DNA from: Bacteroidaceae bacterium
Lineage (GTDB): Bacteria; Bacteroidota; Bacteroidia; Bacteroidales; Barnesiellaceae_A
Length of the DNA stretch: 39,405 nt
NCBI GenBank assembly: GCA_017532725.1
Contig: JAFXIZ010000074.1
Coordinates: 1 to 39,405 of the forward strand
Direction of reading: 5' to 3'
The notes under the pieces are model-generated. The model was not told where the DNA came from. It was given only the letters and a program-made list of their open reading frames with translations, and made no database searches. Below, in pieces: positions 1 through 39,405 of the stretch (positions within the stretch are counted from its first letter, which is position 1; every line of letters starts with the position of its first letter). Both the position numbers and the translations under genes were made by a program.

Positions 1-151
1 CGTATATTCGGTAGCCGGTGTGCAAGTATTGTCGGGCAACTTGTCGCAATACAAGACCGAAATAGGAGTGTCTTCGCTCACAGCCGGTACATACATCTTG
101 CGCTATGTACACAACAACGGTGTAGGCGTTAAGACATTCATTAAGAAGTAA
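1..151 (+). CDS. 3' end of a T9SS-secreted protein (C-terminal sorting domain only)
   Basis: Only the last 49 codons are in the window; they read in frame from base 2 to a TAA at 149-151. The translation has the type A C-terminal domain layout of Bacteroidota type IX secretion cargo: a strand ending in YSVAGVQV, a linker, the turn SLTAGTYILRY, and a short basic end (TFIKK). In this family the domain directs outer-membrane translocation and surface attachment and is then removed. The function of the mature protein cannot be read from this fragment. A terminator hairpin follows 21 bases after the stop. Confidence 0.75.
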   Translation, partial: VYSVAGVQVLSGNLSQYKTEIGVSSLTAGTYILRYVHNNGVGVKTFIKK

Positions 152-172
152 TAATTGCGTAAAATAGTTTAT

Positions 173-199
173 GGGGCTGTGCCATAATGGCTCAGCCCC
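173..199 (+). terminator. Terminator hairpin after the T9SS cargo gene
   Basis: An 11-bp stem with one mismatch (GGGGCTGTGCC / GGCTCAGCCCC) encloses a 5-base loop. The T-tract is weak, so it may end transcription only in part or protect the 3' end. It separates the upstream cargo gene from lptC. Confidence 0.6.
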
Positions 200-211
200 A
201 CTTTGATTGAT

Positions 212-859
212 ATGAATGACAATGAAATAAACAATAGGCCACTGTTGTTGGTAGCAAGAACGTTGAGTGTCTTGTTGTGTGGTGCAATACTCTTGGCAGC
301 CTGTTCGAGCAAGAAAACCGATGTTGCGGTTGATGCTACAAATGTCTATAGTATGCCATCGATGTACACACGCAACGTTAATACGCTTATATCCGACTCT
401 GGAATTACACGCTATCGCATCGAAGCCGAGGAGTGGCTTATGTATGAACAAAATGAGGATAGTGCCTATTGGTATTTCCCCAAGGGAATATATGTCGAGC
501 AGTTCGACTCGACATTTGCAGCCGAAACCATTATACAAGGTGATACAGCCACATTCTACAAGAAAGATCAGATATGGCGATTGGATCGTAATGTGCATAT
601 CGAGAATATCGAAGGTCGCCGGTTCGACACCCAGCAACTCTTTTGGGACCAGAAGAAACGAATCATCTATTCCGATTCGGCTATTCGCATCACTACCGAT
701 AAGGAGGTGATAGAGGGACTCGGGTTTATGTCGAATGAGCAGATAACCAAATACACCATTTTGCGTACAACCGGTATATTCACCATCGAACGCGACACAA
801 CAGCCACACCTAATGACACAACTGCCGCCGATGTTGCTGAGGCAGAAAGCCTTGAATAA
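212..859 (+). CDS. lptC: LptC-family LPS-export lipoprotein
   Basis: The 215-residue protein has a lipoprotein signal: a hydrophobic stretch at residues 11-30 ends in LAAC, with Cys31 as the acylated residue. The rest looks like an OstA/LptC-type beta-jellyroll: alternating short strands with phrases such as GDTATFYKKDQIWRL and NVHIENIEGRRFDTQQLFW. In this family LptC links the inner-membrane LptBFG transporter to LptA and passes lipopolysaccharide across the periplasm. I chose the ATG at 212; a TTG three codons upstream would add only MID. The Bacteroidota lptC gene is often followed by a SurA/PpiD-type foldase, as here. The acidic, Thr-rich tail (last 20 residues) is probably disordered. 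Confidence 0.8.
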   Translation: MNDNEINNRPLLLVARTLSVLLCGAILLAACSSKKTDVAVDATNVYSMPSMYTRNVNTLISDSGITRYRIEAEEWLMYEQNEDSAYWYFPKGIYVEQFDSTFAAETIIQGDTATFYKKDQIWRLDRNVHIENIEGRRFDTQQLFWDQKKRIIYSDSAIRITTDKEVIEGLGFMSNEQITKYTILRTTGIFTIERDTTATPNDTTAADVAEAESLE

Positions 860-942
860 TAGTTGCTCACACACCCGATAACCACAATTTGGGCGTAGAT
901 ATAGACGAAAATAACGAATAAAATGATTTTTTTGCCGTTAAA

Positions 943-974
943 TTTCGACTATCAACGCTTTTTTTGTAAATTCG
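943..974 (+). promoter_or_regulatory. Probable promoter for the foldase gene
   Basis: A TTTCG resembling the -33 element lies 20 bp upstream of TAAATTCG, a variant of the Bacteroidota -7 box TAnnTTTG. The start codon is about 50 bases downstream. The -33 match is imperfect. Confidence 0.4.
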
Positions 975-1025
975 CACCCTTGATTAGTGAGATATAAATA
1001 AAAACTAAAAAATATAAACAACAAA

Positions 1026-3119
1026 ATGGCTACGTTAGAGAAAATCAGAAGCAAGGCTGCTATGCTTGTAGTAGTGATAGGTATTGCTTTGCTCGCCTTT
1101 ATCATTGGCGACTTCTTGAATTCGGGACAGTCGTTCTTTATGATGAATCAAAACAAAGTTGCAACTGTTAATGGTACAACAATCGGAGTAGAAGAATACC
1201 AAGCACGCGTAAGCGCTCGTACCGAGCAAATGCAAGCAATGTATCAACAAAACGGTATGTCGGTACCCGAAGGTATGTCGGCAACAATTCAAATGGATGT
1301 GTATGACCAAATGGTAAGCGAATTGCTTATGTCGGAAGAACTTGATGCAGTAGGTATCACAGTTTCGGATGCTGAACTTCAAGATATGCTTACCGGTAAC
1401 AATATCCACCCCGAGATTGCACGCTCGTTTACAAACCCCGAGACAGGTGTATTCGACCGTCAAGCACTCGATAACTACTTGAGCGTAATCTTCAACCCCG
1501 AAGAAAATGGTTATACCGAGCCTGCTCAATTGGAGCAAATCGCTATGCAACGTCAGGCTTGGCTCGATATGGAGAAACAAATTCGCCAAACTCGTGCTTA
1601 CGAGAAATTTATGAATTTGCTTTCGGCTGCAATGGCTCCTAATAAGGTTGATGCCGAAGTAGGTTTCGCAGCACAAACCAAGTCGGTTGATGTTGCGTAT
1701 GTTATGCAACCCTACAGCACTATAGCCGATTCTACAGTAGAGGTATCAAAATCGGACCTCCAAGCCGAGTATAACAACGTGAAAGCCCGCTACGAAATTC
1801 CAGAGACTCGCACTATACGTTACATCGCTGTTGATGTTGTTCCTTCGGCCGATGACTATGCCAAGGTTGAGGAGAAGGTTAATATGCTCCAAGAGCAATT
1901 TGCCACTACCGACGATGTTGCTTCGATAGTAGATAACAACTCGGATGTTCCTTACGAAGATGCTTTTGTTACAGTAAGCACAATGCCTGCTGCTATGAAG
2001 AACTTTGTTGAAGGTGCTAAAGTAGGTGAATCAACTCCCGTAAATTTTGCCGATGACGCTTACACAATGTACCGTTTGATGGCTACCAAAACAGCCCCCG
2101 ATACAGTGACTGTAAACTTGGTTAACTTCGCTATGGGCGATACTCGCATCGATAGTGTATATAATGTATTGACCTCGGGTGGCAACATCGATGCACTTGG
2201 TGCCGATGTAAATGTTATGAAAGAGTTTGCCGTAACAGAAGATATGTATGCCGGTTTGGGTAGAAGTTTTGTTGCCGATGTATTTGCTGCCGGCGATAAC
2301 TACTTCAAGACCGAGAGCCTTGGTGGTACACAACACATCGTTAAGGTTGTAAAACGTTCGGCTCCTGTGGCCAAGGCAAAAGTTGCTACATTGACTATCG
2401 GTGTATCTCCCAGTGTTGATACCGAAACAAACTTGTACAACACTCTTTCATCGTATGTTGCCAAGTATAACAATGCTCAACAATTTGCCGACAGCGCATA
2501 CGTTGCAGGTTACACTGTGATGCCTGCTGACTGCCAAGCGTCGCAAGTAACAATTCCCGGTGTAAAAGATGGCCGTCAAATTATACACTGGGCATTCAAT
2601 GCCAAGAAAGGTGATATTTCAGAGATATTTGAGATAGGTGGTCGCTATGTAGTGGCTGCTGTTGAGAAGATTGTCAAAGAGGGTTATCGTCCTATGGAAG
2701 ACCTCGAAACAATGCTCACATCATCAGTTCGTCGCGATAAGAAGGCTGCTATCATTGCCGAGCAATTGGCTGCTGCCAATGCTACCACTATCGAGGCTTA
2801 TGCTACAGCAATGAATGCATCGGTAGATACTGCCAAGTATGTTTCACTTATGTCGCCCAGCATCCAAGGTATGGGTTATGAGCCTGTTGTAGCAGGTGCT
2901 GCCACAGCCCTCGAGGTAGGTAAGGTATCGGCTCCCATCACAGGTAACCGTGGTGTATATGTATTGCAAGTTGTAAATGAAAATCCTGTGGCTCGTCCTT
3001 ATGACGAAGCATCGGAGATGGTACGTTTGCAACAACAATATACATCGGCAACCAACCAATTCTTGGAAGTCCTCAAAGACAAAGCCGATATAGAGAATAC
3101 TTTGGTACGTTTCTTCTAA
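1026..3119 (+). CDS. SurA/PpiD-type peptidylprolyl isomerase, membrane anchored
   Basis: This 697-residue protein has one N-terminal membrane anchor (about residues 11-30, rich in V, I and L) after a short basic cytoplasmic end, as in PpiD. A long helical SurA-N-like domain follows (about 35-230). The rest contains parvulin-like segments, for example ETRTIRYIAVDVVPS near 257 and the region around GDISEIFEIGGRYVVAAVEK, where the PpiC-like core would sit. Such proteins face the periplasm and help outer-membrane proteins fold; the family is often annotated simply as peptidylprolyl isomerase in Bacteroidales. Isomerase activity is not certain because PpiD-type domains are often catalytically weak. 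It follows lptC by 166 bp and is closed by a strong terminator. Confidence 0.8.
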   Translation: MATLEKIRSKAAMLVVVIGIALLAFIIGDFLNSGQSFFMMNQNKVATVNGTTIGVEEYQARVSARTEQMQAMYQQNGMSVPEGMSATIQMDVYDQMVSELLMSEELDAVGITVSDAELQDMLTGNNIHPEIARSFTNPETGVFDRQALDNYLSVIFNPEENGYTEPAQLEQIAMQRQAWLDMEKQIRQTRAYEKFMNLLSAAMAPNKVDAEVGFAAQTKSVDVAYVMQPYSTIADSTVEVSKSDLQAEYNNVKARYEIPETRTIRYIAVDVVPSADDYAKVEEKVNMLQEQFATTDDVASIVDNNSDVPYEDAFVTVSTMPAAMKNFVEGAKVGESTPVNFADDAYTMYRLMATKTAPDTVTVNLVNFAMGDTRIDSVYNVLTSGGNIDALGADVNVMKEFAVTEDMYAGLGRSFVADVFAAGDNYFKTESLGGTQHIVKVVKRSAPVAKAKVATLTIGVSPSVDTETNLYNTLSSYVAKYNNAQQFADSAYVAGYTVMPADCQASQVTIPGVKDGRQIIHWAFNAKKGDISEIFEIGGRYVVAAVEKIVKEGYRPMEDLETMLTSSVRRDKKAAIIAEQLAAANATTIEAYATAMNASVDTAKYVSLMSPSIQGMGYEPVVAGAATALEVGKVSAPITGNRGVYVLQVVNENPVARPYDEASEMVRLQQQYTSATNQFLEVLKDKADIENTLVRFF

Positions 3120-3143
3120 TAGAAAATACCTTATGTCGATATA

Positions 3144-3175
3144 TAAAGACCGCCCAAATACTTTGGCGGTCTTTA
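3144..3175 (+). terminator. Strong intrinsic terminator
   Basis: A perfect 11-bp stem (TAAAGACCGCC / GGCGGTCTTTA) with a 10-base loop is followed by TTTCT. It lies 25 bases after the foldase stop codon and separates that gene from rlmN. Confidence 0.85.
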
Positions 3176-3207
3176 TTTCTACTATGAAAGGTTTATAAAC
3201 GCGAATA

Positions 3208-4227
3208 ATGGAAAAACAGCATCTTGTAGGAAAGACTATTGAGGAGTTGCAGGCTGTAGCGACTGCTTGTGGAATGCCACGTTTTGCAGCCCGACAGTTG
3301 GCACAATGGATATATGTACATCGTGTAAACAGCATCGAAGATATGACCAATATATCCAAGGCTCATCGCAAACTACTTGCCGAGAATTACGATGTTGGCT
3401 ATTATCCTCCCAAGCACGCAATGCAATCGGTCGATGGTACTGCCAAGTATCTGTACGATGTGGGTGCAACCTCGGGAGTCGAAACGGTGTATATTCCCGA
3501 CCGTCAGCGAGCCACATTGTGTGTGTCGTCGCAGGTGGGGTGTAAGATGAATTGTTACTTCTGTATGACCGGCAAGCAAGGTTTTACTCGCAACCTTACT
3601 TCGCGCGAGATAATCAATCAGATAGTATCCGTTCCACATAGCGATACACTTACCAATCTCGTATTTATGGGAATGGGAGAGCCTCTCGACAATCTTGAGG
3701 AGTTGCTCAAGGCGTTGCGAATACTTACCGAGGAGTGGGGTATGGCGTGGAGTCCTCGTCGTATAACGGTGTCAACAATCGGTTATCGACCCGGCTTGCG
3801 TCGTTTCATCGAGGAGTGCGACTGCCACTTGGCATTGAGCCTGCACGCACCCTATCCCGAGCAACGTGCCGAAGTAATGCCCGTAGAGAAGTCATTCCCT
3901 ATCAAAGAGTTGCTTGCCTTGTTGCGCGAGTACGATTGGAGTCATCAGCGACGCCTCTCGTTCGAGTATATAGTATTTCACAACTATAATGACTCATTGC
4001 AACACGCCGATGCGTTGGTGAAGTTGTTGGGTGGGTTGCCTTGTCTTGTCAATTTGATACGTTTCCACGCCATACCCGGAGTGAATCTTCAGACCTCCGA
4101 TATGTCACGAATAGAGGCGTTTCGCGATCGTCTTAACGAGCGTGGCGTAACGGCTACCATAAGGGCTTCGCGTGGTGAAGATATTTTTGCAGCGTGTGGT
4201 ATGCTCTCTACGGTTGCCAAAGATTGA
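3208..4227 (+). CDS. rlmN: 23S rRNA/tRNA adenine-C2 methyltransferase RlmN
   Basis: This radical-SAM enzyme methylates C2 of A2503 in 23S rRNA and, in studied members, A37 of some tRNAs. The 339-residue protein shows the CxxxCxxC iron-sulfur motif at Cys112, Cys116 and Cys119 (context GCKMNCYFCMTGKQGF), the family's GMGEPLDN motif, and the C-terminal methyl-accepting cysteine in FAACGML (Cys330). The N-terminal 90 residues match the accessory domain. No key residue is missing. It begins 88 bases after the foldase gene, downstream of that gene's terminator, so it probably has its own weak promoter. Confidence 0.95.
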   Translation: MEKQHLVGKTIEELQAVATACGMPRFAARQLAQWIYVHRVNSIEDMTNISKAHRKLLAENYDVGYYPPKHAMQSVDGTAKYLYDVGATSGVETVYIPDRQRATLCVSSQVGCKMNCYFCMTGKQGFTRNLTSREIINQIVSVPHSDTLTNLVFMGMGEPLDNLEELLKALRILTEEWGMAWSPRRITVSTIGYRPGLRRFIEECDCHLALSLHAPYPEQRAEVMPVEKSFPIKELLALLREYDWSHQRRLSFEYIVFHNYNDSLQHADALVKLLGGLPCLVNLIRFHAIPGVNLQTSDMSRIEAFRDRLNERGVTATIRASRGEDIFAACGMLSTVAKD

Positions 4228-4289
4228 TAAAGATAAGTGAAATAATGCAAATGTTGTAACTGAATAGCAACAGTTTTACATAAATTTAC

Positions 4290-4297
4290 TAACTTTG
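4290..4297 (+). promoter_or_regulatory. Possible -7 promoter element for pdxA
   Basis: TAACTTTG matches the Bacteroidota -7 consensus and lies 43 bases before the pdxA start. I see no convincing -33 element 18-21 bp upstream. Confidence 0.35.
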
Positions 4298-4340
4298 TTC
4301 ACTCTATTAAATTTGCTTCGGTAATGGAGCAACAACTGTA

Positions 4341-5438
4341 ATGAGCAAAAAAATGATAAGAGTTGGTATTACACACGGTGATATAAATGGAGTGGGATAT
4401 GAGGTTATCCTCAAGACACTTGCCGACCCCCGGTTTGTAGAACTTTGTACCCCTGTCGTATATGGCTCGGCAAAGGTTGCCGCCTATCATCGTAAGGCTA
4501 TAGATATGGAGCCGGTCAATTTCAATATAGTTACCGGTGCCCGTCAGGTTGTTGACGGACAAAATAACCTGATAAATTGTGTTGATGAGGAGATAAAAGT
4601 AGAAATCGGTCGCCCTTCGGAGCAATCGGCACTTGCTGCTTATACAGCGTTGGAGTGTGCCGTATCGGATCTTGCCGAGGGCTTGATTGATGTATTGGTA
4701 ACGGCTCCTATCAGTAAGCATATAATGCAGTCGCAGGAGTTTAACTTCCCTGCCGGACACACCGAGTATCTCGAGCAACGTTTGGCAGGCGAGGGCGAGA
4801 AGTCGTTGATGATATTGGTCAATGACTCTTTGCGTGTAGCCCTTGTGACAGGTCATATGCCCATAGCGCAAGTTCCCCAAGCACTAACCAAAGAACTCAT
4901 CCTTGAGCGATTGTCAACCTTTGAGAAGTCGTTGAAGCACGACTTTGCCGTGCGTAAGCCTCGTATTGCAGTGCTGTCGCTCAATCCTCACGCCGGCGAG
5001 AATGGTGTGTTGGGCGATGAAGAACAACAAACCATCATACCTGCCATCGAGGAAGCCAAGAAGAACGGAATGTTGTGTTTCGGCCCTTATGCAGCCGACG
5101 GATTCTTTGGTACGGAGCATTATAAGCGTTTTGATGGTGTATTGGCTATGTATCACGACCAAGGTTTGGCTCCATTTAAAACTCTTGCAATGGATTGTGG
5201 AGTGAACTTTACAGCCGGATTATTGTTTATAAGAACATCACCCGATCACGGCACAGCCTACGATATAGCAGGTAAGGGTATCGCTTCGGAGGAATCTTTC
5301 CGTCAGGCTATCTATATGGCAATGGATATCTATCGCAATCGCATTGCTGATGATGAGGCTCACGCATCGCCCCTGCGTCGTCAGTATGTCGATAAGAGTG
5401 GTGATAAAGAGGTATTGGATCTAACAGGTGAAGAATAA
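4341..5438 (+). CDS. pdxA: 4-hydroxythreonine-4-phosphate dehydrogenase PdxA
   Basis: PdxA oxidises 4-phosphohydroxy-L-threonine in the DXP-dependent pyridoxal 5'-phosphate pathway. The 365-residue protein carries the family signatures: GITHGDINGVGYEVI at the N-terminus, substrate-site GHTEYL (His140), the three expected metal-binding histidines (His172 in GHMPIAQ, His217 in NPHAGE, His272 in YHDQGLAPFK) and the RTSPDHGTAYDIAGKG loop. It is slightly longer than the roughly 330-residue E. coli enzyme because of a charged C-terminal tail. The next gene starts 14 bases after its stop, so the two are probably cotranscribed. Confidence 0.95.
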   Translation: MSKKMIRVGITHGDINGVGYEVILKTLADPRFVELCTPVVYGSAKVAAYHRKAIDMEPVNFNIVTGARQVVDGQNNLINCVDEEIKVEIGRPSEQSALAAYTALECAVSDLAEGLIDVLVTAPISKHIMQSQEFNFPAGHTEYLEQRLAGEGEKSLMILVNDSLRVALVTGHMPIAQVPQALTKELILERLSTFEKSLKHDFAVRKPRIAVLSLNPHAGENGVLGDEEQQTIIPAIEEAKKNGMLCFGPYAADGFFGTEHYKRFDGVLAMYHDQGLAPFKTLAMDCGVNFTAGLLFIRTSPDHGTAYDIAGKGIASEESFRQAIYMAMDIYRNRIADDEAHASPLRRQYVDKSGDKEVLDLTGEE

Positions 5439-5452
5439 AAAAAATAAGAAAA

Positions 5453-6136
5453 ATGGGACACGAAAAATCGGATAGAATACAGACTTCTCTATTGAATCAA
5501 TTGGAAAAAAAGGCGCTCGTTTGGCTTGCCGAAAGACAACCCAAGTGGGTTACATCTGACTTGTTGACTTACATAGGTGTATTAGGAGCAGCAGTGTGTG
5601 CTGTAGGCTTTGCGTTGGCACACATCAGTGTTTATTATCTGTGGTTGTCATCTTTAGGCTTGTTCATCAATTGGTATGGCGATAGTTTGGACGGAACATT
5701 GGCGCGTGTGCGCAATACTCAAAGGCCTAAGTATGGTTTCTTTATCGACCACTCGTTGGATGCTGTTACTATATGCATTATGTGTGTCGGAGCCGGTCTT
5801 TCGCCTATATTCCGTTTTGATGTAGCATTGTTGGTGTTGGTAGCCTACTTGGTAATATCTATCTATACCTATATATGCACCATCCTCAAGGATGAGTTCC
5901 GTTTGACTTACGCCGGTATGGGACCTACCGAGTTCCGTTTGGTAGTCATCTTGCTCAATACCATATATATGTATATTGCTCCGTTGCGTGAGTGGTCGTG
6001 TGTCTTTGCAGGACAAACTTGGGGCGTATTCGACATTGTAGGTATTGCCATAGCATTGTTTATTGCTTATATGTGGCTGTCGCAATGGCTCAAAGACCGT
6101 AAGTATCTCTCGGAGCGCGACCCCTTGAAAAAGTAA
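5453..6136 (+). CDS. CDP-alcohol phosphatidyltransferase family membrane protein
   Basis: The 227-residue integral membrane protein has the complete CDP-alcohol phosphotransferase motif: Asp77, Asp80-Gly81, Ala84-Arg85, then Gly95, Asp99 and Asp103 (GDSLDGTLARV and GFFIDHSLD). Enzymes of this family join a CDP-linked lipid or alcohol to a second alcohol in the inner membrane. About six membrane segments can be recognised (for example 42-60, 62-75, 105-120, 122-143, 160-178 and 192-212). The acceptor cannot be told from sequence: phosphatidylglycerol-phosphate, phosphatidylinositol-phosphate or an ethanolamine/serine lipid are all possible. The adjacent acyltransferase fusion supports a role in envelope lipid synthesis. 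Confidence 0.8.
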   Translation: MGHEKSDRIQTSLLNQLEKKALVWLAERQPKWVTSDLLTYIGVLGAAVCAVGFALAHISVYYLWLSSLGLFINWYGDSLDGTLARVRNTQRPKYGFFIDHSLDAVTICIMCVGAGLSPIFRFDVALLVLVAYLVISIYTYICTILKDEFRLTYAGMGPTEFRLVVILLNTIYMYIAPLREWSCVFAGQTWGVFDIVGIAIALFIAYMWLSQWLKDRKYLSERDPLKK

Positions 6137-6177
6137 GTCTTAACGAGAAATAGTAATTCTAACACACATTCATAGCC

Positions 6178-7431
6178 TTGCGCCAATATATTCAGTTTGT
6201 ATTAAGTCGTCTGTTGGGTACGGGTGTCGATACACTTGTACTGTGGCTTTGTTCCGACTTCTTGCTGAGTGGCACTTATTGGGGAAAGAATATCATTTCT
6301 CCAATGATTTCATTTGAGTTTGCTGTATTCAGCAACTTCATCTGTTCCTACTATTGGATATGGAGTAATCGCGTAGAGGACAAGAGCGCAAAGAGTTTCC
6401 TCAAGCATTTTGTAGTCTTTAATATCGCAGCCCTGTCGGGATTTGTGGTTAAGATGCTTTTCCTCCTATTGTTCGAGTATATATTCGGCTGGGATGTAGT
6501 CGTATGTAATCTTGTAGCATTGTGTATATCGGGTGTACTCAATTTCTTTATCGAGAAGTTGGTGGTATTTCGTAAACAGAAGCAACGCCCCGAGCACGAG
6601 TTGCTCAATATCGATGAACTCGGGCATATATCGGGTGCGTTTCGTGGCTATTGGGGGCGCGTGTTGGCACGACTTGTTATAGCCGTATGCGATGTCAACA
6701 AGTTGAATATACTATATGACCAAGTATATTTCGACCGTGGTGTTGAGTGTACCGATAAGTTGTTGCGCCTTATCAATTGCGATTATAGGGTAGGGCATCA
6801 TCAGCGACTCGACACGTTGCCACAAGGAGCGTTTATTACAGTGAGCAACCAGCCTTACGGTGCGTTGGATGCTATTGTGCTAATAGACCTGTTGGGTGGT
6901 GTTCGTGGCGACTTTAAGTTGGCAGCCAGCGAGATGATGTCGCGCATAGAACCATTGCAAGACAACTTTGTTTATGTACAAGGTCGTGGTAAGAGCCGTG
7001 ATGAGAACGCCTATGCTGCGGCAGCCTCGCAGATAGAGAAGGGTGCTGCTGTAGGCTTCTTCCCCTCGGGTGTAGGCTCCGACTACCATTTCCGTCCTCG
7101 TCGCATCGTCGATCGTGAGTGGGATGTCGAGACCATTCGATTTATCCAAGAATCGCGCGTGCCGGTAGTACCCATTCGTTTCCTCGATCGCAACTCTCGT
7201 TTCTACTATGGCTTGGGTATTATCAGCCTGCCACTTCGCTTATTGCGCCTGCCTTCCGAATTGTTTAATAAAGATAAGGGACAGCACCGAGTGGTTGTGG
7301 GTAATGCAATATCGGTCGAAGAGATGCAGCAATGCAGCACAGCCGAGGAGTTGAGTCAATACCTTCGCACAGCCGTATATGGCGTAGATATTCCCGACAC
7401 ATTCACACCCCGTTCCGAACTGCGCCGATAG
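6178..7431 (+). CDS. GtrA-like membrane domain fused to a PlsC-like acyltransferase domain with an altered catalytic motif
   Basis: The first 135 residues are a GtrA-like four-helix membrane domain (FVLSRLLGTGVDTLVLWL, then FSNFICSYYWIW, and NFFIEKLVVFRK at its end). Residues about 150-400 resemble a lysophospholipid/hemolysin-type acyltransferase: a block around SNQPYGALD (223-231) and an FFPSG block (294-298). In related proteins the first block normally has His after Asn; here it is Gln225 (codon CAG at 6850-6852), so catalysis is in doubt. The only start that keeps the first membrane helix is a TTG at 6178; an in-frame stop lies 18 bases upstream of it and the next ATG would remove the first helix. 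It follows the CDP-alcohol transferase gene by 41 bases. Confidence 0.7.
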   Translation: MRQYIQFVLSRLLGTGVDTLVLWLCSDFLLSGTYWGKNIISPMISFEFAVFSNFICSYYWIWSNRVEDKSAKSFLKHFVVFNIAALSGFVVKMLFLLLFEYIFGWDVVVCNLVALCISGVLNFFIEKLVVFRKQKQRPEHELLNIDELGHISGAFRGYWGRVLARLVIAVCDVNKLNILYDQVYFDRGVECTDKLLRLINCDYRVGHHQRLDTLPQGAFITVSNQPYGALDAIVLIDLLGGVRGDFKLAASEMMSRIEPLQDNFVYVQGRGKSRDENAYAAAASQIEKGAAVGFFPSGVGSDYHFRPRRIVDREWDVETIRFIQESRVPVVPIRFLDRNSRFYYGLGIISLPLRLLRLPSELFNKDKGQHRVVVGNAISVEEMQQCSTAEELSQYLRTAVYGVDIPDTFTPRSELRR

Positions 7432-7490
7432 GGTGAGATATATTTGTGTTGATTAGCATATTATCTAATAAGACTAATATTCATATAAAC

Positions 7491-7522
7491 GAAGGCGATG
7501 TGTCGTGTGACACATCGCCTTT
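7491..7522. terminator. Bidirectional terminator between the GtrA fusion gene and pgk
   Basis: A perfect 13-bp stem (AAGGCGATGTGTC and its complement) with a 4-base loop sits between two convergent genes. It is followed by TTCTTT on the + strand and by a shorter T-rich run on the - strand, so it can serve both. Confidence 0.8.
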
Positions 7523-7549
7523 CTTTAAATGTAGGTTATTGTTGATTTT

Positions 7550-8800
7550 TTAACCTTTGATAGCAGCGATACCGGGGAGAACTTTACCCTCGATGGCTTC
7601 GAGCAAAGCACCACCACCTGTTGAGATGTATGATACTTGGTCGGCCATACCGAACTTGTTGATGCAAGCAACCGAGTCACCACCACCGATGAGCGAGAAA
7701 GCACCCTCTTTGGTAGCCTCGGCAATAGCCTCGGCAATGGCGCGTGAGCCTGCAGTGAAGTTGTCGAACTCAAATACGCCGGCAGGACCGTTCCAGAGGA
7801 TGGTCTTTGAACCTTTGATGGCGTTGGCAAAGAGTTCGCGAGTCTTGGGACCTGCATCCAAACCTTCCCAACCTTCGGGTATGTCGTCAGAGGGAACTAC
7901 TTGTGTATTGGCATCGTTCGAGAAGGCGTCGCCGGCTACACAGTCAACACCGAGTACGAGGTTTACACCCTTGGCCTTGGCTTGAGCAATGATGTCGAGA
8001 GCCAAGTCGAGTTTGTCATCTTCGCAGATTGAACTACCGATTTTGCCACCTTGAGCCTTGGCAAATGTGTATGTCATACCACCGCAGAGGATGAGGTTAT
8101 CGACTTTGTCCATCAAGTTTTCGATGATACCTATTTTGGTAGAAACCTTTGAGCCACCCATAATGGCAGTGAAGGGGCGTTTGATGTCGCTCAATACGTT
8201 ATCTACGGCTTTTACTTCCTTCTCCATCAAGTAACCGAGCATCTTGTGGTCGGCATCGAAGTAGTCGGCAATAATGGCTGTAGATGCGTGCTTACGGTGT
8301 GCTGTACCGAAGGCGTCGTTAACGTAGCAGTCGGCATACGAAGCGAGGTGCTTTGCAAACTCCTTTTGAGGCTCTTTCATAGCAGCCTTGGCTGCTTTCT
8401 TCTCCTCGTCGGTAGCAAATTCGCCACGAGGTTTGCCCTCTTCCTCGGCGTAGAAACGGAGGTTTTCGAGCAAGAGAACTTCGCCGGGTTTGAGGGCTGC
8501 GGCAGCCTCTTCGGCCTTCATACAGTCGGGTGCAAATTGTACTTTCACGCCGAGTTTCTCCGAAACAGCGTCAACAATTTGTCCCAACGAGTATTTCATA
8601 TCGGGATTCTTTTTGGGTTTGCCCATATGCGACATTATGATAAGGCTACCACCGTCGGCAAGGATTTTCTTGAGCGTAGGCAATGCACCACGAATACGAG
8701 TATCGTCGGTGATTTCGCCCTTTTCGTTCAAAGGTACGTTGAAGTCAACGCGTACAATCGCCTTTTTACCGGCAAAATTGAAATTGTCAATTGTTTGCAT
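7550..8800 (-). CDS. pgk: Phosphoglycerate kinase
   Basis: This glycolytic enzyme transfers phosphate between 1,3-bisphosphoglycerate and ADP. The 416-residue protein has the full family pattern: [10 protein letters not shown] near the N-terminus, the substrate-binding SHMGKPK block, TAHRKHAS, the [14 protein letters not shown] hinge region and the C-terminal nucleotide site with [10 protein letters not shown]. Length and motifs are normal. It lies 42 bases downstream of the rubrerythrin gene with no clear terminator between them, so it may share a transcript with prfA-pyrF-rubrerythrin, although an internal promoter in that gap is possible. Confidence 0.96.
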
Positions 8801-8842
8801 AATTGATACCTATTAAATTATTATATAGTTAAACAACTTTGA

Positions 8843-9418
8843 TTACATATTGGTTTTTTTTACCTCGAAGTGTGCTTGGGGGTGCAAGCAGGCAGGACAC
8901 ATCTTGGGTGCATTTGTTCCTTCGATAATGAAACCACAGTTGCGGCATTGCCATACGGTGCTTTCGGCTTTGGCGAAAACGGTATTGTTCTCGATGTTTG
9001 CCAAGAATGCGAGGTAGCGTTCTTCGTGACCTTTCTCCGCGATGGCGATGTTGCGATACATTGCTGCTATCTCGGGGAAGCCTTCTTCGGCTGCCACGTC
9101 GGCAAAGTGGGGATAGTCCTTGCTCCACTCCTCGTTTTCGCCGGCTGCTGCTGCGCGAAGGTTATCGGCTGTCGAGCCTATTACGCCTGCGGGGAATGTG
9201 CCTGTGATTTCTACCATACCACCTTCGAGATATTTAAACATACGTTTGGCGTGTTCTTTCTCTTGGTTGGCTGTCTCTTCAAAGATGGCTGCTATTTGTT
9301 CGTAGCCTTCTTTCTTGGCTGCGCTTGCAAAGTAAGTGTAGCGCATACGTGCTTGACTCTCTCCTGCAAATGATGTGAGGAGGTTTTTCTCGGTTTGAGT
9401 GCCTTTAATACTTTTCAT
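8843..9418 (-). CDS. rbr: Rubrerythrin
   Basis: The 191-residue protein combines a diiron four-helix domain (residues 1-140) with a C-terminal rubredoxin-like iron site (Cys158, Cys161, Cys174, Cys177). The diiron ligand pattern is present: Glu20, the ExxH pair Glu53/His56 and the second ExxH pair Glu128/His131. Rubrerythrins reduce hydrogen peroxide in the cytoplasm of anaerobes and microaerophiles, which fits an anaerobic Bacteroidales. It sits 26 bases after pyrF and 42 before pgk in a same-strand run. Confidence 0.93.
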   Translation of the reverse strand: MKSIKGTQTEKNLLTSFAGESQARMRYTYFASAAKKEGYEQIAAIFEETANQEKEHAKRMFKYLEGGMVEITGTFPAGVIGSTADNLRAAAAGENEEWSKDYPHFADVAAEEGFPEIAAMYRNIAIAEKGHEERYLAFLANIENNTVFAKAESTVWQCRNCGFIIEGTNAPKMCPACLHPQAHFEVKKTNM

Positions 9419-9444
9419 ACTTCAAAATTATTGGGTTATACGAT

Positions 9445-10275
9445 TTAAATTAAGTTTCTCTCTTTCAAGATTTGTTCCATCTCTTGTTGTACGTTGAGGG
9501 CTTGAGCGCGTGCTGCTTCGGCAAAGTTCTCACTGTTGTCGGCGTAGATGATTTGGCGCGAAGAGTTGACAATAAGTCCACAATGGTCGTTCAAGCCGTA
9601 CTTGGCAACTTCGCTGAGGCTGCCACCTTGCGCACCCACACCGGGAACGAGCAGGAAGTGGTTGGGGGCTACGCGACGGATGTCCTCAAAGAGTGAGCCT
9701 TGAGTGGCACCTACGACAAACATCATATTGTCGGTAGTACCCCAAGTTTGTGCTACGCGCAGTACTTTTTCAAAGAGTCGTTCGCCGTTGGCATCGGCTG
9801 TGAGTTGGAAGTCGTGCGAGCCTTTGTTCGATGTTAAGCCCAGCACGATAACCCATCGGTTGTCGTAGTTAAGGAAGGGCTTAACGCTGTCTTCGCCCAT
9901 ATAGGGTGCTACGGTAACGGCGTGAATATCGAGATGCTCGAAGAAACTGCGAGCATACATTTCGCTGGTATTGCCTATGTCGCCACGCTTGGCATCGGCG
10001 ATGATAAGCATATCGGGATAGTTAGTACGGATGTAGCGCACTGTATCCTCAAAGGCTTTCCAGCCTTCCAATCCAAGACTCTCGTAGAAGGCAAGGTTGG
10101 GCTTGTATGCTACGCACAGGTCGGCAGTGGCGTCGATAATGGCTTTGTTAAAGGCAAATATAGCGTCTTCACGACCTTGCAGGTGTGCAGGAATTTTGCG
10201 AATGTCGGTGTCAAGACCTACGCATAGAAACGACTTCTTGCGTCGGATGTTTTCAAAAAGTTCTTGGCAATTCAT
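9445..10275 (-). CDS. pyrF: Orotidine-5'-phosphate decarboxylase (long form)
   Basis: PyrF catalyses the last step of UMP synthesis by decarboxylating OMP. The 276-residue protein belongs to the longer form seen in Bacteroidota and Actinobacteria. The catalytic lysine block [10 protein letters not shown] is at 94-103 (Lys96), preceded by YKPNLAFYE, and the phosphate-binding VPGVGAQGG is near the C-terminus. It is 21 bases downstream of prfA, a spacing that suggests cotranscription. Confidence 0.93.
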
Positions 10276-10296
10276 AGTGTTATGTGTTATAGGTGT

Positions 10297-11406
10297 TTAT
10301 AATTCACTTTCTTTCAGTCGCTCAGCATTCTCGGTAACGATGAGGTGGTCTATGCAATCTTGTATATCGCCATCCATAAATGCCGGAAGGTTGTAAATGG
10401 TGTATCCTATACGGTGGTCGGTGATGCGACCTTGAGGATAGTTGTAGGTGCGTATCTTGGCACTGCGGTCGCCGGTCGAAACCATTGTCTTACGGCGTGC
10501 GGCAATGTCGTCGATATATTTTTGATGCTCTTTATCGTAGATAAATGTGCGCAGACGCGACAAGGCGCGCTCCTTGTTCTTGGGTTGGTCGCGTGTTTCG
10601 GTACACTCGATGAGTATCTCCTCCGATACACCGGTGTTGGGGTTGCGCCAGATGTAGCGTAGTCGCACGCCCGATTCAACCTTGTTCACGTTCTGTCCAC
10701 CGGCACCACCCGAACGGAAGGTGTCCCATTTTATCTCGCCTTCGTTTATCTCTACATCAAATTCTTCGGCCTCGGGCAATACGGCAACTGTTGCAGCCGA
10801 TGTGTGTACACGACCTTGTGTTTCGGTGGCAGGCACACGTTGCACGCGATGCACGCCACTCTCATACTTCATTGTGCCATATACATTGTCACCACTGACG
10901 GCAAAGATTATCTCTTTGTAACCACCCGAAGTTCCTTCGTTGAAACTCGATACACTCAAGTTCCACCCTTTCATCTCACAATACTTGGAATACATACGGA
11001 ATAGGTCGCCGGCAAATATGGCTGCTTCATCGCCACCTGTACCACCTCGTATCTCGACAATGGCATTTTTGCCATCTTCGGGGTCGGCGGGTACAAGCAG
11101 TAGTTTTATCTCTTCTTCCAATTGGGGTATTTGGGCGTTGCTGCTGTCCAACTCCTCTTTAGCCATTTCGCGCATTTCGGGATCGTTCTCGGTTTCGAGT
11201 ATCTCGCGCGCCTCGCTTATATTGTTTAGCAAGCCTTCGTAGCGAATGGTGGCTTTGTTGATTTTGTCTAAGTCGCTGTATTCTTTGGTCAACTTTACAT
11301 AGCGACGTTGGTCGGCTATCACCGAGGGGTCGGTGATGAGTGTGCCCACCTCTTCAAATCGCAACTGCAAGTCTTTGAGTCTGTTTAATAACGAATTGTG
11401 GCTCAT
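10297..11406 (-). CDS. prfA: Peptide chain release factor 1
   Basis: RF1 reads UAA and UAG stop codons. The 369-residue protein carries the stop-codon-recognition tripeptide Pro-Ala-Thr (192-194, context RVPATETQGR), which identifies RF1 rather than RF2, and the peptidyl-tRNA hydrolysis motif GGQ (236-238, context SGGAGGQNVN). The N-terminal coiled-coil domain is complete. It is the first gene of the run prfA-pyrF-rubrerythrin-pgk. Confidence 0.95.
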   Translation of the reverse strand: MSHNSLLNRLKDLQLRFEEVGTLITDPSVIADQRRYVKLTKEYSDLDKINKATIRYEGLLNNISEAREILETENDPEMREMAKEELDSSNAQIPQLEEEIKLLLVPADPEDGKNAIVEIRGGTGGDEAAIFAGDLFRMYSKYCEMKGWNLSVSSFNEGTSGGYKEIIFAVSGDNVYGTMKYESGVHRVQRVPATETQGRVHTSAATVAVLPEAEEFDVEINEGEIKWDTFRSGGAGGQNVNKVESGVRLRYIWRNPNTGVSEEILIECTETRDQPKNKERALSRLRTFIYDKEHQKYIDDIAARRKTMVSTGDRSAKIRTYNYPQGRITDHRIGYTIYNLPAFMDGDIQDCIDHLIVTENAERLKESEL

Positions 11407-11428
11407 CTCTTATATGTTGATTGGCTTA

Positions 11429-11436
11429 CAAAAATA
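11429..11436 (-). promoter_or_regulatory. Possible -7 promoter element for the prfA run
   Basis: On the minus strand TATTTTTG fits the TAnnTTTG consensus and lies 22 bases before the prfA start. No clear -33 element is seen in this AT-rich stretch. Confidence 0.35.
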
Positions 11437-11501
11437 ATAAAATTTTTGCTAATAGATAGCGTGTAGGCCATAAAGTTTTTTGACGTATACTTTTAGTCTT
11501 T

Positions 11502-12503
11502 TTAGTCGTTTACAAACTTGTCGAACGATGCCGATTGCTCGGTGCGTATCGAGTCGTTCTCGTCGATGTATATAAGGTAGTAGGCCAACGAGGGTTGTTC
11601 GGTAGCCAACTCACGGGCGCGCTCACGTCCCATTACCATAAGGGCTGTGGCATAGGCATCGGCCAGCATCGTGGTGGGGGCAATGACTGTGGCACTGAGT
11701 ACATCCTGCTGTGCAGGGTAGCCTGTCGTGGGGTCGATTGTATGACCATATTTGCGTCCGTCTTTCTCGTGGAAGTTCCTGTAGTTGCCACTTGTGGCGA
11801 GGCCGTAACGACCGTCGAGTTTGGCAATGGCTTGCAACTCGTTGTTTTTCCCCTCGGGGTCGTCCTCGGGGGTTACGATGCCTATGTGCCAAGCCATTCC
11901 ACGAGGATTGACACCACTTGTGCGTACTTCGCCTCCTACCTCTATCATATAGTTTGTTACATTGCGACTGTCGAGCAACTGTGCAATGAGGTCGCAGGCG
12001 CAACCGTCGCCCAATGCCGAGAAGTTGAGCAACAAGCGTGGGTCTTGCTTGATAACTTTCCCATCGACAAGCGATACCTTTTCATAGCCTACAAATTGTC
12101 GCAGGCTGTCGATGAGGGCTTGTGTAACGCTGCTGCTGTCGTTTGTGAAGCCAAATCCCCAAGCGTTGATGTACGGAGCGCAGGTTACATCCAATGCCCC
12201 ATCGGTGGCTTGTGCTACCAGCCTTGCTGTGTTGAAAACGGCTGTAAATATGCTATCGACCGTTACATCGGCATTGCTATTGACTTGTGCTATTATCGAT
12301 GTGCTGTCGAAGGGGTTGATAGCGTGATAGTAGTCGCGCATCACATTGCGTATCTCCTCATCATATTGTTCCGTAGCCTCGTACTTGACGCGATAGGGGG
12401 TGTGTAACTCGTGACACACCATTTCGCGATACTCCATACGAGGAGTATTACATCCTGTCAATAGCAGAACGGCTGTAATGATAGGTATGATAATGCGCTT
12501 CAT
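11502..12503 (-). CDS. apbE: ApbE-type FMN transferase lipoprotein
   Basis: ApbE proteins covalently attach FMN from FAD to Thr/Ser of partner proteins such as Na+-NQR or Rnf subunits, outside the inner membrane. The 333-residue protein starts with a lipoprotein signal (AVLLLTGC, Cys18). It contains the family blocks LNFSALGDGCACDLI, YMIEVGGEVRTSG, ATSGNYRNF and HTIDPTTGYP, and the C-terminal metal-binding block LADAYATALMVMG. I use the ATG at 12503, which gives a proper signal peptide; a longer reading would overlap thrA. The start is one base after the thrA stop, so it is translated from the same message. No flavinylated partner is in the window. Confidence 0.92.
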   Translation of the reverse strand: MKRIIIPIITAVLLLTGCNTPRMEYREMVCHELHTPYRVKYEATEQYDEEIRNVMRDYYHAINPFDSTSIIAQVNSNADVTVDSIFTAVFNTARLVAQATDGALDVTCAPYINAWGFGFTNDSSSVTQALIDSLRQFVGYEKVSLVDGKVIKQDPRLLLNFSALGDGCACDLIAQLLDSRNVTNYMIEVGGEVRTSGVNPRGMAWHIGIVTPEDDPEGKNNELQAIAKLDGRYGLATSGNYRNFHEKDGRKYGHTIDPTTGYPAQQDVLSATVIAPTTMLADAYATALMVMGRERARELATEQPSLAYYLIYIDENDSIRTEQSASFDKFVND

Positions 12504-12504
12504 A

Positions 12505-14937
12505 TTATCGTATGTTGGCGATGCTGATGATGTCGGCAAATACACCGGCTGCTGTTACGCTTGCGCCTGCGCCATATCCTTTGATAATCATAGGATACTC
12601 GCGATAACGCTCGGTAGAAATAAGTATTACGTTGTTGCTGTCTTCAAGTTGGTACAACGGATGTTGGCTATCGACTGCTTGCAATCCTATCTTGGCAACA
12701 CCGTCGTTGAGGCTTGCCACATAACGCAGATGCTTGCCCTCCTCGGCATACTTTTGTCGCATACTTTCAAACTCGGTATCCATATCTTTGATATGTTGCA
12801 TAAATGTTTCTATGTCGCCGTCGAAATATTCCGTAGGGATGAAGTGGCTAACGGTTACATCCTCTTGTTCGATGGCATAACCTGCCTCGCGAGCCAATAT
12901 AACAAGTTTGCGCAATACATCTTTCCCACATAGGTCAACACGAGGATCGGGCTCGCTGTATCCTGCCTCTTGAGCCATTTCGATGGCTCGGCTTAATGGT
13001 ATATCGGCGCTGATGGTGTTGAAGATATAGTTGAGTGTACCCGACAGGACTGCCTCAATGCGCAAGATGCTGTCGCCACTGTTGGTGAGTGCATTGATGG
13101 TGTTGATGATGGGCAGGCCTGCTCCTACGTTGGTTTCGAATAGGAATTTTACGTCGCGAGCGTTGGCTGTTTCCTTGAGCATCACATAGTTGTTGTAACT
13201 GCTCGAGGCTGCTATCTTATTGGCAGCCACTACCGAAACGTTGTGCGACAACAAGTCGTAATATTGTGCTGCAACATCGGCGCTGTCGGTGCAATCGACA
13301 AATACCGAGTTGAACATATTCATACGCAGAATCTCCTCCTTGAAATAGGGTGGCGTAGATACAATATCCGAGGCCTCCAATTGCTCACGGTAGGTCGATA
13401 GGTCTATACCGTCGCGATTGAATATGCACTTGCGCGAGTTGGCTATACCCACCACGCGCAGGCACAAAGCCTTGTTGTGCAGTAGGTTGTCTTGTTGCTT
13501 GGCTATCTGCTTGAGCAGGTCGCCACCTACAGTGCCCACGCCTACGACAAAGAGGTTGAGTACTTGCGAACTTGAGAGGAAGAACGAGTCGTGAATGGCA
13601 TTGAGAGCCTTGCGCAGGTCGCACGACTTGATAACGATAGATATGTTCATCTTCTGCGCGCCTTGTGCGCAAGCAATGGTGTTGATACCACTACGTCCCA
13701 AAGTTCCGAACAACTTACCAGCAATGCCCGGCGCTTGTTTCATATTCTCACCTACGATAGCAACGGTGGCAAGTTCGCGTTCGGCGCGAGCAGGACTCAT
13801 CTCGCCTTGTTCTATCTCGATGGCAAACTCTTTGTTGAGTACCTGAACGGCGAGGTCGGCATCGGCATTGCGCACAGCAAACGAGGTGCTGTTCTCCGAT
13901 GATGCCTGCGATACCATAAACACGCTCACGCCCGATTGCGCCAACGAGTTAAATATGCGCGAGTTGACACCCACAACACCCACCATACCCAGTCCGGTAA
14001 CGGTTATAAGGCAAGTATCGTTGATGGAAGATATACCCTTGATGGTCTTGCTGTTGGGGTTGCTCTCGTTGCTGATAAATGTACCCGGAGCAGTGGGGTT
14101 GAATGTATTTTTGATAACAATGGGTATATTCTTGTGATATACGGGGTATATTGTGGGAGGGTATATTACCTTGGCACCGAAGTTGCACAACTCCATAGCC
14201 TCGGTAAACGACAATCGGTCGATGACGTAGGCCGAACTGATAACGCGAGGGTCGGCAGTCATAAAGCCATCAACATCGGTCCATATCTCCAAGCGATTGG
14301 CATCGAGGGCGGCAGCCAATATGGCAGCCGTATAGTCCGAGCCTCCACGACCAAGGTTGGTTGTGTCGCCACTCTTAATGTCCGACGATATAAAGCCCGG
14401 CACCAACGAGCGACGTGGTTGCTGTGCAAATGTCTCGGCAATGAGGCGATTGGTCGTTTCAAAATCGACAATATGTTTGTTGAACTGTTGTTCGGTCTTG
14501 ATGAATTGTCGCGAGTCGAAGAGTGTGATACCCTCAATCACACGACTGAGTATTGTAGAAGATAGTCGCTCACCGTAACTCACAATAGTGTCGAGCGTCT
14601 TTGATGAGAGGTCTTTAATAAGATATACACCACGATAGATGTTGGTAAGTTCGTCGAGCAACTCGTTAATACGAGCCTCCATTTCGGCGCGATATTGCAC
14701 CGGAACAACACCGGCAATCACCTCGGCGTGGCGAGAGCGAACAATCTGCATATTGTTGAGGTACTCATCATCGCCCTGTGCTGCCAAGTTGGCCGTAGCA
14801 ATAAGTTTGTCGGTAATACCACCCAAAGCCGATACGACAACAATAACCTCTTCGTCGCATTGCTCGACAATCATTTTAACGTTTTTGATGCTATCAACAG
14901 AACCTACTGAGGTTCCACCAAATTTCAATACTTTCAT
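12505..14937 (-). CDS. thrA: Bifunctional aspartokinase / homoserine dehydrogenase I
   Basis: ThrA catalyses the first and third steps from aspartate to homoserine, feeding threonine, methionine and isoleucine synthesis. The 810-residue length is close to E. coli ThrA (820). The N-terminal kinase (about 1-290) begins with VLKFGGTSVGS. Tandem ACT regulatory domains span about 310-455 and predict feedback control. The dehydrogenase domain (about 460-810) opens with the NAD(P)-binding GVGTVGGDLL and contains the family block GYSEPDPRVDLCGKDVLRK. A strong promoter and a 12-codon leader ORF precede it, and apbE follows it by one base. Confidence 0.95.
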   Translation of the reverse strand: MKVLKFGGTSVGSVDSIKNVKMIVEQCDEEVIVVVSALGGITDKLIATANLAAQGDDEYLNNMQIVRSRHAEVIAGVVPVQYRAEMEARINELLDELTNIYRGVYLIKDLSSKTLDTIVSYGERLSSTILSRVIEGITLFDSRQFIKTEQQFNKHIVDFETTNRLIAETFAQQPRRSLVPGFISSDIKSGDTTNLGRGGSDYTAAILAAALDANRLEIWTDVDGFMTADPRVISSAYVIDRLSFTEAMELCNFGAKVIYPPTIYPVYHKNIPIVIKNTFNPTAPGTFISNESNPNSKTIKGISSINDTCLITVTGLGMVGVVGVNSRIFNSLAQSGVSVFMVSQASSENSTSFAVRNADADLAVQVLNKEFAIEIEQGEMSPARAERELATVAIVGENMKQAPGIAGKLFGTLGRSGINTIACAQGAQKMNISIVIKSCDLRKALNAIHDSFFLSSSQVLNLFVVGVGTVGGDLLKQIAKQQDNLLHNKALCLRVVGIANSRKCIFNRDGIDLSTYREQLEASDIVSTPPYFKEEILRMNMFNSVFVDCTDSADVAAQYYDLLSHNVSVVAANKIAASSSYNNYVMLKETANARDVKFLFETNVGAGLPIINTINALTNSGDSILRIEAVLSGTLNYIFNTISADIPLSRAIEMAQEAGYSEPDPRVDLCGKDVLRKLVILAREAGYAIEQEDVTVSHFIPTEYFDGDIETFMQHIKDMDTEFESMRQKYAEEGKHLRYVASLNDGVAKIGLQAVDSQHPLYQLEDSNNVILISTERYREYPMIIKGYGAGASVTAAGVFADIISIANIR

Positions 14938-14959
14938 TTACTGATAGTTATCTTGTTTA

Positions 14960-14998
14960 CTAATCTTTTTTACCACAATATTTGCGACGCGCACTCAT
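14960..14998 (-). CDS. Possible 12-residue leader peptide upstream of thrA
   Basis: A short ORF (ATG to TAG) encodes a very basic peptide, MSARRKYCGKKD. Its ATG is about 15 bases from the predicted transcription start, similar to the leader lengths predicted for other genes here, and it ends 22 bases before thrA. It has no threonine or isoleucine codons, so it is not a classical thr attenuator peptide. Translation has not been shown; chance occurrence is possible at this length. Confidence 0.35.
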   Translation of the reverse strand: MSARRKYCGKKD

Positions 14999-15018
14999 AC
15001 GCACGCGCGTACAAGTCG

Positions 15019-15047
15019 CAAAGGTACAAAAAAATATGGAAAATCAA
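15019..15047 (-). promoter_or_regulatory. Strong promoter of thrA-apbE
   Basis: On the minus strand a TTG (-33, plus-strand complement at 15045-15047) is followed after 18 bp by TACCTTTG (15026-15019), a perfect -7 box. Transcription should start near 15014, giving a leader of about 75 bases before thrA. Confidence 0.75.
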
Positions 15048-15070
15048 TGCGATAGCACGAAACTACAACA

Positions 15071-15101
15071 AAAAGCCCCATCCGAAATAATCAGGTGGGG
15101 C
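15071..15101 (-). terminator. Terminator of the BspA-like gene
   Basis: Read on the minus strand, a GC-rich 8-bp stem with one wobble pair (GCCCCACC / GGATGGGGC) ends in TTTTTG. It lies 16 bases after the stop of the BspA-like gene and upstream of the thrA promoter. Confidence 0.75.
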
Positions 15102-15117
15102 AATTTAGGCAAATGGG

Positions 15118-16503
15118 CTATATCGCAACTTTTCTTGTTGTGCCGTTCACTTGCACAATGTATATTCCTCGTGGCAAGGTAATGCCTGCTATTTGTTTGG
15201 CAGTTTTGCTATGCAGTAACGTACCATCGGTGTTGTATATGGTGATGATATAACTATCCTTTATACCACTTATTTCTAATTGATTGTTTATGACTTTTAT
15301 GGATATGTTGTCCTTTATTATGTTGTAATTGCTTGAGGCTGATATGTTTGTGAAGTCTTTCCAATATTTCTTTTTGCGATATAAATCAATACAATCGTTC
15401 GGCACATATAACCTTGCGTTGTAGTCATAGAATGTATATAAGTTTATTGTTGGTGGAATCTTTGCTTCGCAATTTATAGCCTTTATAGTGCTACAGTAGA
15501 ATGCATAGTTGCCTATGTCGGTAACGTTTGATGGTATAGATATGGAGTCTAAAATGCATTTATAAAAGGCAGATTTGCCTATGTACAGGATGTTGTTGCC
15601 ACAATCTACTGATGCTAAATTCTCGCAGTATGCAAATGCGCTATTACCTAATGAGGTTAAACTGTCAGGTAGAACAATGCAGGTAAGCGTTGTGCAACTC
15701 TCAAAAGCCCTTTTACCAATAGATTTTAGATAGACGGGAATATCTATTGTGCGCAGTGAAGTGCAGAATGTAAAGGTTTCATCTTCTATTGAGGTTATAT
15801 TGGGTAAATCAATTGATTCTAAACTGCTACAGCCGTAAAAAGCACCTTCTCCGATTGTGGTGATACTGTTGGGTAGAGTGATTGACTTTAACGACTTGCA
15901 ATCCTGAAAGGCGTATGCTCCTATTGCTGTAATACCTTCTTCTAATGTTACGGTGTGAAGTTGTTCACAGTGATAAAAAATTTCTTGCCCCCAAGAGGTT
16001 ATGCTATTGGGTAAAAATATGGAGGTTAATGCATCGCAGTATCCGAATGCAACGTTGCCAATGTGTGTTACACTGCGAGAGATGTTGACAGTTGATAGAC
16101 TCTTGCAGTCTTGAAATGCGTGATTGCCGATTGATTCAGTTCCTTCGGGTATTGTGATAGATTGCAAGTTGCGACATAGATAAAAGGCATCTTCTTTAAT
16201 TGATAGTATGCTGTTGGGTAAATTGACATCGGTCACATCTATACAGCGTTCAAATGCGCTTGTTCCCACTGCGATAACTTGATATTCGGTGTTGTTGTAT
16301 ATGACCGATGAGGGTATGATAATACGACCGATGTACTCATCGTCAAAACTGTTGTAATACTCTCCTTTATGAGTTACCTCAACGGCATAACTTTCGCTAT
16401 CGATGATGTTGTAATAAATGCCATCAACCTCAAAGTCGTGAGCATAAAGTGATAGTGGTATGCATAAAACTATACTCGTCAGTAGTACTAATTTTTTTAT
16501 CAT
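15118..16503 (-). CDS. BspA-like leucine-rich-repeat protein, T9SS-secreted
   Basis: The 461-residue protein has a signal peptide (residues 1-21, ending SLYA). About 75-370 consist of about a dozen BspA-type leucine-rich repeats of roughly 23 residues, with the recurring pattern SITTIGEGAFYGCSSLESI. A C-terminal T9SS sorting domain covers about 395-461 (TIYNTDGTLLHSK and LPRGIYIVQVNG). BspA-like proteins of oral and gut Bacteroidota are surface proteins that bind host or bacterial ligands; the ligand here is unknown. AT-richer codon use than the neighbouring pepP fits a variable surface gene. It has its own terminator. Confidence 0.85.
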   Translation of the reverse strand: MIKKLVLLTSIVLCIPLSLYAHDFEVDGIYYNIIDSESYAVEVTHKGEYYNSFDDEYIGRIIIPSSVIYNNTEYQVIAVGTSAFERCIDVTDVNLPNSILSIKEDAFYLCRNLQSITIPEGTESIGNHAFQDCKSLSTVNISRSVTHIGNVAFGYCDALTSIFLPNSITSWGQEIFYHCEQLHTVTLEEGITAIGAYAFQDCKSLKSITLPNSITTIGEGAFYGCSSLESIDLPNITSIEDETFTFCTSLRTIDIPVYLKSIGKRAFESCTTLTCIVLPDSLTSLGNSAFAYCENLASVDCGNNILYIGKSAFYKCILDSISIPSNVTDIGNYAFYCSTIKAINCEAKIPPTINLYTFYDYNARLYVPNDCIDLYRKKKYWKDFTNISASSNYNIIKDNISIKVINNQLEISGIKDSYIITIYNTDGTLLHSKTAKQIAGITLPRGIYIVQVNGTTRKVAI

Positions 16504-16584
16504 CGTCGTGTCATTCTGTCGTTTGAAGAATTATATTGGGCTATGTTGGCAATGGTTTGAGCCTAATCGAATAAATAAGAAAGT

Positions 16585-16608
16585 CCTGCCACCGAGTGTG
16601 GTGGCAGG
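16585..16608 (-). terminator. Terminator after pepP
   Basis: A perfect 9-bp stem (CCTGCCACC / GGTGGCAGG) with a 6-base loop lies 12 bases after the pepP stop. The minus strand continues with ACTTTCTT. Confidence 0.75.
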
Positions 16609-16619
16609 AGGGAATTTTT

Positions 16620-18026
16620 TTAATCTTTACCTACGATGGCTTCGAGTTCATCAACGGTAACGGGTATTATCTTGTCGCCACCTACGCGACGGCAGCCGTT
16701 CTCGGTGATGATGAGGTCATCCTCGATGCGAATACCTCCGAAGTCGTAATAGTCAACCAATCGGTCGTAATTGATAAACTCACGACACTTGCCCTCTTTC
16801 TTCCATTGCTCGATGAGGGCAGGGATGAAGTAGATACCCGGCTCATTGCTCATTACTACACCGGGGCGCAATTGCCAAGTGCTACGATAGGTGCAGCAGG
16901 CCAACTCGGCAGCGCGAGGAGCAAAGCGCGAGAAGTCGAAGTTGTAAACATCGCCGCGCTCACCTATGGCCTCGCAGTCGTGTACATCGAGTCCCATACC
17001 GTGACCCAATCCGTGGGGCATAAGCATAAACATTGCTCCTGCGGCAACGGCTTCTTCGGGGTTGCCTTTGAGCAGACCGAGGTCGGTGAGGTCGCGCGCC
17101 ATTGATAACAACGATGCGTTGTGCAGGTCCATATAGCGCATAGGGCGAGCAATGTCGAGAACGTGGTCGTGCGAGCGTAGCACGATGTCGTATATTTCGC
17201 GTTGTTTGGTGGTGAACTTGCCACTTACGGGGTAGGTACGGGTGTGGTCAGAGCAGTATCCACTGGTGAGTTCGGCACCGGCATCAACGAGTAGCAGTTT
17301 GCCATTTTCGAGGGGATAGTCGCAACCGAAGTTGTGCAGTATCTCGCCGTGCTGTGTGACGTGCGAATAGAACGACCACCCCCAGCCATATTGCATTGCT
17401 ATGCCGTTGATGGCGCCTATTATCTCGCGCTCGATGACGCCCTCGCGGCACATACGCATTGCAGTGGTGTGCATCTTGTAGCCCACCTCAAAGGCGCGTT
17501 CCATTTCATCGAGTTCTTCTTGTGTCTTTATCTCGCGCATCTCGGTGATGGCTGCCATCAACTCGTGCGATGCTGTGTCGTTGACGCGTTGTGCCGGTAT
17601 GTCGAGCAGTGACGACATATATATTAACTCCATACCACGGAATTGGGGTAGGTAGTGTATGGTGCGACCTTTGCGACGTGCCTCGGCTACTACATCGGCA
17701 ACCTTGTCGAGAGGCGCAGTGCGCGATACGCCTACTTGCGCGGCTTGTTCGGCCATCGAGGGTAGGGGGCCTGTCCATATCATCTCATCGATGGTAACAT
17801 CGTTGCCGTATAGGGTGTCGCAGTCGTTATCGCAGTCGATTACACCCACAAGGCGTGCTACTTGTAGCCCAAAATAATACATAAACGATGACTCCTGACG
17901 GAATGCAATAGCGTTGTTGGGGTTGTTTATGGAGGTTTCGAGGTGACCATTGAGAATGATTACACCATTACCTACCATTTTGCGCAGGCGTGCGCGACGT
18001 TCGGCATAAGTTTGTGCTGAAAACAT
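16620..18026 (-). CDS. pepP: Xaa-Pro aminopeptidase (aminopeptidase P)
   Basis: This M24-family metallopeptidase removes N-terminal residues that precede proline. The 468-residue protein has an N-terminal creatinase-like domain and a C-terminal pita-bread domain with the dimetal ligands in order: the aspartates in LLVDAGAE and SDHTRTYP, the histidine in HGLGHGMGLDVHD, and the glutamates in SNEPGIYF and GIRIEDDL. I chose the ATG at 18026; upstream sequence in frame has only a TTG start and is AT-rich non-coding in character. No signal peptide, so cytoplasmic. Confidence 0.93.
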   Translation of the reverse strand: MFSAQTYAERRARLRKMVGNGVIILNGHLETSINNPNNAIAFRQESSFMYYFGLQVARLVGVIDCDNDCDTLYGNDVTIDEMIWTGPLPSMAEQAAQVGVSRTAPLDKVADVVAEARRKGRTIHYLPQFRGMELIYMSSLLDIPAQRVNDTASHELMAAITEMREIKTQEELDEMERAFEVGYKMHTTAMRMCREGVIEREIIGAINGIAMQYGWGWSFYSHVTQHGEILHNFGCDYPLENGKLLLVDAGAELTSGYCSDHTRTYPVSGKFTTKQREIYDIVLRSHDHVLDIARPMRYMDLHNASLLSMARDLTDLGLLKGNPEEAVAAGAMFMLMPHGLGHGMGLDVHDCEAIGERGDVYNFDFSRFAPRAAELACCTYRSTWQLRPGVVMSNEPGIYFIPALIEQWKKEGKCREFINYDRLVDYYDFGGIRIEDDLIITENGCRRVGGDKIIPVTVDELEAIVGKD

Positions 18027-18068
18027 AGTATTATCCTTTCTTTTATTAGTTAACGTAGTGATGATGTT

Positions 18069-18076
18069 CAAAGTTA
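18069..18076 (-). promoter_or_regulatory. Possible -7 element for pepP
   Basis: TAACTTTG on the minus strand fits the -7 consensus and lies about 43 bases before the pepP start. The -33 position has no good match. Confidence 0.4.
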
Positions 18077-18141
18077 CGGCTTTTATCCCGAACTCGCGCT
18101 ATCGGGGAGGTAAAATTTTTTATAAAAACATTTTATCGCAG

Positions 18142-18170
18142 TTGGTACGCTGTGTGCGATTGTTCCTTTG
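18142..18170 (+). promoter_or_regulatory. Probable promoter of the capsid-like module
   Basis: A TTG (18142-18144) lies 18 bp upstream of TTCCTTTG, which matches the -7 box TAnnTTTG except for one base. Spacing equals that of the thrA promoter. Transcription would start near 18175, about 30 bases before the scaffold-like gene. Confidence 0.5.
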
Positions 18171-18206
18171 CAGAGCCATAAGGCAATAATCTTTAATAAC
18201 CATATT

Positions 18207-18962
18207 ATGAGTAAAACAGAGAAAAAACAACCTGCCACATCGAAGGCTCGTACCTCGCGAGAGCGTTTGGCAGAGCGTATCTTGAAGCGTTTCCCCGACC
18301 GTCGATTTGAAACGGAAGATGACGTGTACGATGCCCTCGACGAGTACGACTCGTATGTGTGTGAGCATTATGAAAAGATGTTGAGCGACCAAAACAAGTT
18401 GAGTCAACTGATGTTTAGCAATCCTCGTGTGGGGGCTTTCATATCGGATGTTGCCGATGGCGAAGATGCCTTGGTGGCTTGTGTACGTTACTTTGGTAAA
18501 GAGGTGTTCGACAACAGTAACGATGCACAGAAGATGAATGCTTTGCGTATTGCCAACGAGGAGTTTGTCGAGCGCAGTCGTGCCTTCCGAGAGTTGGAAG
18601 ATACTATGAAAGGCAACGTCGAGAAGAGCACCCGTTCGATTGAGCGTTTTATGCGCAACAAGAAGATGACCGAACAGGAACTCGACGACTTTATCGAGCG
18701 CATCTTCCACGTATGCAGCCACGTTTTTGCCGGTGACTTGCGCGAAGATGTCCTCGAGATACTCTACAAAGGCTTGCGTTACGATGTCGACCTCTCTTGT
18801 GCCGAGCAAGCCGGTGAGGTGAAGGGGCGCAACCGTCGCATTGTTATGGAGCGTCGTGAGGCTGCCGGCGACAAGATGCCGGCTATGGGCAACAATGCAC
18901 CGTCGGCTTCGGGTGGCAATTACCGACGCCCTCGCCGTCGCAACAGTGTGTGGGATATGTAG
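18207..18962 (+). CDS. Phage scaffold-like protein of an orphan capsid module
   Basis: The 251-residue protein is highly charged and mostly helical. A basic N-terminal tail (residues 1-25) precedes a helical core (27-200) with long runs of E, K, R and D; the end is Arg-, Gly- and Pro-rich (RRPRRRNSVWDM). This layout, and the position directly before a capsid-like gene, fits an internal scaffolding protein. I recall similar proteins (NPRVGAFISDV...ALVACVRYFG pattern, then an AGEVKGRN block) beside capsid-like genes in other Bacteroidales, but no search was made. The ATG at 18207 was chosen because the earlier in-frame start lies inside the promoter. The function is inferred from context rather than shown by motifs. 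Confidence 0.5.
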   Translation: MSKTEKKQPATSKARTSRERLAERILKRFPDRRFETEDDVYDALDEYDSYVCEHYEKMLSDQNKLSQLMFSNPRVGAFISDVADGEDALVACVRYFGKEVFDNSNDAQKMNALRIANEEFVERSRAFRELEDTMKGNVEKSTRSIERFMRNKKMTEQELDDFIERIFHVCSHVFAGDLREDVLEILYKGLRYDVDLSCAEQAGEVKGRNRRIVMERREAAGDKMPAMGNNAPSASGGNYRRPRRRNSVWDM

Positions 18963-19095
18963 GAGAATGGTTGTGCGACAACACGACAACTAATATTAAT
19001 CTATAGCATCACACATCTTATCGGTCGGTGTTGTCGTATGGCAAAACTTACAATATTACTAATCCGATTTTTTTTAATCACAAAACAAGAACACT

Positions 19096-20493
19096 ATGCA
19101 AAAAATTTCAGTAAGTAAAATTCGTATTATTTCTATTGCAGCATTGTCTTTATTGTTGCTGTTTGTATTGTTGTGGCTTTCGGGATGTTCCGAGGCGAGT
19201 GGGGCACTGTTTGCCGTTGTCTTGCCCGGTATGACTGCCGGTAAAACCGTGTCGGGCGAGCCGTTGACTACTGCACTTGTCGAGGAATATTCGCCCTCAT
19301 TGCTACAAAGCGAAATCGATGAGCGTATTACGAAAATACGTCCTATGTCAACACCTATCGACCAAATATCGCGTTATAAAGGTGCGCGCAAGTCGGGCTC
19401 GATGGTGGTAGATTACTATTCGGTCGATTTGCGTCCTACCGAAGCGGTAATCACCTCATCGTATGTCGAGCCCGATGAGTCCTCGGTAACCAGCAGTCAT
19501 ACCCGAGCCTTGTTATCGCCCAACAATAGTGATGCCTTTGAGGTGTCCGACACTATTATGGTGCAAGGTGTTAAAGGCTATGAAAGCGATGGTACAACAC
19601 AGTCTAAAGCCAATCTTATACTATATGTCGTGGGCAAAGACGTAGAAACGGGTAAGGTGTTGGTATCGGCTGTAAATGGAAAAAACATTGGTGGTGTTGC
19701 CAATTGTGTGCCTACGATATACCCGGGTATGCGTCTGATGCGTATGGGTCGTGCTGCAACGGAACTCGATGTGCAAACTGCCCAATTCGAAACATTGCCT
19801 ATCAAGGAGCAAAACTATTGTCAGATCTTCAAGATGCAAATCGAACAATCTACCTTTATGAAACTTGCCAACAAAGAGGTGGAATGGGACTTCTCGGACC
19901 AAGAGGAGGCTGCTATCTACGATATGCGATTGGGTATGGAAAAAACATTCCTCTTCGGTATCAAGCAGAAGATTTACGACCCTGTGAAAAAGGAGAATGT
20001 GAGCCTCACAGGAGGTATATGGTGGCAGGCCGGTAAGCAATTTGAGTATGACGCCGATGCCGATTGGAATCACAGCACGCTCGTCGATATGATGCAAAAG
20101 TGCTTTACCGGTAATGCCGGAAACAAACGCAAAGTGCTTATCGCCGGCTCCGATCTCATAGGTCGCCTCAACAAGATGGAGGTGTATAAGACCTCATCAA
20201 GCGACAATACTATGGTCAAGTGGGGATTGGATTTCAACGAACTTACCTCCAAGTTTGGCAAACTCTATGTCCTTCATTCAGAGGTGTTCGATGCTTGTAT
20301 GAAGAGCGACTGTGGCTTGATATTTGACCCCGAGTATATACAGAAGTGGTCGCACGTGCCCTTTGCATCGCAAATGCTCGACTTGAAGAAGGCCGGTATT
20401 CGCAACACCGATGCTTTGGTACTTACCGAGGCAAGTTGTATGACACTGCGCTATCCCAATGCCCATATGCGCATCGTTCCCAATAACGCGTGA
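19096..20493 (+). CDS. Major-capsid-like protein with an N-terminal lipoprotein-like signal
   Basis: The 465-residue protein from about residue 45 on (GMTAGKTVSGEPLTT) resembles phage major capsid proteins of the SU10/DUF5309 type as I recall them: an N-terminal block with ITKIRPMSTPIDQISR, a sensor-like VDYYSV block, QSTFMKLANKEVEWDFSDQE, RLGMEKTFLFGIKQ and a long C-terminal domain ending in DALVLTEASCMTLRYP. This rests on pattern memory; a structure prediction would decide. The start is unusual: basic residues (K3, K8, R10), a hydrophobic stretch (11-28) and LSGC with Cys31 form a lipobox. Later starts such as Met46 would remove it. The gene lies 133 bases after the scaffold-like gene and is closed by a terminator hairpin. 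No portal, terminase or protease gene is nearby. Confidence 0.55.
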   Translation: MQKISVSKIRIISIAALSLLLLFVLLWLSGCSEASGALFAVVLPGMTAGKTVSGEPLTTALVEEYSPSLLQSEIDERITKIRPMSTPIDQISRYKGARKSGSMVVDYYSVDLRPTEAVITSSYVEPDESSVTSSHTRALLSPNNSDAFEVSDTIMVQGVKGYESDGTTQSKANLILYVVGKDVETGKVLVSAVNGKNIGGVANCVPTIYPGMRLMRMGRAATELDVQTAQFETLPIKEQNYCQIFKMQIEQSTFMKLANKEVEWDFSDQEEAAIYDMRLGMEKTFLFGIKQKIYDPVKKENVSLTGGIWWQAGKQFEYDADADWNHSTLVDMMQKCFTGNAGNKRKVLIAGSDLIGRLNKMEVYKTSSSDNTMVKWGLDFNELTSKFGKLYVLHSEVFDACMKSDCGLIFDPEYIQKWSHVPFASQMLDLKKAGIRNTDALVLTEASCMTLRYPNAHMRIVPNNA

Positions 20494-20508
20494 TAATTGG
20501 TTTGGACT

Positions 20509-20556
20509 GCCTGCGTGAGTATCGGTTTATTGCATACTTATGCAGGCATCCTTTTT
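20509..20556 (+). terminator. Terminator between the capsid-like and adaptor-like genes
   Basis: A 14-bp stem with two G-U pairs (arms at 20509-20522 and 20534-20547) and an 11-base loop is followed by CCTTTTT. It begins 16 bases after the capsid-like stop and ends 24 bases before the next ATG. Partial read-through would give more capsid-like than adaptor-like message. Confidence 0.7.
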
Positions 20557-20579
20557 CTCACACTTTGAATTTATACAAT

Positions 20580-21218
20580 ATGGAAATAACAAGAGCCGAT
20601 ATAATAGCGCGCACCAAAACGTGTATGGAGGAACTTACTCCACAATGGAATGGCACTTTCGAGCAGACCGAAGGGGTTAGTATCGAACGCTATATCGATG
20701 ATAAGATTGATGAGCAGTTGCGCGTGTTGTTCATAACAGCACCTGTAATATTGTTACCCGTTACCGAATTGAAGGGTCAAGTGGTTGTGCAACAGCGACA
20801 AGACGGTACGGGCAGGCTGCAAATGCCCGACAACTTCTTGCGACCGGTATCGTTGCAAATGGAAGGCTGGAACAAGCCCGTATCGAAGTTTATCAACGAG
20901 CAGCATCCCTTGTATGAGTTGCAATTCAGCCGATATACACGTGGTGGGGTTAACAAGCCGGTGGCAGTATGGAGCCTCGATGGCAGTGGTTGCCATATTA
21001 TCGACTACTTTTCATTACCGGCTACAGTGAAACAGCACATCGTTCAATCGTTCTTGGGGGTGCTACTTCCCACCGAAGGCGCAATGGAATATAAGTTGCA
21101 TCCACTCCTTGTCGATGCCTTGTGCTACAGTTGTGCTGCTGTGGTGTATGATATTTGGGGCAATCGTGCTATGGCCGAAGTTATGTTAGCGCGTGCTGAA
21201 AAGATAATAGCCGAATAA
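20580..21218 (+). CDS. Phage head-completion/adaptor-like protein of the capsid module
   Basis: The 212-residue protein opens with a helix (ITRADIIARTKTCMEEL) and an IDDKIDEQLRVLF helix. It continues with LPVTELKGQVVVQQRQDGTG, MPDNFLRPVSLQMEGW, a mixed strand region (PLYELQFSRYTRGG) and two C-terminal helices (VDALCYSCAAVVYDIWG, AMAEVMLARAEKII). The order helices, strand-rich insert, helices and its place directly after a capsid-like gene are typical of gp6/gp15-type head-tail connectors. The assignment is inferred from this and from recalled similar loci. The ATG at 20580 is used; a longer reading would run through the terminator hairpin. No signal peptide. Confidence 0.45.
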   Translation: MEITRADIIARTKTCMEELTPQWNGTFEQTEGVSIERYIDDKIDEQLRVLFITAPVILLPVTELKGQVVVQQRQDGTGRLQMPDNFLRPVSLQMEGWNKPVSKFINEQHPLYELQFSRYTRGGVNKPVAVWSLDGSGCHIIDYFSLPATVKQHIVQSFLGVLLPTEGAMEYKLHPLLVDALCYSCAAVVYDIWGNRAMAEVMLARAEKIIAE

Positions 21219-21231
21219 AATTGGTTGTATA

Positions 21232-21263
21232 TTGCATTTGTTTGCTAAAAAGCACTATCTTTG
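21232..21263 (+). promoter_or_regulatory. Promoter of the HAF-repeat T9SS gene
   Basis: A TTG at 21232-21234 lies 21 bp before TATCTTTG (21256-21263), a perfect -7 box. The start codon is 30 bases further on. Confidence 0.6.
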
Positions 21264-21293
21264 TCGCATATTTTTTAACCTAAAACTATTTGT

Positions 21294-22673
21294 ATGAAAA
21301 AATTTTTACTCCTTTTCTGTGCCTTGTTTGCTATGAATACTATCGTAGCACAAGACCTTAAGAAAGCGACTCTTTACTTGCCCGATTTCGATGCAGCCTC
21401 TAATGAGGGCTTGTATGGAACTATCTTTGGCGTGTCGGCCAACGGTGAGTATGCTGCCGGTTACGACGATTTCCTCGGTTCTTGCGCTTTTATTTGGAAG
21501 CGTTCTACCGGAAAATTTGAAGAAGTTGACTTGGCTTCTATGATTATGGACGTTTCTAACGATGGAACTTTCGTTGGTAACTATTGGGTGGAGATACCCG
21601 GTAAAGATGGTCAGGTTGCATCACGCCCCGGTTATTATAAAGATGGTGTGTGGAGTCCGCTCCCTATTCTTCGTGCTGAAGCCAAACTTACAGATGGTGT
21701 GGGTGATGCCGATGATATGAATGGTTGCGCTATGGCTATATCGGCCGATGCCAAGTTTATTGCCGGTTATATTACCGATGCCGATGTGTACAAGTTGTAT
21801 CCTGCTTTGTGGCAATGGAACGAAGAGAACAAGGCTTATGATCTCATTAAAACTTTTGAGAAAATCCAAGAGAGCATCGATGCTTTGGAATGTCCTTATG
21901 GCTGGGTTGTTAAGGGTATGAGTGACGACGGCAGTATCATTACAGGTTTTTCTGAGTGGGGTAGTGGTGCGCGTAGTGCCGCTGTTATTATCAATGACGA
22001 GGAGAAACGTCTTACCTGCTTGGAAGATCCCTATGAAGTTGCTGAAAAAACTGGTGAAACAATGTGGATGGACGCCGAAGGCTATGCACAGGTAAGCGCA
22101 AACGGTAAATATTTTGCCGGTTTCTATGCTGCCTCGGCCAATATGACCGATCTTTCGGGTTGGACTTGGACTGCCGACCAAGAATCGGTGGCTTTTACAG
22201 CCCCCTATACAGTATTAACTTGTGTCGATAATAACGGTGTTGCATACGGCTCGACAGCTCTTATGGGTGATGCTGCAATGTATAAAGATGGTGTTATGAC
22301 TGCTTTGTCGGATATTTATACTTGGAACAGCGTTGCCGATGCAAGTATGTCAACTATCTTTGCTGCCAGCAATGATGGTGGTGTATTGGGTGGTATCGCT
22401 ATGGTATCTTTCAGTATGGCGCCTGTTCAAATTCCTGCTGTATTGATTGTAGATGGAACTGAAGGTGTTGAAGCCGTAAAGAGCCAAGCCAATAACGTTG
22501 TAATGGCAAACGGTTGGGCATTTATCGACGGTGAGTACAACGAGGCTCGCGTATATAATATGCAAGGTGTGCTTGTTGCCGAGGCTGCCGAAGGCAATAT
22601 CGACCTCAACAGCGTGCCTGCCGGTGTATACATTGTAAATGTCGATGGCAAATCTTTCAAGGTTGTGAAATAA
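21294..22673 (+). CDS. T9SS-secreted protein with HAF-like beta-propeller repeats
   Basis: The 459-residue protein has a signal peptide (residues 1-19, cleavage after IVA). The body holds at least six repeats with a common core of the form S-x-D/N-G-x-x-x-x-G: VSANGEYAAGYD, VSNDGTFVGNYW, ISADAKFIAGYI, MSDDGSIITGFS, VSANGKYFAGFY and ASNDGGVLGGIA. They resemble HAF/extracellular repeats that form a beta-propeller. The last 70 residues are a T9SS sorting domain (ARVYNMQGVLV, SVPAGVYIVNVDGKSFKVVK). It is therefore probably a surface or outer-membrane-vesicle protein; its ligand is unknown. It has its own promoter and terminator and need not belong to the capsid module. Confidence 0.75.
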   Translation: MKKFLLLFCALFAMNTIVAQDLKKATLYLPDFDAASNEGLYGTIFGVSANGEYAAGYDDFLGSCAFIWKRSTGKFEEVDLASMIMDVSNDGTFVGNYWVEIPGKDGQVASRPGYYKDGVWSPLPILRAEAKLTDGVGDADDMNGCAMAISADAKFIAGYITDADVYKLYPALWQWNEENKAYDLIKTFEKIQESIDALECPYGWVVKGMSDDGSIITGFSEWGSGARSAAVIINDEEKRLTCLEDPYEVAEKTGETMWMDAEGYAQVSANGKYFAGFYAASANMTDLSGWTWTADQESVAFTAPYTVLTCVDNNGVAYGSTALMGDAAMYKDGVMTALSDIYTWNSVADASMSTIFAASNDGGVLGGIAMVSFSMAPVQIPAVLIVDGTEGVEAVKSQANNVVMANGWAFIDGEYNEARVYNMQGVLVAEAAEGNIDLNSVPAGVYIVNVDGKSFKVVK

Positions 22674-22698
22674 GTAGAATATAATTCTATATAAACTG

Positions 22699-22728
22699 AC
22701 AAAGGCTGCACGCGCGTGCAGCCTTTGT
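22699..22728. terminator. Bidirectional terminator, perfect 30-base palindrome
   Basis: A perfect inverted repeat of two 15-base arms (ACAAAGGCTGCACGC and complement) lies between the convergent HAF-repeat gene and ligA. Its A/T-rich base allows it to serve both directions. Confidence 0.85.
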
Positions 22729-22752
22729 TGTATATAACAGGTATCGATACGA

Positions 22753-24840
<2,088 letters not shown>

Positions 24841-24906
24841 TTAGTGATAGTGAGTGATATGTTAGTGATATGTTACTCATAAAATAAAAATCAATATAGC
24901 AATAGA

Positions 24907-24937
24907 TTTGTTTTTTATTTTTTTATAACTACATTTG
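24907..24937 (+). promoter_or_regulatory. Consensus promoter upstream of the nested hairpin
   Basis: TTTG (24907-24910), 19 bp, then TACATTTG (24930-24937): a textbook Bacteroidota promoter. Transcription would begin near 24942 and run through the hairpin into the PEGA gene, 355 bases away. No protein-coding gene is seen between 24772 and 25297. Confidence 0.65.
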
Positions 24938-25021
24938 CAAGTGAATAACAAAGACACACAATAGAATAAATAAATATTAACCACATAACACACACAGCCT
25001 ATGAAATATTAGCGTATAATT

Positions 25022-25230
25022 AATACGCACATTTAGACATATTGGAAAAAGCGTTAGCTTTACGACTTTGCATATCGAAATCTGGAAAATTTCAAACAAT
25101 GTGGCAAAAGGAGTGAAGATAATGCTCACGCTATAGGCGTGGGCTTCACTTTTGTTTATTGCCACAAGGTAATCCAGAACCTCGATATGCGATAATAAAA
25201 GTTTGTCCGCGCTATTTTTTTGTGCGTATT
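25022..25230 (+). ncRNA. 209-base nested hairpin: candidate structured RNA or miniature inverted-repeat element
   Basis: The ends are an exact 10-base inverted repeat (AATACGCACA / TGTGCGTATT). Inside are further paired arms in perfect nesting: GCATATCGA 25070-25078 with 25182-25190, TCTGGA 25081-25086 with 25173-25178, GTGGCA 25101-25106 with 25160-25165, AGTGAAG 25112-25118 with 25144-25150, and GCTCACGC 25124-25131 with GCGTGGGC 25137-25144 (shared at one base). It lies downstream of a consensus promoter and 67 bases before the PEGA gene. It may be a leader RNA of that gene, a separate small RNA or a MITE-like mobile repeat. No flanking target duplication was recognised. Confidence 0.55.
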
Positions 25231-25297
25231 GGAATATCATCACAGGACTACGGAGTAACCCGAAAAGCCAAATAAATGAGTAGGGGAAACATATAAT

Positions 25298-26416
25298 ATG
25301 AAAGTTATGAAAAAACTATTATTGATTATGTGTGGATTACTTGTAGCGACACTTGTAAATGCCAAAAATGTTCAAATCATCGTTAAACCCACAGAAGCAC
25401 AAGCATCTGCACAAATTTTTGAAAATGGCAGCCCCATTTCGGGCTCAAACGGCTCTTTTGTTGCGAGTATTGGATTCTTGCAAAAGAAAACATTTACAAT
25501 TCAGGCAGACGGATTTGAAACAGAACGATTGCTTGTAAGTTACAGCCACAAAATGGATGTTTATGATGTAATACTTAAACCCAATCGAAAAAAAGTCAAT
25601 ATTTCTACGAATGTTGAAAGTGCTTCAATTTATGTAGATGGAGAAGAAATTGGTAAGGGTAACGCCACATTCAATATATTCAAAAATGGCGAAAAGAATA
25701 TAAAAATAGTGGCTGATGGATATGACACATATTATACTTCGGTTAGTTTTACTACAAGCCCCGACTTGATTATCAACAGAGAATGCTTGTTGTCAAGTAA
25801 CAGAAAAGATATTTATGTACAGGTTAATCAAGACGGTGCAAAAGTTTTTGCCGATGGCGTATTAGCAGGTGTTGTATCTAACCGACAACCGGTTAAATGC
25901 ACTGTACACAAAGGCTCTCCTATCTCAATATTAATAAAGCGAGAAGGTTTTATGGATGTTATGGGAGAAATTAACTTTGCAGAAAGTCATAGCCACTATG
26001 ATTTTGGTGATATGCCTGCAGATGAAGCGTGGAATGCAACCGACCAAAATTCCAGCGACATTGCGAACAATATTATAGCAATAAAAGTACGAGAAGGAAT
26101 GGATCGCAATGCTGCCCTAAAAGCAATGAAATATTATATTACAAATATTTTTAGGAATTTAGAGATTAATGACAATCTTGCCGGTTGGGTTCGTACAACG
26201 TGGAATCTTGATAAATTCGCCACTATGTTAGTGAGAACCAGAGTAGAACTCAAAGAAATTCCCTCCGACGGAGATGGATTGAAATTTAATCTACTAATCG
26301 AAAGCCAAAAGGCTGCTCCTAACGCTGTACCTACAGATGAAAACTTCCACGAATGGAATCTTATCTTAAAGAGATATAAGAGAATGTCTGAAGATATCAG
26401 AAACGCTGTAAATTAA
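25298..26416 (+). CDS. PEGA-domain secreted protein of unknown function
   Basis: The 372-residue protein has a signal peptide (residues 1-22, ending VNA); translation could also begin at Met4. Three tandem PEGA-like units follow at about 23-90, 94-160 and 165-230, recognisable by phrases such as SASIYVDGEEIGKGNATF, EKNIKIVADGYDTYY and GAKVFADGVLAGV. The C-terminal 120 residues are helical and not recognised (ALKAMKYYITNIFRNLEIN). PEGA domains are small beta-sandwich repeats found in surface proteins; no function can be given. The gene is clearly more AT-rich than its neighbours, follows a hairpin-forming leader and has a perfect palindromic terminator. Confidence 0.7.
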   Translation: MKVMKKLLLIMCGLLVATLVNAKNVQIIVKPTEAQASAQIFENGSPISGSNGSFVASIGFLQKKTFTIQADGFETERLLVSYSHKMDVYDVILKPNRKKVNISTNVESASIYVDGEEIGKGNATFNIFKNGEKNIKIVADGYDTYYTSVSFTTSPDLIINRECLLSSNRKDIYVQVNQDGAKVFADGVLAGVVSNRQPVKCTVHKGSPISILIKREGFMDVMGEINFAESHSHYDFGDMPADEAWNATDQNSSDIANNIIAIKVREGMDRNAALKAMKYYITNIFRNLEINDNLAGWVRTTWNLDKFATMLVRTRVELKEIPSDGDGLKFNLLIESQKAAPNAVPTDENFHEWNLILKRYKRMSEDIRNAVN

Positions 26417-26432
26417 TTTGCCCATTATAGTC

Positions 26433-26468
26433 CATCCCGTTTGAAATTTCAAACGGGATGTTTCTTTT
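26433..26468 (+). terminator. Terminator of the PEGA gene
   Basis: A perfect 28-base palindrome (half-site CATCCCGTTTGAAA) starting 16 bases after the stop is followed by TTTCTTTT. Confidence 0.85.
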
Positions 26469-26488
26469 ACAAGAGGTATTTTATTATA

Positions 26489-26675
26489 CTTTACGCTCGG
26501 CTTGCACTATCTTTAAATAAGATAGGATGCGCCTCGGTAAAGAAAATCAAGTAAACTTGTTTTCTTTTCGCTCACCTTTCACTATCTTTGAGGTAAACAC
26601 TCGAAGATACTTGCACTCGCTGTGAAAAATATTCAAGCAACCTTGATATTTCTCGCTCGTTTATGCGTATCTTTG
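26489..26675. repeat. Array of three promoter-like repeats alternating with imperfect palindromes
   Basis: A 26-base unit occurs three times in direct orientation at 26490-26515, 26565-26590 and 26650-26675. Each has CGCTC near its start and ends in a TATCTTTG-type -7 box (the first ends in TATCTTTA). Palindromes lie at or between them: 26489-26542 (imperfect), 26540-26566 and 26627-26651. Similar palindromic repeats are common between genes in Bacteroidales. The last copy is placed as the ispD promoter. Confidence 0.6.
26643..26675 (+). promoter_or_regulatory. Probable promoter of ispD-recG
   Basis: TTG at 26643-26645 and TATCTTTG at 26668-26675 are 22 bp apart, slightly longer than usual. 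The -7 box is perfect and lies 23 bases before the ispD ATG. It coincides with the third copy of the repeat array. Confidence 0.5.
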
Positions 26676-26698
26676 TACATATAATTGTATTGCTGAAG

Positions 26699-27367
26699 AT
26701 GAGAAAGTATATTATTGTTGTGGCAGGGGGGCGTGGCACGCGTATGGGTGGCGATACGCCTAAGCAGTTCTTGCCGTTGGCCGGTAGTACGGTGCTGATG
26801 CATACGCTTGAGCGTATGGCTATTGCCGAGCCGGAGGCTGTGCTGATATTGGCTTTGCCTCACGACCAACAGGAGGAGTGGCAGCGACTGTGCCGGGTGT
26901 ATAACTATACTCGCCCACACGCTGTTACCGATGGTGGCGATACGCGCTTCCGGACGGTTTGTAACGCGCTTGCTCTTGTTCCCGACAATGCTTTGGTGGC
27001 TATACACGATGGCGTGCGCCCCCTTGTTTCGGTCGATGTGGTGCGTCGAGCCTTTGCTACGGCTGCTACAGCCGGTGCTGCCATACCGGTAATGCCGGTG
27101 GTGGAGAGCCTGCGACAAGTTGTAGGCGATGCCTCGCACGCTGTGGAACGCAGTGCCTTTCGCGCTGTACAGACGCCCCAAGTTTTCGACTCGACGCTCC
27201 TGAAGAGGGCTTACGATGTACCCTACCGAGACGAGTTTACCGATGATGCCTCGGTATATGAAGCATCGGGACACAGCGTATGCCTTATCGACGGCAACCG
27301 TGAGAACATAAAGATAACTATTCCACAGGATATAGCCCTTGCCGAAATAATCTTATCGCAACAGTAA
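26699..27367 (+). CDS. ispD: 2-C-methyl-D-erythritol 4-phosphate cytidylyltransferase
   Basis: IspD joins CTP and MEP in the non-mevalonate isoprenoid pathway. The 222-residue protein has the nucleotide-binding signature AGGRGTRMGGDTPKQFLPL at the N-terminus, then TDGGDTRFRTVCNAL, VAIHDGVRPLVS and TDDASVYEASG, all family motifs. The ATG at 26699 was chosen because it lies just before the first beta-strand (RKYIIVVAGG) and downstream of the promoter. It is followed after 2 bases by recG. Confidence 0.95.
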   Translation: MRKYIIVVAGGRGTRMGGDTPKQFLPLAGSTVLMHTLERMAIAEPEAVLILALPHDQQEEWQRLCRVYNYTRPHAVTDGGDTRFRTVCNALALVPDNALVAIHDGVRPLVSVDVVRRAFATAATAGAAIPVMPVVESLRQVVGDASHAVERSAFRAVQTPQVFDSTLLKRAYDVPYRDEFTDDASVYEASGHSVCLIDGNRENIKITIPQDIALAEIILSQQ

Positions 27368-27369
27368 CT

Positions 27370-29466
27370 ATGCCCGAATTGAGCGACCTTGACATAAAGT
27401 ATCTGCCCGGTGTGGGACCCAAGCGAGCCGAATTATTGGCTCGCGAGTTGGGTATTCGCTCCTATCGCGACTTGTTGTATTACTTTCCATATAAATACAT
27501 CGACCGTAGCAAGACCTACCGAATAGGCGAGATAACCGGCTCGATGCCCTACATACAGTTGCGAGGTCGCATCATAGCCTACGCCACGCAGGGCGAGGGT
27601 GCGCGTCGCCGACTTGTTGCCACGTTTACCGATGGCACGGGTATGATAGACCTTGTGTGGTTTAAGGGTATAAAATATGTTACCGAACGTTACAAGACGG
27701 GGGTCGATTATACACTGTTTGGCAAACCTACTCTCTTCAACGGCCGTTACAACATAGCACACCCCGAGATTGATCTTGTCGATGACATCATCGATCGCAA
27801 TATAGGGTTGCAAGCCTACTATAACACTACCGAGAAGATGAAAAACGCCTTTGTCAACTCAAAGACGTTGCACAAGATGATATACTCGCTGTGGAACTCG
27901 ATACACGGTCCTATCGAGGAGACTCTCTCGCCCGAAGTTATAGAGCGCGCGCACCTTATGGGACTGAACGATGCGCTGTGTTACATACACTTCCCTCGCA
28001 ACATCGATGATATGCGACGGGCGCAATTCCGACTCAAGTTTGAGGAACTCTTCTACCTGCAACTGCACATCCTGCGCTATGCCCGATTGCGTAACCGAAA
28101 CATCGGTGGCCACCGATTCAGCCGCATAGGAGAGTATTTCAACCGTTTCTACCACGAGATACTCCCTTTCTCGCTCACCGACGACCAAAAGCAAGTGCTG
28201 CGCGATATTCGTGCCGACGTGGGCAGTGGCAAGCAGATGAACAGATTGCTGCAAGGTGATGTGGGCAGTGGCAAGACCATCGTTGCGCTGATGACAGCGC
28301 TGATGGCCATAGATAACGGCTACCAAGCCTGCATAATGGCTCCCACCGAGATATTGGCAGCACAGCACTACGAGAGCATATCGGAGATGCTTATGCCACT
28401 GGGGTTGCGTGTAGAACTGCTCACCGGCTCACGTCGCAAGAGAGAGCGCGAGCCGATACTTGCCGGATTGGCATCGGGCGATGTGCGCATACTCATAGGC
28501 ACACACGCATTGCTCGAGGAGGGTGTCATATTCAACAACCTCGGTATGGTTATTATCGATGAACAGCACCGATTTGGCGTGGCACAACGCGCCAAACTGT
28601 GGGGCAAAAACACCATACCACCCCACGTATTGGTAATGACAGCCACCCCCATACCTCGCACCCTTGCTATGACCGTATATGGCGACCTCGATGTGTCGGT
28701 TATCAAGCAACTGCCCCCGGGACGCAAGCCCATACAGACACTGCTGCAATATGACAACCGACGCGCCCAACTCAACGCCTCGCTGCGACGACAATTGCAA
28801 TTGGGCCGACAGGTCTATATCGTATATCCCCTTATCGAAGAGAGCGAAAAGAGCGATATGAAAAGTCTGCTCGAGGGGTTTGAAACCGTCAAAAAGACCT
28901 TCCCCGAGTACACTGTCAGTATGGTACACGGCAAGATGAAACCTGCCGAGAAAGAGGAACAGATGCAGCGATTTGCCCGTAACGAAGCACAAATTATGGT
29001 AGCCACCACCGTGATAGAGGTAGGTGTAAATGTGCCCAACGCTACAGTAATGGTAATAGAAAATGCCGAGCGATTCGGGTTGGCACAACTGCACCAATTG
29101 CGTGGTCGCGTAGGTCGTGGAGGCGAACAATCGTATTGCATACTTATGTCGCGCTATGACTTGGCACAAGACACGCGCAAACGACTCGAAATTATGGCCG
29201 AAACCAACGACGGATTTGTCATAGCCGAAGCCGATATGCGCCTGCGAGGCCCCGGCGATATGGAGGGAACACAGCAGAGTGGTATAGCCTTCGAACTACG
29301 CATTGCCAACCTTGCCCAAGACGGACAGATACTACAACTCGCTCGCGACATAGCAATGGAAGTGCTTGAGAAAGACGAACTCTTGGAACAACCTCGCAAC
29401 TACGTCATACGCAAAGAGTTGCATCGCAACTATTCGAAAAAGATAAATTGGGGGCAAATAAGTTAA
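27370..29466 (+). CDS. recG: ATP-dependent DNA helicase RecG
   Basis: RecG remodels stalled replication forks and branch-migrates Holliday junctions. The 698-residue protein has an N-terminal wedge/OB domain (ROGRIIAY-type region near 60-160) and a complete superfamily 2 helicase core: Walker A GDVGSGKT near residues 296-303, DEQH box near 397-400 (IIDEQHRFGVAQR), TATPIPRT, and the C-terminal helicase motifs ATTVIEVGVNVPNA and QLRGRVGRG. Spacing of 2 bases to ispD means one transcript. Coding is GC-richer towards the 3' end than the AT-rich gene upstream of ispD. Confidence 0.95.
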   Translation: MPELSDLDIKYLPGVGPKRAELLARELGIRSYRDLLYYFPYKYIDRSKTYRIGEITGSMPYIQLRGRIIAYATQGEGARRRLVATFTDGTGMIDLVWFKGIKYVTERYKTGVDYTLFGKPTLFNGRYNIAHPEIDLVDDIIDRNIGLQAYYNTTEKMKNAFVNSKTLHKMIYSLWNSIHGPIEETLSPEVIERAHLMGLNDALCYIHFPRNIDDMRRAQFRLKFEELFYLQLHILRYARLRNRNIGGHRFSRIGEYFNRFYHEILPFSLTDDQKQVLRDIRADVGSGKQMNRLLQGDVGSGKTIVALMTALMAIDNGYQACIMAPTEILAAQHYESISEMLMPLGLRVELLTGSRRKREREPILAGLASGDVRILIGTHALLEEGVIFNNLGMVIIDEQHRFGVAQRAKLWGKNTIPPHVLVMTATPIPRTLAMTVYGDLDVSVIKQLPPGRKPIQTLLQYDNRRAQLNASLRRQLQLGRQVYIVYPLIEESEKSDMKSLLEGFETVKKTFPEYTVSMVHGKMKPAEKEEQMQRFARNEAQIMVATTVIEVGVNVPNATVMVIENAERFGLAQLHQLRGRVGRGGEQSYCILMSRYDLAQDTRKRLEIMAETNDGFVIAEADMRLRGPGDMEGTQQSGIAFELRIANLAQDGQILQLARDIAMEVLEKDELLEQPRNYVIRKELHRNYSKKINWGQIS

Positions 29467-29579
29467 CCCCACGCCACTGCAACACCCCGAAACAAAATAA
29501 AAAATAGCAGTTGCAACACACAAAAAATCTTAAAACCCCAATAAATCACCAAGATAGAGGTAAAAATAACCTTAAATGG

Positions 29580-29611
29580 TTGCATTTATATCACGATAAT
29601 TTCTACCTTTG
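29580..29611 (+). promoter_or_regulatory. Promoter of the M23/LysM gene
   Basis: TTG at 29580-29582, 21 bp, then a perfect TACCTTTG -7 box. The leader would be about 90 bases long. Confidence 0.65.
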
Positions 29612-29707
29612 CCGTTGAAAAATTTTCGGGGGTATAAAATACGTTAAACCCAAAGTAAAGATACCCACCAATAAAACACCCTATCAAACAATCGGAAAAA
29701 CCACGAT

Positions 29708-30652
29708 ATGAACATTAACAAAAACGTTGTATCACTGTTGGCAGTAGGAATAATGGCGTGCGTGAATCTAACCGTTCAGGCACAAAATGCTACCGACAAA
29801 CACAACCAACACCATCAAGACCTCCTCCAAAATCAAATAGCCGTTTACGAAGAGATAAATCTGCTCGACACCTTGGCTATGAAAGAGTTGGAGATATCAG
29901 ATAAGTTGAGCCTTGCATCGGAGTTGTATGGCAACGATTGGAATCAAGAGCGCGTCAATCCCTACAACGCCTCAAAGATGGAGTTGCCCGATTCGATGAT
30001 TATAGACCTATCGAACTATTGCATACCTCACAACGGATACATCACATCGAACTACGGTTGGCGACGTCGCCGTATGCACCGAGGCATAGACATCAAGGTG
30101 CAAACGGGTGACACCATTCGTGCTGCTTTCGACGGTAAGATACGCCTCACCAAGTACGAGCGTCGTGGATACGGCTACTATGTAATCATTCGCCACGACA
30201 ACGGGTTGGAAACCATATACGGCCACTTGTCGAAATTTCTGGTAAAGCCCGACCAAGAGGTTGTTGCCGGCGAGCCTATAGCACTCGGTGGTAACACGGG
30301 TCGTTCTACCGGCTCGCACTTGCACTTCGAAACACGCTACTTGGGTATGGATATAAATCCCAACGCAATATTCGACTTCAACAACAAGACAATAAAAGTA
30401 AATCAATTCTCATTCAGTCCCAAACTCTTGGCGTCGAAAGGCCCGTCGGCCATCCACGTCAATGGCACCAAGTATGGCTACAACAACGGCAAGAGTGGAG
30501 GCAGTGGAACAGCCACCTATCGCGTGCGCAAGGGCGACACCCTATCGCGCATAGCACAGCGCAACGGCACCACGGTCAATCGCTTGTGCAACCTCAATGG
30601 CATCAAGAAAACATCTACCCTGCGCCCCGGACAAGTATTGCGATTGAGATAA
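29708..30652 (+). CDS. M23 peptidase with LysM domain, cell-wall hydrolase or activator
   Basis: The 314-residue exported protein has a signal peptide (1-26, ending VQAQ) and a helical region (30-80). A LytM/M23 domain (about 105-225) keeps the zinc-binding pattern: His124 and Asp128 in HRGIDI, and His204 and His206 in GSHLHFE. A C-terminal LysM domain (about 271-314, YRVRKGDTLSRIA) should bind peptidoglycan. Such proteins cut cross-bridges in the periplasm or, if degenerate, activate amidases; the metal residues here are intact. It has its own promoter and terminator. Confidence 0.88.
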   Translation: MNINKNVVSLLAVGIMACVNLTVQAQNATDKHNQHHQDLLQNQIAVYEEINLLDTLAMKELEISDKLSLASELYGNDWNQERVNPYNASKMELPDSMIIDLSNYCIPHNGYITSNYGWRRRRMHRGIDIKVQTGDTIRAAFDGKIRLTKYERRGYGYYVIIRHDNGLETIYGHLSKFLVKPDQEVVAGEPIALGGNTGRSTGSHLHFETRYLGMDINPNAIFDFNNKTIKVNQFSFSPKLLASKGPSAIHVNGTKYGYNNGKSGGSGTATYRVRKGDTLSRIAQRNGTTVNRLCNLNGIKKTSTLRPGQVLRLR

Positions 30653-30688
30653 TAAAGCATTTACAACAACACTTATACATAAATAAAG

Positions 30689-30733
30689 TGGCGTATGCAG
30701 GAACTACAAGGTTCACTACATACGCCACCTTTG
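30689..30733 (+). terminator. Terminator after the M23/LysM gene
   Basis: Arms GTGGCGTATG (30689-30698) and CATACGCCAC (30720-30729), with further pairing inside, are followed by CTTTGTTTT. Between here and 30859 I see no gene. Confidence 0.75.
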
Positions 30734-30859
30734 TTTTGAATTAGATTGTATTCATTCGGACTATTTATGATTAGTCGATTCACTCGTGTGGATTTCGACC
30801 CGCGGCTTCTGTTGTTCGAAGTAGTAGTTATTTAGTATCACTTGTAAATATGACTCTCA

Positions 30860-31234
30860 TTAACCCAATAACATCTTTTTAATCTCTTCTACGTTAATAC
30901 CTTCACATATAATACTCCCATTACGAATCTCATCTAAATAATCTTCATTTTCACAAAGATATTTAGTTACTCCCTGTTCTCTCAATTTTTTTTGATATTT
31001 CAAGATTAACTTTATCATTATATATAAATTCATCAATCTCTTCCGAATCAACTCTCCTCCTAAAGACTCATACAAAACTTCTTGTTCTTCCGTTAGAAAT
31101 TCCACGGTATCACCCAGAATATCTCTTGTCCAATTATGTTCTCCAATAGTCTTTAGTATGAATTGTGAAAATTCTTCACTTTTGGAATAATGTAAAAGTT
31201 TACAGATTATAAACTCTTGTTAGTTTATCCATAT
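30860..31234 (-). pseudogene. Small hypothetical gene broken by a frameshift
   Basis: An AT-rich gene reads from an ATG at 31234 (MDKLTRVYN...) but meets a TAA at 31204-31202. A second frame, without an ATG of its own, runs from just downstream of a stop at about 31224 through to 30860. It contains KLLHYSKSEEFSQF, GEHNWTRDILGDTVEF and EEQEVLYESLGGEL. Skipping one base between 31221 and 31205 joins the two into about 124 residues. The part after 31105 could also start at a GTG and give 81 residues. I do not recognise the family. It is a decaying gene, a sequencing error or a real programmed shift; low GC suggests acquired DNA. Confidence 0.5.
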
Positions 31235-31295
31235 CAAAATTGTATCAGTTTGAATGTATAAATATAATAAAAAATTCCAAGAACTTTAGATAAAA

Positions 31296-32186
31296 CTAAA
31301 ACTGTGCGTGCTCGGCAAAGCCCTCCTCACGGACTTTTGCAATCAGTTTTGTTGGTGCAAGCACCTCAACCGACTTGCCCAATGATAGTAATTTTTGTCT
31401 AAAATCAAACGAAGGGCATAGGCGATACTCGAAAATCGAATACTCCTCGTTGCGCTCCATCTCGACTTGCGTGTGGTGCAGGGGCAGGGTACGCAGATAC
31501 TTGCTCTGCCGCGAATCGACTTTCAATGCCACCGACTCGACATCAAAATCCTCATCGCTGATGATAATGCCGTAGTAGTCCTCAAAGAACTTCTCGGCAT
31601 CGAACTTCTTGGGCAGTTTGAATGTACGCTCGGTTGGCTCCAACGCTTTGATACGGTCGAGGGCGTATATACGCAGTTTATCGCTCATTCCGAGCATATA
31701 CCACCTCTGCTCAAAGAGTTTCACGCAGTACGGTTCCACCTCGAAGGTTGAAGGCTCCTCACGATGAAAACTGTGATAAGTCATCAAGAGAACCACACTC
31801 TCACGCATAGCATCAACAATAGTCGTAAGGTGTTGCTGTCCCGAAGGTACATCTTCGAGGAGGATGCGATTTTTGAGATCTTGGCTTTCGTGCAGAATAT
31901 TATTGACCGAGAAGGTCTGAATCAGCCACTTGCGCATACCCATATTGTCGATGCCTTCACGGTCGGCAATGACATAGCCTCGCTGCGTGCGACTATACTT
32001 TATTTCGATGTCGAACAACTCCTCTACGGCATCGGTATAACGGTGGAATTGACGCTCCGAAAGTTCCTCTCCAAGTCCAAAGTGTGACTCGAAACGGCGT
32101 TGTATATCTTCGAGCGAAATGGGACCTCTATTATAGATGGTTGTTACAAACCATACATAACGGTTGATAAGTCCTGCAGTACTCAT
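31296..32186 (-). CDS. WYL-domain transcriptional regulator (proposed controller of the island)
   Basis: The 296-residue protein has an N-terminal winged-helix-like region (about 1-75), a WYL domain (about 120-195) with the motif RWYMLGMS (Trp162, Tyr163) and YALDRI, and a C-terminal WCX-like domain (about 210-296, FDFRQKLLSLGKSVEVLAP). The layout matches the BrxR/CapW class, dimers that bind inverted repeats and often control defence genes. Its own promoter carries the same inverted repeat as three other promoters of the island, so it is probably autoregulated. Whether it represses or activates is not shown: no consistent -33 box is present at the four promoters, which would fit activation, but overlap with RNA polymerase could equally mean repression. 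Confidence 0.85.
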   Translation of the reverse strand: MSTAGLINRYVWFVTTIYNRGPISLEDIQRRFESHFGLGEELSERQFHRYTDAVEELFDIEIKYSRTQRGYVIADREGIDNMGMRKWLIQTFSVNNILHESQDLKNRILLEDVPSGQQHLTTIVDAMRESVVLLMTYHSFHREEPSTFEVEPYCVKLFEQRWYMLGMSDKLRIYALDRIKALEPTERTFKLPKKFDAEKFFEDYYGIIISDEDFDVESVALKVDSRQSKYLRTLPLHHTQVEMERNEEYSIFEYRLCPSFDFRQKLLSLGKSVEVLAPTKLIAKVREEGFAEHAQF

Positions 32187-32234
32187 AACGGGTTGTATTT
32201 TTAGGTAAAGTTACAAATTTCTCTCCAAACATCG

Positions 32235-32270
32235 CAAAAGTACGACTGAAAACTGACATTTTTTGTCAGT
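32235..32270 (-). promoter_or_regulatory. Operator a and -7 box: WYL gene promoter
   Basis: In the direction of transcription: ACTGACA, 5 bases, TGTCAGT (perfect inverted repeat, 32270-32252), 9 bases, then TACTTTTG (32242-32235). It has the same 36-bp layout as the sites at 33253, 33305 and 36470. The WYL gene starts 48 bases further on. Confidence 0.7.
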
Positions 32271-32331
32271 GTAAATAGGATTAAAAGAAAATGCAGCCGA
32301 TTTCACGACTACATTCTCAATAGTGGATGAA

Positions 32332-32853
32332 CTATCCTATAATCTCCTGTTCTAACTCTGCAACTCGTTTTTCAGCAAGAGCAACCCAAAGGGTAGATTG
32401 CTGAAACTGCTCGGCAGGAATAAACTCCTTGTATCGTTCCAGAAACTCGGGCGTGAAAAGTTCCTCGGCTCGCCAATTATTGATGATTTGCTCCCAATCC
32501 CACTTGTCGGCAAACTTATCGAGCATAGCATAAGTGAGTTTAAGGTTGCTGTTATCCGACAACTCGTGCCAATCCCATTTATTGGCAAACTGTTCGATGT
32601 TTTTGGGTGTAAGCAATCCCTCGGGTGCGTAGCCCGACAACGTGTGCCAATTGATATAATCCTTAAAGTTTTCGAGGATAGATGCTGTCCAGAGCATTTC
32701 GGTATTCTCCGACAAGGCGTCCCAATCAATCAGGCAACGATACTTTCGGAGCAACTCCTCGTTCCACTTAAACTGGCGCGATAACTTTTTCCACGCCTCT
32801 TTGTTTAACTCCTGCGACACAATAGCATCGCCAAATGTTCTTTCGATTACCAT
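32332..32853 (-). CDS. Hypothetical protein with tandem Trp-rich repeats of about 26 residues
   Basis: The 173-residue protein contains about five repeats of roughly 26 residues with the core F-x3-W-x-W-x2-L-S-x-N: WNEELLRKYRCLIDWDALS, LENFKDYINWHTLSGY, IEQFANKWDWHELSDNSN, LDKFADKWDWEQIINN and a degenerate last copy. Regular spacing of tryptophans suggests an alpha-helical solenoid used for protein binding. No signal peptide or membrane segment, so cytoplasmic. It lies 21 bases after the 119-residue gene, so it is probably under operator d. I do not recognise its function. Confidence 0.65.
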   Translation of the reverse strand: MVIERTFGDAIVSQELNKEAWKKLSRQFKWNEELLRKYRCLIDWDALSENTEMLWTASILENFKDYINWHTLSGYAPEGLLTPKNIEQFANKWDWHELSDNSNLKLTYAMLDKFADKWDWEQIINNWRAEELFTPEFLERYKEFIPAEQFQQSTLWVALAEKRVAELEQEIIG

Positions 32854-32874
32854 AATTCAAAATGTTTTATAGGG

Positions 32875-33234
32875 TTAAATAGATGTTGCTGCCTCATATA
32901 CATCGTGCAGAAATCGCTCGGTGTGTTCTGTGTTATCGCGAGGGTCGTAGCGATAAGGAACAGCCTCCCAATCGCTGTCAAAATTGCGTGCAGAGTGTAT
33001 TCCACTCAATACTCTCTCGACAGCCACCTCATACTCGAAAATATAGTAGCAGCGAGCGACGATATATGCCTCACGGCTCATACCCTTCGGACAAAGGGCT
33101 ATATCCTTAAACAGATATGCATAAAACTCCTCAAAACTATCAAACGCCATATCGTAGGAACTCTCCGGCTCAAACCAATATCGCAGTGCTGCACCGCGGT
33201 ATTTCTCAATAAGTTTTTGTTCGTTTGTCATCAT
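32875..33234 (-). CDS. Hypothetical 119-residue protein of the WYL island
   Basis: I do not recognise this protein. It has no signal peptide and is acidic and aromatic-rich (YRGAALRYWFEPESSYDMAF, FEEFYAYLFKDIA, YIVARCYYIFEYEVAVERV), probably an alpha-helical cytoplasmic protein. A longer reading would start at 33279, but that lies upstream of the predicted transcription start near 33248 and inside the operator, so I chose the ATG at 33234 (another ATG follows directly). It is the first gene of a two-gene unit with the Trp-repeat gene. Confidence 0.6.
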   Translation of the reverse strand: MMTNEQKLIEKYRGAALRYWFEPESSYDMAFDSFEEFYAYLFKDIALCPKGMSREAYIVARCYYIFEYEVAVERVLSGIHSARNFDSDWEAVPYRYDPRDNTEHTERFLHDVYEAATSI

Positions 33235-33252
33235 TGTTCTCGATTTACGGTG

Positions 33253-33288
33253 CAAAGTTGAGAAATCACACTGCCACATTGCGTCAGT
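33253..33288 (-). promoter_or_regulatory. Operator d and -7 box: promoter of the 119-residue gene
   Basis: In the direction of transcription: ACTGACG, 5 bases, TGGCAGT (33288-33270), 9 bases, then CAACTTTG (33260-33253), a weaker -7 box. Each arm differs from the consensus by one base. It is divergent from operator b, 16 bp away. Confidence 0.6.
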
Positions 33289-33304
33289 GTAAAAATATTT
33301 TCAC

Positions 33305-33340
33305 ACTGACAGCCTTTGTCACTCTCAAATCATACCTTCG
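33305..33340 (+). promoter_or_regulatory. Operator b and -7 box: promoter of the 255-residue gene
   Basis: ACTGACA, 5 bases, TGTCACT (33305-33323), 9 bases, then TACCTTCG (33333-33340). The start codon is 18 bases further on. One arm base differs from the perfect repeat at operator a. Confidence 0.65.
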
Positions 33341-33358
33341 CAGGAAAAAGATAAAATT

Positions 33359-34126
33359 ATGAGACGAGAACCCTATGCCCGAGCAACCGACGTGTTGTAT
33401 AAACTCACCACAATCTACTATCAAGGTAAATCCGAAGCACGCTATCCTCGATTTGAGGTACGGCGCGAGGTTACGGGCTACTTCCACTCGTTGGAGGATG
33501 CCGAAAGGCGTATTCGCAAATATGTAACAGGTGAGGAGAAGGCCGAATCTTCCGGTAAGTACCACTCGGATTACGACTACTATTATGGTTTTGTGGTTGA
33601 TGAGATACCATTTGATTGGCACCTTACGGGCGATGCGCAACATACTCGCATCTACTTGGAAGATGGAACATTTCTGCACGAAACCAAAGTCTCGGCACTA
33701 TACAACAACGATTTGGGTGGAAGACTTGAACCATTTGATGGGCGACCCAAAGAGGAGTGCCGTTTCGATGTGGGCGACTTGGTTGAGGTGCTGTCGGGCG
33801 ATACGGTATCGTTGGAGATAGTATATAGTCAGCCACCGACTCCGGCACAAGCCGCAGAGATTCGCCGCAGAGTGCGTGAGGCGTTTCAAAAGAACTGCGT
33901 TGGAATCACAGATAGCGAGTTAAATGAGGAGATGGATTATGCACTTGATATAACGGACGACTCCTATATCACTCTCGATGGTGACGAAGGGTATATGCCC
34001 AATCACTCGCATCCCTATGTCACAAGCCTTTTCCCTTTTCGTCGCAAGGTGCCATACTTACTGCGCAAGAAATTGGAACGAGGCTTGGAGATAGCCCTAC
34101 AAGAGAACGAGACCGGCCTATGTTAA
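33359..34126 (+). CDS. Hypothetical 255-residue protein of the WYL island
   Basis: I do not recognise the family. The protein is cytoplasmic in appearance, with no signal peptide. It has a basic N-terminus, an acidic Tyr-rich middle (SDYDYYYGFVVDEIPFDW), a strand-rich FDVGDLVEVLSGDTVSLEIVY segment that could be a small SH3/KOW-like barrel, a helical region (AAEIRRRVREAFQKNC) and a basic C-terminus (RRKVPYLLRKKLERGLE). It has its own operator-bearing promoter, divergent from that of the 119-residue gene, and ends 18 bases before the convergent nuclease-like gene. Confidence 0.6.
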   Translation: MRREPYARATDVLYKLTTIYYQGKSEARYPRFEVRREVTGYFHSLEDAERRIRKYVTGEEKAESSGKYHSDYDYYYGFVVDEIPFDWHLTGDAQHTRIYLEDGTFLHETKVSALYNNDLGGRLEPFDGRPKEECRFDVGDLVEVLSGDTVSLEIVYSQPPTPAQAAEIRRRVREAFQKNCVGITDSELNEEMDYALDITDDSYITLDGDEGYMPNHSHPYVTSLFPFRRKVPYLLRKKLERGLEIALQENETGLC

Positions 34127-34144
34127 GGGCAGGTCTCGTTTTAG

Positions 34145-35368
34145 TTATTGCTTTGTTAATGGCATAATGGCATCAATGAGTGCAATTAGGTCGGGCAGGA
34201 CAGATTTGCTATCAGGATATCTCCAGCAATACCAAGACGAACTGTTGTTTTCCCAACCACCGATATATGATGTGGCTTCTTCAATCATATTGTTTATATT
34301 AGCGTCTTTGCCATCTGCGCAATATACGCCATAGAATATATTTGTCTCTCTTTCAATACAAATACTGATAGGGTGCTTACAAACTTCTAAATTGATTCCG
34401 ACAAAAATATCCTTTCCTCTATTCCCTAATGTTATATTATCTTTCAATTTAGGATAATGCTGAATCATAGCCTCCTTCCACTCTTTGAACATCTGTTTCT
34501 CCACTTTATCTTTTAGTGCTCCCAAATGGTTTAACACCTTGTTGATATCGTCTTGATATTGACGAATGGTACGATAATCATCATACATCTGACCTGTTAA
34601 ACCAAGTTTTTCCTTAATACACTCTTCTACTTTCATATTTAACTCCTTATCTATTGTCCTCAAACCAAAAATGCCTTCTAAATAGTCTATGTATTGTTCC
34701 ACTGCACAGCGTAATATATAATCCTTATCCGGCAATATAGGAACGATACGTTCTTTCAGCCACGGTAGAACATCATCTTTAAATGATAAATTCATATACC
34801 GTTGTTCATACTCCGGCTTGTATGTGCCCCAAGATTGTTCTGCCGGCTCTGTGCCTTGTTGTGATAGATAGACTACAAATATTTGCTCATCTGTAAATCC
34901 ATTTGCTTTGGTACAGTCGATGTATCTTGAGAGTTGTGCCGCTTGGTCAGTGGCGTTATAAACCTTATTCTCGAAAATAATGGCATATCCTCCAACTCTA
35001 TCGCGTACCCAAAGGTCTATTCGACACTGCTCCTGTGTAATTAGTGGGCTCTTGATGTATATGGAATGATATTCGTTATTTTGTTCAGCGATATACCTCA
35101 ACAGCGATTGTAGAACTACATACTCCCCTGATAGCGATTTGTATTGCAATAATTTACATAGTATGCGACTATGTCCATTTTCGTTAATATGCAGTTCGTC
35201 AATAATATTGAGGTGATAAGGTAATAGATGTCTATTCTGTTCGATGCAACGCTTAACTTCTACAGCCAATTCCATTACAAAATTGATTTCAGACGCCTGC
35301 TGTTTTGCATCTTCGCGAACAATATCATCGATAAAGTCGAGTATATGAGATATTCCATTGTTATCCAT
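34145..35368 (-). CDS. PD-(D/E)XK nuclease-superfamily protein (PDDEXK_4-like)
   Basis: The 407-residue protein has the core of PD-(D/E)XK nucleases: an N-terminal E-x2-HS element (Glu63, NENGHSRILCKLL), then Asp118 in RIDLWV and Glu133-x-Lys135 in IIFENKVY, followed by the QAAQLSRY helix (Gln142-Tyr149) typical of PDDEXK_4 proteins. These residues would bind metal and cut DNA, but many members of this group have no proven activity. The C-terminal half (about 230-407) is helical and unassigned. It lies 36 bases after the 346-residue gene, so both should be transcribed from operator c. Confidence 0.7.
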   Translation of the reverse strand: MDNNGISHILDFIDDIVREDAKQQASEINFVMELAVEVKRCIEQNRHLLPYHLNIIDELHINENGHSRILCKLLQYKSLSGEYVVLQSLLRYIAEQNNEYHSIYIKSPLITQEQCRIDLWVRDRVGGYAIIFENKVYNATDQAAQLSRYIDCTKANGFTDEQIFVVYLSQQGTEPAEQSWGTYKPEYEQRYMNLSFKDDVLPWLKERIVPILPDKDYILRCAVEQYIDYLEGIFGLRTIDKELNMKVEECIKEKLGLTGQMYDDYRTIRQYQDDINKVLNHLGALKDKVEKQMFKEWKEAMIQHYPKLKDNITLGNRGKDIFVGINLEVCKHPISICIERETNIFYGVYCADGKDANINNMIEEATSYIGGWENNSSSWYCWRYPDSKSVLPDLIALIDAIMPLTKQ

Positions 35369-35404
35369 TTCCTTGAGTCGTAGTCTATCGCAAATCTAAT
35401 AATT

Positions 35405-36445
35405 TTATTTCATTCTCACAAACTCATACAACTCACGCAAGTAGTCGTTGATATTTTCATCCAAGTAGTAACAATCCTTTTGTGGGCGCCAGCGATAGTG
35501 TATTTCGTCAGAGAGAGGCTCTCTCCATTGCTCCACGCCCGGCGTGTCTGCCGATAGGTCTTCCAAATAATCATTGAAATACAAGCGAGTGCGATTGGCA
35601 ATCTCCTGCCCAAGTCGGATATGTGGCGCACGTTTTTGCTCAGCCTCGCGCACAAACTTATCCCTAAACTCATCAAACGAGCAACGCTCCCACCATTTCC
35701 ATCCACTGCCGTCTTGCTCCTCCCAATGCTGATGCTTAACTTTTACCTCTACGCAAAAGTCGTTCATTCGCAGAATATCGGGAATGGAATATGGCTTATG
35801 GTCGCTCAAGTCGTGGATGGCGTGGCAGATGCAGATATGGCTCAACTTGTCAACTGCAGGTTGCACGGACTCATACCAAGTTGTGCCATCGTGGAAGTCG
35901 TTATGTATCCCTAACTCTTCGCGTGTTATATCGGAGCGATAGTTGGCAGGCGAGAGGAGACACCAACAATGCTCTACCTCCTCCAATTTCAGATGCTTGC
36001 AAGTGTAGAGCCAATCAATAACACCAAACATCTCGTAAAAATCCGAGCCGTAGTAGGTATCATTCGCCATTGGCAAAACAGAACTGTACCCATTTACCGA
36101 AAATCGGAGTGAACCCTCAACCTCCACATCGTCATCAAAATTGGTGTCGTAGGTAGTAGTTGCCATCTTGCGATAGAGCGCCTCGGTACGAGCATACATC
36201 TTCTGCGTGAGGTTGTACAAACGATTGTTCACCTGCTCCATACGCGCCACCTCCTCTGGCGTAGCAACAAACATCTTATCAAGCAGATGTTTGCGCTTCC
36301 AAATTAACCTTTCGACCTGCTCGCATTTGCGTTGCGAACGAGTCCACCCTATATTAAAATCCACATTTCGGCCTGTGATGGCAAGAATTTTCTCTTCTAC
36401 TTTCTGCACTTGTTCTCGCAGACGGGTATAATCTTTCTGTTTCAT
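35405..36445 (-). CDS. Hypothetical 346-residue protein of the WYL island
   Basis: I do not recognise the family. An N-terminal coiled coil (about 1-110, rich in K, E, R and Q; REQVQKVEEKILAITG) precedes a mixed domain with many aromatic and cysteine residues (CWCLLSPANYRSDI, HICICHAIHDLSDH) and a Trp-rich basic part near the C-terminus. A longer reading begins at 36523 but passes through operator c; the ATG at 36445 is about 20 bases from the predicted transcription start, as for the other island genes. First gene of the unit with the nuclease-like gene. Confidence 0.6.
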   Translation of the reverse strand: MKQKDYTRLREQVQKVEEKILAITGRNVDFNIGWTRSQRKCEQVERLIWKRKHLLDKMFVATPEEVARMEQVNNRLYNLTQKMYARTEALYRKMATTTYDTNFDDDVEVEGSLRFSVNGYSSVLPMANDTYYGSDFYEMFGVIDWLYTCKHLKLEEVEHCWCLLSPANYRSDITREELGIHNDFHDGTTWYESVQPAVDKLSHICICHAIHDLSDHKPYSIPDILRMNDFCVEVKVKHQHWEEQDGSGWKWWERCSFDEFRDKFVREAEQKRAPHIRLGQEIANRTRLYFNDYLEDLSADTPGVEQWREPLSDEIHYRWRPQKDCYYLDENINDYLRELYEFVRMK

Positions 36446-36469
36446 AAATAAAGCAGTATGACTTTTCTG

Positions 36470-36505
36470 CAAAGTTATGGCAGCAAACTGACAAAGTATG
36501 ACAGT
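36470..36505 (-). promoter_or_regulatory. Operator c and -7 box: promoter of the 346-residue gene and nuclease-like gene
   Basis: In the direction of transcription: ACTGTCA, 5 bases, TGTCAGT (36505-36487), 9 bases, then TAACTTTG (36477-36470). One arm base differs from the perfect repeat. Confidence 0.7.
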
Positions 36506-36630
36506 TTTAAATTTTAAAGACAAAAGAGTGAAATATTAAATAGTCTTTTAATCGTATAAGGTAACACTGATTGACCTTAATTACTACATAGAAGATTATA
36601 TGATAGGAGTCAAAATAGAATTTAAAATAT

Positions 36631-37119
36631 TTACTTCTTCCACTCAAAGGCTATGCGAGTATCGCCGTTGCGCGATAGTGTGATAATACCACTGCGCACG
36701 AAGCCTTGCCTATCCATAATCTGTAGCATTGTTTTGTTGTCGCGATGGGTATCGACGCGCAAATAGGGATGTTGCTGCTTGCACCACTCAAAGCAGACAT
36801 CGGCTACGCCTCGCACCTTACCATTCGATGCCAAACGATGTATCACACCATAGGGCTTATCATAGTGCCACTTACCGTCGTATATTACGGCATAAGTAGG
36901 CTCTACACCTACTATAAAGGAGAATACCCCGACAACCTCGCCACAATGTTCTACGCAATAGAAATGTGCCGCGACAATCTCCTCTTGTATCAACTCGCGA
37001 GGAGGGTACTCATCGCCCCATTGCGATGCATTGCCTTGCGAGCGCATATAACGCCGAGCAGCCTCAAAGATGCCAATTATGGCATCCAACTCATCTATTC
37101 GCGCTTGTCGTATTATCAT
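36631..37119 (-). CDS. GNAT-family N-acetyltransferase
   Basis: The 162-residue protein has a GNAT outline: MIIRQARIDELDAIIGIFEAARRYM (first strand and helix, here cut in the middle by no break), central strands with GEVVGVFSFIVG, and a C-terminal LRVDTHRDNKTMLQIMDRQGFVRSG segment that contains the usual acetyl-CoA-binding and RxGF-like end. The substrate cannot be told. The ATG at 37119 is chosen; a start at 37149 would be only one base from the kinase stop and adds ten non-GNAT-like residues. It follows the histidine kinase gene by 30 bases and may be cotranscribed with it. Confidence 0.75.
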   Translation of the reverse strand: MIIRQARIDELDAIIGIFEAARRYMRSQGNASQWGDEYPPRELIQEEIVAAHFYCVEHCGEVVGVFSFIVGVEPTYAVIYDGKWHYDKPYGVIHRLASNGKVRGVADVCFEWCKQQHPYLRVDTHRDNKTMLQIMDRQGFVRSGIITLSRNGDTRIAFEWKK

Positions 37120-37149
37120 TGTTATTGAGTTATCGGTAACAACACACAT

Positions 37150-38307
37150 TTATACCACACGAGGCAACTCTACTCGGAAGGTTGTTCCCACACCGGGTTC
37201 CGATTCTTTTACATATATAGCACCATTGTGGTACTCCTCGACGATGCGTTTGGCGAGTGTAAGACCCAATCCCCAACCTCGTTTTTTGGTTGTGTATCCG
37301 GGCTTAAACACATTCTCAAACTCTTTGCGAGCGATACCCTTACCCGTGTCGGTAACATCGATATATATGTGTTTGCGATCGGTCAACAGTGTAATATCAA
37401 TCTTACCTTCGCCGGCCATAGCATCGACGGCATTCTTGCATAGGTTTTCAAACACCCATTCGATAAGCGCACGACATATCATTACACCCTCGGCATCATC
37501 GGGCAGGTGTAAGTTGAGTTTTACTTTATTCGATATGCGACTACTCATATAATCGCAAGTATCAGTGAGCAGTTCATTAATATATATCAACTCCTTATCG
37601 GGAATAGAGCCAATCTTCGAGAATCGCTCGGCAATGGTCGATAAGCGTTTCACATCCTTATCCATATCGGCCACAATACCGGCGTCCACGCCATCGGTGA
37701 TTTTCAGCAGTTCCATCCACGCCATCAACGATGATATGGGAGTACCCAATTGGTGAGCCGTCTCCTTCGATAGTCCTACCCACACCTTGTTTTGCTCAGC
37801 GCGTTTCACACTCACCAAGCCGACGTATGCAATAAGTGCAAAGATTATCAGCACCAAGAGTTGTATGTAAGGGAAATACGACAACTGTTTCAACAAGATA
37901 GAGTCGTCGTAATAGAGTGTTTGCTTAAGACCGGCTCCCAAATCAATCTCTATCGTAGAGCCATTCTCCTTAAACCGTTCCAACTTATGAGCCAAAAAGG
38001 CTGCCGTATCGGCACTGTTTATGTCGATATTGGAGTACTGCACAATGGCATCGTCATCATCGGCCACTATCACAGGAATAGTAGTATTGCTCTGTATAAT
38101 AGTAAGGATAAGGTCGATATCACCATCGATATCGGCCGATGCCAACTCGCTGGTGGCAGCAGCCCATATCTCCATCTTGTTGCGCTCCTCCTGTTCAAGT
38201 TTCTGCACAAGGTTGTTCGACACCCATAGCGAGCCACCTACAAGGATTATGGCAACCAAGAAGAATATATATTTGCCTATACGACTGTTGAAATAGAAAA
38301 AGTGCAT
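37150..38307 (-). CDS. Sensor histidine kinase
   Basis: The 385-residue membrane protein has two transmembrane segments (about 12-30 and 147-167) enclosing a periplasmic sensor domain, then a histidine kinase core: phospho-acceptor His185 in KETAHQLGTPIS, an N box (CKNAVDAM), DTGKGI, and GWGLGLTLAKR. It would phosphorylate a response regulator that is not in this window. Start: ATG at 38307, which puts the first helix near the N-terminus; an ATG at 38358 is also possible. No HAMP domain is seen. Stimulus unknown. Confidence 0.85.
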   Translation of the reverse strand: MHFFYFNSRIGKYIFFLVAIILVGGSLWVSNNLVQKLEQEERNKMEIWAAATSELASADIDGDIDLILTIIQSNTTIPVIVADDDDAIVQYSNIDINSADTAAFLAHKLERFKENGSTIEIDLGAGLKQTLYYDDSILLKQLSYFPYIQLLVLIIFALIAYVGLVSVKRAEQNKVWVGLSKETAHQLGTPISSLMAWMELLKITDGVDAGIVADMDKDVKRLSTIAERFSKIGSIPDKELIYINELLTDTCDYMSSRISNKVKLNLHLPDDAEGVMICRALIEWVFENLCKNAVDAMAGEGKIDITLLTDRKHIYIDVTDTGKGIARKEFENVFKPGYTTKKRGWGLGLTLAKRIVEEYHNGAIYVKESEPGVGTTFRVELPRVV

Positions 38308-38378
38308 ATTGTTACGGAGTTGATTGTTTGCACTATAGTAACGGACTACACAGCCCATTTATTGTAAATCACTTATGA

Positions 38379-38386
38379 CAAAGGTA
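38379..38386 (-). promoter_or_regulatory. Possible -7 element for the histidine kinase gene
   Basis: TACCTTTG on the minus strand is a perfect -7 box, 71 bases before the ATG at 38307. The -33 position is a T-run without a clear TTTG. Confidence 0.45.
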
Positions 38387-38402
38387 CAAGTAATATAAAA
38401 CG

Positions 38403-38433
38403 CGGAGCCGCATCGCACTGCGATACGGCTCCG
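38403..38433 (-). terminator. Terminator of glyA
   Basis: An 8-bp GC-rich stem (CGGAGCCG / CGGCTCCG) with further inner pairing lies 20 bases after the glyA stop. The minus strand continues with CGTTTTATATT. Confidence 0.8.
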
Positions 38434-38452
38434 TTGTATGTAGCGCTAATTA

Positions 38453-39405
38453 TTACCAGCCGAAGATGGGATATTTCACCATAGTTTCGTTTACCTTCTC
38501 ACGAACGCTCTTAATTACGCTTTCGTTTTCGGGCTCGGCCAATACGCGGTCAATCATTTCAACGATTTCGCCCATCATATCCTCCTTCACGCCACGAGTA
38601 GTGATGGCAGGAGTACCTACGCGAATACCTGAAGTTTGGAACGGAGAACGAGTGTCGAAAGGTACCATATTCTTGTTGACAGTAATGTCGGCTTGAACAA
38701 GAGCCTTTTCGGCCACCTTACCGGTCAATTCGGGATATTTGGTGCGAAGGTCAATGAGCAAGCAGTGGTTGTCGGTACCACCCGAAACAACGTGATAACC
38801 TTTGTCAACAAAGGCTTGACCCATTACGCGAGCATTGGCGCGTACTTGTTTTTGATACTCCTTGTACGAGGGAGTAAGTGCCTCACCGAAGGCAACAGCC
38901 TTGGCTGCGATAACGTGCTCAAGAGGGCCACCTTGTACGCCGGGGAAAACAGCAGAGTCGAGGAGTGATGACATCTTGCGAATTTCGCCTTTGGGAGTAG
39001 TCTTGCCCCAAGGATTATCAAAGTCTTTACCCATAAGTATAACACCACCACGAGGGCCACGCAGAGTCTTGTGAGTTGTAGATGTTACGATGTGAGCATA
39101 TTTCAAGGGATTCTCCAACTCGCCGGCAGCAATAAGACCTGCAGGGTGAGCCATATCGACCATAAAGATAGCACCTATCTCATCGGCCAAACGACGCATA
39201 CGAGCATAATCCCACTCACGAGAGTAAGCCGAAGCACCACCAATGATGAGGCGAGGACGCTCACGACGTGCTACCTCCTCCATTTGATCATAATCTACAT
39301 AGCCTGTATCTTGACGCACACCGTAATCGAGTGCTTGGAACATCAAGCCCGAGAAGTTTACGGGAGAACCGTGCGAGAGGTGACCACCTTGCGAGAGGTT
39401 AAGAC
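38453..39405 (-). CDS. glyA: Serine hydroxymethyltransferase, 5' end outside the window
   Basis: GlyA interconverts serine and glycine with tetrahydrofolate, using pyridoxal phosphate. The window holds about 317 codons of a usual 420 or so; the frame stays open to the right edge and no start should be placed inside. Family motifs visible are [17 protein letters not shown] at the right edge, [10 protein letters not shown], the PLP-lysine block [13 protein letters not shown], and the C-terminal [16 protein letters not shown]. It is the most conserved part of the enzyme and is intact. Confidence 0.95.

What the first reader, a model, noticed from the sequence alone, without database searches (positions are those of the whole stretch)
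32235..36505. Four promoters share an identical 36-bp operator-promoter layout, linked to a WYL regulator
At 32270-32235 (-), 33288-33253 (-), 33305-33340 (+) and 36505-36470 (-) the same arrangement occurs: a 7-base inverted repeat close to ACTGACA-N5-TGTCAGT, exactly 9 bases, then a TAnnTTTG/TTCG-type -7 box. The repeats differ by at most one base per arm. The sites control the WYL gene itself and, with downstream genes, all six intact genes of the island; I saw no other copies in the window. This looks like a complete WYL-controlled system.
Basis: partly seen in the sequence, partly recalled or inferred. Interest (0 to 1): 0.85.

Follow-up and report, generated by a model that had tools for sequence, protein, structure and literature searches.

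The report
WYL-switch promoters of a mobile island
Every gene of a small island that jumped into this gut bacterium sits behind the same rigid control site, very probably read by the island's own WYL switch protein, and the spacing of that site matches the ones that known DNA-damage switches use to turn genes on in unrelated bacteria.

Summary
Four 19-bp palindromes lie exactly 9 bp before a Bacteroidota -7 box, and they are the only sites within 2 mismatches in the 2.13-Mb genome. One correction: the box of the 33288 site is CAACTTTG, not TAnnTTTG. The four promoters can serve all six genes of a ~6-kb insertion that is absent from the closest same-genus genome. The island was acquired horizontally: its WYL protein is 67-89% identical to those of 15 ruminant-gut Rikenellaceae-type genomes, whose RecG is only 51-55% identical to this one's.

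In those relatives nearly every operon near the WYL gene starts with the same promoter; spacing was 9 bp in 53 of 53 sites. The geometry recurs with other half-site letters at more distant WYL genes and at CRISPR-Cas operons directly downstream of WYL genes. None of 58 such promoters has a -33 element (ordinary promoters: 52 of 298). The 19+9 geometry equals that of the DriD promoters and of PafBC's RecA-NDp motif, both proven WYL activators.

Best reading: a self-regulated homodimeric WYL activator that replaces -33 recognition, perhaps triggered by ssDNA, and switches on an accessory, possibly anti-phage, island. Binding, activation sign and signal are inferred, not shown.

The parts
32235..32270 (-). 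Operator-promoter A: 19-bp palindrome 32270-32252, 9-bp spacer, -7 box TACTTTTG 32242-32235; in front of the WYL gene (autoregulation)
33253..33288 (-). Operator-promoter B: palindrome 33288-33270, 9 bp, box CAACTTTG 33260-33253; in front of P0003-P0002
33305..33340 (+). Operator-promoter C: palindrome 33305-33323, 9 bp, box TACCTTCG 33333-33340; divergent from B (palindromes 16 bp apart); in front of P0004
36470..36505 (-). Operator-promoter D: palindrome 36505-36487, 9 bp, box TAACTTTG 36477-36470; in front of P0006-P0005
31296..32186 (-). WYL regulator P0001 (296 aa): winged HTH + WYL (PF13280) + WCX (PF25583); closest solved structures DriD and PafBC; C-terminal tail YKFKVYKK of relatives missing
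32332..32853 (-). P0002 (173 aa), W-rich repeat protein of unknown function; orthologues 70-77% behind the same operator in L021, L022, L023, L025
32875..33234 (-). P0003 (119 aa), no family, no relative in fetched WYL loci; inserted between promoter B and P0002
33359..34126 (+). P0004 (255 aa), no relative in 247 genomes of the order
34145..35368 (-). P0005 (407 aa), PDDEXK_4 nuclease family, PADLOC candidate PDC-S26; homologue (42%) beside another WYL gene (L148)
35405..36445 (-). P0006 (346 aa), conserved island core protein of unknown function (73-85% identical in 8 relatives, behind the same operator in most)
30653..36630 (.). Extent of the insertion: the closest same-genus genome G008 (L144) has the M23 peptidase and GNAT genes adjacent, 79 bp between the matched ends
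30688..30766 (-). Relic of the island's far end (89% to L016:14916-14994, just behind the conserved end gene c2); 30776-30827 matches relatives of island ORF c7

Best explanation
The four sites are the promoters of one regulon controlled by the island's own WYL protein (P0001). A P0001 homodimer binds the 19-bp palindrome (nnnGnCA-N5-TGnCnnn). Its promoter-proximal half-site lies where PafB contacts its -26 motif, 9 bp before the -7 box, and the palindrome takes the place of the missing -33 element. RNA polymerase with the housekeeping sigma factor therefore starts well only when the activated WYL dimer stands in for -33 recognition (sigma adaptation or DriD-type contacts). The WYL domain probably senses single-stranded nucleic acid made during DNA damage or phage attack. 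Activation raises the WYL protein itself (positive feedback) and the five accessory proteins, including a PDDEXK_4 nuclease, of a horizontally acquired island that is probably anti-phage or a DNA-stress cargo. Shown: sites, spacing, missing -33 element, uniqueness in the genome, insertion, conservation in relatives, equal geometry in DriD/PafBC promoters and at WYL-linked CRISPR operons. Inferred: binding by P0001, activation rather than repression, the ssDNA signal, the biological role.
For: (1) Sites unique to the island in the whole genome. (2) Spacing 9 in 53/53 palindrome/-7-box pairs of window and relatives and none at 3-8 or 10-19; over all loci the >=6/7-palindrome histogram peaks at k=9 (38, every other k <=3). 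(3) More distant WYL loci (about 30-50% identity) use other letters in the same 19+9 frame: TATGCCA, CACGACA, AACGTCA, GCTGCCA, TACGACA. (4) Unbiased scan of 119 Bacteroidales genomes: 22 sites at spacing 9 against 1 for the reversed pattern; at spacing 10, 4 against 4. (5) Five of those promoters precede Cas8b, Cas6 or Cas10d genes, four of them with a CRISPR-type WYL gene directly upstream. (6) No TTG 19-21 nt before the -7 box in 58 such promoters, against 52/298 ordinary ones (p=6e-5). (7) PafBC consensus tTGTCRgtg-8nt-TAnnnT (PMC5656591) has the same half-site and 9-bp spacing. (8) DriD consensus ATACGAC-N7-GTCGTAT is the same 19-bp frame, and the didA and CCNA_03891 promoters printed in PMC12340889 have the site 9 nt before CA with G two bases upstream, as for the reported G-14; the bapE promoter fits too, but that register was read off by eye because the script scored other windows equally. 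(9) P0001 matches DriD and PafBC best by sequence and fold.
Against: No binding or expression data. WYL repressors exist (CapW, BrxR; Sll7009 as cited in PMC6789036). Only 12 of 72 distant WYL genes have such a site before their own ORF (other genes 7/172, p=0.0026). The 53 island sites are partly copies of one another by descent, so they are not independent. PafBC's motif has one conserved half-site only. Even ordinary promoters show a -33 TTG in just 17%, so its absence is suggestive, not decisive.
Confidence: 0.72

Rival explanations
1. WYL repressor: P0001 sits on the palindrome in uninfected cells, blocks RNA polymerase and keeps the island silent; a ligand bound to the WYL domain releases it (CapW/BrxR mode).
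For: CapW and BrxR, WYL regulators of defence systems, are homodimers that bind palindromes and repress (PMC9122588, PMC9122601); the window palindrome would overlap RNA polymerase; island content fits defence.
Against: CapW sites overlap the -10 box and BrxR's site lies downstream of it, not upstream as here. A repressor has no need of an invariant 9-bp spacing or of promoters without a -33 element. P0001 matches DriD/PafBC, not CapW/BrxR, by sequence.
Confidence: 0.2
2. The sites belong to another regulator or an alternative sigma factor; the WYL gene is merely one of the targets.
For: Direct binding is not shown; 60 of 72 distant WYL genes lack an own site; in relatives some sites with other half-site letters lie away from the island.
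Against: The island was transferred with gene and sites together and the host has no other site. The same frame stands next to WYL genes at 30-50% identity and next to CRISPR-linked WYL genes. The -7 box is that of the primary sigma factor (PMC7366714). The frame equals the target site of DriD.
Confidence: 0.05
3. Promoter cassettes copied by descent: the shared layout only reflects duplication, with no functional constraint.
For: Several relatives carry nearly identical copies, such as ...TGGCAGAgaggggtttTACTTTTG.
Against: Spacer letters and half-site letters vary widely while the spacing does not; unrelated genomes in the order show the same spacing preference.
Confidence: 0.03

Closest known systems
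DriD regulon of Caulobacter crescentus (WYL activator, PMC12340889)
   Same: 19-bp palindrome frame nnnGnC-N7-GnCnnn; 9 nt between palindrome and the start of the -10 element in the printed promoters; poor -35; several promoters at one fixed distance; wHTH-WYL-WCX protein; best fold match
   Different: Half-site letters TACGAC instead of ACTGAC; Caulobacter -10 instead of TAnnTTTG; chromosomal DNA-damage genes instead of a mobile island; ssDNA sensing proven there, untested here
PafBC / RecA-NDp promoters of mycobacteria (PMC5656591, PMC11804915)
   Same: Half-site TGTCRGT exactly 9 nt before TAnnnT; PafBC stands in for -35 recognition (sigma adaptation); WYL+WCX protein; best sequence match in the PDB
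   Different: PafBC is a heterodimer and only PafB contacts DNA, so one half-site; here a palindrome and, by inference, a homodimer; other phylum and other -7 box
SiwR of Mycobacterium smegmatis (PMC10693628)
   Same: Homodimeric WYL activator, 19-bp imperfect palindrome upstream of the -10 motif, regulator next to its targets
   Different: Sequence and exact spacing of that palindrome are not printed in the text read, so the frame could not be compared
CapW and BrxR (WYL repressors of CBASS and BREX)
   Same: WYL homodimers on palindromes in defence loci, self-regulated
   Different: Operators overlap or follow the -10; repressors; weaker fold match, no sequence match
CRISPR-associated WYL regulators of Bacteroidales (PADLOC PDLC01457/01652)
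   Same: Same 19+9+TAnnTTTG promoter directly between WYL gene and cas operon
   Different: Half-site TTGACA/TGTCAA; proteins distant from P0001 (a profile of the P0001 family misses them at E 1e-5)

Membership tests
WYL transcriptional regulators (wHTH-WYL-WCX class) | N-terminal winged HTH, WYL domain, WCX domain | tested here: met
   PF13280 E=3.3e-15 and PF25583 E=2.2e-08; model with HTH-like 3-73, SH3-like 131-188, WCX 217-290 (mean pLDDT 70)
PafBC/DriD-type WYL activators | Operator at a fixed distance upstream of the -10/-7 box, proximal half-site 9 nt from TA | tested here: met
   53/53 at 9 bp; PafBC consensus and DriD promoters give the same distance
PafBC/DriD-type WYL activators | Target promoters lack a usable -35/-33 element | tested here: met
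   0/58 with TTG at spacer 19-21 against 52/298 ordinary promoters
PafBC/DriD-type WYL activators | Transcription rises on DNA damage and depends on the WYL protein | not testable with these tools
   needs expression experiments
PafBC/DriD-type WYL activators | WYL domain binds ssDNA | not testable with these tools
   conserved R-x-Y-x-L-D-R strand present but similar strands occur in many WYL domains
PafBC proper | PafB-PafC heterodimer, non-palindromic site | tested here: not met
   single WYL gene in the island, palindromic site
CapW/BrxR repressors | Operator overlapping or downstream of the -10 box | tested here: not met
   operator lies wholly upstream of the -7 box (for the references)
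Anti-phage defence island | Known defence genes present | tested here: inconclusive
   window: PDC-S26/PDDEXK_4 only; relatives: GmrSD, PLD, PtuA/AriA-like ATPase, FtsK/mads_8-like; no defence shown

The most novel reading that the evidence does not exclude
WYL activators in at least three phyla share one promoter grammar: a 19-bp nnnGnCA-N5-TGnCnnn site exactly 9 bp before the -10/-7 element replaces -35/-33 recognition. In Bacteroidales, paralogous WYL proteins use this grammar with different half-site letters as insulated channels that switch on mobile accessory islands and CRISPR-Cas operons when ssDNA appears.
Probability: 0.45. Interest if true: 0.8.

Novelty: new variant of a known kind. 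Interest (0 to 1): 0.64.

Why it matters
If right, it gives a sequence rule (19+9+TAnnTTTG) that finds WYL-controlled genes directly in Bacteroidota genomes, where a search of open papers for 'WYL domain' plus 'Bacteroides' found none on WYL-controlled transcription. It predicts which accessory, mobile and CRISPR genes are held back until a damage- or invasion-type signal, and it ties mobile islands and CRISPR-Cas in a dominant gut phylum to the same class of switch as mycobacterial and Caulobacter DNA-damage responses. The half-site variety (ACTGAC, TTTGAC, TGTGCC, TACGAC and others) offers a ready set for working out a WYL recognition code and for building orthogonal inducible promoters.

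Tried and rejected
Repressor model as first choice: lowered because of site position, fixed spacing and lack of a -33 element. AlphaFold of P0006 gave mean pLDDT 40 and was not used. The PD-x-EVK stretch of P0006 as a PD-(D/E)XK motif was dropped because EVK is EVT in L016 and L028. Viral contig scans for P0006 and P0004 found no relative. An excess of TTG 14 nt before the box in 'ordinary' promoters turned out to be mostly degenerate island operators plus sites before WYL genes. Direct repeats at the island ends: only an 11-bp A/T-rich match, not claimed. A link between recognition-helix residues (RTFQRD with nnCGnC sites; RTFHNH/RQFHRY with nnTGnC sites) is suggestive but rests on few, related proteins.
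Full report
Check of the observation. The four sites are present as described. In the window 7 places match the palindrome at <=3 mismatches against 1.72 expected and no shuffle reaches 7; in the whole 2.13-Mb genome (93% complete) the only matches at <=2 mismatches are these four, and the composite of palindrome, 9 bp and box is found at <=1 mismatch only there. A looser half-site pattern adds only one weak place elsewhere. The single correction is the -7 box of the 33288 site, CAACTTTG; orthologous promoters in L021, L022, L023 and L025 carry the same C.

What is around it. The region 30653-36630 is an insertion. In the closest same-genus genome (G008, GlyA 98%, M23 87%) the M23 and GNAT genes are neighbours with 79 bp between the matched ends. 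The WYL gene's closest relatives are in ruminant-gut Rikenellaceae-type genomes (67-89% identity over L016-L030), whose RecG is only 51-55% identical to the window's, so the island came in horizontally. A relic of the donor island's far end remains at 30688-30766, and the WYL protein has lost the C-terminal tail seen in L016-L030; the window island is thus a shortened form. Genes: P0005 is a PDDEXK_4 protein and PADLOC candidate PDC-S26, with a homologue beside another WYL gene in L148; P0002 and P0006 are island core proteins without known function; P0003 and P0004 have no relatives found.

Relatives. Around the WYL gene in L016-L030 nearly every operon begins with the same operator-promoter. 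The typical order is tyrosine integrase (in four loci), P0006 family, P0002 family, an 80-aa membrane protein, WYL, variable cassettes, and at the far end c2, a protein with DNA polymerase III alpha pieces. Cassettes include GmrSD, PLD-family, UDG-like, RecA/DnaB-like ATPase, stand-alone FtsK motor and FtsK gamma, SprT-like metalloprotease and an AAA_21 ATPase.

Geometry. Spacing between palindrome and TAnnTTTG is 9 in 53 of 53 cases, with none at 3-8 or 10-19. More distant WYL loci show other half-site letters in the same frame, with 10 sites at k=9 against 0-1 in block shuffles. Across all loci the k histogram is 38 at 9 and at most 3 elsewhere. In the relatives' genomes other sets exist outside the island: TTTGACA/TGTCAAA before a RelA/SpoT-like HD protein and, as ATTGACA, a HIRAN-like protein (my reading of the translations), and TGTGCCA/TGGCACA before another WYL gene and an ATPase of the c9 family. 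An unbiased scan of 119 genomes of the order gave 22 sites at spacing 9 against 1 with the reversed pattern, and 4 against 4 at spacing 10. Five of these lie before Cas8b, Cas6 or Cas10d genes; in four of the five a CRISPR-type WYL gene lies directly upstream of the site.

Mechanism. Ordinary promoters in the same loci show the -33 TTG at 19-20 nt before the -7 box; none of 58 operator promoters does (52/298 against 0/58 at 19-21 nt, p=6e-5), and the fixed letters of the palindrome exclude it. PafBC's RecA-NDp consensus, tTGTCRgtg-8 nt-TAnnnT (PMC5656591), has the same half-site at the same distance. DriD's consensus ATACGAC-N7-GTCGTAT (PMC12340889) is the same 19-bp frame; in the didA and CCNA_03891 promoters printed there the site is followed after 9 nt by CAA, with G two bases before, in line with the paper's conserved G-14. 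For bapE I read TATGTTCTCTTCTGGCGCA, 9 nt, CAAG by eye; the script's scoring did not single it out. PafBC and DriD are structurally proven activators. P0001 matches these two, not CapW or BrxR, by sequence, and DriD and PafBC rank above BrxR and CapW by fold. I therefore favour activation over repression at about 0.72 to 0.20.

What is not shown. Binding by P0001, the sign of regulation, the ligand and the role of the cargo are inferences. Only 12 of 72 distant WYL genes have a site before their own ORF (7 of 172 other genes, p=0.0026), so self-regulation is recurrent but not general. The island sites are related by descent and are not independent counts. The L016-L031 relatives are, by their record titles, metagenome-assembled or uncultured.

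Known or new. WYL activators with fixed operator-promoter geometry are known (PafBC, DriD, SiwR). New here, as far as the held papers show, are the Bacteroidota form with palindrome plus TAnnTTTG, its use by every operon of a mobile island, its parallel half-site versions, and its presence at CRISPR-Cas operons. Verdict: new variant of a known kind.

Noticed in passing
L151, L156, L158, L165, L168 and L169-L173 (other Bacteroidales families): The same 19+9+TAnnTTTG promoter (half-site TTGACA/TGTCAA) stands directly before Cas8b, Cas6 or Cas10d genes; in four of the five a CRISPR-type WYL gene is immediately upstream of the site.
   Followed up: partly
L113-L124 (G062, G063, G065, G067, G071): A second genome-wide set with half-site TTTGACA/TGTCAAA in the Rikenellaceae relatives, before a RelA/SpoT-like HD hydrolase, a HIRAN-like protein and small zinc-ribbon-like proteins; sometimes two sites in tandem.
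   Followed up: partly
L016-L028, cluster c2 (for example L020:5514-6596): A 360-aa protein at the far end of the relatives' islands made of pieces of DNA polymerase III alpha (DNA_pol3_alpha and finger domains).
   Followed up: no
L025:10528-10779 and L019:6955-7674: Stand-alone FtsK gamma domain and stand-alone FtsK motor genes as island cassettes.
   Followed up: no
window 31296-31300: The window WYL protein stops before the conserved C-terminal tail (YKFKVYKK) present in the L016-L030 orthologues; whether it is fully active is unknown.
   Followed up: partly
G000:C63:2287-3150 (L098): A second WYL gene in the host genome (37% identity; genes of similar identity in all eight same-genus genomes searched) with no such site before it.
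   Followed up: no
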